Assembly (NCBI RefSeq): GCF_009662475.1
Contig: NZ_CP045571.1
Location: 928,501-992,500, forward strand
DNA from: Acidithiobacillus thiooxidans ATCC 19377
Lineage (GTDB): Bacteria; Pseudomonadota; Gammaproteobacteria; Acidithiobacillales; Acidithiobacillaceae
DNA: 64,000 nt
Direction of reading: 5' to 3'
Below the pieces are notes generated by a model, which saw only the letters and a program-made list of their open reading frames with translations, was not told the origin of the DNA and made no database searches. This document shows, in pieces, positions 1 to 64,000 of the stretch (positions within the stretch are counted from its first letter, which is position 1; the number at the start of each line of letters is the position of its first letter). Both the position numbers and the translations under genes were made by a program.

Positions 1-238
1 GCAGGCCATAACCAATGTTGCCAATATGCATGCTGCTTTCCAATGCCGGCGCCACTGTACCCAGAGCGGCCAGATTGAGACTGGCGAGGCCCTGAGTCAG
101 GGCCAGTAAAATGATGGCTCGCAGTCTGGGTATGGCATTCAGCCAGTTTTTTTCCTGTTGAAGCAGTGCTTCAATGAGCTTCAGGGGATTTAAATACGCA
201 TGCCGGGTGGAAGTATGCCCGTTTTTGTGGATGTTCAT
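1..238 (-). CDS. MFS-type transporter, N-terminal part (cut by window edge)
   Basis: Reading leftwards from an ATG at 238 gives an open frame of 79 codons that runs off the window. It starts with a polar stretch of about 40 residues, followed by a hydrophobic segment (LRAIILLALTQGLASLNLAA) and the motif LGTVAPALESSMHIGNIGYG. That fits the first membrane helix and first loop of a major facilitator transporter. Its ATG overlaps the TGA of the pqiC-like gene (ATGA at 238-235), so it is the fourth gene of the pqi operon and probably translationally coupled. The substrate cannot be inferred from this part. The MFS call rests on the N-terminal pattern only. Confidence 0.6.
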   Translation of the reverse strand, partial: MNIHKNGHTSTRHAYLNPLKLIEALLQQEKNWLNAIPRLRAIILLALTQGLASLNLAALGTVAPALESSMHIGNIGYGL

Positions 239-813
239 CCCAAATGATGCGCCAATTCCCCAGAGAGCCTTTCCAGTAACTGGCTCATGGCAGCAGCTTG
301 CGCGGTTGGGCTGGAAGGGATATTGCCCCGATAAAAATGACTGCGTCCCTGGGTTTGGAGGTGCCCATCGGGCATACGGCTGATAAACCAGTCGGCCTGC
401 AAAAAGACCTTGCCATCATCACTGGGGATGAAACTCTGGACGTTGATTTTGACCAGAAGATAAGGGCCATTCGGTATGGGATCCCCGGGCATGAGCACGG
501 TTTTATCCGGCAATGCGCTTGCCAGATCCTGGGCTAGCACTTTTTGCGCCATACCGCCCAGCGGCGCCGCCCAGCGGACATGACCGGCAACGTCCAGACG
601 ATGTTTACCCTGGAGCGTGGTCAGGTAAAGACGATCAATATCTGCGGGCATCTGCACATGCGCAACGACTATGGGCAGTCCATGGCCCTGCAAGGATTGT
701 CTGGCCGCAACAGGAGATGGGGAGGATAGGGTCAGATACTGGGTGGGTACGGAAGCGCAGCCAGCGAGCGCCGCCACCATTCCCAACAAGAGGAGTTTTC
801 TGTGCAATGTCAT
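235..813 (-). CDS. pqiC: PqiC-family outer-membrane lipoprotein
   Basis: This 192-residue protein begins with a lipoprotein signal peptide, MTLHRKLLLLGMVAALAGC, with a lipobox LAGC and cysteine 19 as the expected acylated residue. The following YLTLSSP segment and overall size match the PqiC/DUF330 family (ABC-type transport auxiliary lipoprotein). In the family, PqiC sits in the outer membrane and docks the PqiB tube that carries lipids across the periplasm. Its start overlaps the pqiB stop by 4 bases (813/810), and its stop overlaps the start of the MFS gene downstream. The operon order pqiA-pqiB-pqiC is the standard one and supports the call. Confidence 0.88.
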   Translation of the reverse strand: MTLHRKLLLLGMVAALAGCASVPTQYLTLSSPSPVAARQSLQGHGLPIVVAHVQMPADIDRLYLTTLQGKHRLDVAGHVRWAAPLGGMAQKVLAQDLASALPDKTVLMPGDPIPNGPYLLVKINVQSFIPSDDGKVFLQADWFISRMPDGHLQTQGRSHFYRGNIPSSPTAQAAAMSQLLERLSGELAHHLG

Positions 814-2471
814 GGTCTTTTTCCAAAAATCAGGGCATTGGGGTGACTGTTCAAATAATCGGTCAATTCCCGCAATGACTGGGCAGTACGTGATAATTCA
901 TACAAGGCGCGTGGTAGCGTCGTGGATTCTGGCGCATTGGCGGCGCTTCCCTGGCTATGGAGCAGGGCATTGCCTGACTGCAAGGCGGCATGCGCCTCCT
1001 GGCTGGCACCTTTCAGTGATTTCAGGATGGCCGGTAATTGCTGGTTAGCCGTGCGCGTTAACGCATCCAGATGGGCCATGGTCTGCTGCACATGTTGCAA
1101 GGTCTCGCGGGTTTGCGGAGAGCTGCTTACGGTCGCCAGATTCTGGCTGAGTTGATCCAGATTGGCGGCAATTTTCTGCAGAGGAAGTGCATGGATTTTG
1201 GTCAGTATGCCATTCAGCTGACGAACACTGTTTTGAATGCCTGCTTCATGGACCATGGGAATGATGGGCGGTTGACCCGGCAGCAAACGGGCAGCTTTTG
1301 CACCTGGAACCAGACTGAGGTCAATGACCCTGGAACCCAGCATCGGAACAGTGCTCCCCAGTTGCGCCCGTAAGCCCTGGGCAATCAGGTGGCGGAGAAT
1401 CCCGTTCATTTGTGCGGAAGGATGGGCCATGTCCCAGGCTTGCCCACCCTGGAGCGGAATCGCCTCGGGGTTGATTTTAATATCGATATCCGTCAGGAGT
1501 GCCTGGCGCTTGGTATCAAAAAACATATGCACAGCCGTGACGCTGCCCACACGGGCCCCTTCCAGCATGACGGCGGCACCGGTTTTCAAGCCCTGTGGAC
1601 CTCCGGGCATGCGCATTTGATAGGCCACGGCATTTTCGACCGGCGCATTTTTAGCCGCAGCAGCACTGGCATAAAGGGGAAATTGCGCATTATTGTCCAC
1701 GCTGCTGCCGGTTTTGGGGGTGGAAAAACTGATGGCCCCGCTGATTAATGCCGGAATGGCAGGTATATGCACGCCGGGGTGCTCGCCAAACAGACTGACA
1801 GCGATGTTACCTGAACTCCAGAAACGGCTGCGCGCATTGACCAGATGCTGGTTTGTTTCGGGAATAAAGGCATAAATATCGAACCCTTCCCCATTTTTTT
1901 GCAAGGTTTCGCCGCGAATTTCACCGACCTGTTCGCCCCGGAACAAAATGGGTGCTCCACGAGAAATATTGCCTTTTTCCGGGGCGTGCAAAATGAGGGT
2001 GATACCTTTGGATTCGCTTTTCAGTACAGGTTCTTCATCCAGTCCGATGACATGATGGAGTGTGGGGCCACTATGCGGGTCAATACCTATATAGGGTCCG
2101 GCAATAATGGATTTGAGGGAGCTGAGGTCGGAAAAACTGACTTTTTCACCGGCAACCCAGTAGCGTGTACCTTTGCCCAGATGATGCGCCATGTAATTAT
2201 CAAAACGCATGGAAACTGAAATTTCTCCAAGGGATTTTGACAGCTTGACAGCGGTAACATGTCCAACCGTAACGCCCCTATATTTCACTACGGTATGGTT
2301 AGCTTTGATGCCACCCATAGTCGGAAATTGCACGGTCACTGTCGGACCCTGTTCCATATAGCTGCGTAAAGCCAGCCAGGCGACAATGGCAAGGGCCGCG
2401 ACAGGCACGGCCCAGATCAGACCGGGCCAGCGGGAGCGTCGAATTTTTGCAGTTGGCAAAGGATTATTCAT
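810..2471 (-). CDS. pqiB: PqiB, MCE-domain periplasmic lipid-transport protein
   Basis: A 553-residue protein with one N-terminal membrane anchor (about residues 14-36, WPGLIWAVPVAALAIVAWLAL) followed by three MCE/MlaD repeats; the first contains the typical YRGVTVGHVTAV pattern. The C-terminal third (about 420-535) is a long helical, coiled-coil-like segment rich in Leu, Gln and Ala. Length and domain number match PqiB, which stacks MCE rings and a helical needle to bridge the inner and outer membranes for lipid movement. It overlaps the pqiA stop by 8 bases and the pqiC start by 4, so the three genes are one transcription unit. Confidence 0.93.
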   Translation of the reverse strand: MNNPLPTAKIRRSRWPGLIWAVPVAALAIVAWLALRSYMEQGPTVTVQFPTMGGIKANHTVVKYRGVTVGHVTAVKLSKSLGEISVSMRFDNYMAHHLGKGTRYWVAGEKVSFSDLSSLKSIIAGPYIGIDPHSGPTLHHVIGLDEEPVLKSESKGITLILHAPEKGNISRGAPILFRGEQVGEIRGETLQKNGEGFDIYAFIPETNQHLVNARSRFWSSGNIAVSLFGEHPGVHIPAIPALISGAISFSTPKTGSSVDNNAQFPLYASAAAAKNAPVENAVAYQMRMPGGPQGLKTGAAVMLEGARVGSVTAVHMFFDTKRQALLTDIDIKINPEAIPLQGGQAWDMAHPSAQMNGILRHLIAQGLRAQLGSTVPMLGSRVIDLSLVPGAKAARLLPGQPPIIPMVHEAGIQNSVRQLNGILTKIHALPLQKIAANLDQLSQNLATVSSSPQTRETLQHVQQTMAHLDALTRTANQQLPAILKSLKGASQEAHAALQSGNALLHSQGSAANAPESTTLPRALYELSRTAQSLRELTDYLNSHPNALIFGKRP

Positions 2472-3732
2472 GAGGTTCCATTAGATAAGCGGCCCAGAGT
2501 GCGCGGGGATCAAAGATTTCTGTCGCAATCATGGTCAGGACGACTACCGCGAGAAAAGCGGGAAGTGCATCGCCCACATAAACCGCCAGTAATCCGGATA
2601 AGTGCATCAAGGGCAGAAAGACAGTAACGGTAAATACATCCACATGGGACCAGCGGCCAATGGTTTTTATCAGACGATAGATGGCGGTTTTCAATCTGAG
2701 CTGTTTGACCGAGTGGGTCCGTACGGAAATAAAAAACCAGCTCAAAGAAAAAAGTTTCAAAAAAGGAATGACAATGCTGGCCATAAAAATGATGGCGGCA
2801 AAAAGCAGGAAGTGCGCATCAATCAGTTTCATGACGCCGGTCATAATCGTATAGCCCTCCATTTTTCCTATTTGATAGTTATATTCCATAGGATAAAGAT
2901 AGGCGAAGGGATAACAAAAAAATCCTGCCAGGGCAAAGGCCATGGTACGCATTGTCGATTGTGGTTTATAGCGCCAGACTTTTGCTGCGCAGCGTGGGCA
3001 GGCTTGCCCTTCCTGATGGGCGGCAACGGGCATCCCGCAATGGCCACAACCTATATATTCCTGGTCCAGATCCAGAGATTCCACATTAGGACCAATGCGC
3101 CGCCATATTTCCCGTCTTTCCAGAGTCGCCCGCGTGAGCATGCTAAGAAAGGCCAGCCCCACCACGCACCAGCCTCCGGTACCTACTTCGATGGGTAAAA
3201 AGGGCGCGACCCGTTCATAGCCGATGCCAAAACCAATCAGAAAAACATCCAGCATGGCCCATTGGTCCAGCCATTCAGACCAGCGAAACATCCTGCCCAG
3301 CCAGCTTGGGTAGTGCCCGGTATCCAGTTGGAGCAATACCACGGCCAGAGTGCTGAAGCGTAAAAAGGGGAGGATGAGCAATTCCAGGGCCAGAATCACC
3401 GCCACCACGGGCCAGCCTTGGGCAGCCACTCCCCAGATGCCTGACGCAAGTACACTTTGATGATGCACGCCAAATATATCAACGGACAGCAATGGTAGAA
3501 AATTGGCTGGGATCAGCAGGAACAGGGCCGATAAGGTCATGGCCATGGCCGCGTTAATACTGCGACCGGAGGTGCGTTCCATAATATGGCCACAGCGCGG
3601 GCAGGCGAGTTTGCCCCGACCTTGTAGAAGCGGCAACCTCTGAATCAGTCCACAATCCGGACAGACCTCCACCCCATGAGGCGGGTCCAGGGCGGCATCG
3701 GGAACCCCAATCAGAGTGGTATCCAGTGACAT
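2464..3732 (-). CDS. pqiA: PqiA, paraquat-inducible integral membrane protein
   Basis: This 422-residue protein has two homologous halves, each a cysteine-rich zinc ribbon followed by about four membrane helices. The first ribbon is near residues 24-48 (CPDCG ... CPRCG), the second near 230-252 (CGHCG ... CPRCA). That duplicated layout is diagnostic of PqiA, the inner-membrane partner of PqiB. It is the first gene of the leftward pqi operon. The 127-base gap upstream to the next minus-strand gene should carry the promoter, but I could not identify convincing -35/-10 boxes there. Confidence 0.93.
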   Translation of the reverse strand: MSLDTTLIGVPDAALDPPHGVEVCPDCGLIQRLPLLQGRGKLACPRCGHIMERTSGRSINAAMAMTLSALFLLIPANFLPLLSVDIFGVHHQSVLASGIWGVAAQGWPVVAVILALELLILPFLRFSTLAVVLLQLDTGHYPSWLGRMFRWSEWLDQWAMLDVFLIGFGIGYERVAPFLPIEVGTGGWCVVGLAFLSMLTRATLERREIWRRIGPNVESLDLDQEYIGCGHCGMPVAAHQEGQACPRCAAKVWRYKPQSTMRTMAFALAGFFCYPFAYLYPMEYNYQIGKMEGYTIMTGVMKLIDAHFLLFAAIIFMASIVIPFLKLFSLSWFFISVRTHSVKQLRLKTAIYRLIKTIGRWSHVDVFTVTVFLPLMHLSGLLAVYVGDALPAFLAVVVLTMIATEIFDPRALWAAYLMEPHE

Positions 3733-3859
3733 ATTTTATGGATCTCTCTTTGAGAAAGCCCGGTAATTCGACTTCTGTAAATGAGTCATCCACCCATTTT
3801 AGCAGAAAAAAGGCAGATAGGTTCTCATGGCTCCCGTGGCAAGGTGCGGCCCGGTTTAT

Positions 3860-6800
3860 TCAGTTTCTGGGCTGTAAACGCATAGCCAGAGTGATTTGCT
3901 GCAAAACCGCCTCGCCCTGACGCTGCAGGGGGTAAATATCCACAACGGAACCGCTTTCAAGGGTTGGTACCAGAGCTTCGAGGATTGCATGATAATCACG
4001 ATGGGCTTTTTCCAGATCGCTGAGGTCCATGGCGTTGAGTTGCTTGAGTCTCTGTTGAATCGGGCAGTGGCAACTTGACCATGGAGAAAGCTGCAAAAAC
4101 CAGTCTGGATTACTGGTTAACAAGTTGGTAATGGTTTTCTGGTAGTCAATGACTTCAGCATATAACTGGAGAAGATCGAATTTTATCTCGTGATTTGCGT
4201 TCATTGCCTGAGTGCTGCTGCTCAACCATGCGGGCAGCTCACTGGCCCACATGGGACGGGCCACGGCATAACCCTGTAGCATGGGTGCCTGCATCAATCG
4301 CAATACGTTCAAAATGCTCTGGTTTTCTACTCCTTCGACGATAATTTCCACATTTTGCGATATGCCTATATCGAGTATGGCCCGGAGAAAGTGCAGATCA
4401 TTGGGGTTTTCTCCCAGATTACGCACAAAGGCCTGATCAATTTTGATTTCATCGACAGGTAGTTCCTTGAGATAAAGCAAAGAGGCATAGCCCGCTCCCA
4501 CATCATCCAGGCCAATGCGGTAACCTTGTTTTTGCAAGCTGCGGATGGACTCTGCACTGGATTCCAGCGAGCGGAGTTCTTCACTTTCCAGAATTTCCAA
4601 AATCAGGCTCTGGGGAGGAATTGCACAGCCATCCAGAAGATTCTGCAAGCGTTCCAAGGTGACGGAACTGATCAGGGATCCCGGCAGAATATTCAATGAG
4701 ATCCAAAGATCAATGCCGGCCTCTTTCCAGGCTCGCCAGTCTCCGGCAATTTGATTGAGCACCAGTTCGGTCAGCCGCCATTGATCTTCTGGTTCAAGGT
4801 AGGGCAGAAAATCTCCTGGAGAGATAGCCTCCGCTTTGTTGTTGAGACGGGCCAGCGCTTCGACACCCACAATACGTTCCTGACGCAAATCGAGTACGGG
4901 CTGATACTGAAGAACCATCTGCCCTTCATGCAGGAGCGTTTGAATCCGAATATGTTCATTATTTTGCGCTTCGGCAAATAGGGACCAGAACTGGTTACGT
5001 CGGGCTTTATGCTGTTTGGCCTGATAGAGCGCATGATCTGCCTGGCGCAGCAGGAGATCAGCATCACTTTGGTCATTTTCAGTGTGCGGATAAAAAGTGA
5101 GTCCAGCGCTGATGCCGACATGAATGCCCGGTAATCCACCCAGAAAGTAAGGTTCTGCCAATGTTTTTTCAATTTTTGTCAGGATCGGCGGGATTTGGTC
5201 ACGGTTTTGCAAATTGTCCCAGACCAGGACAAATTCATCCCCTCCGAGTCGGGCAAGATGGTCACTTTGGCGCAGAGCCTGACTCAGTCGGGCCGCCACT
5301 TCCTGCAGTAATAAGTCGCCCGTTGCATGACCATATTGATCATTGACCGGCTTGAAGTCATCCAGATCCAGCATGGCTACCGCCAGCAGCCGGTTATTGC
5401 GACGTGCCCTGGCCATGGCGGGATGCAGAAATTCGGTGAAACCCCGGCGATTGGCCAGCCCGGTCAGCGCATCATGACGAGCTAGATGACTTTGTCGCTG
5501 GCGTTCTTCCAATAATTCACTTTTCAGATGAATTTCATCGAGAGCATGGCCCACCAGCAGGGCAATTTGCTGTAATACTTCCGTTATTTCCTGGTTGAAC
5601 AGATCGGGACGGGGCCCGATCACATTGAGCATGGCCCAGCATTCCTGGCGATGATAGACGGGAAAAGTTGCGGCGGATCGCCATTGATTCTGGCTGGCTT
5701 CTGCGTACCAGTCAGTTTCGGGGCCAAGGGCACGCAGATAATCCTGAACAATCAGTTTTTCTCTGTTGCGCCAAGCCCGCGATGTCAGAGATTGGCCGTC
5801 GGGAACCTCATCAGGATGAATGCTCCAACGCCGTTGCAAGATCCACTCGACATGATGACCAGCCAGGGCAAGTGCCTGAAAAACGCCATGTTCGTCAGGA
5901 CGGATGATAAATGCTGCATTGAACAGGCCACTATGAATGAGTTCTTCACATATTTGCTGCAGCATCTGCGGCGCTTCTCTTGCCTGCAGGGCAATATCAC
6001 CACTGATGAGCATGGTTTTCTGCAAAATACGCGCATCATCCAGTTGCTGTGCCACTTTTCTTTGCCGCATAAAGGCGGTGAGATCTTCACTAAGACGCTC
6101 TAGTAATTCAATAATGGCGCCGGGGAAAACACTGTCATCATAACGATATAAGGCAATGACCCCACGCCGACCATCGGGCCAGCTAAACGGTGTATAGATG
6201 CTGCCACCCATGCGATGTTTTTTGATAACATCCTGCCAGGGCTCAAATAGCGGGTCACTGGCTCCAAATAGTAGCGTGCGATTTTCCGTGATGGCACGAC
6301 CTGAGGGTGACTGGGTGTGTTCTGGAGTAGCCCAGCAGAATATTTGTATTTTACTGAGTGGAATGGCTAATTCGCCGGCTTTGGCAGGGATATTTATCTG
6401 GCCGGTGTGCTCGTCCACGACGCCTATCCAGGCTGCCGCCAAATGCATTCTGGTAACCAGAATCTCACAAAAGCGGACGAGAATCAGCGATAATTCGAGC
6501 GGGTCGATGGCGGCAAACAGTCGGTTGACTTCCGTGACTGATTGCAAAAAGGCATCCCTTATCTGCAGCTCACGATTGCGTATTTGTAAATCCTGTGAAC
6601 GGGCGAATACGCGTTGTTCCAGTTCACGGTTGGCGGTTTCCAGTGCAGTGGCGGCATGACTACGTTCATACATCATGGCAGCAGCTATCAAACCGATGGA
6701 TTCCAGCAGAATACCGACCATTTGCGCCATGGTTTCAGGATACAAATTATGACTGTGCTCGTATGGTCCATAACCCATGCTGGTTCCTGTCAGAGCAAGC

Positions 6801-7576
6801 AGAAACCCTACGGCAGCCAAAGGATAGACAAGGCGTGCAGGATAATTGGCCAGCATCCAGAGAAAGGGCAATATGAGCAAAAATACAGCCCCTACGGCCA
6901 GATTTCCTGACGGATAGGTCTGAAAAAAAAGCAGGATAATAGCGCCTAGAGTACCCGTTCCCAACAAGAGAAAACGCTTGTCCAGATACGTTTTTTGCGC
7001 AGGCTTCCCATGGAAGAAAAGAAGAAATAAAGTACTTATGTTGATGATGGCCGCTGCTTTGGCCATCGTCCAAAACAAAATCAGGTGAGGAATATTCCCG
7101 GTAGCTTTCGTAAATAACCAGCCACCAGCTCCCGTCAGACCGGCAGTGAACAGGGAGGGGATTCCCGCAAAAAGCAATAAATAGGCGATGCTGTGGCGGA
7201 CTGTTTGTAATCCTGCCCAACCTGGACAGAATCGACGTAACAGCAGGCTGCCCAGCCAGGCACCCATGATCTCGCTGCAGGTAAACCAGATGTTGATTCC
7301 CCAGCGGAGGTCGATAAAAAAGTGCCCGCCCAGTAATGACGCAATGAGTAGCCCCGGTATGACTCTTGGTCCCCAAACCAGGAGCCCGTAGGCGGTAATT
7401 CCCGCCGCCGGCCAGATGGGCCAGAAATGGCCCGCGAGAGAATGGCTGAAAATCAGCGCCGCAAAAACAGTCAGCAGCAAGTGCCCGCCGAAAAAGCCGA
7501 CATTCAGTAAAAAAACCTGCCGCAGGGACGAGGGCCGGGAGAGTGCGGGTAACTGAATTTCAGCAAATGATTTCAA
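3860..7576 (-). CDS. MASE1-GAF-GGDEF-EAL cyclic-di-GMP enzyme, 1238 residues
   Basis: Domains in order: an N-terminal MASE1-like membrane sensor (about 18-305, roughly eight helices), a coiled linker, two GAF-like segments (about 345-500 and 520-690), GGDEF (RLGGDEF near 776) and EAL (GVEALARL near 904). The GGDEF domain keeps the c-di-GMP inhibitory site RQSD five residues before the signature. The EAL domain keeps LEILES, LDDVGAGYASL, IKIDQAF and EGVEN, so both diguanylate cyclase and phosphodiesterase activities are possible. A C-terminal extension (about 1126-1238) has CHCP, AHRDYH and VVDIY motifs, faintly like a CZB zinc-binding domain. The start codon is TTG and overlaps the TGA of the upstream frame (7575-7573). 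Confidence 0.9.
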   Translation of the reverse strand: MKSFAEIQLPALSRPSSLRQVFLLNVGFFGGHLLLTVFAALIFSHSLAGHFWPIWPAAGITAYGLLVWGPRVIPGLLIASLLGGHFFIDLRWGINIWFTCSEIMGAWLGSLLLRRFCPGWAGLQTVRHSIAYLLLFAGIPSLFTAGLTGAGGWLFTKATGNIPHLILFWTMAKAAAIINISTLFLLFFHGKPAQKTYLDKRFLLLGTGTLGAIILLFFQTYPSGNLAVGAVFLLILPFLWMLANYPARLVYPLAAVGFLLALTGTSMGYGPYEHSHNLYPETMAQMVGILLESIGLIAAAMMYERSHAATALETANRELEQRVFARSQDLQIRNRELQIRDAFLQSVTEVNRLFAAIDPLELSLILVRFCEILVTRMHLAAAWIGVVDEHTGQINIPAKAGELAIPLSKIQIFCWATPEHTQSPSGRAITENRTLLFGASDPLFEPWQDVIKKHRMGGSIYTPFSWPDGRRGVIALYRYDDSVFPGAIIELLERLSEDLTAFMRQRKVAQQLDDARILQKTMLISGDIALQAREAPQMLQQICEELIHSGLFNAAFIIRPDEHGVFQALALAGHHVEWILQRRWSIHPDEVPDGQSLTSRAWRNREKLIVQDYLRALGPETDWYAEASQNQWRSAATFPVYHRQECWAMLNVIGPRPDLFNQEITEVLQQIALLVGHALDEIHLKSELLEERQRQSHLARHDALTGLANRRGFTEFLHPAMARARRNNRLLAVAMLDLDDFKPVNDQYGHATGDLLLQEVAARLSQALRQSDHLARLGGDEFVLVWDNLQNRDQIPPILTKIEKTLAEPYFLGGLPGIHVGISAGLTFYPHTENDQSDADLLLRQADHALYQAKQHKARRNQFWSLFAEAQNNEHIRIQTLLHEGQMVLQYQPVLDLRQERIVGVEALARLNNKAEAISPGDFLPYLEPEDQWRLTELVLNQIAGDWRAWKEAGIDLWISLNILPGSLISSVTLERLQNLLDGCAIPPQSLILEILESEELRSLESSAESIRSLQKQGYRIGLDDVGAGYASLLYLKELPVDEIKIDQAFVRNLGENPNDLHFLRAILDIGISQNVEIIVEGVENQSILNVLRLMQAPMLQGYAVARPMWASELPAWLSSSTQAMNANHEIKFDLLQLYAEVIDYQKTITNLLTSNPDWFLQLSPWSSCHCPIQQRLKQLNAMDLSDLEKAHRDYHAILEALVPTLESGSVVDIYPLQRQGEAVLQQITLAMRLQPRN

Positions 7577-7950
7577 GACTGGGCCGTGATATGTGCTGCC
7601 ATCGCGTTGAGGATGTTTGCCGTTAAATGATCATAAATTTCCATGCTGTATTCGCTGGATAAATGATTACCGACGATATCTGCAATGACCTGCTGTAATT
7701 GCGCGCGTTGTTCACGCAGGGAAGGTATGATGTTCATGAGCGGGTAAAGAGGACAGGATAAATTATCACAGGTCAACTGAACATTAATGCTTTGCGGCAT
7801 ACTTTGCAGTACGGCCCGCAAGCCCTTGGCGAGTACCAGAAAACGGGCAAAGCCTGACCAATAAACTGGAGCTGGACGACTGCATTGAAATTTGCTGCCC
7901 CAGGAAGCGCTGACTGATTTCACCAGCGGAGATGGGTCGACTGATGGCAT
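7573..7950 (-). CDS. C-terminal domain of the upstream GGDEF-EAL gene, in a different frame
   Basis: This frame lies +1 relative to the GGDEF-EAL gene at 7784-9679. From about 7863 leftwards it resembles the C-terminal extension of the neighbouring 1238-residue protein: a hydrophobic helix, then CP followed by LM and a helix ending ADIV, then SMEIYDHL matching VVDIYPL. The His pair of the neighbour (AHRDYH) is replaced by AQLQQV. Its TGA overlaps the TTG start of the 1238-residue gene, the coupling expected of a genuine operon gene end. The in-frame tail of the 7784 ORF shows no such similarity. I read it as the natural C-terminus displaced by a frameshift between about 7905 and 7863. It could instead be a separate small gene; no ribosome-binding site before 7950 stands out. 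Confidence 0.6.
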   Translation of the reverse strand: MPSVDPSPLVKSVSASWGSKFQCSRPAPVYWSGFARFLVLAKGLRAVLQSMPQSINVQLTCDNLSCPLYPLMNIIPSLREQRAQLQQVIADIVGNHLSSEYSMEIYDHLTANILNAMAAHITAQS

Positions 7951-9679
7951 AACCCTGTACCTGACGAATACCCAGAGCGGTTACGGCAGAAAACACTTCG
8001 GCGTTTTCAATGCCTTCGACGATGAGCTCAACTCCCAGCCCATTGGCCATTTCCAACATGCTCGCCAGAAAATGCAGATCTCTTGGACGTTTTTCCAGGT
8101 GACGGCTGAACGCCTGGTCCAGTTTGACGGCGTCAAATGGATAATCCTTGAGGCGCAGCAGACTGGCGTAAGCAGTGCCCAGATCGTCGAGAGCAATGCG
8201 TACTCCCAACTCCTTGAGGCGGCCCAGTTGTGCTTTGGCTGAGGCGTAATCCAGAAATTCGTCACCTTCCAGCACCTCAATGATCAACTGTCCGGCAGGC
8301 ATCTGAAAGCACAGCAGCGTGCTTTCAATAAACTGAATGACCTCTTCAAGCAGCAGATCCTGCGGCTCGAAATTTACCGCAATGGAAACGCTTTGGCCGG
8401 CATCCTGCCACAAGCGCCATTGCCGGGCGGCCTGTTCCAAAACCGCACAACTGAGTTTGCGGCGATCTTCTGCAGTCAACCAGGGTAAAAACTCGCCGGT
8501 TTCCAGTAGGATGCCATTTTCCTCCAGGCGGGCGAGGGCTTCCAGTTCATGGGTACGACCACTTGGAGTATGGATAATGGGCTGATAAAGCGTAACAACA
8601 TGCTCGGCCAGCAGTGCCTGAAAACGTTGCTGACGAGCTATGAGTTGCGGCGTGTTGGGGTCATAAATGGACGAGGGATCATAGAGCGTATAAAACTGCG
8701 CAGTTTTATGTCTTTTGGCCTGATGCAGGGCCAGATCGGCATGATGAATAATATCCCGAGCCTTGCCGTCGTCCAGGGGATAGACGGTCACGCCTATGCT
8801 GGCTTGAATCCGCAGTTCTGACTGATTGACTGTAAAGGCACGATCCAAGTTCATCCGTATGCGTTCCATGACCACTTCGAGATCAGCCCAGCGTTCCAGG
8901 TCTTCAATCAACAATACAAATTCATCACCACCCATCCGGAAGAGCGTGTCATGACTTCGCAAATCTTTTTGAATAAGTTGGCTGAATTCAACCAGAATCT
9001 GGTCGCCTGCCAGTCGCCCCAGCTTTTCGTTGATTTCCTTGAAATTGTCGAGGTCAAGCATCGCCACGGCCAGCAGCCGCTGATGCTGATCAGCCGTATG
9101 TAACGCCTGTTCCAGGCGGTCATCCAGCTCCATGCGATTATATAGACCGGTCAGAGGATCATGGCGTGCATGTTGTTGCAGGCTCATGATCATGTCGCCC
9201 ATATAGGCAAAGGCGGAAAAAAACTCGGTGCCGACTTGTTCAAAGTAACCCGACTCACTGCTGCCCACCACACCCAGCGCTTTTTGTCCTTCAATACCAA
9301 AGGGGACCAGGATGATTTCAGAGAGCTGCTTGCGCAGAGGCAGCAGCCATTTCGGGCAATCAGGATTATCCAGGGAATAAGTCATTGCTGTATTGCTGCT
9401 CAGAACCTGATAGCAGGGATCCTGAGGGTTCTCAAGAATGTCAGGATGATGCTGAATACCCAGTTCATGGTAGGGTCTAAGTGGCTTTCCAGGCGCCTGG
9501 AAGGCATACCATGCCCATTTCAGGGTGCTGTTGTTGTCGAGAATGCTCTGACAAAGCGCATTCAGAAATCCGTAAGCACCGGCGTCGGCAGGAACCGCAC
9601 TTAAGGCTTGGAGCATGGCCGAAAATAGGGCGCTGCGGTCACGCTCAATGGCTGCAGCATTTTTTATCGGGTTGGGCAC
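7784..9679 (-). CDS. GAF-GGDEF-EAL cyclic-di-GMP enzyme, apparently frameshifted at its C-terminus
   Basis: The 631-codon frame opens with GTG at 9679. An N-terminal GAF-like sensor (about 10-165) precedes GGDEF (RMGGDEF near 247, inhibitory site RSHD five residues upstream) and EAL (LEALARL near 380). The EAL catalytic motifs are all present: AVNFEPQ, IIEVLEG, LDDLGTAYASL, VKLDQAF and EGIEN. It has no membrane segments, unlike its downstream paralogue, so it is probably cytosolic. After GYAISRPISAGEISQRF the frame ends in a Ser/Arg/Lys-rich tail unlike the paralogue, whereas the other frame continues with similarity. A 1-base insertion, 2-base deletion, sequencing error or real +1 frameshift would explain this. 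Confidence 0.87.
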   Translation of the reverse strand: MPNPIKNAAAIERDRSALFSAMLQALSAVPADAGAYGFLNALCQSILDNNSTLKWAWYAFQAPGKPLRPYHELGIQHHPDILENPQDPCYQVLSSNTAMTYSLDNPDCPKWLLPLRKQLSEIILVPFGIEGQKALGVVGSSESGYFEQVGTEFFSAFAYMGDMIMSLQQHARHDPLTGLYNRMELDDRLEQALHTADQHQRLLAVAMLDLDNFKEINEKLGRLAGDQILVEFSQLIQKDLRSHDTLFRMGGDEFVLLIEDLERWADLEVVMERIRMNLDRAFTVNQSELRIQASIGVTVYPLDDGKARDIIHHADLALHQAKRHKTAQFYTLYDPSSIYDPNTPQLIARQQRFQALLAEHVVTLYQPIIHTPSGRTHELEALARLEENGILLETGEFLPWLTAEDRRKLSCAVLEQAARQWRLWQDAGQSVSIAVNFEPQDLLLEEVIQFIESTLLCFQMPAGQLIIEVLEGDEFLDYASAKAQLGRLKELGVRIALDDLGTAYASLLRLKDYPFDAVKLDQAFSRHLEKRPRDLHFLASMLEMANGLGVELIVEGIENAEVFSAVTALGIRQVQGYAISRPISAGEISQRFLGQQISMQSSSSSLLVRLCPFSGTRQGLAGRTAKYAAKH

Positions 9680-9760
9680 TAGGGTGTCCGTTATAACTTA
9701 AATAAGTATGATGTTATATAGGACAATAAGCGAATATGGCAAGGTATTGTGTTATGAACA

Positions 9761-10744
9761 TCAGCGAAACCAGAGCTTGTCCCAACTTTGCTGGGCAGCC
9801 AGCCCGAGTTTTTGCGGCAGGCTTTTGGGCCGCTGATAACTCAGTTGTAGTAACTTACCTTTTTTGGCGGCTTCAACAATAATCTCGTCACTGGTGGCCA
9901 GCTGATCAACCAGCCCCAGTTGCAGGGCCTTATTACCCAGCCAGGCCTCGCCGGTGGCTACTTTTTCCAGATCAAGCTGAGGGCGAAACTGCTCCACGAA
10001 GTGACGGAATTGGGCATGGGTCTCTTCCAATTCTTCACGCAGCTTGGCCCGACCACTATCGGTATTTTCCCCGAAAAGCGTGACGGTTCGTTTGTATTTA
10101 CCAGCAGTAAACTGCTCGAAATCGATATTGCGTTCTTGTAACCAGCGATGAAAATTGGGAATTTGTGCGACAACCCCAATAGAGCCGAGCAGCGCAAATG
10201 GGCTGGCCACAATCCGGTCAGCGGTCACGGCCATCATGTATCCACCGCTGGCAGCGACAGCATCTACCAATATGGTGCTATGAATTTTGGCGGCACGCAG
10301 GCGCAACAGCTGGGCGGCTGCCAAACCATAGGTGTTGACCATGCCGCCGCCGCTTTCGAGGCGGATGAGCACAGAATCATCAGGCTGGGCAACCTGAATG
10401 ATCGCGGTAATTTCCTCGCGCAAAGCACTCACCGCCGAAGCGCGAATGTCACCTTTAAAGTCCAGCAGATAAGTACATTTTTCATCTTTTCGGGCCTTAT
10501 GCACTTTCTTGAGGTTTTTTTGATGCGCTTTGCGGAGTTTCTTGTCGAAGCGCAGCGCTTCAATACGGTCAGCCGCTTGTTCAATTTGCTGACGTAAATC
10601 CGTAACCTGGACCTGACCTGCAGGTGCGGGTCTGCGCTTGCTGAGGGCGATGGCAGCAATGCCTCCGGCGACAATCAGGATGGCGACCACGATGGTAGCC
10701 GTTTCGGCGAGAAAAGTGAGGTAGTGACTGAAGAAGTTTTCCAT
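9761..10744 (-). CDS. sohB: SohB-like inner-membrane peptidase, family S49
   Basis: A 327-residue protein with one N-terminal membrane helix (about 10-34), a highly basic Lys/His linker (about 68-90) and an S49 peptidase domain. The catalytic serine is at about 166 in AVAASGGYM. The general-base lysine is probably 218 in TAGKYKRT; the spacing of about 52 residues fits the Ser/Lys dyad of SohB/SppA proteases. A single S49 domain plus one anchor matches SohB rather than the double-domain SppA. SohB acts in periplasmic protein turnover in E. coli. The gene stands alone, divergent from moaD. Confidence 0.9.
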   Translation of the reverse strand: MENFFSHYLTFLAETATIVVAILIVAGGIAAIALSKRRPAPAGQVQVTDLRQQIEQAADRIEALRFDKKLRKAHQKNLKKVHKARKDEKCTYLLDFKGDIRASAVSALREEITAIIQVAQPDDSVLIRLESGGGMVNTYGLAAAQLLRLRAAKIHSTILVDAVAASGGYMMAVTADRIVASPFALLGSIGVVAQIPNFHRWLQERNIDFEQFTAGKYKRTVTLFGENTDSGRAKLREELEETHAQFRHFVEQFRPQLDLEKVATGEAWLGNKALQLGLVDQLATSDEIIVEAAKKGKLLQLSYQRPKSLPQKLGLAAQQSWDKLWFR

Positions 10745-10870
10745 TCAGCGACTATATACCAGATGTATCCAGGCCCAAAGTGCTTCATGCAGGTTGGCTG
10801 TGGCTTCTGGTTGAAGCTCAGGGCTTGGGGGCGTTATCATCTGCAATCTTCCTGAAAATGGATTCCGTCA

Positions 10871-11113
10871 ATGATTCATGTGAAGTTTTTTGCCAGTGTG
10901 CGTGAGCGTGTCGGGTCGGCTGAAATGCAGCTGGCCTGTCCGCCCGGTGGATTTACGGTAGAAGAAGTCCTGACCATGGTCGAGGGGCAGGCCATGACAG
11001 AATTGCGTGACGCTCATTTGCTGGCTTCTCTGAATCAGCAGCATGTTTCCTTTACCGCGTCGGTTAAAGACGAAGATGAGGTGGCTTTTTTTCCTCCGGT
11101 AACCGGAGGTTGA
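10871..11113 (+). CDS. moaD: MoaD, molybdopterin synthase small subunit
   Basis: This 80-residue ubiquitin-fold protein ends in the required C-terminal Gly-Gly (PPVTGG), the site activated as a thiocarboxylate that donates sulfur to precursor Z in molybdenum cofactor synthesis. The N-terminus MIHVKFFASVRERVG is typical. It is followed after 3 bases by moaE, its partner subunit, and opens a long same-strand run towards the glycine cleavage genes. No Moco riboswitch-like structure is evident in the 126-base gap before it. Confidence 0.95.
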   Translation: MIHVKFFASVRERVGSAEMQLACPPGGFTVEEVLTMVEGQAMTELRDAHLLASLNQQHVSFTASVKDEDEVAFFPPVTGG

Positions 11114-11116
11114 TGG

Positions 11117-11611
11117 ATGATCGTTAAAGTTCAGAAAGAAGATTTCGAGCTGTCTGCCGCCTGTGCTGAAATGGCTACGGTAAACGGAGCCGGGGCATTG
11201 GTGACTTTTGTGGGTACGGTGCGGGACTACAGCGACGCCAGCAACATTTTATCCCTGGAAATTGAGCATTATCCGGGTATGACGGAAAAAGAGCTGGAAC
11301 GCGTCAGCATGCAGGCCGCAAACGCTTACGATATTCTCGACAGCCTCATTATTCATCGTTATGGTTTGTTGCAGCCTCAGGATAATATTGTGCTGGTGGC
11401 GGTCTGGTCCCGGCATCGGGCTGCGGCTTTTGATGCTTGTCGTTTTTTAATAGATGTTCTCAAGACCTCTGCGCCTTTCTGGAAAAAAGAAATCACCCCG
11501 CAAGGATCTCGCTGGGTCACAGATTGCCCGGGTTGTCGGGCCGGGAGTCGGGAGGGGCACAGTCATTCAGTACCTTCAGCCCACCCGGATCAACAGCTTC
11601 ACTCCAGTTAA
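11117..11611 (+). CDS. moaE: MoaE, molybdopterin synthase catalytic subunit
   Basis: The 164-residue product carries the MoaE signatures [11 protein letters not shown], the substrate-binding region [16 protein letters not shown], and the catalytic lysine pair in FWKKE. MoaE binds precursor Z and accepts two sulfurs from MoaD. The last 25 or so residues, rich in Ser, His and Gly, go slightly beyond the usual end at the WV(T/D) region and look unstructured. The gene starts 3 bases after moaD and is followed 37 bases later by yajQ. Confidence 0.94.
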
Positions 11612-11648
11612 AACCTGCCCAACGGCAGAAAAGTTAAGGAAACAGGTT

Positions 11649-12134
11649 ATGCCAAGTTTTGATGTGGTTTCTGAAGTGGATATGCAGGAAGTAGATAACG
11701 CCCTGCATACTACGCAAAAAGAAATTTCTACCCGCTATGATTTCAAGGGCAGTAAGGCGTCTATTGACCGAAAAGATAAAGAAATCATTTTGCTGGCCGA
11801 AGATGAATACAAACTGGGACAGATGATCGATTTATTTTCTACCCGACTGGTAAAGCGCGGGGTGGATCTGAAGGCTCTGGATGTCGGGAAAACAGCCGCT
11901 GCAGCGGGAGGCATGGAACGTCAGGTGCTCACCCTGAAAGTCGGGCTGGAAACTGAAGTGTCCAAGCGCATGATCAAACATCTCAAGGATGGTAAATTCA
12001 AGGCTCAGGGCGGTATTCAGGGCGACCAGCTGCGGGTGTCGGGTAAAAGCCGCGACGAACTGCAGGCCGCCATTGCTGCCTTGCGTTCTGAAGATTTTGG
12101 ATTACCTCTGCAATTCAATAACTTCCGCGATTAA
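11649..12134 (+). CDS. yajQ: YajQ family nucleotide-binding protein
   Basis: A protein of 161 residues starting [19 protein letters not shown] and ending [10 protein letters not shown], both hallmark sequences of YajQ (DUF520). The two-lobed ferredoxin-like fold of this family binds nucleotides; some members bind cyclic-di-GMP and act with transcription factors (known from Xanthomonas and Pseudomonas). I place the start at ATG 11649, preceded by AAGGAAACAGG, because upstream codons in this frame overlap moaE and show no family similarity. The two c-di-GMP enzymes 2 kb away make a signalling link conceivable, but that is inference. Confidence 0.93.
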
Positions 12135-12152
12135 TCGAAAGGTTTTGAGGCA

Positions 12153-13262
12153 ATGACAAAACAGACGGCGCTGTATGACTGGCATCTGGCGCAAGGGGCG
12201 CGCATGGTGGATTTTGCCGGATGGCAAATGCCCCTGCAATATGCCTCGCAGCTCGCCGAACATAAGGCAGTACGTGAAGTAGCGGGTTTTTTTGATGTTT
12301 CCCACATGCGCCCTTTGGATATTGAAGGCAGGGATGCCCGGAGCCTGCTCCGTCATGCCCTGGCCAATGACGTGGCCAAGCTCGATGTCCACCCGGGTAA
12401 AGCCCTGTACAGCACCATGTTGCAGATGGATGGCGGCATTATTGATGATCTGATTGTGTATTATCGGGGCGGCGATACTTATCGGATAGTCCTGAATGCT
12501 TCGGGTGCAGAGGCAGATGCCGCCCATTTTCAAAAGCTCATCGACCAGCATGCCTGGCAAGTGACGCTAAACAAACGCCCAGATCTGGGTATTGTTGCTG
12601 TTCAAGGACCGAGGGCACGGGAGCGGGTGGCCGATTTGCTGCAAATACCCGCCCTGGAGTCACTGACACCTTTTACTGCGCTGGAACAGGATGGATTTTT
12701 TATTGGCCGGACGGGATATACCGGCGAAGATGGCGTAGAAATCATCGCGGCAAATACCCTTTTGCCGGAATTGGCCGAGCGTTTGCTGACAGCAGGAATT
12801 GCTCCAGCGGGACTGGCTGCGCGCGATAGCTTGCGCCTGGAAGCTGGCCTGGACTTGTACGGTCAGGACATGGATACCTCGGTTTCTCCCTATGCCAGCA
12901 ATCTGGGCTGGACCGTGGACTTGCGCGATTCTGATCGCGCCTTTATGGGTCGCGCTGGGTTGGAAGCGGAACGGGCGCGTGGCGATGGTCGAAGCCTGGT
13001 AGGAATTGCCCTGTCTGCTGGCATTCCCCGGCACGGTTATGTGCTGGAGGATGCTGCCGGGACGCCTTGCGGTGTGGTCACCAGTGGTATTTTTTCTCCG
13101 AGTCTGCAATGTGGTATTGCTCTGGCCAGAGTCAATGCCCCGGTTGCCGCAGGAAGCATTTTGCAATTAGTCATTCGCGGTGCCCGCAAACCGGCCATGG
13201 TGGTCAAGCCGCCGTTCTGGCGTCAGGGCGCTGCAACTTTTACCTTTGCTAAGGAGTGTTGA
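12153..13262 (+). CDS. gcvT: GcvT, aminomethyltransferase (glycine cleavage T protein)
   Basis: This 369-residue protein transfers the aminomethyl group from lipoylated GcvH to tetrahydrofolate, releasing ammonia. The N-terminal LYDWHLAQGARMVDFAGWQMPLQY, the FDVSHM motif (FFDVSHMRP), YTGEDGVEI and the RDSLRLEAGLDLYGQD segment match the T-protein family at full length. It lies 18 bases after yajQ and 4 bases before gcvH. No glycine riboswitch-like tandem aptamer precedes it, because yajQ is directly upstream. Confidence 0.96.
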   Translation: MTKQTALYDWHLAQGARMVDFAGWQMPLQYASQLAEHKAVREVAGFFDVSHMRPLDIEGRDARSLLRHALANDVAKLDVHPGKALYSTMLQMDGGIIDDLIVYYRGGDTYRIVLNASGAEADAAHFQKLIDQHAWQVTLNKRPDLGIVAVQGPRARERVADLLQIPALESLTPFTALEQDGFFIGRTGYTGEDGVEIIAANTLLPELAERLLTAGIAPAGLAARDSLRLEAGLDLYGQDMDTSVSPYASNLGWTVDLRDSDRAFMGRAGLEAERARGDGRSLVGIALSAGIPRHGYVLEDAAGTPCGVVTSGIFSPSLQCGIALARVNAPVAAGSILQLVIRGARKPAMVVKPPFWRQGAATFTFAKEC

Positions 13263-13266
13263 AGGC

Positions 13267-13650
13267 ATGAGCAAAATTCCGCAATCATTACGTTATAGTG
13301 ACACCCACGAATGGGTTGAGGATCTGGGTGATGGACGTTACCGGGTTGGGATTACCGATCATGCCCAGGCGCTGCTGGGCGATCTGGTTTATGCCGAAGT
13401 TCCCGAAGTCGGAAAAGCCCTGCAATCTGGAACGGTTTGCGGCGTTCTGGAGTCGGTCAAGGCGGCGGCGGATTTGTATGCACCCATTACCGGTAAGGTT
13501 CTGGAGCGTAATGAAGCACTGAATGACAGTCCGCAACTGCTCAACGAAGATCCCTATGGAACAGGCTGGATAATGGTCGTGGCTGCTGAATCCGCTGCGT
13601 TTGCAGAACTGATGGATGCAACGGCTTACGACACCATTGCGGAGGCGTAA
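13267..13650 (+). CDS. gcvH: GcvH, glycine cleavage H protein (lipoyl carrier)
   Basis: A 127-residue lipoyl-domain protein. The lipoylated lysine is at about residue 65 in VLESVKAAADLYAP. The start is the ATG at 13267, giving MSKIPQSLRYSDTHEW, which matches known H-protein N-termini; the frame upstream belongs to the end of gcvT. GcvH shuttles the methylamine group between the P and T proteins. It sits 6 bases before gcvPA. Confidence 0.96.
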   Translation: MSKIPQSLRYSDTHEWVEDLGDGRYRVGITDHAQALLGDLVYAEVPEVGKALQSGTVCGVLESVKAAADLYAPITGKVLERNEALNDSPQLLNEDPYGTGWIMVVAAESAAFAELMDATAYDTIAEA

Positions 13651-13656
13651 GCGGAA

Positions 13657-15000
13657 ATGCCTTATATTCCCCATGATGCGGAAGAAACGGCGGCGATGTT
13701 GGCTGCCGTTGGCGTGAATAGTCTGGATGCGCTTTTTGATGAAATTCCATCCAGTTTGCAGGTTCATGACATGGTGCTGCCGGAAGGCTTGTCCGAAATG
13801 GCCCTGGGCCGGGAGCTTGAAGGCCGGGCCCGGGCGAATGCACCATTATTGTGCTTTGCTGGCGGCGGTGCCTATGCGCATCATATTCCCGCGATTGTCT
13901 GGGAAATTGCCGCTCGGGGCGAATTTTACTCTGCTTACACGCCTTATCAGCCGGAAGCCAGTCAGGGTACCTTGCAGGTACTTTATGAGTACCAGAGTTT
14001 CATTACTCGCCTGACTGGCCTGGAAGTCAGTAATGCGTCCTTGTACGACGGCGCCTCCGGTTTGGCAGAAGCCTGTCTGATGGCCCTACGCATTCAAGGG
14101 AGCGAAAAAAGCATTCTGGTGCCGGAGAATCTTCTGCCCGGCTGGCGCAGCGTGCTGGATACGGTGCTAGGCATGCAGAATATCCTTCTGCAATCAGTGC
14201 CTTATGATCCCATCAGCGGCACGTTGCAGATTCCCGGCGATGCGAGCGATGCAGCGGCTTTGATTGTTCCGCAGATTAACGCCTTTGGCATGCTGGAGCC
14301 GGTGGACAAGCTGACAGACTGGGCACATGCCCGGGGATTGTTAACCATTGCAGTAGTCAATCCGCTGGCCTTGGCCATGTTGAAGGCTCCCGGCGACTGG
14401 GGCGGGAAGGGCGCTGATATGGCTGTGGGTGAGGGCCAACCCATGGGGATTCCGCTGACTGGAGGGGGGCCCTATTTTGGATTTCTTGCCTGCCGCAAAG
14501 CCCATGTCCGGCAATTACCGGGTCGTCTGGTCGCCAAAACTGTCGATGCCCAGGGTCGTACAGGATATTGTCTGACGCTGCAGGCGCGTGAACAGCACAT
14601 CCGGCGGGGTAGGGCTACCAGTAATATCTGCACCAATCAGGGCTTGATGGTCACTGCTGCCACCATTCATATGGCGACGCTCGGCAGTCATGGTCTTCAG
14701 GAAATCGCCAGCCTCTGCCATACCCGCGCCCGGCAATTACGCGAGCTGTTGGCCGCACTGCCGGGGGTGAGTTTCCCCTATGCGGGTGCTTTTTTCCATG
14801 AATGGGTCGTGCGCCTGCCGCTGCCCGCCACGGTGGTTCGCGATGCTCTGCTGGGCCATGGGCTGCTCGCGGGTATTCCTTTGCGTGAATGGGAAATGGG
14901 TGAACCGGGCGATTTGCTGGTGTGTACGACGGAATTACTGGAAGAAGCCGACCTGTTGACTTATCGGGATGCGCTGAAAAGCGTTCTGGAGGCCCAATGA
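13657..15000 (+). CDS. gcvPA: GcvPA, glycine dehydrogenase subunit 1
   Basis: This 447-residue protein is the N-terminal half of the split glycine decarboxylase (P protein). It starts MPYIPHDAEETAAMLAAVG, as usual for the family, and has LYDGASGLAEACLMALR and GGGPYFGFLACRK segments. With GcvPB it forms the heterotetrameric PLP enzyme that decarboxylates glycine onto lipoyl-GcvH. The split form differs from the single long gcvP of E. coli and is typical of many acidophiles and Gram-positives. Its stop overlaps the gcvPB start (ATGA at 14997). Confidence 0.95.
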   Translation: MPYIPHDAEETAAMLAAVGVNSLDALFDEIPSSLQVHDMVLPEGLSEMALGRELEGRARANAPLLCFAGGGAYAHHIPAIVWEIAARGEFYSAYTPYQPEASQGTLQVLYEYQSFITRLTGLEVSNASLYDGASGLAEACLMALRIQGSEKSILVPENLLPGWRSVLDTVLGMQNILLQSVPYDPISGTLQIPGDASDAAALIVPQINAFGMLEPVDKLTDWAHARGLLTIAVVNPLALAMLKAPGDWGGKGADMAVGEGQPMGIPLTGGGPYFGFLACRKAHVRQLPGRLVAKTVDAQGRTGYCLTLQAREQHIRRGRATSNICTNQGLMVTAATIHMATLGSHGLQEIASLCHTRARQLRELLAALPGVSFPYAGAFFHEWVVRLPLPATVVRDALLGHGLLAGIPLREWEMGEPGDLLVCTTELLEEADLLTYRDALKSVLEAQ

Positions 15001-16454
15001 ATCCAGCTGTGACAGAAACCGTGAATGACAGCATTTTTGCCCATGATCATCATATGCCGGTACCCAAAATGCCCGCTGATATACCCGAAGATTTACTCCG
15101 CAAAACACCGCTGAATTTGCCCAATGCTTCCGAACTGGATGTTTTGCGGCATTACACCCGCTTGTCGCAGAAAAATTTTTCTATTGATACCCAGTTTTAC
15201 CCACTGGGTTCCTGTACCATGAAATATAATCCGCGTATTGCCCATGCCATGGCTTCATTACCTGGTTTTGCCCGTCTGCATCCTGATACTCCGGCCCCCG
15301 CCATGCAGGGTTTGCTGCAGGTTCTCTGGGAGTTGCAGGAATGGCTGGCTGCGGCAACGGGCATGGCTGCGGTGAGTCTGACTCCGGCGGCAGGCGCCCA
15401 GGGTGAGCTGGCTGGCGTGGCCATGATTCGCGCTTATCATCGAGCACGGGGCGATGCCGGGCGCAACAAGATGCTGATTCCTACGGCGGCCCATGGTACC
15501 AATCCAGCCAGTGCGCAAATGGCCGGATTTGAGGTTATCGAAATCCCCAACCTGCCCGATGGTGATCTGGATATGGCCGCCTTGGATGCTCACCTGGGTC
15601 CGGATGTCGCGGGAATCATGCTTACCAATCCCTCGACTTTGGGGGTTTTTGAAAGACGTATTGCAGAAATTGCCCACCATGTGCATGCCGCCGGGGGCCT
15701 GCTTTACTATGATGGTGCCAACCTCAATGCCATTCTTGGCCGGGTTCAGCCCGGTCAGATGGGTTTTGATGTGATGCATCTGAACCTGCACAAAACCTTT
15801 GCCACTCCCCATGGTGGGGGTGGACCGGGGGCCGGTGCTGTGGCTGTGCAGGAACGCCTCAAGCCCTTTTTGCCACTGCCCACGGTTTTGAAAGAGCCGC
15901 ATGGGGCCTTGCGCTGGATGGGTGCCAAAGATCTCCCACAAAGTATTGGTCATTTAAGTGCACATGGTGGAAATATCGGCGTATTGCTGCGTGCTCATGC
16001 GTATCTTCGGCGACTGGGCCGTAGCGGTGTAGGGCGGGTATCCGCCTATGCTGCCCTCAATGCCAACTACCTGCTTAAAGAACTGCAGCGCCTGGGTTAT
16101 CAGGCGGCTTTCCCGGAGCGTCGTGCCAGTCATGAATTTATCCTGTCAGTGAGTGATTTGCACAAAGCCACAGGGATTCGTGCGCTGGATGTGGCAAAAC
16201 GGCTGCTGGACTTTGGGATACATGCTCCGACCATTTATTTTCCACAATTGGTGCCCGAATGTTTGCTCATAGAGCCGACCGAAACCGAAAGCAAGGCGAC
16301 GCTGGATCGTTTTGTCGCGGTGATGGCGCAGATTCGTCAGGAAGCGCTGGAGCAGCCGGAATTGCTGCGGGAAGCCCCCCATCATTTGCCGGTGGGTCGA
16401 CTGGATGAGGCGCTGGCCGCCCGCAGGCTGGACGTATCGGCAGCACCGGAATGA
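14997..16454 (+). CDS. gcvPB: GcvPB, glycine dehydrogenase subunit 2 (PLP-binding)
   Basis: The 485-residue product contains the PLP-binding lysine motif NLHKTFATPHGGGGPGAG near residue 265, along with FYPLGSCTMKYNPR and AAHGTNPASA, all diagnostic of the C-terminal half of glycine decarboxylase. I choose ATG 14997 (MNPAVTETVNDS), which overlaps the gcvPA TGA; the open frame extends 25 codons upstream but only within gcvPA. Its own stop overlaps the moxR start (ATGA at 16451). Confidence 0.96.
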   Translation: MNPAVTETVNDSIFAHDHHMPVPKMPADIPEDLLRKTPLNLPNASELDVLRHYTRLSQKNFSIDTQFYPLGSCTMKYNPRIAHAMASLPGFARLHPDTPAPAMQGLLQVLWELQEWLAAATGMAAVSLTPAAGAQGELAGVAMIRAYHRARGDAGRNKMLIPTAAHGTNPASAQMAGFEVIEIPNLPDGDLDMAALDAHLGPDVAGIMLTNPSTLGVFERRIAEIAHHVHAAGGLLYYDGANLNAILGRVQPGQMGFDVMHLNLHKTFATPHGGGGPGAGAVAVQERLKPFLPLPTVLKEPHGALRWMGAKDLPQSIGHLSAHGGNIGVLLRAHAYLRRLGRSGVGRVSAYAALNANYLLKELQRLGYQAAFPERRASHEFILSVSDLHKATGIRALDVAKRLLDFGIHAPTIYFPQLVPECLLIEPTETESKATLDRFVAVMAQIRQEALEQPELLREAPHHLPVGRLDEALAARRLDVSAAPE

Positions 16455-17395
16455 CAACCCATCCCCGTGAAGTATTGCGGGCAGCAGTCCAGCCAGAGCA
16501 ATTGCTGACCGCTTTGGCGAAGGTTCTGTTGGGTAAGGAAAGAGCCATACGCCTTGCCTTTACGGGCTTTTTGGCGGGTGGACACATTCTCGTCGAGGAT
16601 GTACCCGGCGTGGGTAAAACCACGCTGGCTTTGGGTCTGGCGCGACTTTTGGGTCTGGATTTTGCGCGCGTCCAGATGACCGCTGATATGTTGCCGGGAG
16701 ACATCCTCGGCAGCAGTATTTTTGATCCGCGCCAGCAAACTTTTGTTTTCCATCCCGGCCCGGTTTTCCATGGGGTGCTGCTCATGGATGAAATCAATCG
16801 GGCCTCTCCGCGCAGTCAATCGGCCTTGCTGGAGGCTATGGCTGAAGGGCAGGTTTCTGCGGATGGTCAAAGCATGGCTTTGCCTGATCCATTTTTTGTC
16901 ATAGCCACCCAGAATCCCCAGGAACACGCCGGGGTTTTCCCTTTACCGGAAAGCCAGCTGGACCGTTTTACCCTGCGGTTTTCTCTGGGGTATCCCGGTC
17001 GCGAGGCGGAACGCCTGTTGCTTCAGGGGAAAAACCAGCGCCCTGAAGATTTGCCGATTGTTGCGGAACGCAGTGTGTTGCAAGCCTGGCGACATGCGGT
17101 TACTGCCGTTTTTCTCAGCGCGGAAATTGAAGATATGCTTTTGCATATGGCCCGGTGCTCGCGCAACGACGAACGTCTGCGGATGGGGCTTTCACCCCGT
17201 GCTTTGCTGGCGCTTAAAGCCTCTGCCCAGGCTTGGGCTTTTATAGCGGGACGGGATTATGTGACGCCCGATGATTTGCGTTCTGTCGCCCTGGCGGTGT
17301 TGGGACATCGTCTGATTTCCACGGCGAATTTAGCCGGTGATGATCTGGCCGTGTTACTGGGACAAGAAGCCTGGGGTCTGGATATTCGTTTTTAA
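16451..17395 (+). CDS. moxR: MoxR-family AAA+ ATPase
   Basis: A 314-residue AAA+ protein with Walker A GVGKTT (about residue 55), Walker B LLMDEINR (about 115) and the MoxR signature ATQNPQEHAGVFPLPESQLDRF. MoxR ATPases are chaperone-like factors usually encoded beside DUF58 and transglutaminase or VWA proteins, as here. Its start overlaps the gcvPB stop, so it is transcribed with the glycine cleavage genes. A functional tie to glycine metabolism is not implied by the sequence. Confidence 0.92.
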   Translation: MTTHPREVLRAAVQPEQLLTALAKVLLGKERAIRLAFTGFLAGGHILVEDVPGVGKTTLALGLARLLGLDFARVQMTADMLPGDILGSSIFDPRQQTFVFHPGPVFHGVLLMDEINRASPRSQSALLEAMAEGQVSADGQSMALPDPFFVIATQNPQEHAGVFPLPESQLDRFTLRFSLGYPGREAERLLLQGKNQRPEDLPIVAERSVLQAWRHAVTAVFLSAEIEDMLLHMARCSRNDERLRMGLSPRALLALKASAQAWAFIAGRDYVTPDDLRSVALAVLGHRLISTANLAGDDLAVLLGQEAWGLDIRF

Positions 17396-17402
17396 GCGGG
17401 TC

Positions 17403-18368
17403 ATGAAGCGTAAACGCCGGGAGGTGCGTCTTTCCCGCCCAGGCAAAGTGTTTGTCGGCTTGACGCTGGCGCTGGGCTTTGCGGCCGTCAATACCGGCAA
17501 TAATGTTTTGTTTCTGCTGGTTTCGATGATGTTGTCCCTCATGGTGCTGTCGGGTTTTGTGGCTATGGCCAATATCTGGCGCGTGGATGTGGTCCTGCAA
17601 CCGCAGCAGATTCTGACAGCGGAACAGAGCGGAGATGTATTGCTGCGCGTGCGTAATGGTCGACCCTGGCCATTATGGTTGCTGGAACTGCGACTGGGTG
17701 CATCCCGGCAGACCGTAACCCGCATAGGGGGTCGTCAGGAAGCACTGGTCGCACTGCGCTGGTGTCCGGATCGACGCGGCCAGCCGCCGTTGCCCTTGTT
17801 GCAGATGGGTTCCGCCTTCCCTTTTTCTTTTGTGTGGCGGGGCCTGCAGGTCAACATTTCCGATGCAGACCTGCCCTGGGTTGCACCTGCGGGTGGAGAA
17901 GACATGGCTATGACTCAAAATTCGGGCGAACAGCTCCCGTCTTCAGACCGAGCCGGCGGGCAGGGGGATTTTCTCTGGATCCGTAACTGGCGTTCAGGAG
18001 AGAGTTTGCATCAGATCATCTGGCGACGCATAGACTGGTCCAGAAATCTTCCCGGGATCATGCATTTTCCCGGCCGAGAGCAGGAAAAAACCGGACAAGA
18101 ACAGGTATTGCTGGATTGGGAATCCCCTTTTTGGCTGGCATTTCCACCGGAGCAACGCCTGCGAATTTTTCGGGCAGCACTGGATAAAGCCTGGAATCTG
18201 GGTTGGTCATGGCAGTTGCTCATGCCAGCGGGCAGTAAAAGTGGTCAAGGCTCCGCCCAACGAGAAGATGCCTTGCGCATGCTGGCCCAGCATCTACCCC
18301 TGCCTCCTTCAAGCGCTGCCACGGAGGAGCGAGGCGGCTGGCTCAGGCACTGGCGATTCTGGCAATGA
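17403..18368 (+). CDS. DUF58 domain protein
   Basis: This protein has 321 residues from ATG 17403, eight bases after the moxR stop. Two adjacent hydrophobic helices near the N-terminus (about 14-60) precede a cytosolic domain containing GDFLWIRNWRSGESLHQIIWR, the conserved DUF58 segment. DUF58 proteins accompany MoxR ATPases and TgpA-like transglutaminases; the biochemical role is poorly known. The stop overlaps the next gene start (ATGA at 18365). Confidence 0.88.
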   Translation: MKRKRREVRLSRPGKVFVGLTLALGFAAVNTGNNVLFLLVSMMLSLMVLSGFVAMANIWRVDVVLQPQQILTAEQSGDVLLRVRNGRPWPLWLLELRLGASRQTVTRIGGRQEALVALRWCPDRRGQPPLPLLQMGSAFPFSFVWRGLQVNISDADLPWVAPAGGEDMAMTQNSGEQLPSSDRAGGQGDFLWIRNWRSGESLHQIIWRRIDWSRNLPGIMHFPGREQEKTGQEQVLLDWESPFWLAFPPEQRLRIFRAALDKAWNLGWSWQLLMPAGSKSGQGSAQREDALRMLAQHLPLPPSSAATEERGGWLRHWRFWQ

Positions 18369-20437
18369 GGAAAGCCACCTCATTGGTTTCTGCGCAGAAC
18401 GTCGGGCCCTTGCTGGCTGCACTGATGGGCTTGCTGGTTCTGCTCGCGCTGGGCCACGAGGTGGCCATCTGGGCCATTGTGCTGTGGTTGAGCGCTACAG
18501 GCCTGGGATTGTATGGCTCCTGGAAACAACACCCGCTTTGGTTTTCCGGTCGTCTGCGTCTGGTTGGAGGTTTGTTGTTTCTACTGTTGGCTTTTGTACT
18601 TTCCGGCTGGGGTAACTGGTTGGCCATAGCCAGCCAGTCGGTATTGGTACTGTTGGCTGTGAAAGCCCTGGAAATGCGTTCCCAGCGGGATTTTTATCAG
18701 GTAGCAGCGCTGGTGCTGCTGGGTATGGGGCTGGCGGCCTGGTTGCGTGTCGATGTCCTACTGGGTATTTATCTGCTGATTACCCTTTATCTGGCGCTGT
18801 TGGGTTTACTTTGGCAGCCCTTGGCCGATGCGGCCAGCGCAAGGGGTAGTGTCGCCCTGCAGGGCCGTGATTTTCGTTATATGCTGGTATTCAGTCTGGC
18901 TTTCATGGTGTTTTTACTACCCATGACCGGGCTGTTTTTTCTGCTCCTACCGCGTACGCCGACACCGCTCTGGGCCTGGGCTCCGCCCCAGGGGAGTGCG
19001 CGTTCCGGATTCAGTCCCGATTTGGCACCAGATCAGATCAGTCGTCTGGCCGAGGATCCGGCAGTGGCCTTTCGTGCCCAGATCACTCCCAGGCCGGAAA
19101 ATCCTGAGCAATTATATTGGGTGGGCGCGATTTTGTGGCATGACCAAGGGACCACCTGGGAGCCCGATCCACCTGCTGAAAAACTCTCTACAAGAGATGT
19201 GCAATCAGACAATCCGGACCAGTTACCAGCGGGGCCGCTCACCCGTCAGGAAATTGTAATCAGCCCTGGAGATAGCTCTTATCTTTTCGCCTTGTCATCC
19301 CCACGGCGCTGGCAAATTCCTTTGGCGCATCACGAACTATGGGATGGCGTCATGCAGTTGCAGAAGCCTCCCTCTCTGCCACTGCGCTACGTGGTCTGGT
19401 CAGGTGCCAGCCGTGTTCTAAGCCTCAGATCTGGCGTGCATCAAGCCGCTCTGCAGGTGCCGGCAACTACGCCATCGGCTATTGTGACTTTGGCAAAAAG
19501 TCTGGCAGGTCATACTCCTAATCAAACTATTGAACATTTAATGCATTGGTTTCGGGGGCCATCCTTTCATTATAGCCTGAAGGCGCCAGCCGCTTATCCG
19601 CACGGGCAGACGATGGCGGATTTTCTGCTGCATTCTCATACCGGCTTTTGTGAATATTATGCGGGAGGCCTCGCGCTTTTATTGCGTCTGGATGGTGTCC
19701 CTGCACGTGTGGTTACCGGTTATCATGGTGGCGAATATAATCCTGTCGGTCATTACTGGCTGGTGCGCCAGAGTATGGCCCACGCCTGGGTACAGGCCTG
19801 GATTGCCGGAAAAGGCTGGGTACGCCTGGATGCCACGCCAGCGGCTGCGGCAACTGGACTAAATAGTAACGGGAATAGCGGGGCCTTTGCCGCCGATGAA
19901 GTTCCGGCAGCACAGCGGGTATGGGACTGGCTGCAGTGGGAATGGATTAACACCGTCATTGATTTGACCCCGGCCAAACAACGATCACTCTGGACTTCTG
20001 CCGGGTTGCAGTTTTTGCATTTTTTCCAAAGCAGCCAGACTTCCAGTCAGAAAATCCTGCATTCTCCACGACATTGGTCCGGATTTAGTGCGCAGCAACC
20101 TGCCTGGCGCGTGATAGTGGGAATTTTCGCGCTGCTTGGCCTGGTCCTGCTATGGGTCTGGTATCGGCGTAGACAGGCAACGCGAAATACAAATGCCCAT
20201 GATTACTGGCGCCACCGGGCCATAGAAGCACTGCATGGTCTCGGTTTGAAAGATGCTCGTCCTGGCCAGGAAAGCGTTTTTTGTGGGACATTACCGTTTG
20301 ATTCGACGCTCCGTAATCAGTTGTTGCAGCACTATTCCCTGCAGCGCTATGGACCACATCCTGATGCGGATGGGGATGCCAAGCTGCAGGCCATTATTGT
20401 GCAAATGCGTCATAACAGCAGTACGGGATGTGATTGA
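18365..20437 (+). CDS. TgpA-like membrane transglutaminase (DUF3488 + transglutaminase core)
   Basis: This 690-residue protein has six or so N-terminal membrane helices (to about 200), a periplasmic domain and one more helix near 590. The transglutaminase-like triad is visible: Cys about 429 in HTGFCEYYAGG, His about 472 in AHAWVQAW, and Asp about 488 in VRLDATPA. That layout is the TgpA/DUF3488 family, known as an essential periplasmic-facing enzyme in Pseudomonas aeruginosa; its substrate is unknown. It is the last gene of the moxR-DUF58-tgpA module, and a structured repeat begins 14 bases after its stop. Confidence 0.9.
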   Translation: MRKATSLVSAQNVGPLLAALMGLLVLLALGHEVAIWAIVLWLSATGLGLYGSWKQHPLWFSGRLRLVGGLLFLLLAFVLSGWGNWLAIASQSVLVLLAVKALEMRSQRDFYQVAALVLLGMGLAAWLRVDVLLGIYLLITLYLALLGLLWQPLADAASARGSVALQGRDFRYMLVFSLAFMVFLLPMTGLFFLLLPRTPTPLWAWAPPQGSARSGFSPDLAPDQISRLAEDPAVAFRAQITPRPENPEQLYWVGAILWHDQGTTWEPDPPAEKLSTRDVQSDNPDQLPAGPLTRQEIVISPGDSSYLFALSSPRRWQIPLAHHELWDGVMQLQKPPSLPLRYVVWSGASRVLSLRSGVHQAALQVPATTPSAIVTLAKSLAGHTPNQTIEHLMHWFRGPSFHYSLKAPAAYPHGQTMADFLLHSHTGFCEYYAGGLALLLRLDGVPARVVTGYHGGEYNPVGHYWLVRQSMAHAWVQAWIAGKGWVRLDATPAAAATGLNSNGNSGAFAADEVPAAQRVWDWLQWEWINTVIDLTPAKQRSLWTSAGLQFLHFFQSSQTSSQKILHSPRHWSGFSAQQPAWRVIVGIFALLGLVLLWVWYRRRQATRNTNAHDYWRHRAIEALHGLGLKDARPGQESVFCGTLPFDSTLRNQLLQHYSLQRYGPHPDADGDAKLQAIIVQMRHNSSTGCD

Positions 20438-20451
20438 ACGAGCGAAGCAGA

Positions 20452-20641
20452 AATCTGTGGTGAAGGGTGCATACTTTCTGCTCCCTTGTCCCTTGCCTGT
20501 TGTTCTAAGGCTCATCCTGCTGTCAGGAGAGAACTCGCCCTTTGGGCTCAAACAGCTCTCCTGACGGGCGCTGGATTTCGCCAAGAACAACAACGGCTCA
20601 GGCCAAAAGTCGCAGAAAGTATGCACCCTTCACCACAGATT
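20452..20641 (+). repeat. Structured intergenic element, copy 1 (190 bp, 30-bp terminal stem)
   Basis: The first 30 bases (20452-20481) and last 30 (20612-20641) are perfectly complementary. Inside is a core shared with copies at 23458 and 44388: GCCTGTTGTTCT facing AGAACAACAACGGC, a 10-bp stem GTCAGGAGAG/CTCTCCTGAC, a small hairpin GCCCTTTGGGC within it, and GGCG..CGCC. The terminal stem sequence is unrelated to that of the other copies although it occupies the same position. It begins 14 bases after the tgpA stop and ends 15 bases before the stop of the convergent msbA gene. A role in transcription ending or RNA stability is inference. Confidence 0.88.
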
Positions 20642-20655
20642 CCAGACGGATTAAC

Positions 20656-22320
20656 CTAGGAAATCACTTTCCCCCGTTCCAGCCGAATGACCTGATCAGC
20701 CATACGGGTGGTGCGGGGTCGATGGGCGACAATGAGAATGGTTTTTTTGCCGTGCAGTTCTGCGAGGGTTTCGGCAATGCGTTCTTCGCTTTCGCTGTCG
20801 AGATTGCTGGTCGCCTCATCCAGTACCAGCACGGGGCGATCCAGATACAGTGCGCGGGCAATGGCCAGACGCTGCCGCTGACCTCCGGAAAAATTCGCGC
20901 CATTCCCCTGGATGGGACTGTCCAGTCCGCCACTCAGGGCCAGAAAATCCCAGGCATGCGCCTGCCGGGCAGCAATTTCGGCGCGATGAGGATCGGGAGT
21001 GTCCTCACCGTAAGCAATATTGCTGAGGGCGCTGCCACTGAACAAAACCGGCTCTTGCGCTACAAAGCTGAAATAACTCCGATAGTCTCCCGCAGGGATC
21101 TGGTTTTTATCCATTCCCGCCACTGTAATGCGGCCACTGCTGGCCGGTAGCAGGCCCAGAATCACCCGTATCAGGCTGGTTTTGCCGCTGCCACTGGGGC
21201 CCACAAAGGCGGTGGTGCTGAGCGGTGGAATGCAAATATCCAGTCCCTGAAGGATGGATTCCTGGCCCAGTTGCAGGCGTAGGTCGTGACATTGCCAGGT
21301 CCCCCAGGGACGTGGTTCAGTGGTGCTGACAGTCTGTTCCGAAGGTTGATCCAGCCAGGCAAAAAGCCGGTCTGCGGCTGACAACCCTTGCTGTAACTGA
21401 TTGTTGGCGGAAGAGAGTTGCCGCAGAGGTTCGTAAATCAGACCCAAGGCCGTAAAAAAACTGAAAAAGGCGCCGGTGCTCATGTTGCCATTGACGACCT
21501 GACTGCCGCCCAGGTAGATGATGGCGGCAATCCCCAAAGCGGCGATCATTTCCATGACCGGCACGGTGGCTTTCTGAATCCGGGCGATTTGCATCATCAA
21601 TTCGAAATAGTGCCGGGCCTGCTGACCAAAGCGTCTGGCCTCGAAAGGCTCACCCCCCTGGCTTTTAATGACTTCCACACCGCGCAGGCTCTGCGAAAAT
21701 TGATCCATGATTTCACCCATCTGTTCCTGCTGGGAGTTGCCTCTCTGGCGCAGTTTCTGACCAAAGCGAATCAGGGGATAAAAGGCGATGGGCAGAGTTA
21801 TGAGACTGATGAGCGCCAGCTTCCAGCTCATGTAAAACACCACGAAAAGCAGGGCGACAATCTGGAAGCTGGAAAGAAAAAAGCGCGCCAGCACCGAGAG
21901 ACCCTGCTGGAGCAGGGTCAGATCCAGACTCATCCGTGACAGGGTGCTGCCATGACTGTGATCAATGAGGACTTCCAGGGGAAGACGCAGGGTGTGGCCG
22001 AAGAGGTTTTCCCGCAGACCGCGTAAAACCTCTTCCTCCACCCGGGCCAGATTGATGGCCTGGAGATAATCGGCAATACCCTTGACCGCGTAGATCAGGA
22101 TGACCCCTAAGGGCAGCCAGACCAGCATGCTGACCTGGTGATCAATGAATATCCGATCCAGCACGGGTTTGATGATGTAAGCCATGGCACCCATGGCCGC
22201 ACCAGATATCACCATAAAGAACATGGCTACGGCGACACGTCCCCGGTGGGGGCGCACCAGACCGAGAAGACGGTGAAAGCTTTGCGAACGCAGTGCAGCA
22301 GAAGCGCTATCCGCGCTCAC
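20656..22320 (-). CDS. msbA: MsbA-type lipid A/phospholipid ABC exporter
   Basis: A 554-residue fused ABC exporter with six membrane helices in the N-terminal half and one ATPase domain: Walker [10 protein letters not shown] near 377, signature FSGGQRQR, Walker [10 protein letters not shown]. Size and the [13 protein letters not shown] segment after the first helix match MsbA, which flips lipid A-core across the inner membrane. The start is GTG at 22320 and overlaps the ferredoxin stop (GTGA). The pairing with a ferredoxin gene is unusual and probably only reflects gene packing. Confidence 0.88.
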
Positions 22321-22640
22321 TCTTCGAGCAGGCCTCGTTTGTCTTTCACTTCCAGCCAGGCATCGGCATCTTCCGGCGCCGGTTTTTTCTGAATAATGGC
22401 CGGCCAGACCTTGGCGAGACGTGCATTGATTTCTTCATATTCTTCCTGGCCTTCGGGCAGGTCATCGTCGCGGAAAATGGCTCCGGCCGGACATTCTGGC
22501 TCACAAAGTGTGCAGTCAATACATTCGTCAGGGTCAATCACCAGAAAATTGGGACCTTCACGAAAACAGTCTACCGGACACACATCCACACAGTCCGTGT
22601 ATTTACATTTGATACAAGATTCAGTCACCACGTAGGTCAT
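22317..22640 (-). CDS. fdxA: 7Fe (3Fe-4S/4Fe-4S) ferredoxin, FdxA type
   Basis: The 107-residue protein starts [23 protein letters not shown], then has [15 protein letters not shown]. The first cluster motif (C..., C..., with an intervening Thr-Asp before the third Cys) is that of the Azotobacter-type seven-iron ferredoxin, followed by a full 4Fe-4S motif and the typical acidic C-terminal tail. It is a soluble low-potential electron carrier. It is the first gene of a two-gene unit with msbA, divergent from ahpC across about 200 bases. Confidence 0.92.
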
Positions 22641-22840
22641 GGGGGCCGGGCTCCTTGGCTTTTCGGTTTAAGGGTGGCCGGGCTGACCCGGCGAACTGGG
22701 GGCCTATTCTAGCCCAAGGCTGCGCGCCTGCCCACTGTCTATATAGGGGCGTTTTGATGCCCCGGATGGCAAGCCTGACCGTAATTCGCTATAGTTCAAA
22801 TCTGGACTTTATCCCATCATCGATCAAAGAGGAGAATCCC

Positions 22841-23443
22841 ATGGCAGTATTGGTAGGTAAAAACGCCCCCGACTTTGTGGCCCCAGCAGTCATGCCCGAC
22901 AACAGCATCAATGAGAAATTCCAGTTTTCTCAGCACATCAAAGGTAAGTATGCGGTTCTCTTCTTTTACCCCCTGGACTTTACCTTTGTCTGCCCTTCGG
23001 AAATTCTCGCTTTCAATCATCGTCTGCATGAATTCAAAAGCCGTAACACCGAAGTGATTGCCTGTAGTGTGGACTCTCATTTTACCCATCTGGCCTGGAA
23101 GAATACGCCCGAAGAAAAGGGTGGTATCGGTCAGATTCAGTTGCCCATGGTAGCCGATTTATCCAAGAGCATTGCCCGCAATTATGACGTGCTGCTCAAT
23201 GATGAAGTGGCACTGCGCGGCTCGTTCCTGATTGACCGTCAGGGTGTTGTGCGTCATGAAGTGGTCAATGATTTGCCACTGGGACGTAATATTGATGAAA
23301 TGATCCGTATGGTGGATGCCCTGCAGTTCTCCGAAGAGCACGGCGAAGTCTGTCCGGCCCAGTGGGAAAAAGGCAAGGCGGGCATGACTCCCACCGGTGA
23401 AGGCGTGGCAGATTTCCTGGCCAAGCACGGTAAGGATCTCTAA
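22841..23443 (+). CDS. ahpC: Typical 2-Cys peroxiredoxin (AhpC/TSA family)
   Basis: This 200-residue protein reduces peroxides through a peroxidatic cysteine at 51 (FTFVCPSE) and a resolving cysteine at 171 (GEVCPAQW). The ATG at 22841 follows a strong ribosome-binding site (AAAGAGGAG) at the right distance; upstream codons in the same frame have no family similarity. Sequence and length fit the Prx1/AhpC group. No ahpF is nearby, so the reductant is probably thioredoxin. The stop is followed 14 bases later by structured element copy 2. Confidence 0.93.
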   Translation: MAVLVGKNAPDFVAPAVMPDNSINEKFQFSQHIKGKYAVLFFYPLDFTFVCPSEILAFNHRLHEFKSRNTEVIACSVDSHFTHLAWKNTPEEKGGIGQIQLPMVADLSKSIARNYDVLLNDEVALRGSFLIDRQGVVRHEVVNDLPLGRNIDEMIRMVDALQFSEEHGEVCPAQWEKGKAGMTPTGEGVADFLAKHGKDL

Positions 23444-23457
23444 AACTGTATCTGATT

Positions 23458-23657
23458 TGAAAACGGCGGGTAGTAGCCGGGAGGCTTTTTGCTCCAACGT
23501 CCCTTGCCTGTTTTTCTAAGGCTCATCCTGCTGTCAGGAGAGAACTCGCCCTTTGGGCTCAAATAGCTCTCCTGACGGGCGCAGGCTTTCGCCAAGAACA
23601 ACGACGGCGCGGGCCAAAGTCGCGGCAAAGCCTCCCGGCTACCACCCGCCGTTTTCA
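23458..23657 (+). repeat. Structured intergenic element, copy 2 (200 bp)
   Basis: It has the same core as copy 1 (GTCAGGAGAG/CTCTCCTGAC, GCCCTTTGGGC, the TTTTTCTAAGG/CCAAGAACAAC pair) and the same orientation. The terminal stem is about 30 bp: TGAAAACGGCGGGTAGTAGC opposite GCTACCACCCGCCGTTTTCA with one A-C mismatch, continuing with CGGGAGGCTTT/AAAGCCTCCCG. This stem differs completely from that of copy 1. The element starts 14 bases after the ahpC stop and is followed by a T-rich hairpin. Confidence 0.88.
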
Positions 23658-23670
23658 GGATTTCTTAAAA

Positions 23671-23702
23671 ACCCGGCTGCACGATTGCTCCGGGCTTTTT
23701 TA
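23671..23702 (+). terminator. Probable intrinsic terminator after ahpC
   Basis: A GC-rich short stem (CCCGG at 23672-23676 with CCGGG at 23690-23694) is followed by C and seven T residues on the plus strand. The stem is short and the loop long, so this is moderately supported. It lies just beyond structured element copy 2, so the element would be part of the ahpC transcript 3' end. Confidence 0.5.
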
Positions 23703-23705
23703 TGA

Positions 23706-24431
23706 TCAATGCAAGCTGTGTCCAGCATTTTGCGCAGCTTCGGCCATGACGGTTTTCACGGCTTCGGGATAGTCTCCCCGAGTGACCTGTTGCAGGCCTT
23801 CCTGAAAAAAAGTGTTCGCATCGGCAGGTAAGTGATGGATGAGCGCTGCGAAAGCCTTGCGCATTTCTGCCGTATCCTGGGCGCGAGTCGCGGTAATACC
23901 CCAGTTCAGCAGTAAAATACGCCAGGGCCGTTGCGGGTCGGCGCTATCCAGGTCTGCGGCATAATCGGCCGATGCGGCGGTTACCACTTCTCCCATGAGC
24001 TGGGCCAAAGTTTTGAGCTCTTCTGTTTCATTGTGGCTGTTAGCCAGCACCGCCAGGCCATTGACGACCGGCTCCAGGGTGTGAATGGCTCCATGTTGCG
24101 CACAAATCCAGGCGGCAATACTGACCGTAATCATTTCTAGAGCAATTTTGGCTTGCTTTTCACCCAGTCGGTCCGCCCAGGTGGACAGATCCATGAGCAG
24201 CCCGATACTCAGGTCGGCAATGCGCTCCGGTTCGTCCTCGGGCAGGCTGGGGTCCCATCCCGATACGTCATTACTTAACACCGTGAATAGTTGTTTCAGG
24301 GCATCGACAATCATGGGGGGGGTGATTTGTTCTCCAGTGGCTATTCCGCTGCTGGCAAAGGCTGCCAGAACCGGTTGGGTGTATTGCTCAAAGCGTTTTT
24401 GCGCTGCGGAGATGTCGAGAATAAGAGCCAA
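23706..24431 (-). CDS. Unrecognised helical protein, 241 residues
   Basis: I do not recognise this protein. It is predominantly helical, acidic, without signal peptide, membrane segments or cysteine motifs (one Cys). It begins MALILDISAAQKRFEQYTQPVL, and the helices have regular hydrophobic spacing that could form a repeat-like bundle. Coding potential looks real: the length is good, the frame uninterrupted, and an AGGAGG-like site (revcomp of cctcct at 24437-24442) precedes the ATG. It stands alone, convergent with ahpC and divergent from the PHP phosphoesterase gene. Confidence 0.75.
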   Translation of the reverse strand: MALILDISAAQKRFEQYTQPVLAAFASSGIATGEQITPPMIVDALKQLFTVLSNDVSGWDPSLPEDEPERIADLSIGLLMDLSTWADRLGEKQAKIALEMITVSIAAWICAQHGAIHTLEPVVNGLAVLANSHNETEELKTLAQLMGEVVTAASADYAADLDSADPQRPWRILLLNWGITATRAQDTAEMRKAFAALIHHLPADANTFFQEGLQQVTRGDYPEAVKTVMAEAAQNAGHSLH

Positions 24432-24525
24432 GGTTTCCTCCTGATATGCCCAAAGAAGTTCTGCGTGTTATGCTAGCACGGATTAGTCTGGATGCTGCAG
24501 CAGAAGGTGTCCGCCAACTTCGGGA

Positions 24526-25395
24526 ATGGTTTTTATGCAACAGAGCAAAATGTTTTCACCCATTGATTTGCACATGCATTCGCTGGCATCGGATGGCACC
24601 ATGACACCCCATGATCTGGTTCAGAGGGTTCATGATTCCGGCGTTCAGGTTATGGCTTTGACGGATCATGACAACACCGCCGGATTGGTGGAAGCCGGCC
24701 TCAAGGCGGCCGAACTGGGCATTCAACTGATTCCCGGAGTAGAGGTTTCCAGTGAGTGGGAAACCCAGGGAATTCATATCGTGGGCCTTTTTGTGGATCC
24801 CGAAAATAGGGTTTTGCAGGAAGGGCTGGCCCGGATCATGGCCTTTCGTGATTGGCGCGCGGCTGAAATCAGTCGCTTGCTGGACCAAGTCGGAATTCCC
24901 GGCGCGGAAGAGGGTGCTCGGGCCATGGCGGGTAGTCGCATGGTAGGTCGGAGTCATTTTTGTCGCTGGCTGGTTCGACAGGGACATTGTGCGGATGCCA
25001 GCGAAGCTTTTGGCAAATATCTGGGACGTGGATGCAAGGCCTATGTCCCGAGCGACTGGATTCCCATGACTGAAGCCGTGCAGTGGATCAACAGTGCGGG
25101 CGGTTCTGCCATTGTTGCTCATCCCGGTCGTTACAAGCTCAGTGCTACCCGCTTGCGCCATTTGCTGACGGCATTCCGTGAGGCCGGTGGTGCAGGTCTC
25201 GAAGTGTGTTCCGGCAGTCAGGCTGCCGGTGATCGCGAGCATTTGGGACGTCTTGCCAAGGAGCTTAACATGCTGGGTTCCCTGGGGTCTGATTTTCATG
25301 GACCGGATGTCGGTCATGCGGCTATTGGGCAATTGCTCCCGCTGCCTGACGGGGTAGAGCCGGTCTGGGCCAGAGCGGGTATTCACTTCCACTGA
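24526..25395 (+). CDS. rnm: PHP-domain phosphoesterase (RNase AM/TrpH-like)
   Basis: A 289-residue PHP domain protein with metal-binding motifs DLHMHSLASDGTM, ALTDHDN, IVAHPGR and GSDFHGPD spread over the sequence as in the YciV/TrpH family. In E. coli the homologue RNase AM trims 5' ends of ribosomal and other RNAs; a 3',5'-bisphosphate nucleotidase activity is also known for the family. The start could be ATG 24526, 24535 or 24550; none has a clearly better ribosome-binding site. Confidence 0.85.
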   Translation: MVFMQQSKMFSPIDLHMHSLASDGTMTPHDLVQRVHDSGVQVMALTDHDNTAGLVEAGLKAAELGIQLIPGVEVSSEWETQGIHIVGLFVDPENRVLQEGLARIMAFRDWRAAEISRLLDQVGIPGAEEGARAMAGSRMVGRSHFCRWLVRQGHCADASEAFGKYLGRGCKAYVPSDWIPMTEAVQWINSAGGSAIVAHPGRYKLSATRLRHLLTAFREAGGAGLEVCSGSQAAGDREHLGRLAKELNMLGSLGSDFHGPDVGHAAIGQLLPLPDGVEPVWARAGIHFH

Positions 25396-25429
25396 TCGAC
25401 TATTCGCAGTAGCTGCCCCGAGGAAGCCG

Positions 25430-26467
25430 GTGCCTAAAGAACAGGAAAATTCTCGCTACGCGCTTTGGGGCCTGGGCTTGCTGCTGCTGATTTATGCCGG
25501 AGCTGCCTATACCCTGAGTCCATTTGCCGGACCTTTGTTGATGGGGGCGGTATTGACCACGGTGGGTTGGCCCTGGCAACTGCGTCTGGAGCGGGCTTTC
25601 CATTTGCCGCGCTGGTTGGGATCATTGCTGCATGCCATCGCCTGGGTGGCCATCATTATTATTCCTTCGGTCATTATTGTGGATACCATTTTGCCCAAGG
25701 TGGCCTTGCTGATTGCCCGCTGGCAGTCCGGGGATTCACTGGTGATGGTTCCCCCTGAAGTGATGCAGATTCCCTATATCGGGCATTGGCTGCGCTATCA
25801 TCTGAGTACTCTGAATGGAGCCTATTTGTCTTCATTTATCAGTGCTCATGCCAGCATTATTACGGATTCTCTCAGTCAACTCTGGATATTTACCCTGCAC
25901 ACCTTTTTCGCAGCCCTGACGGTATTCGCGCTGGCCTTGCATGGTGAGCGGATTACCGAAGCCCTGCGACTGGGAACCACCCAGCTTTGGGGACGGGATC
26001 GGGGTGACCGTTTTTTGGCGGCCTGCCGGGATGCGGCACGTTCCGTATTGATTGGCCTGATTGGGGTTGGAGTCATTGAAGGCATGTTTATCGGTATTGC
26101 CTATGCTCTGGCGGGTTTGGCACTTTGGCCCCTGTGGCTGGTGGCTACTGCGCTCATTTCACCTTTACCGTTTGGGGCCACTGCCGTAGTGGGTGCTGCC
26201 ACCATCTGGCTGGCTTTTACCGGCCATTGGATAGCCGGACTGGCCGTGCTGGGTTGGGGGTTTTTCGTGATCACGGTGGCTGATCTGGTTGTTCGACCGT
26301 TACTGACCGGGTCTCAGACGCAGGCGCCTTTTTTTCTGGTATTTTTCAGTATCCTCGGTGGAGCCGAAGCCTTTGGCTTGATCGGGTTGATTATCGGCCC
26401 TATTCTGGTGCTGCTGGCGCGCGGTGTGTGGCGAGCCTGGGAGCGCCGCATAAGACTCCAGGAATGA
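25430..26467 (+). CDS. AI-2E/PerM family transporter
   Basis: This 345-residue membrane protein has about eight helices in the family pattern: two paired N-terminal helices, a soluble middle region (about 110-150), then a cluster including GLIGVGVIEGMFIGIAYALAG and PLPFGATAVVGAATIWL. The C-terminal segment ending GPILVLLARGVWRAW is typical. Family members export small molecules or ions, and the autoinducer-2 label is historical. The start is GTG at 25430, behind GAGGAAG. Confidence 0.85.
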   Translation: MPKEQENSRYALWGLGLLLLIYAGAAYTLSPFAGPLLMGAVLTTVGWPWQLRLERAFHLPRWLGSLLHAIAWVAIIIIPSVIIVDTILPKVALLIARWQSGDSLVMVPPEVMQIPYIGHWLRYHLSTLNGAYLSSFISAHASIITDSLSQLWIFTLHTFFAALTVFALALHGERITEALRLGTTQLWGRDRGDRFLAACRDAARSVLIGLIGVGVIEGMFIGIAYALAGLALWPLWLVATALISPLPFGATAVVGAATIWLAFTGHWIAGLAVLGWGFFVITVADLVVRPLLTGSQTQAPFFLVFFSILGGAEAFGLIGLIIGPILVLLARGVWRAWERRIRLQE

Positions 26468-26559
26468 ATTTTCGCTTGTGTCGGCAATACATGCGGCAGG
26501 AACATATACTCATTTTGACCATCTAATGATCAGGTTTTCTCGTGAAGCAGGAGCGTATC

Positions 26560-26979
26560 ATGGACTACACAATGCTGGATCAACAGTACAACCAATTGCA
26601 GCAACAAACCCAGAATAATCTGCAGGCTCTGCAGCAGGTTGCCGGGCGGGTGAACAGCCTGGCTCCGGATAACATCACCGCCCGGGAAATCAACATGGAA
26701 CTGCGGAGCCTGGCCATGAGTCTTCAGCAACAACAGCAGAATGTCGGCATGATGATGCAGCAGATGGCTCAGCGTATTCAGCAGATGGAAATGCAAATGC
26801 AGGGCATGAACCAGCAGGGTATGAACCCCAATATGCAGCAACGACCATGGAATGCGCCCGTGCAGGGACAGCCGGGCATGGGTAGCGGCTTTTTGGGAAA
26901 TGTCATGACCGGATTGGGGCTGGGTGCCGGATTCGCGGTGGCAGACAATATTGTCGATGACATTTTCGACAGTTTCTGA
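26560..26979 (+). CDS. Gln/Met-rich coiled-coil protein with glycine-rich tail
   Basis: The function is not recognised. The 139-residue product (ATG 26560, preceded by AAGCAGGAG) falls into three parts: a Gln-rich helix (about 1-70), a strikingly Met/Gln-rich stretch (about 60-100, with MMMQQMAQRIQQMEMQMQGM), and a Pro/Gly linker running into GFLGNVMTGLGLGAGFAVADNIVDDIF. That last segment resembles a single membrane or membrane-associated glycine-zipper helix. A Met-rich region could bind copper or be oxidation-sensitive, but that is speculative. Confidence 0.78.
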   Translation: MDYTMLDQQYNQLQQQTQNNLQALQQVAGRVNSLAPDNITAREINMELRSLAMSLQQQQQNVGMMMQQMAQRIQQMEMQMQGMNQQGMNPNMQQRPWNAPVQGQPGMGSGFLGNVMTGLGLGAGFAVADNIVDDIFDSF

Positions 26980-26986
26980 GTAGCGC

Positions 26987-27448
26987 GTGCCAGTTTGCGG
27001 ACGTGACGACTGGTTGGCATTTGAAGCCGAGGTGCTCAGCTGGGCCAAGGCTTCAGGCTGGCGTCTGGAGCGAACGGGTCCTCTGCGCCGCAACGTCTGG
27101 CCCGTACCCAGGTTGGAGTTTCTCAGGGAGGGCGTTTTGCTGCCCGAAAGCTGGGATCTGCTTCTGGGTTCGTGTGCGCTTTTCGTCTCTTATGAACCCG
27201 GACGTCGGGAGGCCATCAGTAGCGAAGGCATTCCAGTCAAGTTTTATCAGGTCGAAAAAACCGCCTGGGGTTTTGCGCAAATTGCCCATTCCGGTCCCGC
27301 CGACTGGGTAACTTGTTGTCGGGATTTACCGGGTTGGGATGTGTTGCCGGCAGAAACCGAGTCGGCGGCTTTTGCGCGTATCGGGCTCGCAACTATTCCT
27401 CCCTCTGAACGTCGGCCGGATATTTTGTCGGGAATAAAGACGGAGTGA
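26987..27448 (+). CDS. Unrecognised 153-residue protein upstream of rlmB
   Basis: I do not recognise this protein. It starts with GTG at 26987, 8 bases after the Met/Gln-rich gene, and ends 4 bases before the rlmB TTG start, so the three are probably cotranscribed. The sequence is rich in Trp (nine) and contains DLLLGSCALFVSYEPGRREA and FYQVEKTAWGFAQIA. It looks like a small soluble alpha/beta domain without signal peptide or membrane helix. Confidence 0.72.
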   Translation: MPVCGRDDWLAFEAEVLSWAKASGWRLERTGPLRRNVWPVPRLEFLREGVLLPESWDLLLGSCALFVSYEPGRREAISSEGIPVKFYQVEKTAWGFAQIAHSGPADWVTCCRDLPGWDVLPAETESAAFARIGLATIPPSERRPDILSGIKTE

Positions 27449-27451
27449 CTT

Positions 27452-28201
27452 TTGCCTAAGGAACAACTTTATGGGATTCATGCGGTGCATGCTGCTCTGG
27501 ATGCCGGTGAGTTAGAGGAAATCTGGGTAGCTACGGAGCGGCACACAGATGAGAGAATCGTACCTCTTCTGGAAAAGGCCCGGGCTCTGAATTTATCCAT
27601 TCATGAGTTGCGCCATGCTGCTCTGGCCCGCAAATTCAATACGGATAAGCATCAGGGTATTGCCGGTGTGCTTTTACAGCATCCGGAGCCGGATTTTACA
27701 GATATTCTCGCTGATCTGAATGGTCAGGGTTTTCTGCTGGTGCTGGATGGTGTGCTGGATCCCCACAATCTCGGTGCCTGCCTGCGCAGCGCTGAGGCTG
27801 CTGGAGTCAGTGCGGTCATTCTCCCCAAGGACAATGCCTGCCCGGTAAATGCTACCGTCCGCAAGGCTGCGGCTGGCTCGGCTTCACGACTGCCGGTCTG
27901 CACGGTAACCAATTTGTCCCGGACTCTGGCTTCCCTGCAGGAAGCGGGTTTCTGGCTGGTCGGTATGTCCGGAGACGCGCCGCAAAATATTTATGAGCTG
28001 GATTTGAACATGCCGCTGGTAATGGTCATGGGTGGAGAACAAAAGGGCTTGCGCCGCCTGACGCGTGAACACTGTGATTATCTGGCGCATATCCCCATGG
28101 CCGGAGCCATTGAAAGTCTCAATGTGTCCGTTGCTACGGGCATTTGTCTTTTTGAAGCCAGCCGTCAGCGTCAGTGTCTGAAAACGGCGGCTAATGTTTA
28201 A
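27452..28201 (+). CDS. rlmB: RlmB, 23S rRNA 2'-O-methyltransferase (G2251)
   Basis: This SpoU/TrmH-family methyltransferase of 249 residues begins LYGIHAVHAALDAG. Its knotted C-terminal domain carries LVLDGVLDPHNLGACLRSAEAAG, VMGGEQKGLRRL and IPMAGAIESLNVSVATGI, the three SPOUT motifs. RlmB methylates the ribose of G2251 in 23S rRNA. The start is TTG at 27452. The final eight or so residues (CLKTAANV) are encoded by the left end of a truncated structured repeat and extend past the usual EASRQRQ-type end of the family. Confidence 0.93.
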   Translation: MPKEQLYGIHAVHAALDAGELEEIWVATERHTDERIVPLLEKARALNLSIHELRHAALARKFNTDKHQGIAGVLLQHPEPDFTDILADLNGQGFLLVLDGVLDPHNLGACLRSAEAAGVSAVILPKDNACPVNATVRKAAAGSASRLPVCTVTNLSRTLASLQEAGFWLVGMSGDAPQNIYELDLNMPLVMVMGGEQKGLRRLTREHCDYLAHIPMAGAIESLNVSVATGICLFEASRQRQCLKTAANV

Positions 28202-28256
28202 GCCCAACAACGGCGCGGGACAAAGTCGCGGCAAAGCCTTCAGGCTCTCTGCCGTT
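28178..28256 (+). repeat. Shortened structured-element remnant overlapping the end of rlmB
   Basis: The left edge CTGAAAACGGCGG (28178-28190) matches the start of copy 2. The right part, CAACAACGGCGCGGGACAAA then GTCGCGGCAAAGCC, matches the 3' third of the family. The entire central core (the CAGGAGAG stem and GCCC/GGGC hairpin) is missing. AACGGC at 28183 can still pair with GCCGTT at 28251-28256. The left end lies inside rlmB and supplies its last codons and stop. I read it as an internal-deletion derivative of the element. Confidence 0.7.
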
Positions 28257-28341
28257 GCTACTATAACGGGAAATGCAGACTCGACTTTGTTAGACTGACC
28301 CGGTCAGAAAACACTGAGAACCCTCTTAAATAGGTGCAATA

Positions 28342-29115
28342 ATGCTGATAGACTCCCATTGCCATCTCGATTTTGAAGATTTTGCAGAAGATCGCTCAGC
28401 CATTCTCGAACGTGCCCAGGCTGCCGGGGTGCAGGAAATCCTGATCGCCGCCGTTGTGCAAAAACATTGGCCGCGCGTACAGGTTCTGGCGGCTGAAAAT
28501 ACGGGTATATGGGCCGCTGCCGGGGTGCACCCCAATGAGCCGGAAGCCGAAACGCCGAGTATGGATAACCTGCTTGCCGCTTTATCTGCGGAAAAAGTTG
28601 TGGCTGTGGGTGAGACCGGGTTGGACTATTTTCGCAGTGAGGGAGATTTGCGCTGGCAGCAGGAGCGCTTTGCCCGGCACATTGCCGCCTCCAAGGCGAC
28701 GGGTAAGCCTGTTATTGTCCATACCCGTGAAGCCGCAGCAGATACTCTGGGTTTACTGCGGAGCGAAGATGCCCGCGCTTCCGGGGGGGTCATCCACTGT
28801 TTTACGGAAAACTGGGAATTTGCCCGTGCTGTTCTGGATATGGGATTTTATATTTCCCTTTCCGGTATAGTGACCTTCAAAAAGTCGCTGGACTTACAGG
28901 CTGTTGCCCGGAAATTGCCAGCAGATCGTCTGCTGGTAGAGACAGATTCGCCTTACCTGGCACCAACGCCTCTGCGCGGTAAACGCAATGAACCGGCTTA
29001 TGTTCGTCATGTCGCCCAATTTTTGGCTGAGTTGAGGGCGGAGTCGTTTGCAGATCTGGCACAACAGACAACTGATAACTTTCATCATCTTTTTACCCGG
29101 ACGGTGGCCGCATGA
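28342..29115 (+). CDS. tatD: TatD-family metal-dependent hydrolase
   Basis: A 257-residue TIM-barrel hydrolase beginning MLIDSHCHLDFEDF, where HCH binds the metal. Further TatD motifs are GVHPNE, VAVGETGLDYF, KPVIVHTREA, GVIHCFTEN and VETDSPYLAPTPLRGKRNEP. The family has 3'-5' exonuclease/DNase activity in DNA repair and RNA turnover, and this branch resembles YcfH/TatD. The stop overlaps the next gene start (ATGA at 29112). Confidence 0.92.
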   Translation: MLIDSHCHLDFEDFAEDRSAILERAQAAGVQEILIAAVVQKHWPRVQVLAAENTGIWAAAGVHPNEPEAETPSMDNLLAALSAEKVVAVGETGLDYFRSEGDLRWQQERFARHIAASKATGKPVIVHTREAAADTLGLLRSEDARASGGVIHCFTENWEFARAVLDMGFYISLSGIVTFKKSLDLQAVARKLPADRLLVETDSPYLAPTPLRGKRNEPAYVRHVAQFLAELRAESFADLAQQTTDNFHHLFTRTVAA

Positions 29116-29882
29116 AAATCACTTTTCTGGGAACAGGGTCCAGTGCGGGCACCCCGGTGATTGCTTGCGACTGTCCGGTATGTCGAAGTACGGACCCCCA
29201 CAACCGTCGTCGTCGTGCCAGTATTCTGGTAGAACATGAGGATACGGTGTTGTTGGTGGATACGGGGCCGGATCTGCGCCAGCAAATGCTGGATGCCCAT
29301 GTCCAACGCCTGACTGCCGTGCTCTATACCCATTTTCATGCAGATCACATTAACGGCATTGACGACCTGCGCGCCTTTAATTTTGCCCAGAAAATCGTCA
29401 TCCCCTGTTATGCGGACGAACGTACGGCCAGCGAGCTGGAAAGTCGTTTTCGCTACTGTTTTTTGCCACCCGACGCGGCCTGGGCAAAACCGTCTTTATC
29501 CATGGAACGTTTCCATACTGAAAAGACTTTCGGCAATCTCAAGGTGATGCCCATTCCTATCATGCACGGTAAATTGTGCATCCTGGGCTTCCGTTTCGGA
29601 GATGTAGCCTATCTGACCGATCTTAAATCGATTCCTGATGAAAGCCTGGCTCTGCTCAAGAATTTGAAACTGCTGATTCTGGATTGTCTGCGCTACGAAG
29701 CTCATCCGACGCACCTCAATGTCGAGGAAGCTTTGTATTGGACCCGTCGCATTGCTGCTGAGCAAACCATTTTCACCCATATGACCCATGATATTGATTA
29801 TGCACAGTTCGCTGCGGAGCTCCCGGCAGATATCGTACCGGCTTTTGACGGTATGGTGATTGAGCAATCAACTGCGCCATAA
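29112..29882 (+). CDS. Metallo-beta-lactamase-fold hydrolase, PhnP-like
   Basis: This 256-residue protein has the metal motif THFHADH (about 75-81), an N-terminal FLGTGSSAGTPVIACDCPVC whose cysteine cluster resembles the structural zinc site of PhnP, and MTHDID near the C-terminus. It belongs to the group containing phosphoribosyl 1,2-cyclic phosphate phosphodiesterase and related phosphodiesterases. No phn genes are nearby, so the substrate is probably a different phosphodiester. It is coupled to tatD by a 4-base overlap. Confidence 0.85.
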   Translation: MKITFLGTGSSAGTPVIACDCPVCRSTDPHNRRRRASILVEHEDTVLLVDTGPDLRQQMLDAHVQRLTAVLYTHFHADHINGIDDLRAFNFAQKIVIPCYADERTASELESRFRYCFLPPDAAWAKPSLSMERFHTEKTFGNLKVMPIPIMHGKLCILGFRFGDVAYLTDLKSIPDESLALLKNLKLLILDCLRYEAHPTHLNVEEALYWTRRIAAEQTIFTHMTHDIDYAQFAAELPADIVPAFDGMVIEQSTAP

Positions 29883-29889
29883 ATAGTGT

Positions 29890-29918
29890 TTGACAGTGCC
29901 GGGGCAAATCCATATATT
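29890..29918 (+). promoter_or_regulatory. Sigma-70-type promoter of tRNA-Ala
   Basis: TTGACA at 29890-29895, a 17-base spacer, and TATATT at 29913-29918 form a near-consensus promoter ending ten bases before the tRNA. It starts only 8 bases after the upstream stop codon. The position implies transcription beginning a few bases before the mature tRNA 5' end. Confidence 0.85.
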
Positions 29919-29928
29919 ACGCGACATC

Positions 29929-30004
<76 letters not shown>

Positions 30005-30012
30005 GATACGAA

Positions 30013-30047
30013 TAAGAGTCAGAGTTTTACTCTGGCTCTTTTTTTAT
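30013..30047 (+). terminator. Intrinsic terminator after tRNA-Ala
   Basis: An 11-bp stem with one G-T pair (AAGAGTCAGAG at 30014-30024 with CTCTGGCTCTT at 30030-30040) and a 5-base loop is followed by a run of T residues. It sits 9 bases after the tRNA 3' end. Confidence 0.88.
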
Positions 30048-30078
30048 TGGAAATTTTTACTCGCTCGGGGAGGATTTT

Positions 30079-31206
30079 ATGCATCATCCGGAATCGCTTT
30101 TTGCCTATGGACATGCTGCTGATCCTGATTGGCGGGTGGCTTTGGCGGCTGCATTGGATATGGCGGGCAGCCAGGCCCAAAGCGGAACCCTGGGTTTTTT
30201 GTATGTATCCGACCTGTTCGAAGCAGAGCTGCCTGAGTTACTGGCGCAACTGAATCAGCAGCTGGATGTTAAACATTGGACGGGTTGTGTAGGCATTGGA
30301 ATTTGTGCCACAGGTCAGGAATATTTGGATACACCCGCCCTGGCATTGATGGTCACGGATATTCCCGAGTTGGAATTGTCCATTTTTTCAGGAATGACCC
30401 CCTACCTGAGTGACCAGCCTCTCCAGGTGAATGGTGCAGCCCCTTATTTTGCCGTTGTGCATGGTGACACCGCCACGCCTGACTTGCCCGATCTGGTGCG
30501 GGATCTGGCCGGTAAAACCCGGAGCGGGTTTATCACTGGCGGACTCAGCAGTACACGCGGCAAGGGCGGGCAATTGGCCGACAAAGCGGTTCATGGTGGT
30601 TTAAGTGGTGTGCTGTTCAGCGAAAAAGTGGCCATTGCCACCCGTCTTTCCCAGGGTTGCAGCCCCATTGGTCCCCTTCATGAAATCGGTGACGCTAAAA
30701 GCAACATTATTGGCACCCTCGACAAGCGGCCTGCCCTCGATGTGTTATACGAAGAAATTGGGGAGATTCTCGCCCGGGATTTACAGAAGGCGGCCGGTTT
30801 TATTTTTGTCGCCTTGCCCGTAGCCAATGATGATCGCGGCGATTACACCGTCCGCAATCTGATTGGTGTGGACACGGATCGTAAATTGATGGCGATTGGT
30901 GAATATGTGGAATCCGGTCAATCGCTGATGTTTTGCAAGCGCGATGGTACTACGGCCCGGGAAGATTTGTTGCGGATGCTGACAGACCTGAAGAAACTGG
31001 TGGCTGGTCGAAACATTCGTGGCGGCTTATATTTTTCCTGTCTGGGCAGAGGCGAAGGACTGTTTGGCCCCGATTCAGCGGAGTTACGTCTGATTGAGGA
31101 GCAACTAGGCCATTTTCCGCTGGTTGGTTTTTTTGCGAATGGCGAAATTTCTCATGATAAAATATACGGTTATACCGGAGTGCTGACGCTTTTTCTGGGT
31201 GACTGA
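30079..31206 (+). CDS. FIST domain sensory protein
   Basis: This 375-residue protein has FIST_N (about 30-220, with WTGCVGIGICATGQEY and the GGLSSTRGKGGQLADKAVHGG region) and FIST_C (about 225-355, ending GFFANGEISHDKIYGYTGVLTLFL). These domains are thought to bind small ligands such as amino acids and often accompany signal transduction proteins; here the protein is free-standing, without an attached output domain. The ATG at 30079 follows GGGGAGGATTTT. No signalling gene adjoins it. Confidence 0.88.
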   Translation: MHHPESLFAYGHAADPDWRVALAAALDMAGSQAQSGTLGFLYVSDLFEAELPELLAQLNQQLDVKHWTGCVGIGICATGQEYLDTPALALMVTDIPELELSIFSGMTPYLSDQPLQVNGAAPYFAVVHGDTATPDLPDLVRDLAGKTRSGFITGGLSSTRGKGGQLADKAVHGGLSGVLFSEKVAIATRLSQGCSPIGPLHEIGDAKSNIIGTLDKRPALDVLYEEIGEILARDLQKAAGFIFVALPVANDDRGDYTVRNLIGVDTDRKLMAIGEYVESGQSLMFCKRDGTTAREDLLRMLTDLKKLVAGRNIRGGLYFSCLGRGEGLFGPDSAELRLIEEQLGHFPLVGFFANGEISHDKIYGYTGVLTLFLGD

Positions 31207-31279
31207 GGGCTGCATACCGGTCTGCAGGGTGAGGAAAGTACGACGCTGTGCTAAAGTGCATCCAGAATATTAGAGGTTG

Positions 31280-33037
31280 ATGATGGCGAAAGCGGAACGA
31301 ATTGATCAGAGATTAATGCAGGAAGGGCGTCGGACTCGAGGCGCCCTGTATTTTGGCATAGGCTTGGGGCTGGCGGCTGGTCTGCTGATTATCCTCCAGG
31401 CTTTTATTCTCGCCCATATCATCAACGGGGTATCGTTTCAGGGACTTAGTCTCGCAGCCGTAATGCCACTACTTTGGGCTCTGCTGGGGCTTTTTGTCCT
31501 GCGTGCCGCTTTATCCTGGGCGGGGGAGCTGGTGGCTTTTCGGGCCAGTGCCCGCATCAAAACCTATTTGCGCGAACAGTTGCTGAAGCACCTTTTGCAA
31601 CTGGGGCCGGTGGCCATTGCCGGCGAACGCAGCGCCGATATTGCCAGCACCATGATCGAAGGTGTGGAGGCTTTGGAGCCTTACTTTTCCCGTTATTTAC
31701 CGCAAATGGCTCTGGTGAGCCTGATACCTCTGGCGATTTTGATTGTGGTATTTCCCGAAGACTGGATCAGCGGTTTGATATTGCTGATAACCGGTCCTTT
31801 GGTTCCTTTTTTTATGGTGTTGGTAGGTTATGCGGCCGAAGCGGTTAACCAGCGTCAGTGGCGGAAAATGCTGTTGATGAGTGCGCATTTCCTGGATGTG
31901 GTGCAAGGTCTGACCACGCTCAAGATTTTTGGTCGTGCCAAAGATGAAATCGAAATCGTGGCCAGAATTTCTGACGACTACCGACGCAGCACCATGGCGG
32001 GTCTGCGCGTTGCCTTTCTGACCTCGGCCGTGCTGGAGTTTTTTGCCAGTCTTTCCATTGCCCTGGTGGCGGTCTCTCTGGGCGCCAGACTGCTGCAGGT
32101 CCATGCCTCAGTTACTTTTTTTACCGCCTTTTTCGTTCTGCTCCTGGCGCCGGAGTATTTTAATCCGCTGCGGGGGTTATCGACCCACTATCATGCCCGC
32201 ATGAGCGCCATAGCGGCTGCCAAAAGAATTTTCGAAATACTGGACATGCCATTGCCGGAAAAATCCCGGCAGGGCGCAGATTATGTACCTTCCGGTCAAA
32301 TCAGTCTGTCGGTGCGCAATCTGCATTTTTCCTATGAAGCTGGACGCAGCGCACTGGACGGCGTAAATGCCGAGTTTCCAGCGGGTAAAGTCACCGCTTT
32401 GGTGGGTGCCAGCGGTGCCGGAAAAAGCACCCTGGCCAGTGCGTTGCTGGGTTTTGTACAAGCGAGTGAGGGCGAAATTCTCGTCAATGGGCAGATGCCA
32501 CTGAATGCCATAGAGCCGGAACTCTGGTGGAAACAGCTCGCTTGGGTGCCGCAAAATCCTCGTCTTTTTCATGGCAGTCTCGGGGATAATATCCGGATCG
32601 GCCGCCCGGATGCTGATCTGGCTGCACTTCGGGAAGCTGCGCAAAATGCCCACGCACTGGAGTTCATTGAAAACTTGCCTGATGGTTTTGAGACGATGAT
32701 TGGTGATTTAGGCCAGGGGCTTTCTGGTGGGCAAATTCAGCGAATAGCTCTGGCGCGGGCTTTTCTTAAAAACCCGCCACTTTTCATACTGGATGAAGCC
32801 ACTGCCAATCTCGATATGGAAAATGAATCACTGGTGCTGGATGCCATGCAAAAGTTAATTACAGGGCGCACAGCGATAGTCATCGCCCATCGTCTGGCCA
32901 CGGCAGAACGGGCTGATCATATTATTGTCATGGATGCAGGCCGGGTGGCCGAAAGTGGAAGCCACCAGGAGCTGCTTGCAGCGGGCGGGGTGTATGCCCG
33001 TATGGTTGCTGCCTACCGGGGGGAAACCCATGTCTGA
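31280..33037 (+). CDS. cydD: CydD, subunit of the CydDC thiol ABC exporter
   Basis: A fused membrane-ATPase half transporter of about 585 residues with six helices, Walker A VGASGAGKST near 374, signature LSGGQIQR and Walker B LFILDEATAN. With CydC it forms the heterodimeric exporter of cysteine and glutathione needed for assembly of cytochrome bd and periplasmic cytochromes. TTG 31277, ATG 31280 and ATG 31283 are all possible starts behind TAGAGG; I use 31280. It overlaps cydC by 8 bases. Confidence 0.93.
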   Translation: MMAKAERIDQRLMQEGRRTRGALYFGIGLGLAAGLLIILQAFILAHIINGVSFQGLSLAAVMPLLWALLGLFVLRAALSWAGELVAFRASARIKTYLREQLLKHLLQLGPVAIAGERSADIASTMIEGVEALEPYFSRYLPQMALVSLIPLAILIVVFPEDWISGLILLITGPLVPFFMVLVGYAAEAVNQRQWRKMLLMSAHFLDVVQGLTTLKIFGRAKDEIEIVARISDDYRRSTMAGLRVAFLTSAVLEFFASLSIALVAVSLGARLLQVHASVTFFTAFFVLLLAPEYFNPLRGLSTHYHARMSAIAAAKRIFEILDMPLPEKSRQGADYVPSGQISLSVRNLHFSYEAGRSALDGVNAEFPAGKVTALVGASGAGKSTLASALLGFVQASEGEILVNGQMPLNAIEPELWWKQLAWVPQNPRLFHGSLGDNIRIGRPDADLAALREAAQNAHALEFIENLPDGFETMIGDLGQGLSGGQIQRIALARAFLKNPPLFILDEATANLDMENESLVLDAMQKLITGRTAIVIAHRLATAERADHIIVMDAGRVAESGSHQELLAAGGVYARMVAAYRGETHV

Positions 33038-34781
33038 TTACATTCGTCTTTTAAAACTGTTTTTCCCCTATAAGTTCTGGATGTTGGGTGGTGCTTTTCT
33101 GGCGCTGCTCACCATATTGTCCAATTTTGGGTTGCTGGCGCTTTCCGGTTGGTTTCTGGCCAGTGCGGCACTGGCGGGCTTGGGTGGTTATGCCACGCTC
33201 AATTTATATAATTTTTTTCTTCCCGCTGCCGGAGTTCGGGCTTTTGCCACGACCCGGGTGATTTCCCGCTGGCTGGAGCGGGTGATTACCCACGAGGCCA
33301 CCTTCCGGCTGCTGGCCCAACTGCGCAGCTGGTTTTACAGCCGTCTGGAGCCTCTGGCCCCGGCCGGATTACAGGGCTATCGCTCAGGAGACATCCTGTC
33401 CCGTCTGGTCGCCGACATAGACACCCTGAACAACTTTTATTTGCGGGTATTTACGCCATTTCTGGTAGCCGGAATGGCTACTGTGCTGATGTCCGGTTTT
33501 TTTGCTTTTTTCTCCTGGCGCCTGGCGATTGCCCTGTTTTTGTTCCTGGCTGTTTCCGGCCTGGTCCTGCCGTTTGTAGCTGAGCGTCTGGGTGCCCGCA
33601 GTGGGGCGGAAATGACGGATTTGCAATCTGATTATCGGGTCCAGATTGTAGACGGCATGCAAGGTATGGGCGAGTTGCTCACTTACGGGGCCGGTCCCGA
33701 AATTCTGCGTCGCAGTCATTCCCTCAATGATGCCATTTTGCAGAGACAGGCGAAAATGGCGCAAATCAGCGGGCTGGGCACTGCGGGCATGAGTTTTATG
33801 GGCAATCTGGCGATCTGGGTGATTTTGATTCTCGCCATCCCCCTGATCCACGGCGGCCATCTCGGGCCTTCCGATTTACCCATGTTTGCCTTGGGGGTAA
33901 TGGGTTCCTTTGAAGCCATTGTCGCCTTGCCTCTGGCTTTTCAGTTTCTGGGCCAGACCCGGCAGGCAGCCCGACGGATTTTCTCGGTGGCAGACAGCGC
34001 CTTGCCCTTTCCCGATGCCAGTGGCCCGGCGCCCAAGGTGCAACAGCCTGATTTGCTGCTAAAGGATGTGCATCTGCGCTATCCCGGCGGGCAAAAGGAT
34101 GCCCTGGCAGGGTTGGATCTCCATATTGTTTCTGGCAGCAAGGTGGCGATATTGGGGGCTACGGGTGCCGGAAAAAGCAGTATCGCCAATATGTTGCTGC
34201 GTTTTTATGATTATCAAAGTGGTTCGGCCCAATTCGGCGGCCATGAACTTAAAAACTTCCCTGCCGATGACCTGCGCGAATATTTTGCGGTGGTCTCGCA
34301 GCGCTCCTATTTGTTTCACACCACCATTCGCGATAATTTGCTGGTGGCCAAGGGCGACGCTGAAGAAGATGAACTTTGGGCGGCGCTGGCGGCTGCACAA
34401 CTGGATGATTTTGTGCGGAGTCAGCCGGATGGACTGGATACCATTGTCGGTGAAGGTGGTGTGAAATTATCTGGTGGGCAGGGGCGGCGGGTGGCAATTG
34501 CCCGTGCCATCCTCAAAAATGCTCCCTGGCTGGTATTGGATGAACCCACTGAGGGCCTCGATCCGCTGACTGAAATGGAATTTCTGCGTGATTTGCAGCC
34601 TCTGATGCAAGGCCGCACAGTTCTTTATATTACCCACCGATTGCTTGGTCTGGAGCAGATGGATCGGGTATTTATCATGGACGAAGGGCGGGTAGTGGAG
34701 TCGGGGACATTTGCCGAGTTGCTGAACCAAGGCGGACAGCTCAGTCATTTTGCCACTTTTCGGCAAGGAGTGTCGGCGTAA
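33030..34781 (+). CDS. cydC: CydC, subunit of the CydDC thiol ABC exporter
   Basis: The ATG at 33030 ([18 protein letters not shown]) gives 583 residues and overlaps the cydD stop by 8 bases; the longer open frame upstream lies wholly in cydD. It has six membrane helices, [20 protein letters not shown] in the first cytoplasmic loop as in CydC, Walker [11 protein letters not shown] near 375, signature LSGGQGRR and Walker [12 protein letters not shown]. No cydAB oxidase genes are in the window. A 12-bp palindrome (34783-34794) follows the stop but lacks a T run. Confidence 0.93.
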
Positions 34782-34802
34782 AGCGGTATACCGCCGGGTT
34801 CG

Positions 34803-35150
34803 CTAGTGCTGACTGCCGCCGCTCAGACTGCCCAGTAGTTTGTTTTCCAGAGCCTTTCCTTGCTGGGCAGCGGACTGGCAAGCCGAGCTGCTGGGGTTCT
34901 GCAGGCAACTGATTTCCTTGCCAAGAATGGCCGTACTCTTTTTTTCCAGAACGGCCTGGGTACTTCGGGTATGAGCAGGCGTGGTCAGCCAGGATACCCC
35001 ATAGCCCAATGCCGATGACAAAATGGTAGCGACCAGAAATACCAGCAGCAAACGCGTAAATCCCGATTCTAGTCCCTGATCATCCAGAAAGCGTTTACTG
35101 TACCAGGAAAATACCGGATAACTGACCAGTCCCGCGACAATCCCCCACAT
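34803..35150 (-). CDS. Small membrane protein of unknown function
   Basis: I do not recognise this 115-residue protein. Two hydrophobic segments (about 2-18 and 31-55) suggest two membrane helices, followed by a soluble tail containing two cysteines (SCLQNPSSSACQ) that could form a disulfide if periplasmic. It begins 3 bases after the ygfZ stop and so is probably cotranscribed with it. It is convergent with cydC. Confidence 0.75.
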   Translation of the reverse strand: MWGIVAGLVSYPVFSWYSKRFLDDQGLESGFTRLLLVFLVATILSSALGYGVSWLTTPAHTRSTQAVLEKKSTAILGKEISCLQNPSSSACQSAAQQGKALENKLLGSLSGGSQH

Positions 35151-35152
35151 AT

Positions 35153-36121
35153 TCAGGCCTCTTTGGGCATATCCAGAGGAAGGGTATAAGGCAGTTTCTG
35201 CATATGTACTTCTGCGCCGTCCAAGGCTCCGACTCTGAGCATTTCTCCTGCGTTGGCCGCACGCAGGACCGCCAGTGCTGCGTACTGACCGGAACCGGAT
35301 TCTGCGGCATTGATGACCAGCCCGATGCTTTGTTCACCCATACTTTCCGCAAATATTTCGTCACCCGCCTGCAAGGGCTGATGGGCACTGACTCCATACA
35401 TCTGGTTTTTAAGTTTGCCCAGATAATGAGAACGCGCAACAATTTCCTGACCCGGATAGCAACCCTTCTTGAAATTGATTCCGCCCAGCACCTCCAGATT
35501 CAGTTCTTGCGGGATTATTTTTTCGGTGGTACCCAGGCTGATGTAAGCCACTCCCGCCTGGATGGCGGCTAAACGCCATTGAGCAACAGGCGCTTCCAGT
35601 CCACCCGATTGGGTCAGGAGATGCGTCAGATCAGCCAGTTTTTCGCGTGGGGCGATCAGCTGAAATATTTCCAGATTTGCCCAGGGCAGGCGGGTCAGGA
35701 GCCAATCATCCCGGGCGGCACCCTCATTTTCAAGTTCAGGCGTTGCACATCCCAAAGCCTTGGTCAGAAGGTCTCCAGTGCCGGCCCCATAAATAGCCAT
35801 TATTGCGTAATCGGGTTCGGCATTTTCAATGTCCAGCTTGGCCATCATCCGAAATTTGCGCAGGCGTTCTGCAACCACATCTACCAGGCTGCTGGAGAGG
35901 CTTAACCAAATATGGTCCCCGGCGCGTTGCACGTAAAAATTAGCAATCATCCGCCCTTTGGCCGTACTGTAACTGCTCCACTGTCCCTGGCCGGCACTGG
36001 TCAGGCTGCGCAGATCATTGGAGAATTGGCCCTGCAGAAATTTTTCGGCCTCCGCGCCATAGGCATGAATAAGCCCCAGTTCGCTACTCAGGAGGGAAAA
36101 TTGGATGGCGGCTGATGACAT
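35153..36121 (-). CDS. ygfZ: YgfZ, folate-binding Fe-S/tRNA-modification factor
   Basis: A GcvT-like protein of 322 residues from the ATG at 36121 (MSSAAIQFSLLSSELGLIHA). The diagnostic motif KGCYPGQEIVARSHYLG, with the conserved cysteine, lies near residue 225. YgfZ uses tetrahydrofolate and supports repair or assembly of certain Fe-S enzymes such as MiaB. A longer start at 36187 is open, but the extra 22 residues do not look conserved. The start region overlaps the divergent gene beginning at 36105, so promoters and leaders of the two must lie inside each other's coding sequence. Confidence 0.9.
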   Translation of the reverse strand: MSSAAIQFSLLSSELGLIHAYGAEAEKFLQGQFSNDLRSLTSAGQGQWSSYSTAKGRMIANFYVQRAGDHIWLSLSSSLVDVVAERLRKFRMMAKLDIENAEPDYAIMAIYGAGTGDLLTKALGCATPELENEGAARDDWLLTRLPWANLEIFQLIAPREKLADLTHLLTQSGGLEAPVAQWRLAAIQAGVAYISLGTTEKIIPQELNLEVLGGINFKKGCYPGQEIVARSHYLGKLKNQMYGVSAHQPLQAGDEIFAESMGEQSIGLVINAAESGSGQYAALAVLRAANAGEMLRVGALDGAEVHMQKLPYTLPLDMPKEA

Positions 36122-36635
36122 GAATAAAAACTCCCGATGGCTATTACAAGCAGGCCCCGATGATAGCGCGATGGCTGCCGGGGACAAAGTACTTCCTCCC
36201 CTTTCCTGTGGGAGCGTTCAGCAGCAGGCACTGCTACACAGTCTGTCCTGCTGCTTGGCGGGACTCTGTGCATTTTTGAGCATGCTGGATAATTTCCGTT
36301 TTGGGATGGCTCTGTTATTGCTGGTTATTATCTGGACATTGTGGTTTTGCCCCTGGTCAATACAAAGGCGGATGGCGCTACCGATCGTCTTGATGTCGGG
36401 ACCCGAGAATCAGTATCTGCTGCAGTTGGGCAATGGCGAACAGGTACAGGTGCAGCTGCGGGCATGGCCCTTTCTGCATCTCCGGCTGGGCGTGCTGACG
36501 CTGCGCGGCATCCACAAGCAAAAATACACGCTGATTGGTGTTTTCCCGGTCAGGGATGCGGTCTGGCGCTTGTGGCGTCTGCATCTGCGGCAGGTATGGG
36601 CCGAGCGTAAGGCTGTTCATGGTCGCGCTGGCTGA
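36105..36635 (+). CDS. YgfX-like small membrane protein
   Basis: A 176-residue protein with two adjacent membrane helices (about 45-85) followed by a soluble beta-rich domain and a Trp/Arg-rich end. This is the shape of YgfX/CptA, and the gene is divergent from ygfZ as ygfX is in enterobacteria. No sdhE (ygfY) gene lies between. The ATG at 36105 has an excellent ribosome-binding site (GGAGGG eight bases upstream) lying within the ygfZ coding sequence; ATG 36120 is an alternative. Its last 86 bases overlap the convergent end of nadB. The family call is tentative. Confidence 0.6.
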   Translation: MAADDMNKNSRWLLQAGPDDSAMAAGDKVLPPLSCGSVQQQALLHSLSCCLAGLCAFLSMLDNFRFGMALLLLVIIWTLWFCPWSIQRRMALPIVLMSGPENQYLLQLGNGEQVQVQLRAWPFLHLRLGVLTLRGIHKQKYTLIGVFPVRDAVWRLWRLHLRQVWAERKAVHGRAG

Positions 36636-38175
36636 GCATATCCTGGGGATTGTTGTGGGTGTCGGGATGATCGCTATTATAGTGACAGCCTCGGGATTCA
36701 CGCCGAAACAACGCAGAACGCAGCAGAATTTCCGCGTTTTGGCGCATATTGCGCAACTCCTGATACGCCCTGGATATGCCCGCAACGTCGCCAATCCGGG
36801 TTCGCATGCTTTCCAGTCGCTCAATGGCCTGTTGAATATCCCGATCGTTGCGAATGATGCCGCCGCTTTGCCACATCAGTTTCTGAATGTCGTGGCGCAG
36901 GATCTGGATATGGTCCTTGTAAATAGTGCGGTCATGAGTCGTTGAAAGTGGGCAGGCATGCAGGTTGCCATCCGGCTTATCTGGAAGTTGCGCCAAACCT
37001 TCCAGAGCTTCGACAATACTTGCCGCGCCGACCACACATTCCAGCAGGGAATTGCTGGCCAGGCGGTTGGCACCGTGCAGGCCCGTGGAACTGACTTCAC
37101 CGGCAGCATATAACCCGGGCACCGTGCTGCGTCCTGACTGATCTACAACAATCCCACCACAGGTGTAGTGAGCGGCGGGCACTACCGGAATGGGTTCATG
37201 CGTCAAATCGTGGCCGTGTTCAAGACAATGGGCGTATATCGCCGGAAAATGTTGACGTATCCTTTCACTGGGCTGCGCACTGATGTCCAGAGTGACATAG
37301 GCAAGTTGATTTTTTTTCATTTCGGCATCAATGGCGCGGGCCACAATATCTCTGGGAGCCAGTTCGGCACGAGGGTCGTACTGCTCCAAAAAAGTCCGGC
37401 CATCGGGAAGACGGAGCAGGGCACCTTCACCACGTAAGGCTTCCGAAAGTAAAAAGGGCGTATTATCCGGATCATAAAGGGTGGTTGGATGAAACTGGAT
37501 AAATTCAAGGTTGGCGATTTCAGCCCCGGCCCGGTAAGCCAGGGCCAATCCGTCCCCTGTAGCTACCAGTGGGTTACTGGTATGCAGGTAAAGTTGACCC
37601 GCTCCACCGCTGGTCAGTATGACAGCGCGGGCAGTCCATAATTCCGGCAAGCTGGACCCGTTTCCAAGGACCCAGGCTCCCTGACAGGATCCGTCCTGTA
37701 GCCATAAATCAGTAACAAAGTGATTTTCCATCAGGCTGATTTCAGGATGCTGACGCAGCTGCGCCAAAAGGGTGCTTTCAATGGCATGGCCGGTGGTATC
37801 CGCCCGGTGCAGAACCCGGCGCACCCGATGCCCCCCTTCGCGAGTCAAATGCCATTCACCATGCGCCTGCTGATCAAATGGCACACCCCAGTTGATGAGC
37901 TGTTGTGCCGCCGCTGGTCCGGCACGAATAATCCGTGACACCGCCGCCGGGTGACAGAGACCCGCACCGGCACCCAAGGTGTCTTCAACATGCATGGTGA
38001 TGCTGTCCTGGTTGAAGTCCATGACGGCAGCCATCCCCCCCTGGGCCCAGTCGCTGGCCGAAATTGCCGCCAGATCCTTGCTGAGAATACCTACGCTACC
38101 CAGGCGGGCAAGCCCCAATGCTGTGCTCAAGCCAGCGGCGCCGGAGCCTATAATTAAAAAATCGAAAGCGGGCAT
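36550..38175 (-). CDS. nadB: NadB, L-aspartate oxidase
   Basis: This 541-residue flavoenzyme oxidises aspartate to iminoaspartate, the first step of de novo NAD synthesis. The FAD-binding GSGAAGLSTALGLA is at the N-terminus, and the active-site regions SDWAQGGMAAV, EFIQFHPTTLY, EALRGEGALL and GLYAAGEVSSTGLHGANRLASNSLLE are all present. The protein ends with ESRGCHYNSDHPD plus about 35 further residues, with low complexity at the very end. nadA and nadC are not adjacent. The last 86 bases overlap the ygfX-like gene on the other strand. Confidence 0.95.
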   Translation of the reverse strand: MPAFDFLIIGSGAAGLSTALGLARLGSVGILSKDLAAISASDWAQGGMAAVMDFNQDSITMHVEDTLGAGAGLCHPAAVSRIIRAGPAAAQQLINWGVPFDQQAHGEWHLTREGGHRVRRVLHRADTTGHAIESTLLAQLRQHPEISLMENHFVTDLWLQDGSCQGAWVLGNGSSLPELWTARAVILTSGGAGQLYLHTSNPLVATGDGLALAYRAGAEIANLEFIQFHPTTLYDPDNTPFLLSEALRGEGALLRLPDGRTFLEQYDPRAELAPRDIVARAIDAEMKKNQLAYVTLDISAQPSERIRQHFPAIYAHCLEHGHDLTHEPIPVVPAAHYTCGGIVVDQSGRSTVPGLYAAGEVSSTGLHGANRLASNSLLECVVGAASIVEALEGLAQLPDKPDGNLHACPLSTTHDRTIYKDHIQILRHDIQKLMWQSGGIIRNDRDIQQAIERLESMRTRIGDVAGISRAYQELRNMRQNAEILLRSALFRRESRGCHYNSDHPDTHNNPQDMLSQRDHEQPYARPIPAADADATSARPHP

Positions 38176-38288
38176 TCATCGTCCTGTAGGAAATTAGTAT
38201 GAAGTCGTTGCAAGAAAACGCGCTGCTCATGATACGATGACGCGCTAACAAGGTGAAGAACGGCACCGGAACCATAAAGGAAGGCCGA

Positions 38289-38915
38289 ATGAGTAAAACA
38301 AGTGGACGCGGCACAAGTGGTGCGCTGGAAAGTGGTGCGTCCAGTGACCTGCTCCTCGTTCAGCGGGTGCAAAAAGGCGAGAAAGGGGCATTTGATCTTC
38401 TGGTTCGCAAATATCAGCACAAGGTGGTCGCCCTGGTGGGTCGTTTTGTGCGCACTCCGGAAGAAGCGGAAGATGTGGCCCAGGAAGCCTTCGTCAAAGC
38501 CTATCGGGCACTGAAGAATTTTCGCGGGGATAGCGCATTTTATACCTGGTTATATCGTATTGCCGTCAATACTGCGAAAAATCACCTGGTCGCCCAGGGT
38601 CGGCAGGTAGCTATTGTGGATGCCGAAACTGAAGATGCGGAACAATTTGCCGGTGCCGATGGACTAAGAGAGTACGATACACCTGAAGGTGTTTTGCTCA
38701 GTAAGGAATTAGCTGAACATATTGATGGTGCTTTGTCGGAATTACCGGAGGATTTGCGAACAGCAGTCACCCTGAGGGAATTTGAAGGGCTCAGTTATGA
38801 CGAAATTGCGCAGGTTATGGAGTGTCCGGTGGGTACTGTGAGGTCCCGTATTTTCAGGGCTCGTGAGGCCATTGCCAAAGTTTTGGCACCTTTGTTAGAT
38901 CAGGAACAGTCATGA
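38289..38915 (+). CDS. rpoE: RpoE-type extracytoplasmic function sigma factor
   Basis: A 208-residue sigma factor from ATG 38289, behind AAAGGAAGG. Region 2 (about 22-95) includes DLLVRKYQHKV, EDVAQEAFVKAYRAL and FYTWLYRIAVNTAKNHL; region 4 (about 145-198) includes LPEDLRTAVTLREFEGLSYD and GTVRSRIFRARE. These closely follow RpoE/AlgU. It directs the cell-envelope stress response. The order rpoE-rseA-degP supports this, and the stop overlaps the anti-sigma gene (ATGA at 38912). Confidence 0.95.
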   Translation: MSKTSGRGTSGALESGASSDLLLVQRVQKGEKGAFDLLVRKYQHKVVALVGRFVRTPEEAEDVAQEAFVKAYRALKNFRGDSAFYTWLYRIAVNTAKNHLVAQGRQVAIVDAETEDAEQFAGADGLREYDTPEGVLLSKELAEHIDGALSELPEDLRTAVTLREFEGLSYDEIAQVMECPVGTVRSRIFRAREAIAKVLAPLLDQEQS

Positions 38916-39574
38916 ACGAACAAACAAAAAAAGAGCTGATGGCCTTCATGGAAGGCGAAATGGGTCCCTTGCAGGCGAATCGTATGGCTGCCCGATTGCA
39001 AGGTGAGCAGGGCCTTCGTGATGCCTGGGAAAACCAGTACCGGGTTTCTTTTTTGCTGCAAAATGATCGCGCCGGGACGCAATGGGCTTCTGCCGGATTT
39101 GCCGACCGCGTGGCCGCACAAATAGCCGAGGAGCCCAGTATCCTGGCTCCTCGTGCCACAGTGTCACGGAGTCCCATCAGTCCTTTCTGGATGAAAGCCG
39201 GTTCAGTAGCAGCCGTGCTGGTAGTGTCGGTTACCTTGGTGGGCTTGTTACCACGCAATACGTTGACTGAAGGTCAAGGTGATCATGCAAATCTCGCGCA
39301 TTATCAGCGAACGGCATTGTTAAGCGGCACACAGAGTAGTCCTGAGGTGTTTCATCTCCGCCCCGTTGCCGATTTCAATGTTCAGGCGTCGGGTCCGGAT
39401 CTGGTGATTCAACGCGATATCAAGCGGCTCTGGATTCCAGGACACAGTAACTATCTGCCGGCTTCAGAATCAGTTTATTATCCAAACGCTGCCGGGCTGC
39501 AAAATACGGTTTATAGCCCGGCAACGGGCATCAGTAATTTTTCCAATTATAATCCTGCTGGCGGCTATCCCTAA
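38912..39574 (+). CDS. rseA: RseA/MucA-like anti-sigma factor
   Basis: This 220-residue single-pass protein has an N-terminal RseA_N-type helical domain (MNEQTKKELMAFMEGEMGPLQ..), which binds the sigma factor, a membrane helix at about 91-112 and a periplasmic domain. Site-1 and site-2 cleavage would be expected to release RpoE under envelope stress. It is translationally coupled to rpoE. An rseB/mucB homologue is missing between it and the protease gene, so periplasmic control may be simpler than in E. coli. Confidence 0.88.
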   Translation: MNEQTKKELMAFMEGEMGPLQANRMAARLQGEQGLRDAWENQYRVSFLLQNDRAGTQWASAGFADRVAAQIAEEPSILAPRATVSRSPISPFWMKAGSVAAVLVVSVTLVGLLPRNTLTEGQGDHANLAHYQRTALLSGTQSSPEVFHLRPVADFNVQASGPDLVIQRDIKRLWIPGHSNYLPASESVYYPNAAGLQNTVYSPATGISNFSNYNPAGGYP

Positions 39575-39671
39575 AATATCGACGTCAAATTGTTGCCAAC
39601 ATGCCCGGATACCGAGATGATATGCAGGGTATCCGAATAAGTGATAAATCGTGGTTGGGAGGGAGTGTACT

Positions 39672-41159
39672 TTGAATAATCGTGTGCTGCTTAGACAGCG
39701 CCCAATGGTGGCGCTATGTGTGGGATTGGCTTTGGGTGTGGGTGGAATGCTTCCGGTTGCGGCTGTTGCGGCCCCAACGCAGGCGTCAATGGTTGCGCTT
39801 CCTGACTTTACGCCTATTGTGAAGCAATATGGTCCTGCGGTTGTGAACATCAGTACCACGGAAACCAAGGTGGCCCGCAGTGCTGGTTCGCCATTTCCGC
39901 CCAATTCACCGCTCAACCAGTTTTTTGCCCCTTTTTTCGGTGCGCCGGGACAACCGGGTAGTGATCAGGGAGAAGGTGCGGCTCCCGGTCATAAGTATCA
40001 GGTCCAATCGCTGGGTTCCGGCTTTATTGTCAGCCCGGACGGTTACATTGTCACTGCTGCGCACGTGGTCAAGGGTGCCCAGAAAATCATCGTCAGCCTC
40101 ACCAATCATCACCAGTACACGGCCCATCTGGTGGGCCTGTCTACCCGTATGGATGTGGCCCTGCTTAAAATTGATGCCAATAATCTGCCGACGGTTCAGA
40201 TTGGTGATTCCGGCAAGCTCGAAGTAGGGCAGTGGGTACTGGCAGTAGGTTCTCCTTTTGGTTTTGAGAACAGCGTGACTCAGGGAGTCGTCAGTGCTAC
40301 TGCCCGGCCATTGCCGGATGACCCCTATATTCCCTTCATCCAGACCGATGTACCCATCAATCCGGGTAATTCCGGTGGTCCGTTGTTTAACATGCGCGGT
40401 CAGGTCATTGGGATTAATGACCAGATTTATACCAACAGTGGCGGTTACATGGGTTTATCTTTTTCGATCCCCATCAATGTAGCCATGGATGCGGTCAAAC
40501 AACTCAAGCTGCATCAGAAGGTACATTTCGGCTGGCTGGGCGTAATGATTCAGGATGTCAGCATGGATCTCGCCAAATCCTTTCACATGAAAGAACCGAT
40601 AGGGGCCCTGGTATCCCAGGTAGTGCCCGATGGCCCCGCTGCCAAGGCAGGGTTGCGGCCCGGTGACGTGATTGTTTCCTTTGACGGACATGCCATCTAT
40701 AACTCGGGCCAGTTGCCGCCCATGGTTGGAGCCCTGCCTGCTGGTTACAAGGCAAAACTGGGAATTATTCGGGATGGTAAGCCCATGATCCTGAATATTG
40801 TCGTTGAAAGCCTGCCCGGGGATATGGACAAAGCGGCGGACAAGACAGCTGCTCCTGATGTTCAAACCCAGAAAGGTGAAATCAAGCGGCTGCATATTGA
40901 AGTGGGCCCGTTGACGGCAGAAGCCCGCAAGCAACTGAACGTCAATACTGGCGTGCTGGTTTTGGGCGTCGCACCGGGGGTTGCGGCGGAAGCAGGCATT
41001 CGCCCGGGAGACGTCATTCTTCAGGTGGCGCAACAGCCCGTCAATAACGTCAGTACATTGCAAAAGCTGGTAGCTTCCCTGCCTGCCGGGCAGCCAGTTC
41101 CCGTACTGGTGCGTCGTGGTGACGGTAGCTTCTATATAGTGCTTTCACTTCCGCACTGA
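39672..41159 (+). CDS. degP: DegP/MucD-like periplasmic serine protease
   Basis: The product has 495 residues from TTG 39672, chosen because GGGAGGGAG sits six bases upstream and the protein then starts with a clean signal peptide (to about AVAA, residue 34). The catalytic triad is His 131 (TAAHVV), Asp 161 (RMDVALL) and Ser 234 (GNSGGPL). Two PDZ domains follow (about 270-370 and 400-490). It degrades or refolds damaged periplasmic proteins. Its place after rpoE-rseA parallels mucD in Pseudomonas. A strong terminator follows. Confidence 0.92.
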   Translation: MNNRVLLRQRPMVALCVGLALGVGGMLPVAAVAAPTQASMVALPDFTPIVKQYGPAVVNISTTETKVARSAGSPFPPNSPLNQFFAPFFGAPGQPGSDQGEGAAPGHKYQVQSLGSGFIVSPDGYIVTAAHVVKGAQKIIVSLTNHHQYTAHLVGLSTRMDVALLKIDANNLPTVQIGDSGKLEVGQWVLAVGSPFGFENSVTQGVVSATARPLPDDPYIPFIQTDVPINPGNSGGPLFNMRGQVIGINDQIYTNSGGYMGLSFSIPINVAMDAVKQLKLHQKVHFGWLGVMIQDVSMDLAKSFHMKEPIGALVSQVVPDGPAAKAGLRPGDVIVSFDGHAIYNSGQLPPMVGALPAGYKAKLGIIRDGKPMILNIVVESLPGDMDKAADKTAAPDVQTQKGEIKRLHIEVGPLTAEARKQLNVNTGVLVLGVAPGVAAEAGIRPGDVILQVAQQPVNNVSTLQKLVASLPAGQPVPVLVRRGDGSFYIVLSLPH

Positions 41160-41177
41160 AGCATAGAGAAATCGTCC

Positions 41178-41206
41178 GGGGCTGGTGTATGTACCAGCCC
41201 TTTTTG
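41178..41206 (+). terminator. Intrinsic terminator after degP
   Basis: An 8-bp perfect stem GGGCTGGT (41179-41186) with ACCAGCCC (41193-41200) and a 6-base loop is followed by TTTTTG. It closes the rpoE-rseA-degP unit and separates it from lepA. Confidence 0.88.
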
Positions 41207-41262
41207 TTATGGTGTCGATCAAGACAGTGAGACCTGTCAGGTTGTCAGGGATTTAAGGGTAT

Positions 41263-43065
41263 ATGACTGAGCAGCAACATATTCGTAACTTTTCCATCAT
41301 TGCCCATGTGGACCACGGTAAATCCACGCTTGCTGATCAGTTTATCCGCTTGTGCGGTGCCCTGACCGAGCGGGAAATGTCCAGTCAGGTACTGGATACC
41401 ATGGATATTGAAAAAGAACGGGGCATTACTATCAAGGCGCAAAGTGTGCGTCTGCAATTCAAGGCCAAAGATGGACAGGAATATCAGTTCAATTTGATTG
41501 ATACGCCAGGTCATGTGGATTTTTCCTATGAAGTGAGCCGTTCCCTGGCAGCCTGTGAAGGGGCTTTGCTGGTGGTAGATGCCTCCCAGGGGGTGGAAGC
41601 CCAAAGTGTGGCTAATTGCTACACGGCTTTGGAGCATGATCTCGAAATTGTTCCGGTGCTCAATAAAATTGATCTTCCAGCGGCAGATCCGGCCCGGGTG
41701 CGTACGGAAATTGAGGAAATTGTCGGACTCCCCGCTGATGACGCCATTGAAGCCAGCGCCAAGGAAGGCATCGGTATTCGCGAGATCCTCGAAAAAGTGG
41801 TTGAACGGATTCCGGCTCCTCAAGGCGATGCCAACGCCCCTTTGCAGGCGCTCATCATCGACTCCTGGTTTGACAATTATCTGGGTACCGTGGTGCTGGT
41901 GCGGGTCATGAACGGATCCATCCGGCCCGGTCAGCGGATTGTGACCATGGTTGGCCAGAAAAATTATGTGGTTGAAAAGGTAGGGGTTTTTACTCCAAAG
42001 TCGCTCATCGTGCCGGCACTGGAAACAGGGGCCGTGGGGTTTGTTATCGCCGGAGTCAAAAGTATTGAAGGCGCGCGGGTAGGCGATACCCTGACTGAAC
42101 AGGATCGGCCAGCGTCTCAGGCCTTGCCGGGATTTCGCGAGGTGCAACCGCAAGTGTTTACCGGCTTGTATCCAGTTGATTCATCCGATTATGAGGATTT
42201 TCGTGAAGCTTTGCAGAAATTGCGTCTGAATGATGCGGCCCTGCAATTTGAACCCGAAACTTCGCAGGCTTTGGGCTTTGGCTTCCGTTGTGGGTTTCTC
42301 GGCTTACTCCATATGGAAATTGTTCAGGAACGCCTGGAACGGGAATATCAGCTCGAACTCATCAGCACCGCACCCACCGTGGTTTATCAGGTGATTACCA
42401 CCGATGGGCAGACTCTGAAAATCTCCAATCCCGCAGAATTACCCCCTGTTCAGAAAATCGCCGATTTTCAGGAGCCGGTCATCAGCGCCAATATTCTGGT
42501 ACCGGAAACCTATCTGGGGCCGGTGATTGCCTTGTGCGAAGAACGGCGTGGCCAGCAGAAAAACATGCAATTTACCGGTGGGCAGGTGATGTTGCGCTAT
42601 GACTTGCCCCATAATGAGGTGGTCCTGGACTTTTTTGATCGTTTGAAATCGGTTAGTCGCGGTTACGCCTCCATGGATTACGAGTTTGCCCGTTTTGAAA
42701 GCGGCCCACTGGTTAAAATGGATATTTTGATTAATGGCGAAAAGCTGGACGCCCTGTCCTGGATTGTCCATCGCGATGTTTCCGAGCGTCGCGGGCGTGA
42801 GCTGGTTACCCGTTTACGTGAACTTATTCCCCGACAAATGTTCGAAGTGGCCATACAAGCGGCGATTGGTGCCCGAATTATTGCCCGTGAATCCGTCAAG
42901 GCAATGCGTAAAAACGTCCTTGCCAAATGCTATGGTGGAGATATTTCCCGCAAACGAAAATTGCTGGAGAAGCAGAAAGAGGGCAAAAAGCGTATGAAAC
43001 AGGTTGGACACGTGGAAATTCCGCAAGAAGCTTTTCTGGCGGTACTCAAGAGCGATAAACGCTAA
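41263..43065 (+). CDS. lepA: LepA, translation elongation factor 4
   Basis: A 600-residue translational GTPase, with G1 [10 protein letters not shown]2 RGITI (in [11 protein letters not shown]), G3 DTPGHVDF and G4 NKID. The unique C-terminal domain ends [33 protein letters not shown], the LepA signature. EF-4 can back-translocate ribosomes and matters in ribosome biogenesis and stress. It heads the usual lepA-lepB-rnc-era-recO order. Confidence 0.97.
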
Positions 43066-43084
43066 AAAGGAAGGAAAAACGTCA

Positions 43085-43876
43085 ATGGATTTTACTTTGG
43101 GTTTGTTTCTGGCGGTGCTGTTATCTGGTCTGATCTGGCTGGTAGATATTGTTTTTCTGCGGCGCAGGCGCGACAAGGAAACCCGTGAGTCTCTCATTGT
43201 AGAATATGCGCGCAGTTTTTTTCCGGTGCTGCTCGTTGTCTTTTTAATTCGTTCCTTTCTGTTTGAACCGTTCCAGATCCCATCGGGCTCAATGATTCCA
43301 ACCCTTCGGGTCGGTGACTTTGTTCTGGTCAACAAATTTCAGTGGGGTTTGCGACTACCCCTGATTCATACCCCCTTAACCCGGGGCAGCCCGGTAGAAG
43401 CCGGAGATATCATGGTGTTTCGTTATCCCAAAAATCCCCGTATTGATTATATCAAACGGGTGATTGGTCTTCCTGGCGATACAATCGAAGTGAAGGGTAA
43501 TGACCTCTACATCAACGGCAAACTGGTTCCGCAAAAATTTATCGGGAATTTTAATTACCGTCCAGAAGGACAGGGTGCCGAGGGCATGGTCATTCCCACC
43601 AAGGAATATGCCCAGGAATTGGGTGGCCACCATTTTCACATTATCGAGTTTGATACGCCGGAAGCCCAGATGGATTTTGGACCCTATAAAGTCCCCCCCC
43701 ATTCCTATTTCATGATGGGAGATGACCGTGACAACAGTAATGACAGTCGTTTCTGGGGTGTAGTGCCAGAGCGCAATATTGTCGGTAAAGCCATGTTCGT
43801 CTGGTTTTCCTGGGATGCAGAAGACTGGTCTATTCGTTGGAAGCAGATTGGCCGTTCGCTGGATGGACAGCATTAA
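43085..43876 (+). CDS. lepB: LepB, signal peptidase I
   Basis: The product has 263 residues from ATG 43085, behind AAGGAAAAAC. Two N-terminal membrane helices (about 4-25 and 43-61) precede the catalytic domain. The Ser/Lys dyad is Ser 69 in IPSGSMIPTL and Lys 124 in YIKRVIGLPGD; MMGDDRDNSNDSRFWG is the box E motif. It removes signal peptides on the outer face of the inner membrane. It follows lepA by 19 bases. Confidence 0.96.
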   Translation: MDFTLGLFLAVLLSGLIWLVDIVFLRRRRDKETRESLIVEYARSFFPVLLVVFLIRSFLFEPFQIPSGSMIPTLRVGDFVLVNKFQWGLRLPLIHTPLTRGSPVEAGDIMVFRYPKNPRIDYIKRVIGLPGDTIEVKGNDLYINGKLVPQKFIGNFNYRPEGQGAEGMVIPTKEYAQELGGHHFHIIEFDTPEAQMDFGPYKVPPHSYFMMGDDRDNSNDSRFWGVVPERNIVGKAMFVWFSWDAEDWSIRWKQIGRSLDGQH

Positions 43877-43961
43877 TTCTTGTTGAATACACTTGCATAA
43901 AGCATCGTTGGCGTCTAACTAGCGGGCATAAGTCCATCCAGAATTTCGGGAGATTCCTTCA

Positions 43962-44378
43962 ATGCAAGTTTATAATCCATTCGTCCGCAAGTTCGGCAGT
44001 CTGCCCCAAAACACTGCTGAGCGACTATCACCGGAGGCTGGCATCGGTCTTATCGGGGTGATTTTCTGGATTTTGATGCTGGTACTGGCCATTGCTTTTG
44101 TCGTGAAAGTGATGCCCAGCTACTATGATTACTGGTCCTTACAAAACATCGTCAAGCAACAGGCGCAAGAGGCCGGACCCGAAGAATCCGCCGGACAAAT
44201 ACTCTACAATCTGAACGGAAGACTGGGTGTCGCCATGATCCATATTCCACAAAAAGACATTGTTATTGAAAAAGCGGGCTCTGGACCGGTTTTGATTACT
44301 GTTACCTATGACAAAATAGTGCCTTTGGCAGGAAATATGAGCCTGCTTCTGCATTTCCAGGCAAAGGGCGGTCACTGA
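43962..44378 (+). CDS. DUF4845 membrane protein
   Basis: This 138-residue protein has one membrane helix (about 22-50, GIGLIGVIFWILMLVLAIAFVVKV) and a small periplasmic domain. DUF4845 proteins are regularly found between lepB and rnc in beta- and gammaproteobacteria, and the family has no established function. ATG 43962 is used; the spacing to lepB is 85 bases. Structured element copy 3 starts 9 bases after its stop. Confidence 0.85.
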   Translation: MQVYNPFVRKFGSLPQNTAERLSPEAGIGLIGVIFWILMLVLAIAFVVKVMPSYYDYWSLQNIVKQQAQEAGPEESAGQILYNLNGRLGVAMIHIPQKDIVIEKAGSGPVLITVTYDKIVPLAGNMSLLLHFQAKGGH

Positions 44379-44387
44379 AGCCTTTGT

Positions 44388-44584
44388 CTGAAAGCAGTCG
44401 TGGTCCGGGAAACTTTTTGCTCCATTGTTCCTTGCCTGTTGTTCTAAGACTCATCCTGCTGTCAGGAGAGAACTCGCCCTACGGGCTCAAACAGCTCTCC
44501 TGACGGGGGCTGGATTTCGCCAAGAACAACAACGGCTCAGAACAAAAGTCGCTGCAAAGCCTCCCGGACCAAGACCGCTTTCAG
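44388..44584 (+). repeat. Structured intergenic element, copy 3 (197 bp)
   Basis: The core is nearly identical to copies 1 and 2. The GTCAGGAGAG/CTCTCCTGAC stem is unchanged; the inner hairpin loop differs (GCCC-TAC-GGGC instead of TTT) but its stem is kept. The terminal stem (CTGAAAGC ... TGGTCCGGGA opposite TCCCGGACCA ... GCTTTCAG) is similar to that of copy 2, with several mismatches. It lies between the DUF4845 gene and rnc, so it is probably transcribed within or at the end of an operon. Confidence 0.87.
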
Positions 44585-44705
44585 GAATATTCAAGATCAG
44601 CTCAGCGCATCACCAGCCTCTGTAGTTTCTTTTGGAGTATTCGCGACCTGTTCTTTCCGTGTATGATAGCGCTTTTTTTGTTTCAAAATAACTGAGAATG
44701 GGGTT

Positions 44706-45386
44706 ATGGGTTCGCTGGATATACTGCAAAAAAGGCTGGGATACCGCTTTGCCGAAATGGGTTTGCTCACCCAGGCATTGACGCATCGTAGTGCTGGATC
44801 TGCACATAATGAACGACTGGAATTTCTGGGTGATGCTGCCCTTAATTTTGTGGTGGCGGCCCGATTGTTTGGTCGTTTCCCCAAGGTGAGCGAAGGGGAT
44901 TTGTCCCGTATGCGCGCACGGCTGGTGCGCGAAGAAACTCTGGCGGAAATTGCCGGTGAAATTGCCCTGGCGGATTATCTGATTTTGGGTCCGGGCGAAG
45001 TGCGCAGTGGTGGCGCGCGGCGCGATTCCATTCGCGCCGACGCCCTGGAGGCCGTCATCGGTGCGGCCTTTCTGGATGGAGGCTTCAGTGCTGCTGAAGG
45101 CATTGTCCTCAAGTTGCTGGAACCGCGTATTACCGATCAGTTGGGTGATGCTGAATTACGCGACCCCAAAACCCGTTTGCAGGAGTTTTTGCAGGGTCGA
45201 GGACGACCCCTGCCGATTTATACGCTCATTGAAGAAAAAGGGCAGGCCCACGAAAGGCGGTTTGTGGCGCGCTGTAGCGTTCCCGGGATTGAGCCGACGG
45301 AAGCAGAAGATGGCAGTCGGCGCAAAGCCGAGCAGCAGGCGGCTACATTGATGCTTACGCAACTGCAGAACACGCCGCGTGGCTGA
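44706..45386 (+). CDS. rnc: RNase III
   Basis: A 226-residue double-strand RNA endonuclease. The signature HNERLEFLGDAALNFVV lies near residue 38, with the metal-binding DALEAVIGAAFLDGG downstream. A C-terminal double-stranded-RNA-binding domain (about 155-222) is seen in DPKTRLQEFLQGRGRPLPIY and EAEDGSRRKAEQQAATLML. It processes rRNA precursors and structured transcripts, and the long stem of the structured element just upstream is a plausible substrate. The stop overlaps era by 8 bases. Confidence 0.95.
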   Translation: MGSLDILQKRLGYRFAEMGLLTQALTHRSAGSAHNERLEFLGDAALNFVVAARLFGRFPKVSEGDLSRMRARLVREETLAEIAGEIALADYLILGPGEVRSGGARRDSIRADALEAVIGAAFLDGGFSAAEGIVLKLLEPRITDQLGDAELRDPKTRLQEFLQGRGRPLPIYTLIEEKGQAHERRFVARCSVPGIEPTEAEDGSRRKAEQQAATLMLTQLQNTPRG

Positions 45387-46293
45387 AAATACTGATCAGG
45401 ACCGCGTCGAAACCTACCGGAGTGGTTATGTAGCCCTGCTGGGCCGCCCCAATGTGGGGAAATCTACCCTGCTCAATCATCTGGTGGGGCAAAAAATCAG
45501 TATTACGGCCCCCCGTCCACAAACTACCCGTGATCAGATTCTGGGCATTTTAACCCGATCTGATGGTCAGGCCCTGTTTTTGGATACCCCGGGTGTTCAT
45601 AGTGGTTACCGTAGCCTGAACAGGCACCTGCTAAGAGCAACGCGAGGCGCCCTGGAGTCGGCAGATCTGGGTGTATTGGTGGTGGAGGCCCTAGCCTGGA
45701 CAGCTGATGATGGAGAAGCCCTGCGCTGGTTGCAGCGTAGTGGCATTCCGATACTGGCTGTGGTCAATAAAATAGACAAAATCAAGACCAAAGAGCGTCT
45801 GTTTCCTTACTTGCAGAGTTTGTCCGAACGCGCTGATTTCGCCGCAGTCATTCCTCTGTCAGCGCGTAAAACCGGGGATGTGGAACGATTGGCTGATGTA
45901 CTGATTCCGTTATTACCCCTTTCGGAAGCGGTGTTTCCTGAAGATCAGGTCACGGATCGGAATATGCGTTTCATGGCAGCGGAAATTATTCGTGAACAGA
46001 TTTTCCGGCAGTTAGGCGCAGAATTACCTTACGACACGGCTGTTGCCATTGATAGTTATCAGGTTGAAAATGGACAACAGCGTATTGAGGCGACCATTTA
46101 CTGTCGGCGCTCAGGTCAAAAAGCCATCATTCTTGGTGAGGGTGGCAGTCGCTTGCGGGTTATTGGTAGTCGTGCCCGGGAAGCATTGCAGCAGTTGACC
46201 GAAGAACGTGTCTGGCTGGGCCTTTGGGTCAAACAAAAAGAGCAATGGACGGACGATCCCCATATTTTGCGTGAGCTGGGGTATGACGACTGA
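45379..46293 (+). CDS. era: Era, ribosome-associated GTPase
   Basis: This 304-residue protein has G1 [10 protein letters not shown]3 DTPGVH, G4 NKIDKIK and a C-terminal KH domain ([22 protein letters not shown]...[13 protein letters not shown]). Era binds 16S rRNA near its 3' end and is needed for 30S maturation. It starts with GTG at 45379, overlapping rnc. The G2/switch I region ([17 protein letters not shown]) is typical. Its stop lies 11 bases into recO. Confidence 0.96.
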
Positions 46294-47023
46294 GTCCGGT
46301 GATCGGGCCTGGGTATTGCACCGCTATGCTTATGGGGACTCGAGCCTGGTGGTAGAGTTTTTCAGCCGAAAACAAGGACGTCTGGGGCTGCTGGCCAAGG
46401 GCGCACGACGTCCCCGCTCGCCACTTGCCAGAATTGAAGCGGGGCGACCGCTGTGGATTCGCTGGCAAGGGAAAGGGGATCTCCCCTTATTGATCCAGGC
46501 CGAAGAACTGGCTGCCGTACATCCCCTGAATACCTTGCAAAACCTGAGCTTGTTTTATATGAACGAGTTACTGTTGCGCCTCACTCAGCGTGCTGATCCA
46601 TTTCCCGAGTTTTTTGACCAGTACGAAACCACTATCAAGGGCTTGAAAGATGTCGCAGCAATCGCCTGGAATCTGCGACGCTACGAACGGCATCTGCTCG
46701 AAGCCTTGGGCTGGGCGGCAGATCTGAACCATTGTGGACAATGTGGTATCACGCTGACACCCGACAGCAAATGGTCTTACCTGACTCAAGCAGGGGTATT
46801 CTGTCCTCGCCATGTACCAGAACAAGGGTCTGTAACCATTCCTGCAGAAGCCTTGCAATGGCTTGCTGGCCCGATGAACAGCGCGCCGGCTTCAGGCTAT
46901 AATGCGCACTTGAGAAATTACCTGGAACGTGAACTGCAGGTCCATCTCGGCAGCAAGGCACTGGAGAGTCGACGCCTCCTTGCGGCATACTTGCAACGCC
47001 ATAAGCGTAGCGCATCAACCTGA
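46283..47023 (+). CDS. recO: RecO, recombination mediator
   Basis: A 246-residue protein from ATG 46283, overlapping era by 11 bases. The N-terminal OB fold ([40 protein letters not shown] without the usual break) and a C-terminal zinc-finger-like CGQCG ... FCPRH are characteristic. RecO loads RecA onto SSB-coated DNA with RecR. The gene order era-recO-pdxJ is the standard proteobacterial one. Confidence 0.93.
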
Positions 47024-47042
47024 ACCATGAGGAGCATCATCC

Positions 47043-47768
47043 ATGATTGCCTTGGGTGTTAATATTGATCATGTGGCCACCCTGCGCCAGGCGCGGGGTA
47101 CCCGATATCCCGACCCAATCGAAGCGGCTTTTGTCGCAGAACGCGCCGGAGCCGATGCCATTACTGCGCACCTGCGCGAAGATCGTCGTCATATTCAGGA
47201 ACGGGACATCGAGATTCTCAGCCAGATCCTGCAGACCCGTCTCAATCTGGAAATGGCCGTGGAAGAAGGGGTACTGCGCATTGCCGAGCGACTGTCTCCC
47301 AGTGATTGCTGTCTGGTGCCGGAACGGCGCGCCGAACTCAGCACCGAAGGCGGACTGGATGTTGCCGGACAAATACCACGCATCAAGGAAGCCTGCCAGC
47401 GCCTGGCCCAGGCCGGGGTGAGAGTGTCTTTGTTTGTTGATCCGGACCCTTTTCAGCTGGAAGCAGCGGCGGAAACGGGTGCTCCGGTGGTGGAATTGCA
47501 CACTGGTCGCTATGCCAATGCGTCCGATACGGCAAAACGTCTTGAAGAACTGGGTTTGATTGGCAGTGCGGTCAATTTTGCAGAAAGCCTGGGGCTGCAG
47601 GTGAATGCCGGGCATGGGCTGGATTACCATAATGTCCAGGCGATTGCTGCCATTCCGGGTATTCGTGAGTTGAATATTGGTCATGCCATTGTTTCCCATG
47701 CAGTATTTAGCGGTCTTGGGGCTGCTGTTACGGAAATGAAGCGATTGATGCTTGAGGCCCGTGGATGA
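47043..47768 (+). CDS. pdxJ: PdxJ, pyridoxine 5'-phosphate synthase
   Basis: A 241-residue TIM-barrel enzyme starting [25 protein letters not shown], the family signature. It condenses deoxyxylulose 5-phosphate with 1-amino-3-hydroxyacetone phosphate to make pyridoxine phosphate. [12 protein letters not shown] and [12 protein letters not shown] are conserved active-site regions. The stop overlaps acpS (ATGA at 47765). Confidence 0.97.
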
Positions 47769-48154
47769 TTGTCGGAATGGGCACCGATATTGTGGCTGTG
47801 GAGCGTATGGCCCGTCTGCACGCCCGCTATGGTCTGCGTCTGAATGAACGCATTCTGGGCCCTCTGGAGCGTACTGATCTGCCTGGTGAAGCGGCCGCTG
47901 CGGCGGCTTTTCTGGCACGTCGTTTTGCCGCGAAGGAAGCGGCCTATAAGGCGCTGGGAAGCGGTCTGGGTGAAGGTATGCGCTGGTCGGACGTCCAGGT
48001 CACCCACGACGCTGCCGGCCGCCCGCAATTGCTGATGCAGGGGAAATCCGGAGAATTGCTGGCGCAATGGGGAAGGGAGGTGCGTACCTGGCTTTCCATC
48101 AGTGATGAACGGCGTTATGCCACTGCGGTGGTCATTCTGGAATTAGGAGCTTAA
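47765..48154 (+). CDS. acpS: AcpS, holo-[acyl carrier protein] synthase
   Basis: This 129-residue phosphopantetheinyl transferase has [11 protein letters not shown] at the N-terminus and the magnesium/CoA-binding [14 protein letters not shown]. It attaches 4'-phosphopantetheine to the serine of AcpP (gene at 59845). It is coupled to pdxJ and followed 3 bases later by the UDP-glucose dehydrogenase gene. Confidence 0.95.
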
Positions 48155-48157
48155 CGC

Positions 48158-49480
48158 ATGAAAGTAACGGTTGTTGGAACCGGATATGTGGGTCTGGTCA
48201 CTGGAGCCTGCCTTGCCCAGGTCGGTAATCAGGTACTTTGCGTGGATATTGATGCGGATAAGGTAGCGCGTTTGCGTCAGGCTGAAGTCCCCATATACGA
48301 ACCCGACTTGCCGGGCATTGTGCAGGATGGGGTCAAAAGTGGAAGACTGCAGTTCACAACGGATATTGCTGCAGGTGTTGCGCATGGCGATTTTGTATTC
48401 ATTGCGGTAGGCACTCCACCCGAAGAAGACGGCTCTGCGGACCTGCGTCATGTTCTGGCTGTCGCGGGTGAAATTGGTCAGCATCTTCAGAATCCGGTGA
48501 TTGTCATCAACAAATCCACGGTCCCGGTGGGAACAGCGCGCAAAGTACAGGATCATATTGCGGCCGCCCTGACAAAGCGCGGGGTGGATATCCCCTTCGT
48601 GGTGGTCTCCAACCCGGAGTTTTTGAAAGAAGGTGCGGCGGTAGGGGATTTCATGAAACCAGACCGGATTGTGGTGGGTACCGATGACCCCGTTGCTGCC
48701 GAAAAAATGCGCGCTCTTTATGCACCCTTTAATCGTAATCATGACCGTCTCATTATCATGGACCCACCTTCCGCCGAACTGACCAAATATGCTGCCAATG
48801 TCATGTTGGCCACCAAAATTTCGTTGATGAACGAACTGGCAGGACTGGCCGAATGTGTAGGTGCGGATATTGAGCAGGTACGTCGGGGCATTGGTGCGGA
48901 CCCCCGCATTGGTTATTCGTTTATTTATCCAGGCTGTGGTTATGGGGGGTCCTGTTTTCCCAAGGATGTACGCGCCCTGGAGTACAGCGCCAGGCAACAT
49001 GATTTTGACGCCCCGCTGCTTACGGCAGTAGAAGCCGTCAATAATCGCCAGAAACAGATTCTGGAAAAAAAACTGGTAGCAGTCCTCGGCGAAGACCTGA
49101 AAGGAAAAAAAATTGCCATATGGGGCCTGGCCTTCAAACCCAATACCGACGATTTGCGCGAAGCCCCCAGCCGGGCACTGATTGCGGGTATCCTGAAAAG
49201 AGGTGGCACAGTGCAGGCCTATGATCCTGTAGCCATGGATGAGGTTGGGCGGGTGTACGCCGGGGAGTCAGCACTGACCCTTTGCGTCGATCCTTATGCG
49301 GCCTGCGAGGGCGCGGATGCCCTGGTTATCTGTACGGAATGGCAGGAGTTTCGCAGTCCGGATTTTGCTGAAATGCGTCGGCTTCTCCGTCAGGCGGTCA
49401 TTGTCGACGGCCGCAATATTTATGAACCGACGGTACTGCGGGCAGAGGGCTTCGTCTATTCTGCCATTGGACGGCCTTGA
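48158..49480 (+). CDS. ugd: UDP-glucose 6-dehydrogenase
   Basis: The 440-residue NAD-dependent enzyme oxidises UDP-glucose to UDP-glucuronate for envelope or exopolysaccharide synthesis. It has the Rossmann motif [40 protein letters not shown] and the catalytic cysteine in YGGSCFPKD (about 261). The last part ([15 protein letters not shown]) is the UDP-binding C-terminal domain. It shares a transcription direction and tight spacing with the heptose kinase gene, so the pair could serve surface polysaccharide synthesis. Confidence 0.93.
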
Positions 49481-49481
49481 T

Positions 49482-50423
49482 ATGTTGAATGCACTGGATA
49501 ATCTCGCTCAGGCCCGGGTCGCCATCATTGGCGACGTGATGCTGGATCGTTACTGGTTTGGCAAGGTCGATCGTATTTCGCCGGAAGCGCCGGTGCCCGT
49601 AGTACAGGTTCGTCGTGAAGAAGAGCGACCGGGAGGTGCCGCCAACGTGGCGCTGAACGTGCTTTCCTTGGGGGCCGAGGCGCATTTGCTGGCGCCAGTC
49701 GGCCAGGATGCTGCGGGGGCTCAGCTGACCCGCCTTCTTGAGCAGGCTGGTGTCAAAACCCGGCTCATCGCTGATGCCAGTTACCCGACCACGGTGAAAT
49801 TAAGGGTTATTGGCCATCAACAGCAGTTGCTGCGCATGGATTTTGAATCACAACCCAGCCCCGAGCATGGGGAAAATATGCGCGCCACGGCCCATGAAAT
49901 ATTGACGGGTGCGGGTGCCTTGCTGCTTTCCGATTATGGAAAAGGAGCCTTGCAGGCGGTCGAATCCCTGATTGCGTCCGGGCGGGCGGCAGGCCTGCCG
50001 GTGCTGATTGATCCCAAAGGGCGGGATTATCGTCCCTATGCCGGAGCAACCATTATTACGCCCAATCTGAATGAATTTCAGGCGGTGGCAGGGACCTGGA
50101 CCAGTGAAGAACAATTTCTGGCGCTGGGCCGGGAATGGCGCCAGAAATTGCAGCTGGAAGCGCTCCTGGTCACACGCGGCGAGGAGGGGATGACCCTGTT
50201 CACCGAAAATGCCATTCATCATCATTCCGCCCAGGCGCGTGAAGTATTTGATGTGACCGGTGCCGGGGATACGGTCATTGCCACCCTGGCGACGGCCCTG
50301 GCCGCCGGATGGCCCATGGATCAGTCGGTAGAGCTGGCTAATCGGGCGGCAGGCATTGTGGTCGGCAAATTGGGTGCGGCCGTCGTCAGTTGCGAAGAAC
50401 TGGCTGCCCAGGGCGGCGAATGA
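49482..50423 (+). CDS. rfaE1: D-glycero-beta-D-manno-heptose 7-phosphate kinase (RfaE domain I)
   Basis: A PfkB-family kinase of 313 residues from ATG 49482. It contains GDVMLDRYWFGKVDRISPEAPVPVV as in HldE (motif in two parts), GGAANVALNVLSLG, and the anion hole with catalytic Asp, DVTGAGDTV. It phosphorylates heptose 7-phosphate in ADP-heptose synthesis for lipopolysaccharide. Unlike E. coli HldE it lacks the nucleotidyltransferase half, which must be encoded elsewhere. The stop overlaps ttcA (ATGA at 50420). Confidence 0.92.
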   Translation: MLNALDNLAQARVAIIGDVMLDRYWFGKVDRISPEAPVPVVQVRREEERPGGAANVALNVLSLGAEAHLLAPVGQDAAGAQLTRLLEQAGVKTRLIADASYPTTVKLRVIGHQQQLLRMDFESQPSPEHGENMRATAHEILTGAGALLLSDYGKGALQAVESLIASGRAAGLPVLIDPKGRDYRPYAGATIITPNLNEFQAVAGTWTSEEQFLALGREWRQKLQLEALLVTRGEEGMTLFTENAIHHHSAQAREVFDVTGAGDTVIATLATALAAGWPMDQSVELANRAAGIVVGKLGAAVVSCEELAAQGGE

Positions 50424-51205
50424 AGCAAGACCCCGATTCTTCTGTCGTGCCACGTCTGCCTGTACCCAAGTTGCTGCAGCGGCGCATTGGCCGTGCGGTG
50501 GCTGATTTTCGCATGATCCAGCCCGGTGACCGCATACTGTTGGCGCTTTCGGGGGGTAAGGACTCGCTCACGTTGCTGCACATGCTCCGTGCCATGCAGC
50601 GGCAATTTTCGGTAACCTTTGAGTTGGGGGTGGCGACCGTTGACCCTATGAGCCCCGACTATGATCCGCAAGTGCTGCTGCCTTACATTGAATCCTTGGG
50701 TATTCCTTATTTTCTGGAGCGACAGGATATTTACGAGCGGGCCAAAAAGCATCTGTTGCGTCCCTCTTACTGCAGCTTTTGTGCGCGCATGCGCCGGGGA
50801 GTCCTTTATCGCTGCGCCCGCCGCGAAGGTTACAATGTTCTCGCTTTGGGGCAGCATCTGGATGATTTTGCCGAAAGCTTTTTCATGTCCATGTTTTATA
50901 ATGGCGAGATGCGGACCATGAAAGCCCATTATCGCGTCAGGGAAGGGGATTTACGGGTCATTCGTCCGCTGGTGTATTGTCGCGAACGACAGATGCGCCA
51001 GCATGCTGAAGAACAAAAATTACCCGTCATTTATGAGAACTGTCCGGCCTGTTTTGGCAAGCCCACAGAACGCCAACACATGAAAGAACTGCTGGCGCAA
51101 CAGGAAGCCCATGATCCGCGCTTGTTCAAGCAGCTTCAGCGCGCCTTGCAGCCGCTGATGGGAACGGGCCTGGAAGATTTGCATTTTGAGGATGAGCATG
51201 ACTGA
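50420..51205 (+). CDS. ttcA: TtcA, tRNA 2-thiocytidine(32) synthetase
   Basis: The product has 261 residues from ATG 50420. The PP-loop ATP pyrophosphatase motif LSGGKDSLTLLHML is followed by the cluster-binding cysteines CSFCARMRRG and a third in NCPACFGKPTERQ. TtcA thiolates C32 of certain tRNAs using a 4Fe-4S cluster. The protein is shorter than the 311-residue E. coli enzyme at both ends. It overlaps the start of hslO. Confidence 0.9.
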   Translation: MKQDPDSSVVPRLPVPKLLQRRIGRAVADFRMIQPGDRILLALSGGKDSLTLLHMLRAMQRQFSVTFELGVATVDPMSPDYDPQVLLPYIESLGIPYFLERQDIYERAKKHLLRPSYCSFCARMRRGVLYRCARREGYNVLALGQHLDDFAESFFMSMFYNGEMRTMKAHYRVREGDLRVIRPLVYCRERQMRQHAEEQKLPVIYENCPACFGKPTERQHMKELLAQQEAHDPRLFKQLQRALQPLMGTGLEDLHFEDEHD

Positions 51206-52040
51206 TTTTTCACAAGTCTTTTACTGGGAAACCCTACCATTACGTGGCGCGCGCTGCCGCCTTGACGAGATTTATGCCCGGGTATTACGGGATTTCAAAG
51301 GACAGGATGACATGGCTCAATTATTGGGCGAAGCGCTGGTTGGTCTGGCCTTACTGGCTACCACCCAGAAAAATTATGAACGTCTGATTATTCAGGCCCA
51401 AAGCAAAGGTCCGCTCAAACTTCTGGTCGCGGAGATGACGGCTGCCGGAGGTATGCGTGCCTATGGTAATTGGGAGGAGGGCGTCTCGGTGGACTTGTCA
51501 CATTTGCCTGATGCCCTGCTGGCTATTACCGTGGATATGGGCATGGATCGGGAGCGTTATCAGGGACTGGTTGAGCTGCGCGAAAGTCTCACCCTTTCCC
51601 TGAATGCCTATTTTGCTGAATCAGTGCAGTCCCCCGCGTATTTTCGCCTAGTCGCTGATCCCCAACGGCAGCAGGCGGGCGGCTATTTTCTCCAACGCCT
51701 GCCTGGCGTGCTGGCTGCGGAAGACTGGGAACTGGCGACCCAATTCATAGCCATTGGCTCAGATCAGTCACTGCTACAGGCAAAACCGGAACAATTCCTG
51801 CCGGAAATCTTCCCCGATTCGGCGGTACGACTGCATACGCCACAAGCCCTGTTTTTCTCCTGTTCCTGTTCCCCCGAAAAAGTGGAACGCATGCTGATTT
51901 CGTTGGGGCAAACAGAAGCGGAAGAGACTCTTCAAAGTGAGGGAGAGATAGTGGTGACCTGCGAATATTGCCAGGAAGTATATCGTTTTGGTGAAGAAGA
52001 CGTGGCCTTGATGTTTGCGCCGGAACATCCTCTGCACTGA
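51198..52040 (+). CDS. hslO: Hsp33 redox-regulated chaperone
   Basis: This 280-residue protein starts at ATG 51198; TTG 51186 and ATG 51192 are alternatives. The zinc-binding redox switch is at the C-terminus: CSCS near 221 and CEYC near 255, the CxC...CxxC pattern of Hsp33. Oxidation releases zinc and activates the chaperone. It overlaps ttcA by 8 bases and ends 128 bases before the tmRNA. Confidence 0.94.
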   Translation: MTDFSQVFYWETLPLRGARCRLDEIYARVLRDFKGQDDMAQLLGEALVGLALLATTQKNYERLIIQAQSKGPLKLLVAEMTAAGGMRAYGNWEEGVSVDLSHLPDALLAITVDMGMDRERYQGLVELRESLTLSLNAYFAESVQSPAYFRLVADPQRQQAGGYFLQRLPGVLAAEDWELATQFIAIGSDQSLLQAKPEQFLPEIFPDSAVRLHTPQALFFSCSCSPEKVERMLISLGQTEAEETLQSEGEIVVTCEYCQEVYRFGEEDVALMFAPEHPLH

Positions 52041-52168
52041 TTTTTGTGTCCCCTGAGGAGAATTTCCTGATTGGTGCTCTGGCTGCTTCTACGTTATGAT
52101 TGCCAATCCTCAGTGACGACTGACTGACAGAAACTTTGTCTGTCATATCCAGTCTAACAGAGGGTGTA

Positions 52169-52532
52169 GGGGGCGACCGGCTTCGACGCAGGTCGCGAAG
52201 CCTTCGGTGCATGCAGAGCTGCGGTTTGCTCTTAAAACTGGTCGCAGATTCATAATTGCCAACGACAGCAATTACGCCCTCGCTGCTTAAGCAGTGAGCC
52301 CTCTGCCCGGATTTGTTCGTGGATCCGGAGTCGAAAGACGCGCGGAGGGTCATAAAACACGGAATCGGGTCTGTTCTAGTCTGTGGAACCGATCCTAAAC
52401 TAAAGCAGAATCGCCGTAGCATCATCCTGTTTGTCGGAGGGTGGCGCGGTTAAAGCCAATAGACAAACTACGCATGTAGATCCGGTGGTCTAGGTACTGC
52501 GGACGCGGGTTCAATTCCCGCCGCCTCCACCA
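52169..52532 (+). ncRNA. ssrA: tmRNA (ssrA), tag ANDSNYALAA
   Basis: A 364-base RNA with a tRNA-like acceptor: GGGGGCG at 52169 pairs with CGCCTCC near the 3' end, followed by A and CCA. The 5' part has the conserved GACCGGCTTCGACG and the 3' part the T arm GCGGG-TTCAATT-CCCGC. The tag frame runs GCC at 52258 to TAA at 52288-52290 and encodes ANDSNYALAA, differing from the E. coli tag at one position (S for E). It rescues stalled ribosomes. The gene marks the left border of the accessory segment. Confidence 0.97.
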
Positions 52533-52544
52533 ATGAAGTTAAGT

Positions 52545-52578
52545 AAGCCCCTGATATTATGGGGCTTTATTTTTTTAT
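52545..52578 (+). terminator. Intrinsic terminator of tmRNA
   Basis: A perfect 7-bp stem AAGCCCC (52545-52551) with GGGGCTT (52561-52567) and a 9-base loop precedes TATTTTTTT. It starts 13 bases after the tmRNA CCA end. Confidence 0.9.
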
Positions 52579-52602
52579 CTTGGCCGCATTTCTTTCACAA
52601 TA

Positions 52603-52680
52603 TGAAAGCGGTCTTTAATCGTTGCCATTCACACTAAGGAATGCTTTAATGTGATCGCATTCAACTAAAGACAGCTTTCA
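52603..52680 (+). promoter_or_regulatory. Nested inverted repeats around a promoter upstream of the Fic gene
   Basis: The outer arms TGAAAGCGGTCTTTA (52603-52617) and TAAAGACAGCTTTCA (52666-52680) are complementary at 14 of 15 positions; the right arm abuts the ATG. Between them is a promoter-like TTGCCA (52622-52627), a 17-base spacer and TTTAAT (52645-52650). A 24-base imperfect palindrome (52630-52653, CACA...TGTG) overlaps the spacer and -10. This geometry fits repression, possibly by looping between the two outer sites. Which protein binds is unknown; the Fic protein itself, with a C-terminal winged-helix-like region, is a candidate. Confidence 0.65.
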
Positions 52681-53829
52681 ATGACACGCATCACTGGGAC
52701 CTACTCAATTTCCACGACACTGGGCGAGTCGGTGCGCGCCTTCGTGCCCCACGCCTTGCCGCCAGCTGAGCCAGCCCTGTCGCCCGAGGTGTTCACTGAC
52801 CTCAATCGGCAGGCAGAACTGGCGCTTGCGCGTTTAGCGGGTGTGTCAGGGTTGGTGCCGTCGGCAGATTGGTTGCTGTACAGCGCCATCCGCAAAGAAG
52901 CCCTGCTTACGTCACAGATCGAGGGCACGCAGGCCACGCTGACCGACTTGTTCGATGAAGAAGCAGGCTTCAAAGTCAGCAACACCGACGACGTGGAAGA
53001 AGTGACCAACTACCTGCGTGCATTCCGCTGGACACAGGAGCAACTGCGCGATCCGAAAGGGCTGCCCATCAGCGTACGGCTGTTGTGCGAGGTGCATCGA
53101 CGCCTGCTGGATGGAGCGCGCGGCGCAGGTAAACAACCCGGGGAGTTGCGTCGGTCGCAAAACTGGATTGGTGGAACACGGCCCGGCAATGCGGTTTTCG
53201 TACCGCCGCCGCCGGAGCACATATCAACCCTGCTGGCCGACATGGAGCGCTTCATCCATGACGAAGCGAAGGACCTGCCACCGATGGTCAAGGTGGCGCT
53301 CATCCACGCGCAGTTTGAAACCATCCATCCGTTTCTTGACGGCAACGGGCGCATTGGCCGCCTCCTGATCGCGGCGCTGTTTGAACACTGGGGGTTGCTG
53401 TCCGAGCCTTTGATGTACCTCAGCGGCTACCTAAAGCAACACCAGACGGAGTATTACCGTCGCCTATCGGCTATCCGCACAGATGGGGATTGGGAGTCTT
53501 GGGTGATCTTCTTTCTGGAAGGTGTCGCTACAGCCGCTGGCGATGCGGAAAAAAACATCATCGAGGTCGCCAGTCTGGTGGCTACAGATCGCAGGCGCTT
53601 GCTGCAATCCGCCAAGGCAGGCCCGGCCAGCTACCGGCTGTTCGAGATGTTGCCGATGATGCCGCGCTTCACCATTGAACGCGTCAGAAAGCAGCTGGAC
53701 ACCAGCTTTCCCACAGCAACGGCGGCCGTAAAACTTCTGGAAGATCTGGGCGTCGTGACGGAGATGACCGGGCAGAAAAAGAACCGGAGTTACAGCTACC
53801 AGGCCTACGTTGAACTGCTCTCTCGGTGA
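52681..53829 (+). CDS. Class II Fic protein with C-terminal winged-helix-like region
   Basis: A 382-residue protein, probably an AMP-transferase. The Fic motif HPFLDGNGRIGR starts at His 216. An N-terminal inhibitory motif TSQIEG (77-82) matches (S/T)xxxE(G/N), whose Glu blocks productive ATP binding, making it a class II self-inhibited Fic protein with a DUF4172-like N-terminus. The last 65 or so residues (FTIERVRKQLDTSFPTATAA ... LGVVTEM) look like a winged-helix DNA-binding domain. There is no SD before the ATG, which follows the operator arm directly. Third positions look more GC-rich than neighbouring core genes. The targets are unknown. Confidence 0.9.
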   Translation: MTRITGTYSISTTLGESVRAFVPHALPPAEPALSPEVFTDLNRQAELALARLAGVSGLVPSADWLLYSAIRKEALLTSQIEGTQATLTDLFDEEAGFKVSNTDDVEEVTNYLRAFRWTQEQLRDPKGLPISVRLLCEVHRRLLDGARGAGKQPGELRRSQNWIGGTRPGNAVFVPPPPEHISTLLADMERFIHDEAKDLPPMVKVALIHAQFETIHPFLDGNGRIGRLLIAALFEHWGLLSEPLMYLSGYLKQHQTEYYRRLSAIRTDGDWESWVIFFLEGVATAAGDAEKNIIEVASLVATDRRRLLQSAKAGPASYRLFEMLPMMPRFTIERVRKQLDTSFPTATAAVKLLEDLGVVTEMTGQKKNRSYSYQAYVELLSR

Positions 53830-54333
53830 GAAACACCCGCAGGCCCGCAGCTGGCCGCGTCCTACCTTTGGTTTTCGGTTGACGCTGGCGCTGTCCACTG
53901 CAAGCCAAGTCAATTTTAACGGGTGTGCGGCTACTCCAGGTGCCACTTGCGTTTATGAGGCTCAGCCATATACCCCTCGTTTGAGGAGTCCACTGCCACT
54001 AACCGCGTAGCGGTGTCAGCAGCTTCACTAACTCTACAAATTCGCTGGGGCGGACTTCCACATTGGCTGGAACAGGCCCTGCCCCTGAAAATAGCGGCGG
54101 ATTGTCGGGTAGGACGGCAGCGTCACAACCTGCCCCCGCAGGGCGGCCTGCAGGTTGTTGTAGTGCAATTGGGCGGTCCAGCCTGGATGCTCCCGGTATG
54201 GGGTTTACCCCCCCAGCCCCTCACGCTACGTGACCATCAGCGCCTCTAAAACCATCAATATCCCTGACCGTACTCACGCGCGGCCAGTTGTTTCTGATTG
54301 CGGTGAACGACTTCCATTTTGGTCTCCTTCCAA
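53830..54333. other. Gene-poor accessory stretch
   Basis: About 500 bases between the Fic gene and the hip operators hold no convincing intact gene. The only recognisable content is an integrase fragment on the minus strand at 54034-54198. A plus-strand open frame at 54013-54249 is the antisense of that fragment. The stretch reads as leftover from insertion and decay of mobile DNA. Confidence 0.6.
54034..54198 (-). pseudogene. Integrase/transposase remnant (DDE, IS481/Mu-like)
   Basis: Reading leftwards, a 54-codon stretch begins TPYREHPGWTAQLHYNNLQA and continues through LPSYPTIRRYFQGQGL before a TAG at 54036-54034. The pattern 'EHPGW.aQLHY.NL ... lPSY.TIRRY....GL' is that of the helical N-terminal region preceding the DDE core of IS481/Mu-type integrases. 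A TAA lies immediately before the first residue, and the DDE domain is absent, so it is a decayed fragment. Identification is from memory of the family pattern. Confidence 0.5.
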
Positions 54334-54351
54334 ATTTCCCGATCAGGAAAT
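54334..54351 (+). promoter_or_regulatory. HipB-type operator 1
   Basis: An inverted repeat ATTTCC-N6-GGAAAT (54334-54351), perfectly symmetric in its arms. It is one of three related sites upstream of hipB, each starting exactly 50 bp after the previous one. The layout resembles the E. coli hip operators (TATCC-N8-GGATA) that HipB binds. Confidence 0.75.
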
Positions 54352-54383
54352 AGCAGACCGAATCATGCCCTAACCGCACTAAA

Positions 54384-54401
54384 CATTCCCGATCGGGAAA
54401 T
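54384..54401 (+). promoter_or_regulatory. HipB-type operator 2
   Basis: CATTCC-CGATCG-GGAAAT at 54384-54401, the second of three sites. The central six bases are themselves palindromic (CGATCG), so the inner 16 bases are fully symmetric. It starts 50 bp after operator 1. Confidence 0.77.
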
Positions 54402-54406
54402 ATCGC

Positions 54407-54435
54407 TTGCACTTAGTCCGGTTTTGACTGACAAT
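54407..54435 (+). promoter_or_regulatory. Candidate hipB promoter
   Basis: TTGCAC (54407-54412), a 17-base spacer and GACAAT (54430-54435) form a plausible sigma-70 promoter between operators 2 and 3. Operator 3 begins inside the -10 box, so a protein bound there would block transcription. The -10 match is imperfect. Confidence 0.4.
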
Positions 54436-54451
54436 TTCCCGAACAGGAAAC
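54434..54451 (+). promoter_or_regulatory. HipB-type operator 3
   Basis: ATTTCC-CGAACA-GGAAAC at 54434-54451, 50 bp after operator 2 and 10 bases before the hipB ATG. It covers the place where a ribosome-binding site would be expected; none is clear. Confidence 0.75.
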
Positions 54452-54461
54452 TGAGTCAGCC

Positions 54462-54722
54462 ATGCCATTCATTCGATCACCTCAACAACTCGGCGATGCA
54501 CTGCGTGGAGCTCGCAAACAACTCGGGCTGACCCAGCCCCAGTTGGCGCTGGCAGCTGGGGTGGGCGTGCGCTTCATTGTCGACCTTGAAGCAGGCAAGC
54601 CCACCTTGCGGCTGGAAAATGTGCTGAGGGTCATTGATGCTCTGGGTGGTGAGCTTCAGTTGAGTGGATTGCCATCCGCTGCTTCCGACGCTCAACGAGA
54701 GGATGACGGCCATGGCGCATGA
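54462..54722 (+). CDS. hipB: HipB-like XRE-family antitoxin/repressor
   Basis: An 86-residue protein with a complete helix-turn-helix of the XRE type (LGDALRGARKQLGLTQPQLA, then LAAGVGVRFIVDLEAGKPTL) and an LxLxL-like beta strand (GELQLSGL) typical of HipB. HipB neutralises HipA and represses its own operon through upstream inverted repeats, three of which are present here. The gene is intact although its toxin partner is broken, so it may persist as an orphan repressor. It overlaps the hipA remnant by 11 bases. Confidence 0.9.
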   Translation: MPFIRSPQQLGDALRGARKQLGLTQPQLALAAGVGVRFIVDLEAGKPTLRLENVLRVIDALGGELQLSGLPSAASDAQREDDGHGA

Positions 54723-55271
54723 ACTGGAAGTCTGGCTTTTCGCCGATCGTGTCGGCACGTTGGCGCTGGTCGATGGGCGGCTAAGCTTTTGCTACACTCC
54801 CAGTTGGCTGACTCACAAAGACGCCATTGCCTTGTCCGCCTCGCTGCCCCTGCAAACGGAGCCGTTAGACGACCGCAAAACGCGCCCCTTTTTTGCGGGT
54901 CTTCTACCCGAAGGGCAAATGCGCCGCTTGATTGCGCAGCAGTTCAGGTGTCTGACCAGAACGACTTTGCGCTGCTGGACCACATCGGTGGCGAATGTGC
55001 CGGGGCTGTGACCTTCCTTGAGCCGGGGCAGACTATGCCTGTTTCGACAGGCGGCGATGACGTTCAATGGCTGAGCGACGCGGAAGTCGTGGTCATCCTG
55101 GATGAATTACCGCGTCACCCCATGTTGGCAGGAAAAGATGGCTTGCGGCTTTCTTTGGCTGGTGCTCAAGACAAACTTCCGGTGGTGTTTGGTGGTGCGT
55201 GCATCGGGCTGCCCCTCAATGGCACGCCTAGTTCCCACATCCTGAAATCGTCATCAATTCGTGTTGAATGA
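54712..55271 (+). pseudogene. hipA: hipA toxin kinase, frameshifted and truncated
   Basis: The frame from ATG 54712 encodes the HipA N-terminal domain (ELEVWLFADRVGTLAL ... FFAGLLPEGQMRRLIAQQF). Near 54945 the HipA sequence jumps to the next frame (QVSDQNDFALLDHIGGECAG, then DGLRLSLAGAQDKLPVV). A single-base loss in a TTCCAGG-like sequence would explain it. The homology stops at SSHILK around 55245, where HipA normally continues THILKP for another 250 or so residues containing the kinase catalytic Asp. Catalytic regions are therefore missing and the toxin must be inactive. Both ORF halves are remnants of one gene. Confidence 0.88.
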
Positions 55272-55355
55272 TACGCAGATTCAAGACAGGGTAGTTGACC
55301 TTCATCTCATGAAATACTTTACTTAATCCGCAGTCATCGCTAACATGCCGCGCTT

Positions 55356-55817
55356 ATGTTTTCCGCTAAAACCAACAGTCTGCATCTTACCAAAGTGACC
55401 GGCCCTGGTGATCGCCTGGAAGGTCCGGTTGATCTTGCTGCTTGGAGTCGTCTGGCGGCGGCGATGGCAGAAGTGAAATCGGTGCAGGCAGATCTGGATT
55501 TGCAGCGAAATGGTTCAGTCGTATTGGCAGACGGATTTATAGAGGTTTCTGGACAAATTCGCTGTGAGCGTTGCCTGGGAAACATGCCTTTATCTTTAAA
55601 GGTGCCCGTGCATAGCGGTCTGGCTGAAACCGAAGAGATGGTCAGCACGTTGGATCCGGATCTGGACATCGTGTTGGCCGATAGGGGTGTTGTGGCACTG
55701 CAGGTGTGGTTGGAAGACGAGGTTCTGCTGGCTTTGCCCATGATTCCGCGTTGTGCGGAGTGGCAATCCGGCACTTGTCCGGTATCCGGACTGGAAGCAT
55801 TTATTATTGTTGATTAA
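55356..55817 (+). CDS. yceD: YceD/DUF177 protein
   Basis: A 153-residue protein of the DUF177 family, with the CERC motif in RCERCLGNM, the acidic stretch LDPDLDIVLAD and EDEVLLALPMIPRC near the end. DUF177 proteins are nearly always encoded just before rpmF, as here, and are linked to 23S rRNA/50S assembly. It starts the core rpmF-plsX-fab cluster, and the accessory segment ends in the gap before it. Confidence 0.9.
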   Translation: MFSAKTNSLHLTKVTGPGDRLEGPVDLAAWSRLAAAMAEVKSVQADLDLQRNGSVVLADGFIEVSGQIRCERCLGNMPLSLKVPVHSGLAETEEMVSTLDPDLDIVLADRGVVALQVWLEDEVLLALPMIPRCAEWQSGTCPVSGLEAFIIVD

Positions 55818-55831
55818 TGGAGATTTGAGAC

Positions 55832-56017
55832 ATGGCCGTACCACAAAGTAAAACTTCCCATTCACGTCGTAATATGCGTCGTGCCCATGATTTTCTGGTA
55901 ACCGTCAACCGTTCGGTCTGTGCGAATTGTGGCGCTGCCAAGTTACCTCATCACGTTTGCCCCGAGTGCGGATTCTACAAGGGCCGTGAAATGGTCAAGA
56001 AGTCTGTGGAAGCCTGA
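55832..56017 (+). CDS. rpmF: Ribosomal protein L32
   Basis: The 61-residue protein starts [20 protein letters not shown] and has the zinc-binding CANCG ... [10 protein letters not shown] typical of the cysteine-containing L32. It lies 14 bases after yceD and 37 before plsX. Confidence 0.97.
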
Positions 56018-56054
56018 GTGACTTGCTGAACCGGCACAACGCGAGCTTGTTCTC

Positions 56055-57080
56055 ATGCCGCATATAGCGGTGGACGCCATGAGCGGAGACAGTGGCCCCT
56101 CGACGGTAATCCCTGCCATCAAGGATCTGCTGCAAAATTATCCCGATGTCACTTTTCATCTGGTCGGGGACAGTCATATCCTGAAAAGTGAATTGCAACG
56201 CATGCACCTTCAGGATTCGGAGCAGGTGAAAATCCACCATGCCAGTCAGGTGATAGGTATGGATGAGGCACCTTCCCAGGCATTGCGGGGTAAACGCGAT
56301 TCATCCATGCACATAGCCATTGCCCTGGTTCGCGACGGGCATGCCGATGCAGTGGTCAGTGCGGGTAACACTGGTGCCTTGATGGCTATGGGTAAAGTAT
56401 TTTTGCGGACTATTCCGGGTATTGATCGTCCGGCGATTGCCGCCTTCCTGCCGACTACCACAGGACGGTTTTTGGCCCTGGATTTAGGTGCCAATGTGGA
56501 TTGTCACCCTGAACATCTGCTTCAGTTCGCGGTCATGGGCTCGATTCTCGCCGAACGGGTGATGGGTGTGGCCAAACCACGTGTCGGCCTGCTCAATATC
56601 GGGTCCGAAGAAATCAAGGGTAATGAGCAGGTCAAGGAAGCTTCTTTGCTGCTGCGTGCGGCACGACTCAACTTCATTGGTAATGTCGAAGGTTCAGACA
56701 TTTATCGCGGCGTTGCAGATGTGGTCGTTTGTGATGGTTTTGTGGGGAATGTCGCGCTGAAAACTTCAGAAGGACTGGCCAGCATGATCAGTCACGAGTT
56801 GCGCGCCAGCTATACGCAAGGGATTTATGGAAAACTGGCTTATCTGGTCAATCGGCCCATCTTGCAGCGACTCAGAAAGCGTCTGGATTCCCGGCAGTAT
56901 AATGGGGCTACCTTGCTGGGCCTGAATGGGATTGTCATTAAAAGTCATGGTAATGCCGATCGCTACGCCTTTGCGCGGGCGGTGGAAGTCGGAATTGCCG
57001 AAGCCAAGCACCGCTTAACCTTGCATATTGCCGAAGTCATTCAGGAAAACCTCAACCCTGTGGTGCGAAACAGCGCGTGA
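56055..57080 (+). CDS. plsX: PlsX, phosphate acyltransferase
   Basis: A 341-residue protein starting [21 protein letters not shown], with [21 protein letters not shown], and [15 protein letters not shown]. PlsX makes acyl-phosphate from acyl-ACP for phospholipid synthesis. The stop overlaps the fabH GTG start (57077). Confidence 0.96.
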
Positions 57081-58021
57081 ATCCCATTTATAGTCGTATT
57101 GCCGCTACTGGCGGATATCTGCCCGAGCGCGTCATGCATAATGCCGATCTCGAACAGATGGTAGACACCAGTGATGCCTGGATTTTTGAGCGTACCGGTA
57201 TTCGTTCGCGGCATATTGCTGCAGAAAACGAAAAAACCGTTGACATGGCCGAGCACGCCGCCCGGCAAGCCTTACGGGATGCGGATATTCAGGCAGAAGA
57301 CCTGGATCTCATACTGGTCGCGACTACCACGCCCGATCAGATTTTTCCCAGTACGGCCTGTCTGTTGCAAGCCCGACTGGGTAATCGTGGCGCGCCGGCC
57401 TTTGACGTGCAGGCAGTATGTACCGGTTTTATTTATGCTCTGGCTACGGCTGATCAATTTATTCGCAGTGGTACGGTAAAAACGGCCCTGGTAGTCGGGG
57501 TGGAAAGCATGTCCCGCATTGTCGACTGGACCGATCGTTCGACCTGCATTTTGTTTGGAGACGGAGCGGGCGCGGTGGTCTTACGTGCAGATTCGACACC
57601 CGGTATCATTTCTACGCATATTCATGCCGATGGAGCCTATGCCGAATTGCTGCAGGTTCCGGAAGGCCGCGATCAATTGACCATGCAGGGTAATGCTGTT
57701 TTCCGTATGGCCGTGCGCACGCTGGGGGATATTGTTCAGGAAACTCTGGCAGAAAACCAAATGGGTGCAGAGGATATTGACTGGTTGGTACCCCATCAAG
57801 CCAACATCCGCATCATCCAGGCGACGGCCGATAAATTGAATATGCCCATGGATCGGGTAGTGACGACGGTGGAACATCATGGTAATACTTCTGCAGCATC
57901 GGTGCCTTTGGCACTGGATGATGCAGCCAGGCGGGGATGCTTCAAGGCTGGGCAAAATCTTCTGCTGGAAGCCTTCGGCGGTGGTTTTACCTGGGGTTCG
58001 GCGTTGTTGCGTTGGGCTTGA
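57077..58021 (+). CDS. fabH: FabH, beta-ketoacyl-ACP synthase III
   Basis: The 314-residue condensing enzyme initiates fatty acid synthesis from acetyl-CoA and malonyl-ACP. The catalytic triad is Cys about 115 ([12 protein letters not shown]), His in VPHQANIRI and Asn in [10 protein letters not shown]. The start is GTG, overlapping plsX by 4 bases. [11 protein letters not shown] and the C-terminal [13 protein letters not shown] are also conserved. Confidence 0.96.
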
Positions 58022-58075
58022 AGTGTATGTTGCCCACGGGCATCAACTGACAGTTTGCTTTAGGAGGAGTTTCGA

Positions 58076-59011
58076 TTGCACGGCTCTATCGCCTTTGTGT
58101 TTCCCGGTCAGGGTTCCCAGTCTGTTCAAATGCTTGCCGATCTGGCTTCTACCCATCCTCTGGTCCAGGAGGTTTTTGCAGAAGCCTCTGACGTATTGGG
58201 AGAAGATCTCTGGGCTCTCAGTCAGAATGGTCCCGTCGAAAAACTCAACCAGACCCGCTGGACGCAGCCCCTGATGCTGGCTGCCGGATATGCGGTGTAC
58301 CGGGTGTGGGAGGAAGAGGGCGGTGCTTATCCTGATTTTGTCGCCGGGCATTCCCTGGGTGAATATACGGCGCTGGTAGTCGCCGACGCGCTGGATTATG
58401 CCGATGCGGTTCGCCTGGTGGCCGAACGTGGTCGTTTGATGCAGGAAGCGGTACCGGAGGGGGCCGGTGCAATGGCTGCGGTCATTGGTCTGGCGGATGA
58501 TGATCTCAAGCGGCTCTGTGCCCAGGAATCTCAGGATAATGTCCTCTCTGCCGCGAACTTTAACGCGCCCGGACAGGTCGTGGTGGCTGGCGAAACCGCC
58601 GCAGTGGAAAGACTGGTTGAAGCGGCCCGATCTGCCGGTGCCAAACGGGTCGTTCTGTTGCCGGTCAGTGTCCCCAGTCACTGCAGTTTGATGACTGAAG
58701 CGGCTCAACAATTTGCCACAGTGCTGGAGTCGGTCACTTTCCGCGCCCCGAAGGCCATGCTGATCCACAATGCTGACGTGCTGAGTCATACCACGCCCGA
58801 TAGTATTCGTGCCGTTCTGGCCAAGCAATTATACAGTCCGGTACGCTGGACCGAGACCATTCGTTATCTGGCGCGCCAGGGTGCCCTGACCTTTGTGGAA
58901 ATGGGACCAGGACGGGTTTTATCCGGTCTTGGCAAGCGGATTGAACCTTCTTTGACCATGCTGCATGTAGAAGATGGTAAAAGCCTCAAGGCTGCTCTGG
59001 AGCTGGTTTGA
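58076..59011 (+). CDS. fabD: FabD, malonyl-CoA:ACP transacylase
   Basis: A 311-residue enzyme with FVFPGQGSQ, the nucleophile GHSLGEYTAL, and VPSHCSLM with the catalytic His. It starts at TTG 58076 behind a strong TAGGAGGAG. It transfers malonyl groups to AcpP. The stop overlaps fabG by one base (TGATG). Confidence 0.95.
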   Translation: MHGSIAFVFPGQGSQSVQMLADLASTHPLVQEVFAEASDVLGEDLWALSQNGPVEKLNQTRWTQPLMLAAGYAVYRVWEEEGGAYPDFVAGHSLGEYTALVVADALDYADAVRLVAERGRLMQEAVPEGAGAMAAVIGLADDDLKRLCAQESQDNVLSAANFNAPGQVVVAGETAAVERLVEAARSAGAKRVVLLPVSVPSHCSLMTEAAQQFATVLESVTFRAPKAMLIHNADVLSHTTPDSIRAVLAKQLYSPVRWTETIRYLARQGALTFVEMGPGRVLSGLGKRIEPSLTMLHVEDGKSLKAALELV

Positions 59012-59760
59012 TGGGAAGCACACTGGAAAATCAGGTCGCGCTGGTTACCGGAGGCCGTCGCGGTATTGGTCAGGAAGTAGCCCGGGTGCTCGGCAATGAA
59101 GGCGCCCTGGTCATTGCTACAGCAACCACCAGCAAGGGGGCTGAGGCCATTTCTGCAAATTTTCAGGCCAGCGGCATCCAAGGGCACGGGGTTGTTCTGG
59201 ATGTCACGGATGATGCGGCGATGGATGCCTGCCTGAAAAAAATTCAAAGTGAGCATGCCGCGCCCAGCATTCTGATTAACAATGCAGGAATCACTCGGGA
59301 CCAGTTACTGTTGCGCATGAAAGATGAAGACTGGGATGCGGTGATGGCAACCAATTTGCGCGCCGTTTATCGCCTCAGCAAAATTTGTTTGCGCGATATG
59401 CTAAAGGCGCGTTTTGGCCGTATAATCAACATAACTTCGGTGGTGGGCAGCATGGGTAACGCCGGACAAAGTAATTATGCGGCGGCCAAAGCGGGCGTAG
59501 CAGGTTTTACGCGTGCCCTGGCCAGAGAAGTGGCTGGCCGTCAGGTGACAGTCAATTGTGTGGCTCCCGGTTTTATCACTACCGATATGACCGAAGGTTT
59601 AAGTGAGGCCCATAAGGAAGCGCTTTTACAGCAAATTCCTGTAGGTCGCCTGGGTAGCGTCGACGATGTGGCGGGGGCTGTGGCTTATCTGGCCAGCCCG
59701 CAGGCCGGTTATATCACCGGACAAATTCTTCATGTCAATGGTGGCATGTGGATGGGATAA
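59011..59760 (+). CDS. fabG: FabG, 3-oxoacyl-ACP reductase
   Basis: A 249-residue short-chain dehydrogenase from ATG 59011. The NADPH-binding TGGRRGIGQEVA, NNAG and the active-site Ser...YAAAKAG (ITSVVGSMGNAGQSNYAAAK) are conserved; the end GQILHVNGGMWM is typical. It reduces 3-oxoacyl-ACP in chain elongation. acpP follows after 84 bases. Confidence 0.96.
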   Translation: MGSTLENQVALVTGGRRGIGQEVARVLGNEGALVIATATTSKGAEAISANFQASGIQGHGVVLDVTDDAAMDACLKKIQSEHAAPSILINNAGITRDQLLLRMKDEDWDAVMATNLRAVYRLSKICLRDMLKARFGRIINITSVVGSMGNAGQSNYAAAKAGVAGFTRALAREVAGRQVTVNCVAPGFITTDMTEGLSEAHKEALLQQIPVGRLGSVDDVAGAVAYLASPQAGYITGQILHVNGGMWMG

Positions 59761-59844
59761 GGTAACGTTGGCTTTACAGGACTGCACCCCTGTGGTCCAA
59801 TCTCGCCGACAATAATTTTTAACCAGCAAAGGAGTTTCTCCCAA

Positions 59845-60093
59845 ATGGAAAATGTGGCAGAACGAGTAAAGAAAGTAGTAGTCGAGCAGTTGGGTGTCAA
59901 TGAAGATGAAGTGACCAATGAGGCTTCCTTTGTGGATGACCTGGGCGCCGATTCTTTGGACACCGTGGAACTGGTCATGGCCCTCGAAGAAGAATTCGAC
60001 TGTGAAATTCCTGATGAAGAAGCTGAAAAAATTGCTACCGTGCAGCAGGCTATTGATTATGTATCCTCTCACATGCCCGCCAATGATGCCTGA
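59845..60093 (+). CDS. acpP: AcpP, acyl carrier protein
   Basis: The 82-residue acidic protein carries the phosphopantetheine attachment serine in [19 protein letters not shown]. It carries growing acyl chains for the fab enzymes encoded around it and is modified by AcpS (gene at 47765). AAAGGAG precedes the ATG. Confidence 0.97.
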
Positions 60094-60131
60094 GACATCG
60101 TCTATTTCAGGAACATGAGGAGAACCGACCG

Positions 60132-61373
60132 TTGAAAAGACGCGTTGTCATTACAGGGCTGGGTATAGTTTCCCCTGTGGGGATCGGTATATCTGCGGCT
60201 TGGGATGCCATTGTGCGGGGACGTAGTGGTATCGGTCGCGTCACACGTTTTGATCCTGCCCCTTACAGTTCGCAAATCGCCGGAGAAGTACGCGGTTTTG
60301 ATGTCACCCAATACATTCCCAGCAAAGATGCAAAAAAAATGGATTTGTTCATTCATTACGGCATTGTGGCAGCGATGGAAGCCATTGCAGATTCCGGCCT
60401 GAAAATCAGTCCGGATATTGCTGAACGGGTAGGTGTTTCGATTGGCAGCGGCATTGGTGGCTTGCCTGGTATTGAGTCCGAACACCAAATTGTTACGGAT
60501 AGCGGCCCCAGACGTATTTCACCGTTTTTCATCCCGCGTTGTATTGTGAACATGGTCGCGGGACATATTTCCATTATGTATGGTGCCAAAGGCCCGAATA
60601 TTGCTATGGCTACGGCCTGCTCCACGGGTACCCATTCCATCGGTGATGCCGCTCGGCTCATCGAATATGGGGACGCGGACGTCATGATCGCCGGCGGTGC
60701 CGAAGCCGCCATCAGCCCACTGGGCTTGGGTGGTTTTTCAGCATCTCGCGCTCTTTCGACCCGCAATGATGAGCCCGAAAAGGCGAGTCGGCCCTGGGAT
60801 AAGGATCGTGATGGTTTTATCTTAGGTGAAGGTGCCGGTATCTTGGTCCTTGAAGAATATGAGTTTGCCATGCGGCGTGGTGCCCGTATTTATGGGGAGC
60901 TGGCTGGCTATGGTATGAGTTCCGACGCCTATCACATGACCCAGCCCGCAGCTGGCGGGGAGGGGGCAGCCCGGTGTATGCGTGTCGCACTGCATAATGC
61001 CGGTTTCCAGCCGGAACAGGTGGGTTATATCAATGCCCACGGCACTTCCACCCCTTTGGGCGATCGTGCCGAGACGGAAGCTGTGCATGCCGTATTTGGA
61101 GAGCATGCGCGATCTTTAGCCATGAGTTCCACCAAATCCATGACTGGTCATTTGCTGGGTGCAGCGGGGGGAGTAGAAGCCGTATTTACTACGCTTGCCC
61201 TTTATCATGGCATATTGCCGCCGACCATCAATCTGGATACAGCCGATGAAGACTGCGATCTGGACTACGTCCCCTTGCAAGCCCGCCAGCAAAGCGTAGA
61301 TGTCGCTTTGAGCAATTCTTTCGGTTTTGGTGGTACCAACAGCACTCTCGTATTTCGCCGCCATAGCGACTAA
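60132..61373 (+). CDS. fabF: FabF, beta-ketoacyl-ACP synthase II
   Basis: A 413-residue condensing enzyme starting with TTG ([17 protein letters not shown]). The nucleophilic Cys is in [12 protein letters not shown], with the two histidines in [11 protein letters not shown] and [14 protein letters not shown]. It elongates acyl-ACP with malonyl-ACP. GAGGAGAACC precedes the start. Confidence 0.97.
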
Positions 61374-61381
61374 TCCGTTCA

Positions 61382-62233
61382 GTGCGCGTGCAGGCCGTGA
61401 TGATGAATGGGGTCCCGCAACAATCGGGAGCCTGTCCGGCTGCTATTGATCGCGCTTTTCATTATGGGGATGGTCTGTTTGAGACCATCCCCATCATTCA
61501 GGGTAAACCCTTGTTCTGGGATGAGCATCTCCAACGCCTTCAAGCAGGCGCGCAATTATTGCAGATGAATCTACCCGGCTCATTGCCGTGGCTTGAAGAT
61601 TTTCAGCGCTTGCAAGCGCATGTTTCTTTACCCGATCGCTACGTTCTCAAATTGATTTTAAGTCGTGGTCCGGGAGGGGGTTATGGTATTCCCCGCAATG
61701 TCTCCGTCGCCCGTTATCTGTTTGCTTCGGACTGGCCCGAGCGTAGTGCAGCTTATTGGCATCCGGGGATTCTTGCAGATATTTGCTCGGTCCCCCTGTT
61801 GACCGGAGCCCCTTATCTGACAGCGAAAACCCTGAATCGTCTGAATCAGGTCATGGCCCGTAATGCCTTACCGCAGGAATACGCCGAGGGCATCGTCCTC
61901 GATCAGCAGGGCTTTTTGCGCGAAGGGATTATGTCCAATTTATTCTGGGTTGCTGCGGGCATTGTCCATACACCCTCACTGGAGGAGGGGGGTATTGCCG
62001 GAATCCAGCGTCAGGCGATTTTAAATTGGCTGCAGACATCGAGCATTCCCTGCCAAATCGGGGATTATCGGGCAGAAAACCTGATCGAGGCCGAGGAAAT
62101 TTTTTTCAGTAACAGTCTGATTGGTATCTGGCCGGTCAGGCGTTTTCAGGATCGTAACCTGGAGGGTAGCCAAGGTAAAATCAGTGCCAAAATACTGCAA
62201 TGGCAGGCAACACTCGGGCTGGGTCCAACCTGA
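61382..62233 (+). CDS. pabC: PabC, aminodeoxychorismate lyase
   Basis: This 283-residue fold-type IV PLP enzyme has AFHYGDGLFETIPI at the N-terminus, the PLP lysine in LTAKTLNRLNQVMAR, and EGIMSNLFWV. It releases pyruvate from 4-amino-4-deoxychorismate to give 4-aminobenzoate for folate. It starts with GTG at 61382. Its place between fabF and mltG is the common gammaproteobacterial order. Confidence 0.93.
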   Translation: MRVQAVMMNGVPQQSGACPAAIDRAFHYGDGLFETIPIIQGKPLFWDEHLQRLQAGAQLLQMNLPGSLPWLEDFQRLQAHVSLPDRYVLKLILSRGPGGGYGIPRNVSVARYLFASDWPERSAAYWHPGILADICSVPLLTGAPYLTAKTLNRLNQVMARNALPQEYAEGIVLDQQGFLREGIMSNLFWVAAGIVHTPSLEEGGIAGIQRQAILNWLQTSSIPCQIGDYRAENLIEAEEIFFSNSLIGIWPVRRFQDRNLEGSQGKISAKILQWQATLGLGPT

Positions 62234-63240
62234 TGCGGCGCATAATCCTGACTTTGCTGCTGGTTATTATTCTCGCTCCGCTGGGCTATTACGGTGTGAC
62301 CATGTACTTGCCGCAATCTTTTCCCAAGCCGGGAAAGCAGGTCCCTATCCGGCTCGGTAGTGGCACATTAGAAAGTATTCAGATTTTGCACAAGGCGGGT
62401 GTTCTGCCTTATCCGCAGATGTTTCGTATGGCCTGGATATTGGCCGGTCGTCCAGTGCTGCAGGCGGGTCTATATGATTTTCAGGGTCATGTTTCGCAGG
62501 AGAATATTCTGCAACGTCTGATACATGGACAATCCCGGCCACTCAATGTGGTCATTATCCCCGGTTGGAATTTGTCGCTGATTCTTCAGGAGTTGCGTTT
62601 AAAGTCTCCCTATGTGAACCTGCATGGACTTCCGACGGGCGATCAGGCCGCGCAACAACTGGCTGCCGCAGGAATCGGCGCCCAGGACAGTGCCGAAGGT
62701 TGGCTTTTCCCCGACAGTTATCGCTATGTTCCCGGGACTTCAGCCCTGAGTATTCTAAAGCGCGCCTATCATCGAATGAATGACAATTTACAGCATTTAT
62801 GGTCACAACGTGCCCCCGGATTACCCTTGAAAAACCCCTATCAGGCGCTCATTCTGGCCTCTGTGGTGCAAAAGGAAGGAGCGCCTCCCGCACAACAGGC
62901 GCATATAGCAGCCGTGTTTTTGAATCGATTACGCCAGGGAATGCCACTGCAGTCAGATCCGACGGTGATTTATGCGCTGGGCAAGCACTATCAGGGGCAT
63001 TTGACGCCGCAGGAAATGCACGTGCCCAGTGCGTATAATACTTATCTGCATGTAGGACTCCCGCCAACGCCTATAGCCATGCCCGGATTAAGTAGTTTAC
63101 AGGCAGTATTGCATCCGAGTGACAGCCACGACCTGTATTTTATTGCTCAGGGGAATGCCTACCATTATTCGACCAGCTACAAGCAACATATCGAGCAGAT
63201 AAAACGCTATCTGCAACCCACAGCGAGGACGTTTTCATGA
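62233..63240 (+). CDS. mltG: MltG, endolytic murein transglycosylase
   Basis: The product has 335 residues from ATG 62233. One N-terminal membrane helix (about 3-25) anchors a YceG-like domain; the catalytic Glu is in ASVVQKEGAP, with LNRLRQGMPLQSDPTVIYALG and the YNTYLHVGLPPTPI end motif. It cuts nascent peptidoglycan strands and sets glycan length. It overlaps pabC by one base (TGATG) and tmk by four. Confidence 0.94.
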   Translation: MRRIILTLLLVIILAPLGYYGVTMYLPQSFPKPGKQVPIRLGSGTLESIQILHKAGVLPYPQMFRMAWILAGRPVLQAGLYDFQGHVSQENILQRLIHGQSRPLNVVIIPGWNLSLILQELRLKSPYVNLHGLPTGDQAAQQLAAAGIGAQDSAEGWLFPDSYRYVPGTSALSILKRAYHRMNDNLQHLWSQRAPGLPLKNPYQALILASVVQKEGAPPAQQAHIAAVFLNRLRQGMPLQSDPTVIYALGKHYQGHLTPQEMHVPSAYNTYLHVGLPPTPIAMPGLSSLQAVLHPSDSHDLYFIAQGNAYHYSTSYKQHIEQIKRYLQPTARTFS

Positions 63241-63887
63241 CAGCCCAGGAATCCACTATCACACCGGGAATGTTCATCACCCTGGAAGGTATTGAAGGCG
63301 CTGGCAAAAGCTCTGCCATACCAGTACTGGCGGCTTTTTGTGAAGCTCAGGGATTGAGCGTGGAGCGTACGCGCGAGCCGGGTGGTGGTCATTTGGGTGA
63401 AGCCTTGCGCAGCATATTTTTGAATCCGGAATTGGCCCTGGATGTGGAAGCGGAGTTACTTCTGCTTTATGCAGGGCGACGCGACCATTGGTTGAACCGA
63501 ATTCAGCCGGCGCTGACGGACGGTAAGATCGTCCTTTGCGACCGTTATGAAGATTCCACCTATGCTTATCAAAGTGGGGGCAGGGGATTTCCTCAAGAGC
63601 GTATTGCCGAACTGGCGCGCTGGGCTGGCATTACCCGGGCACCGGATTTGACTTTCTGGTTTGATGTTAGCCCGGAACTCGGCGCCGCCCGTATTCGTGC
63701 CCGGCGGCCAGATCGTCTGGAACAGGAACAGACCCCATTTTTTACCAAAGCGCGGGCCGTGTTTGCCCAACGTCGGGCGGCCGAACCCCAGCGGATCATC
63801 CGCATTGATGCCTCAGCCCCCATGGATCAGGTGCATGCCGCGCTGGAGCAGGCCCTAGCTCCCCGTTTGCGTAAGCATTTTTCATGA
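63237..63887 (+). CDS. tmk: Thymidylate kinase
   Basis: A 216-residue P-loop kinase with LEGIEGAGKSSA, the DR(Y/F) motif in CDRYEDSTYAYQ and a lid region RARRPDRLEQE. It phosphorylates dTMP to dTDP. It is coupled to mltG and holB by ATGA overlaps. Confidence 0.96.
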   Translation: MTAQESTITPGMFITLEGIEGAGKSSAIPVLAAFCEAQGLSVERTREPGGGHLGEALRSIFLNPELALDVEAELLLLYAGRRDHWLNRIQPALTDGKIVLCDRYEDSTYAYQSGGRGFPQERIAELARWAGITRAPDLTFWFDVSPELGAARIRARRPDRLEQEQTPFFTKARAVFAQRRAAEPQRIIRIDASAPMDQVHAALEQALAPRLRKHFS

Positions 63888-64000
63888 AAACGTTTCAGCC
63901 AGATCCCCAATCCTGGAAACCCATCCAGGCCTTATTGGCCTCCGGATTACCGCAGGCCATGCTGGCAGTCGGTGATTCCGGTTCTCTGCTGCGTCTGCAT
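63884..64000 (+). CDS. holB: DNA polymerase III delta' subunit, N-terminal part (cut by window edge)
   Basis: An open frame of 39 codons runs from ATG 63884 to the window end, overlapping the tmk stop by 4 bases. The visible part (MKTFQPDPQSWKPIQALLAS, then GLPQAMLAVGDSG) resembles the delta' start, where 'LPHALLFxGP' leads into the AAA+ fold. The usual position of holB straight after tmk is the main evidence. Too little is visible for certainty. Confidence 0.65.
   Translation, partial: MKTFQPDPQSWKPIQALLASGLPQAMLAVGDSGSLLRLH

Follow-up and report, generated by a model that had tools for sequence, protein, structure and literature searches.

A MITE-like hairpin element of Acidithiobacillus with arms that change in concert and a core found in both orientations

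How does one copy of a repeated DNA element acquire ends that pair perfectly with each other over 30 bp and resemble the ends of no neighbouring copy, when the core between them is the same? The question is raised by positions 20452-20641 of the window, the stretch of 64,000 nucleotides from Acidithiobacillus thiooxidans ATCC 19377 that was analysed here. A sequence-only reading of this stretch had offered two kinds of answer: recent creation of the stem, for example by template switching or intrastrand gene conversion, or insertion of the core into a palindrome that was already present. By comparing the copy with its orthologs and with the rest of its family, we arrive at a third: the element is probably an inherited, MITE-like hairpin whose arms copy each other and whose spacer flips by exchange between the arms.

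The stem of this copy (copy 1, Table 1) was described correctly, with 30 bp and no mismatch around a 130-bp spacer, and pairing extends inward, imperfectly, to 53 nt at 81%. Among inverted repeats with spacers of up to 250 it is the longest perfect one in the window; the only other of at least 16 bp is the 16-bp stem of copy 2, and ten mononucleotide shuffles yielded a single perfect repeat of that class in total. Folded as single-stranded DNA, positions 20445-20648 reach -65.4 kcal/mol, compared with -26.55 (sd 3.3) for 200 shuffles (z -11.8). The copy separates the 3' ends of a convergent gene pair: one ORF stops at 20437, and the other, on the minus strand, ends at 20656. The earlier reading named them tgpA and msbA (the latter looks by eye like an ABC transporter); their stop codons would be only 28 bp apart if the element were removed. 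Rfam gave no match to the element and one sub-threshold match outside it; plasmid and phage collections gave no match to it, and a promoter and terminator scan found nothing.

Table 1. Positions of copy 1 and of the other family members in the window
Feature	Position	Strand	Remarks
Left arm, copy 1	20452..20481	+	perfect complement of the right arm
Spacer, copy 1	20482..20611	+	imperfect hairpin in its own right
Conserved 140-bp family core	20474..20613	+	overlaps the inner ends of the copy 1 arms
Right arm, copy 1	20612..20641	+	aligns with core-less sequence beside msbA in A. concretivorus, less clearly in HP-2
Copy 2	23458..23657	+	core 23485-23623; arms of 31 columns, one mismatch
Partial copy	28205..28256	+	3' end of core and right arm; outer end set by eye
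Copy 3	44388..44584	+	core 44413-44552; imperfect arms, 25/29

The core is indeed common to the other full copies of the window, with 91.4% identity to copy 2 and 93.6% to copy 3, and the ends of copy 1 are indeed unlike theirs. Against all non-orthologous arms of the family, the outer arm reaches a best score of 14.0, and shuffled letters average 14.7 (p 0.73, 300 shuffles); its similarity score to five consensus-like arms, 12, is tied for the lowest of 157 copies. Only the innermost CTTT.TGC looks family-like by eye, and the inner junction is equal on both sides (CTTTCTGC), being unequal in most copies. By alignment, the arms of copy 1 thus do not appear linkable to those of the family.

The window's genome is a single contig of 3.42 Mb; the other element-bearing genomes are drafts. 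When it was searched with the copy 1 stretch, 41 matches were obtained; as one of these is the reverse match of the palindromic element to itself, the core was matched at 40 places, some of them fragments, with copies of about 190-200 bp. The family was matched in 8 of 30 genomes including its own, or 7 of 29 relatives. The matches listed include at least eight carriers: A. sulfurivorans, A. concretivorus, Acidithiobacillus sp. HP-2, SulCav (labelled A. ferrivorans and assembled from a metagenome), A. marinus, A. montserratensis, A. sulfuriphilus and a proteobacterial bin; those among the matches listed that bear a genus name belong to Acidithiobacillus. Orthology, arms and ORFs were called with custom scripts. 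Merging of loci gave 245 places, reduced to 193 by removal of duplicates and to 157 with both arms readable, a set that leaves out 36 loci with short flanks or incomplete cores and retains one copy (L099) with a trivial 6-nt arm match. Simple ORF calling gave both neighbours for 36 copies of the window's genome, 19 in convergent, 13 in tandem and 4 in divergent settings; in the tandem settings the core runs with transcription in six cases and against it in seven.

Bacterial MITEs are short, are present in many copies, and have terminal inverted repeats, a target duplication and the ends of an insertion sequence. The element, short, multi-copy and dispersed, is like them in all of these traits. 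Target duplication was tested, after a crude removal of orthologs, at 36 loci where both ends of the element read CCTrAAAAC. For a length of 5 bp, 134 of 180 positions agree, compared with 92.5 when right flanks are shuffled, and perfect repeats occur at 12 of the 36 loci where 1.7 are expected (highest shuffle 7); at the same loci, perfect repeats are not in excess for lengths of 3, 4, 6, 7 or 8. Empty sites point the same way. Fifteen of 20 site comparisons entered an arm test, the five omitted being truncated elements or repeated sites; the test recognised both partly deleted sites entered and found the arm absent throughout the 13 empty-site comparisons (lowest p 0.13), which cover nine loci other than copy 1 and include several sites from distant species, whose flanks are about 68-85% identical. 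Target duplication is thus a feature of the copies with canonical ends, and the terminal repeats are likewise conserved in the CCTrAAAAC-ended copies and not in copy 1 and other low-similarity copies. In this the element differs from MITEs, since not every copy keeps the common terminal repeats and pairing persists as the sequence drifts.

The canonical terminal sequence, CCTAAAAACAGCAGTT, also precedes a broken transposase gene, which matches IS1380 (134.8 bits) and Pfam DDE_Tnp_1_4. The resemblance to the IS1380 family lies in these common ends; the difference is that the match falls under the NCBIfam cut-off of 180 and that the window's own genome has no IS1380 match over it. As the ends are shared with a broken, sub-cut-off copy in a genome with no match over the cut-off, we infer only that an IS1380-like enzyme may have mobilised the element. 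A study that surveyed the insertion sequences of the genus (PMC10214660) describes IS1380 as rare outside A. caldus, and neither 'MITE' nor 'miniature' occurs in its main text. The 5-bp duplications, the empty sites without core or arms, and the IS1380-like ends together mean that the family behaves like a MITE and, therefore, that the arms travel with the element. Insertion of the core into pre-existing palindromes would account for arms that differ between copies, but the arms are absent from all 13 empty-site comparisons and the 5-bp duplication lies outside the canonical arms, making this half of the original proposal the most improbable of the explanations that we considered.

Across the 157 copies the arms have a median length of 30 and a mean arm-to-arm identity of 95%, and they are perfect in 54. 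Thirty copies score below 25 against the five consensus-like arms, and outer arms no better than shuffled letters are found also at L042, L195 and L124, among several others. The perfect repeat had been called unique to copy 1; within the window it is, but in A. sulfurivorans the orthologous copy shares its arms, and outside the window further copies carry private arms of low similarity.

A direct view of how such arms change comes from comparing orthologs, for which 42 representative pairs, one per orthologous group, supplied 1217 columns. Differences fall at 113 columns between the left arms and at 107 between the right arms, and at 62 columns both arms have moved to the same new state, where a chance model that takes even mutability along the arm expects 17.9 by position and gives at most 32 in 20,000 draws. 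These concerted columns comprise 32 transitions, 23 transversions and 7 indel columns. Symmetric indels separate close orthologs, for example at four columns between L156 and L094 and at three between copy 2 and L141. The inner junction, usually unequal with TT before GCTCC on the left and GCN before GCGAC on the right, is equal and non-standard in 10 of the 157 copies, some left-like and some right-like, with copy 1 and its ortholog being two of the ten; such junctions suggest that copying passes the border of the stem.

Could selection for a paired RNA stem or DNA cruciform, acting through compensatory mutation, produce the same pattern? The stable fold of copy 1 and the 95% average complementarity of the arms over 157 copies are what it would predict. 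For an RNA stem, however, mismatches of the G-U type should be tolerated over those of the A-C type, and on the core strand the arms within copies show 62 of the former and 68 of the latter (p 0.66), besides 89 transversion mismatches. Nor is there a transition excess: transversions make up 23 of the 55 concerted substitutions (42%), compared with 1397 of 3545 substitutions (39%) in the flanks, and there is therefore no sign of passage through G-U pairs. The missing Rfam match at the element counts against an RNA as well. The mismatch tests thus speak against selection on an RNA strand and are compatible with selection on a DNA cruciform; under either form, the symmetric indels and the frequent inversion described below need another cause, and we regard selection as quite improbable.

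The second line of evidence concerns the orientation of the core between flanks that stay in place. There are 102 ortholog pairs, of which 80, in 42 groups, have both flanks matched, and the core is asymmetric enough to be oriented (reverse match 80.6 bits versus 381). Forty pairs have the same orientation and 40 are inverted, a count in which pairs within a group are not independent; both orientations are present in 24 of the 42 groups. Removal of four doubtful pairs involving L044, with flank identity of about 64%, leaves 39 same and 37 flipped, and where flank identity is at least 97%, three of five pairs are flipped. Within the window, both other full copies have a flipped ortholog in A. 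concretivorus, and for copy 2 a symmetric indel of 3 nt in each arm further sets this ortholog apart. A. concretivorus further has a full copy (L141) at the place orthologous to the window's partial copy.

With half of the ortholog pairs flipped, a site-specific invertase acting on the core, as in an inverton, might be suspected. Flips are found, however, in groups whose arms are not significantly like other arms (L124/L257 and L177/L151), which means that the arms do not amount to a single, fixed recombination site; flips occur also in groups of weak arm likeness (L234/L134 and L035/L036). The common inner junction GCTTT could be such a site, and we consider an invertase improbable overall. 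The flips might instead be artefacts of assembly, since the arms are inverted repeats of about 30 bp and all carriers other than the window's genome are drafts. Against this, the orientation assignments are consistent in the 14 groups with at least three members, where such consistency is informative, the arms are shorter than usual assembly words, and the concerted changes of the arms would be left unexplained. Misassembly is accordingly a very unlikely source of the flips.

Copying from arm to arm and inversion of the spacer explain these data better than base-by-base compensation, and for the family the earlier suggestion of template switching or arm-to-arm conversion is supported, by 62 concerted columns where about 18 are expected, by symmetric indels and equalised junctions, and by 40 inverted pairs among 80. 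A single process probably underlies both outcomes. The whole element would fold into one long hairpin, favouring exchange between its arms, either as strand exchange or as polymerase template switching; when resolved without inversion, the exchange would copy a change in one arm into the other, and when resolved with inversion, it would flip the spacer. Repeated over time, this would yield copies with private, well-paired stems, and the same drift would have rendered the outer arm of copy 1 unrecognisable. Several findings weigh against this reading or bound it. Fifty-one of the 113 left-arm changes and 45 of the 107 right-arm changes are unmatched in the other arm; copying is not immediate, as only 54 of 157 stems are perfect; and the persistence of the unequal inner junction in most copies requires copying to end where the first internal loop is reached. 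Insertion depth correlates weakly with loss of arm likeness (rho -0.27, p 0.08), which lends weak support to the idea that this loss tracks insertion age. The draft state of the other carriers and the described rarity of IS1380 in the genus outside A. caldus also count against the reading. A bolder possibility, which we put forward tentatively, is that the elements invert spontaneously, with no dedicated recombinase, and often enough for both orientations to coexist within one population, and that arm copying is a self-repair of the hairpin.

Small inversions between inverted repeats have precedents. In chloroplasts, hairpin-associated minute inversions turn the loop between short inverted repeats; the element is like them in the inverted loop, and differs in that those are plastid events at single loci with short loops. 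REP and BIME repeats, short REP palindromes with a RAYT transposase, differ from it in size and architecture. For inverted repeats in yeast, the study of Abraham and Hazkani-Covo (2021, PMC8604942) attributes both the homogenisation of arms and the inversion of spacers to template switching and tabulates ten spacer inversions, in which the arms measure 10-16 bp and the spacers 2-5 bp, and that of Monttinen and Loytynoja (2022, PMC8794818) describes template switching that creates and repairs the stems of RNA genes. The element resembles what is set out there in having homogenisation and inversion as twin outcomes and in flip-flopping within a short evolutionary time; unlike the yeast cases, it is a bacterial element dispersed in many copies and has a spacer of about 130-140 bp. 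A literature search, with subscription journals mostly outside its coverage, found no paper describing this family among the titles listed.

The family offers a natural experiment: its hairpins are replicated many times over, each between flanks that are known, and arm homogenisation and spacer inversion could be measured in them side by side. It also carries a warning: paired, covarying arms in intergenic repeats are usually taken as a sign of functional RNA, but a stem can come to covary with no selection acting on an RNA, and here the patterns of mismatches, transversions, indels and inversions point to a mutational cause.

Returning to copy 1, its ortholog in A. sulfurivorans has identical arms (26/26 columns) at the same site and in the same orientation, with a core 99.2% and flanks 95.7% identical. 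Such core identity is not exceptional, as one other pair reaches 99.2% and eight reach 98.4%. With these arms present at one site in both genomes, the stem is not a recent product of this strain; it dates back at least to the split from A. sulfurivorans and is probably older. The proposed recent creation is thus not supported, the arms being the same in a genome whose flanks differ by about 4-5%. Ordinary vertical descent, with arms slowly diverging together with the core, had been named as the contrary outcome, and it holds in part: the arms are inherited, but they are unchanged between the two genomes rather than slowly diverged.

The suggested comparison of tgpA-msbA regions was likewise informative in part, revealing the same arms in A. 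sulfurivorans but no clean, alignable empty site for copy 1 among 17 genomes of the genus. Three relatives have a sequence beside msbA that resembles the right arm: the likeness is clearest in A. concretivorus (p <0.001 by a lenient and 0.055 by a strict test), weaker in HP-2 (0.03 and 0.44) and weakest in SulCav (0.19 and 0.93). In A. concretivorus and HP-2 it runs on into the msbA flank, and the core and left arm are absent. All three lack the tgpA operon at this place, and a moxR-like stub joins the inner edge of the arm-like sequence, most clearly in SulCav (gene names by eye). A. montserratensis and A. marinus have a tgpA-like gene beside msbA with neither element nor arm, and the short gap between the genes cannot be aligned.

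This arm-like sequence can be read in two ways, as a remnant of the element or as host DNA that was copied to give the left arm. On the second, the stem would have arisen in one step, the right arm being native DNA beside msbA and the left arm its template-switched, reverse-complement copy placed next to a truncated element. The core-less, right-arm-like sequence of the three relatives is what such an origin would leave, and so are copy 1 arms that match no family arm. But those same relatives lack the tgpA operon and carry the moxR-like stub at the edge, so that the sequence may be an element relic; and in two outgroups (L053 and L054) with a tgpA-like gene beside msbA the short gap is without the arm (strict p 0.17 and 0.90). 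A like pattern at L033, where by eye the arm is present once and without a core in A. concretivorus and absent in the window's genome, HP-2, A. sulfurivorans and two outgroups, favours relics at that locus. We thus regard a one-step stem as doubtful. Under the preferred reading, an inherited hairpin with arms that copy each other, the outer arm of copy 1 would have drifted by arm copying until it could no longer be recognised, an extrapolation from the family to this copy.

Some further observations concern the same locus and its family. The moxR-like / tgpA-like operon at window positions 16451-20437 is absent beside msbA in the relatives L049, L050 and L052, with the junction lying near the inner border of the right arm of copy 1. 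Elsewhere in the window's genome, core-less mini-palindromes like AAAACGGCAGTTGCCGTTTT are present at 406198, 2050662 and 336781 (L201, L200 and L204), apparently left by deletion between short repeats of the two arms; the one at 336781 resembles by eye the orthologous site of L148. In SulCav, at one locus (L179, compared with L018 and L185), the core is mostly deleted and a stem is still present. At genome positions 3150288-3151347 (L202) an element core is split by about 0.9 kb of what looks by eye like an IS110-type insertion. Finally, at 2415933-2418385 (L198), one end of the broken IS1380-like element appears by eye twice, facing inward, close to transporter-like ORFs, which suggests a local rearrangement.
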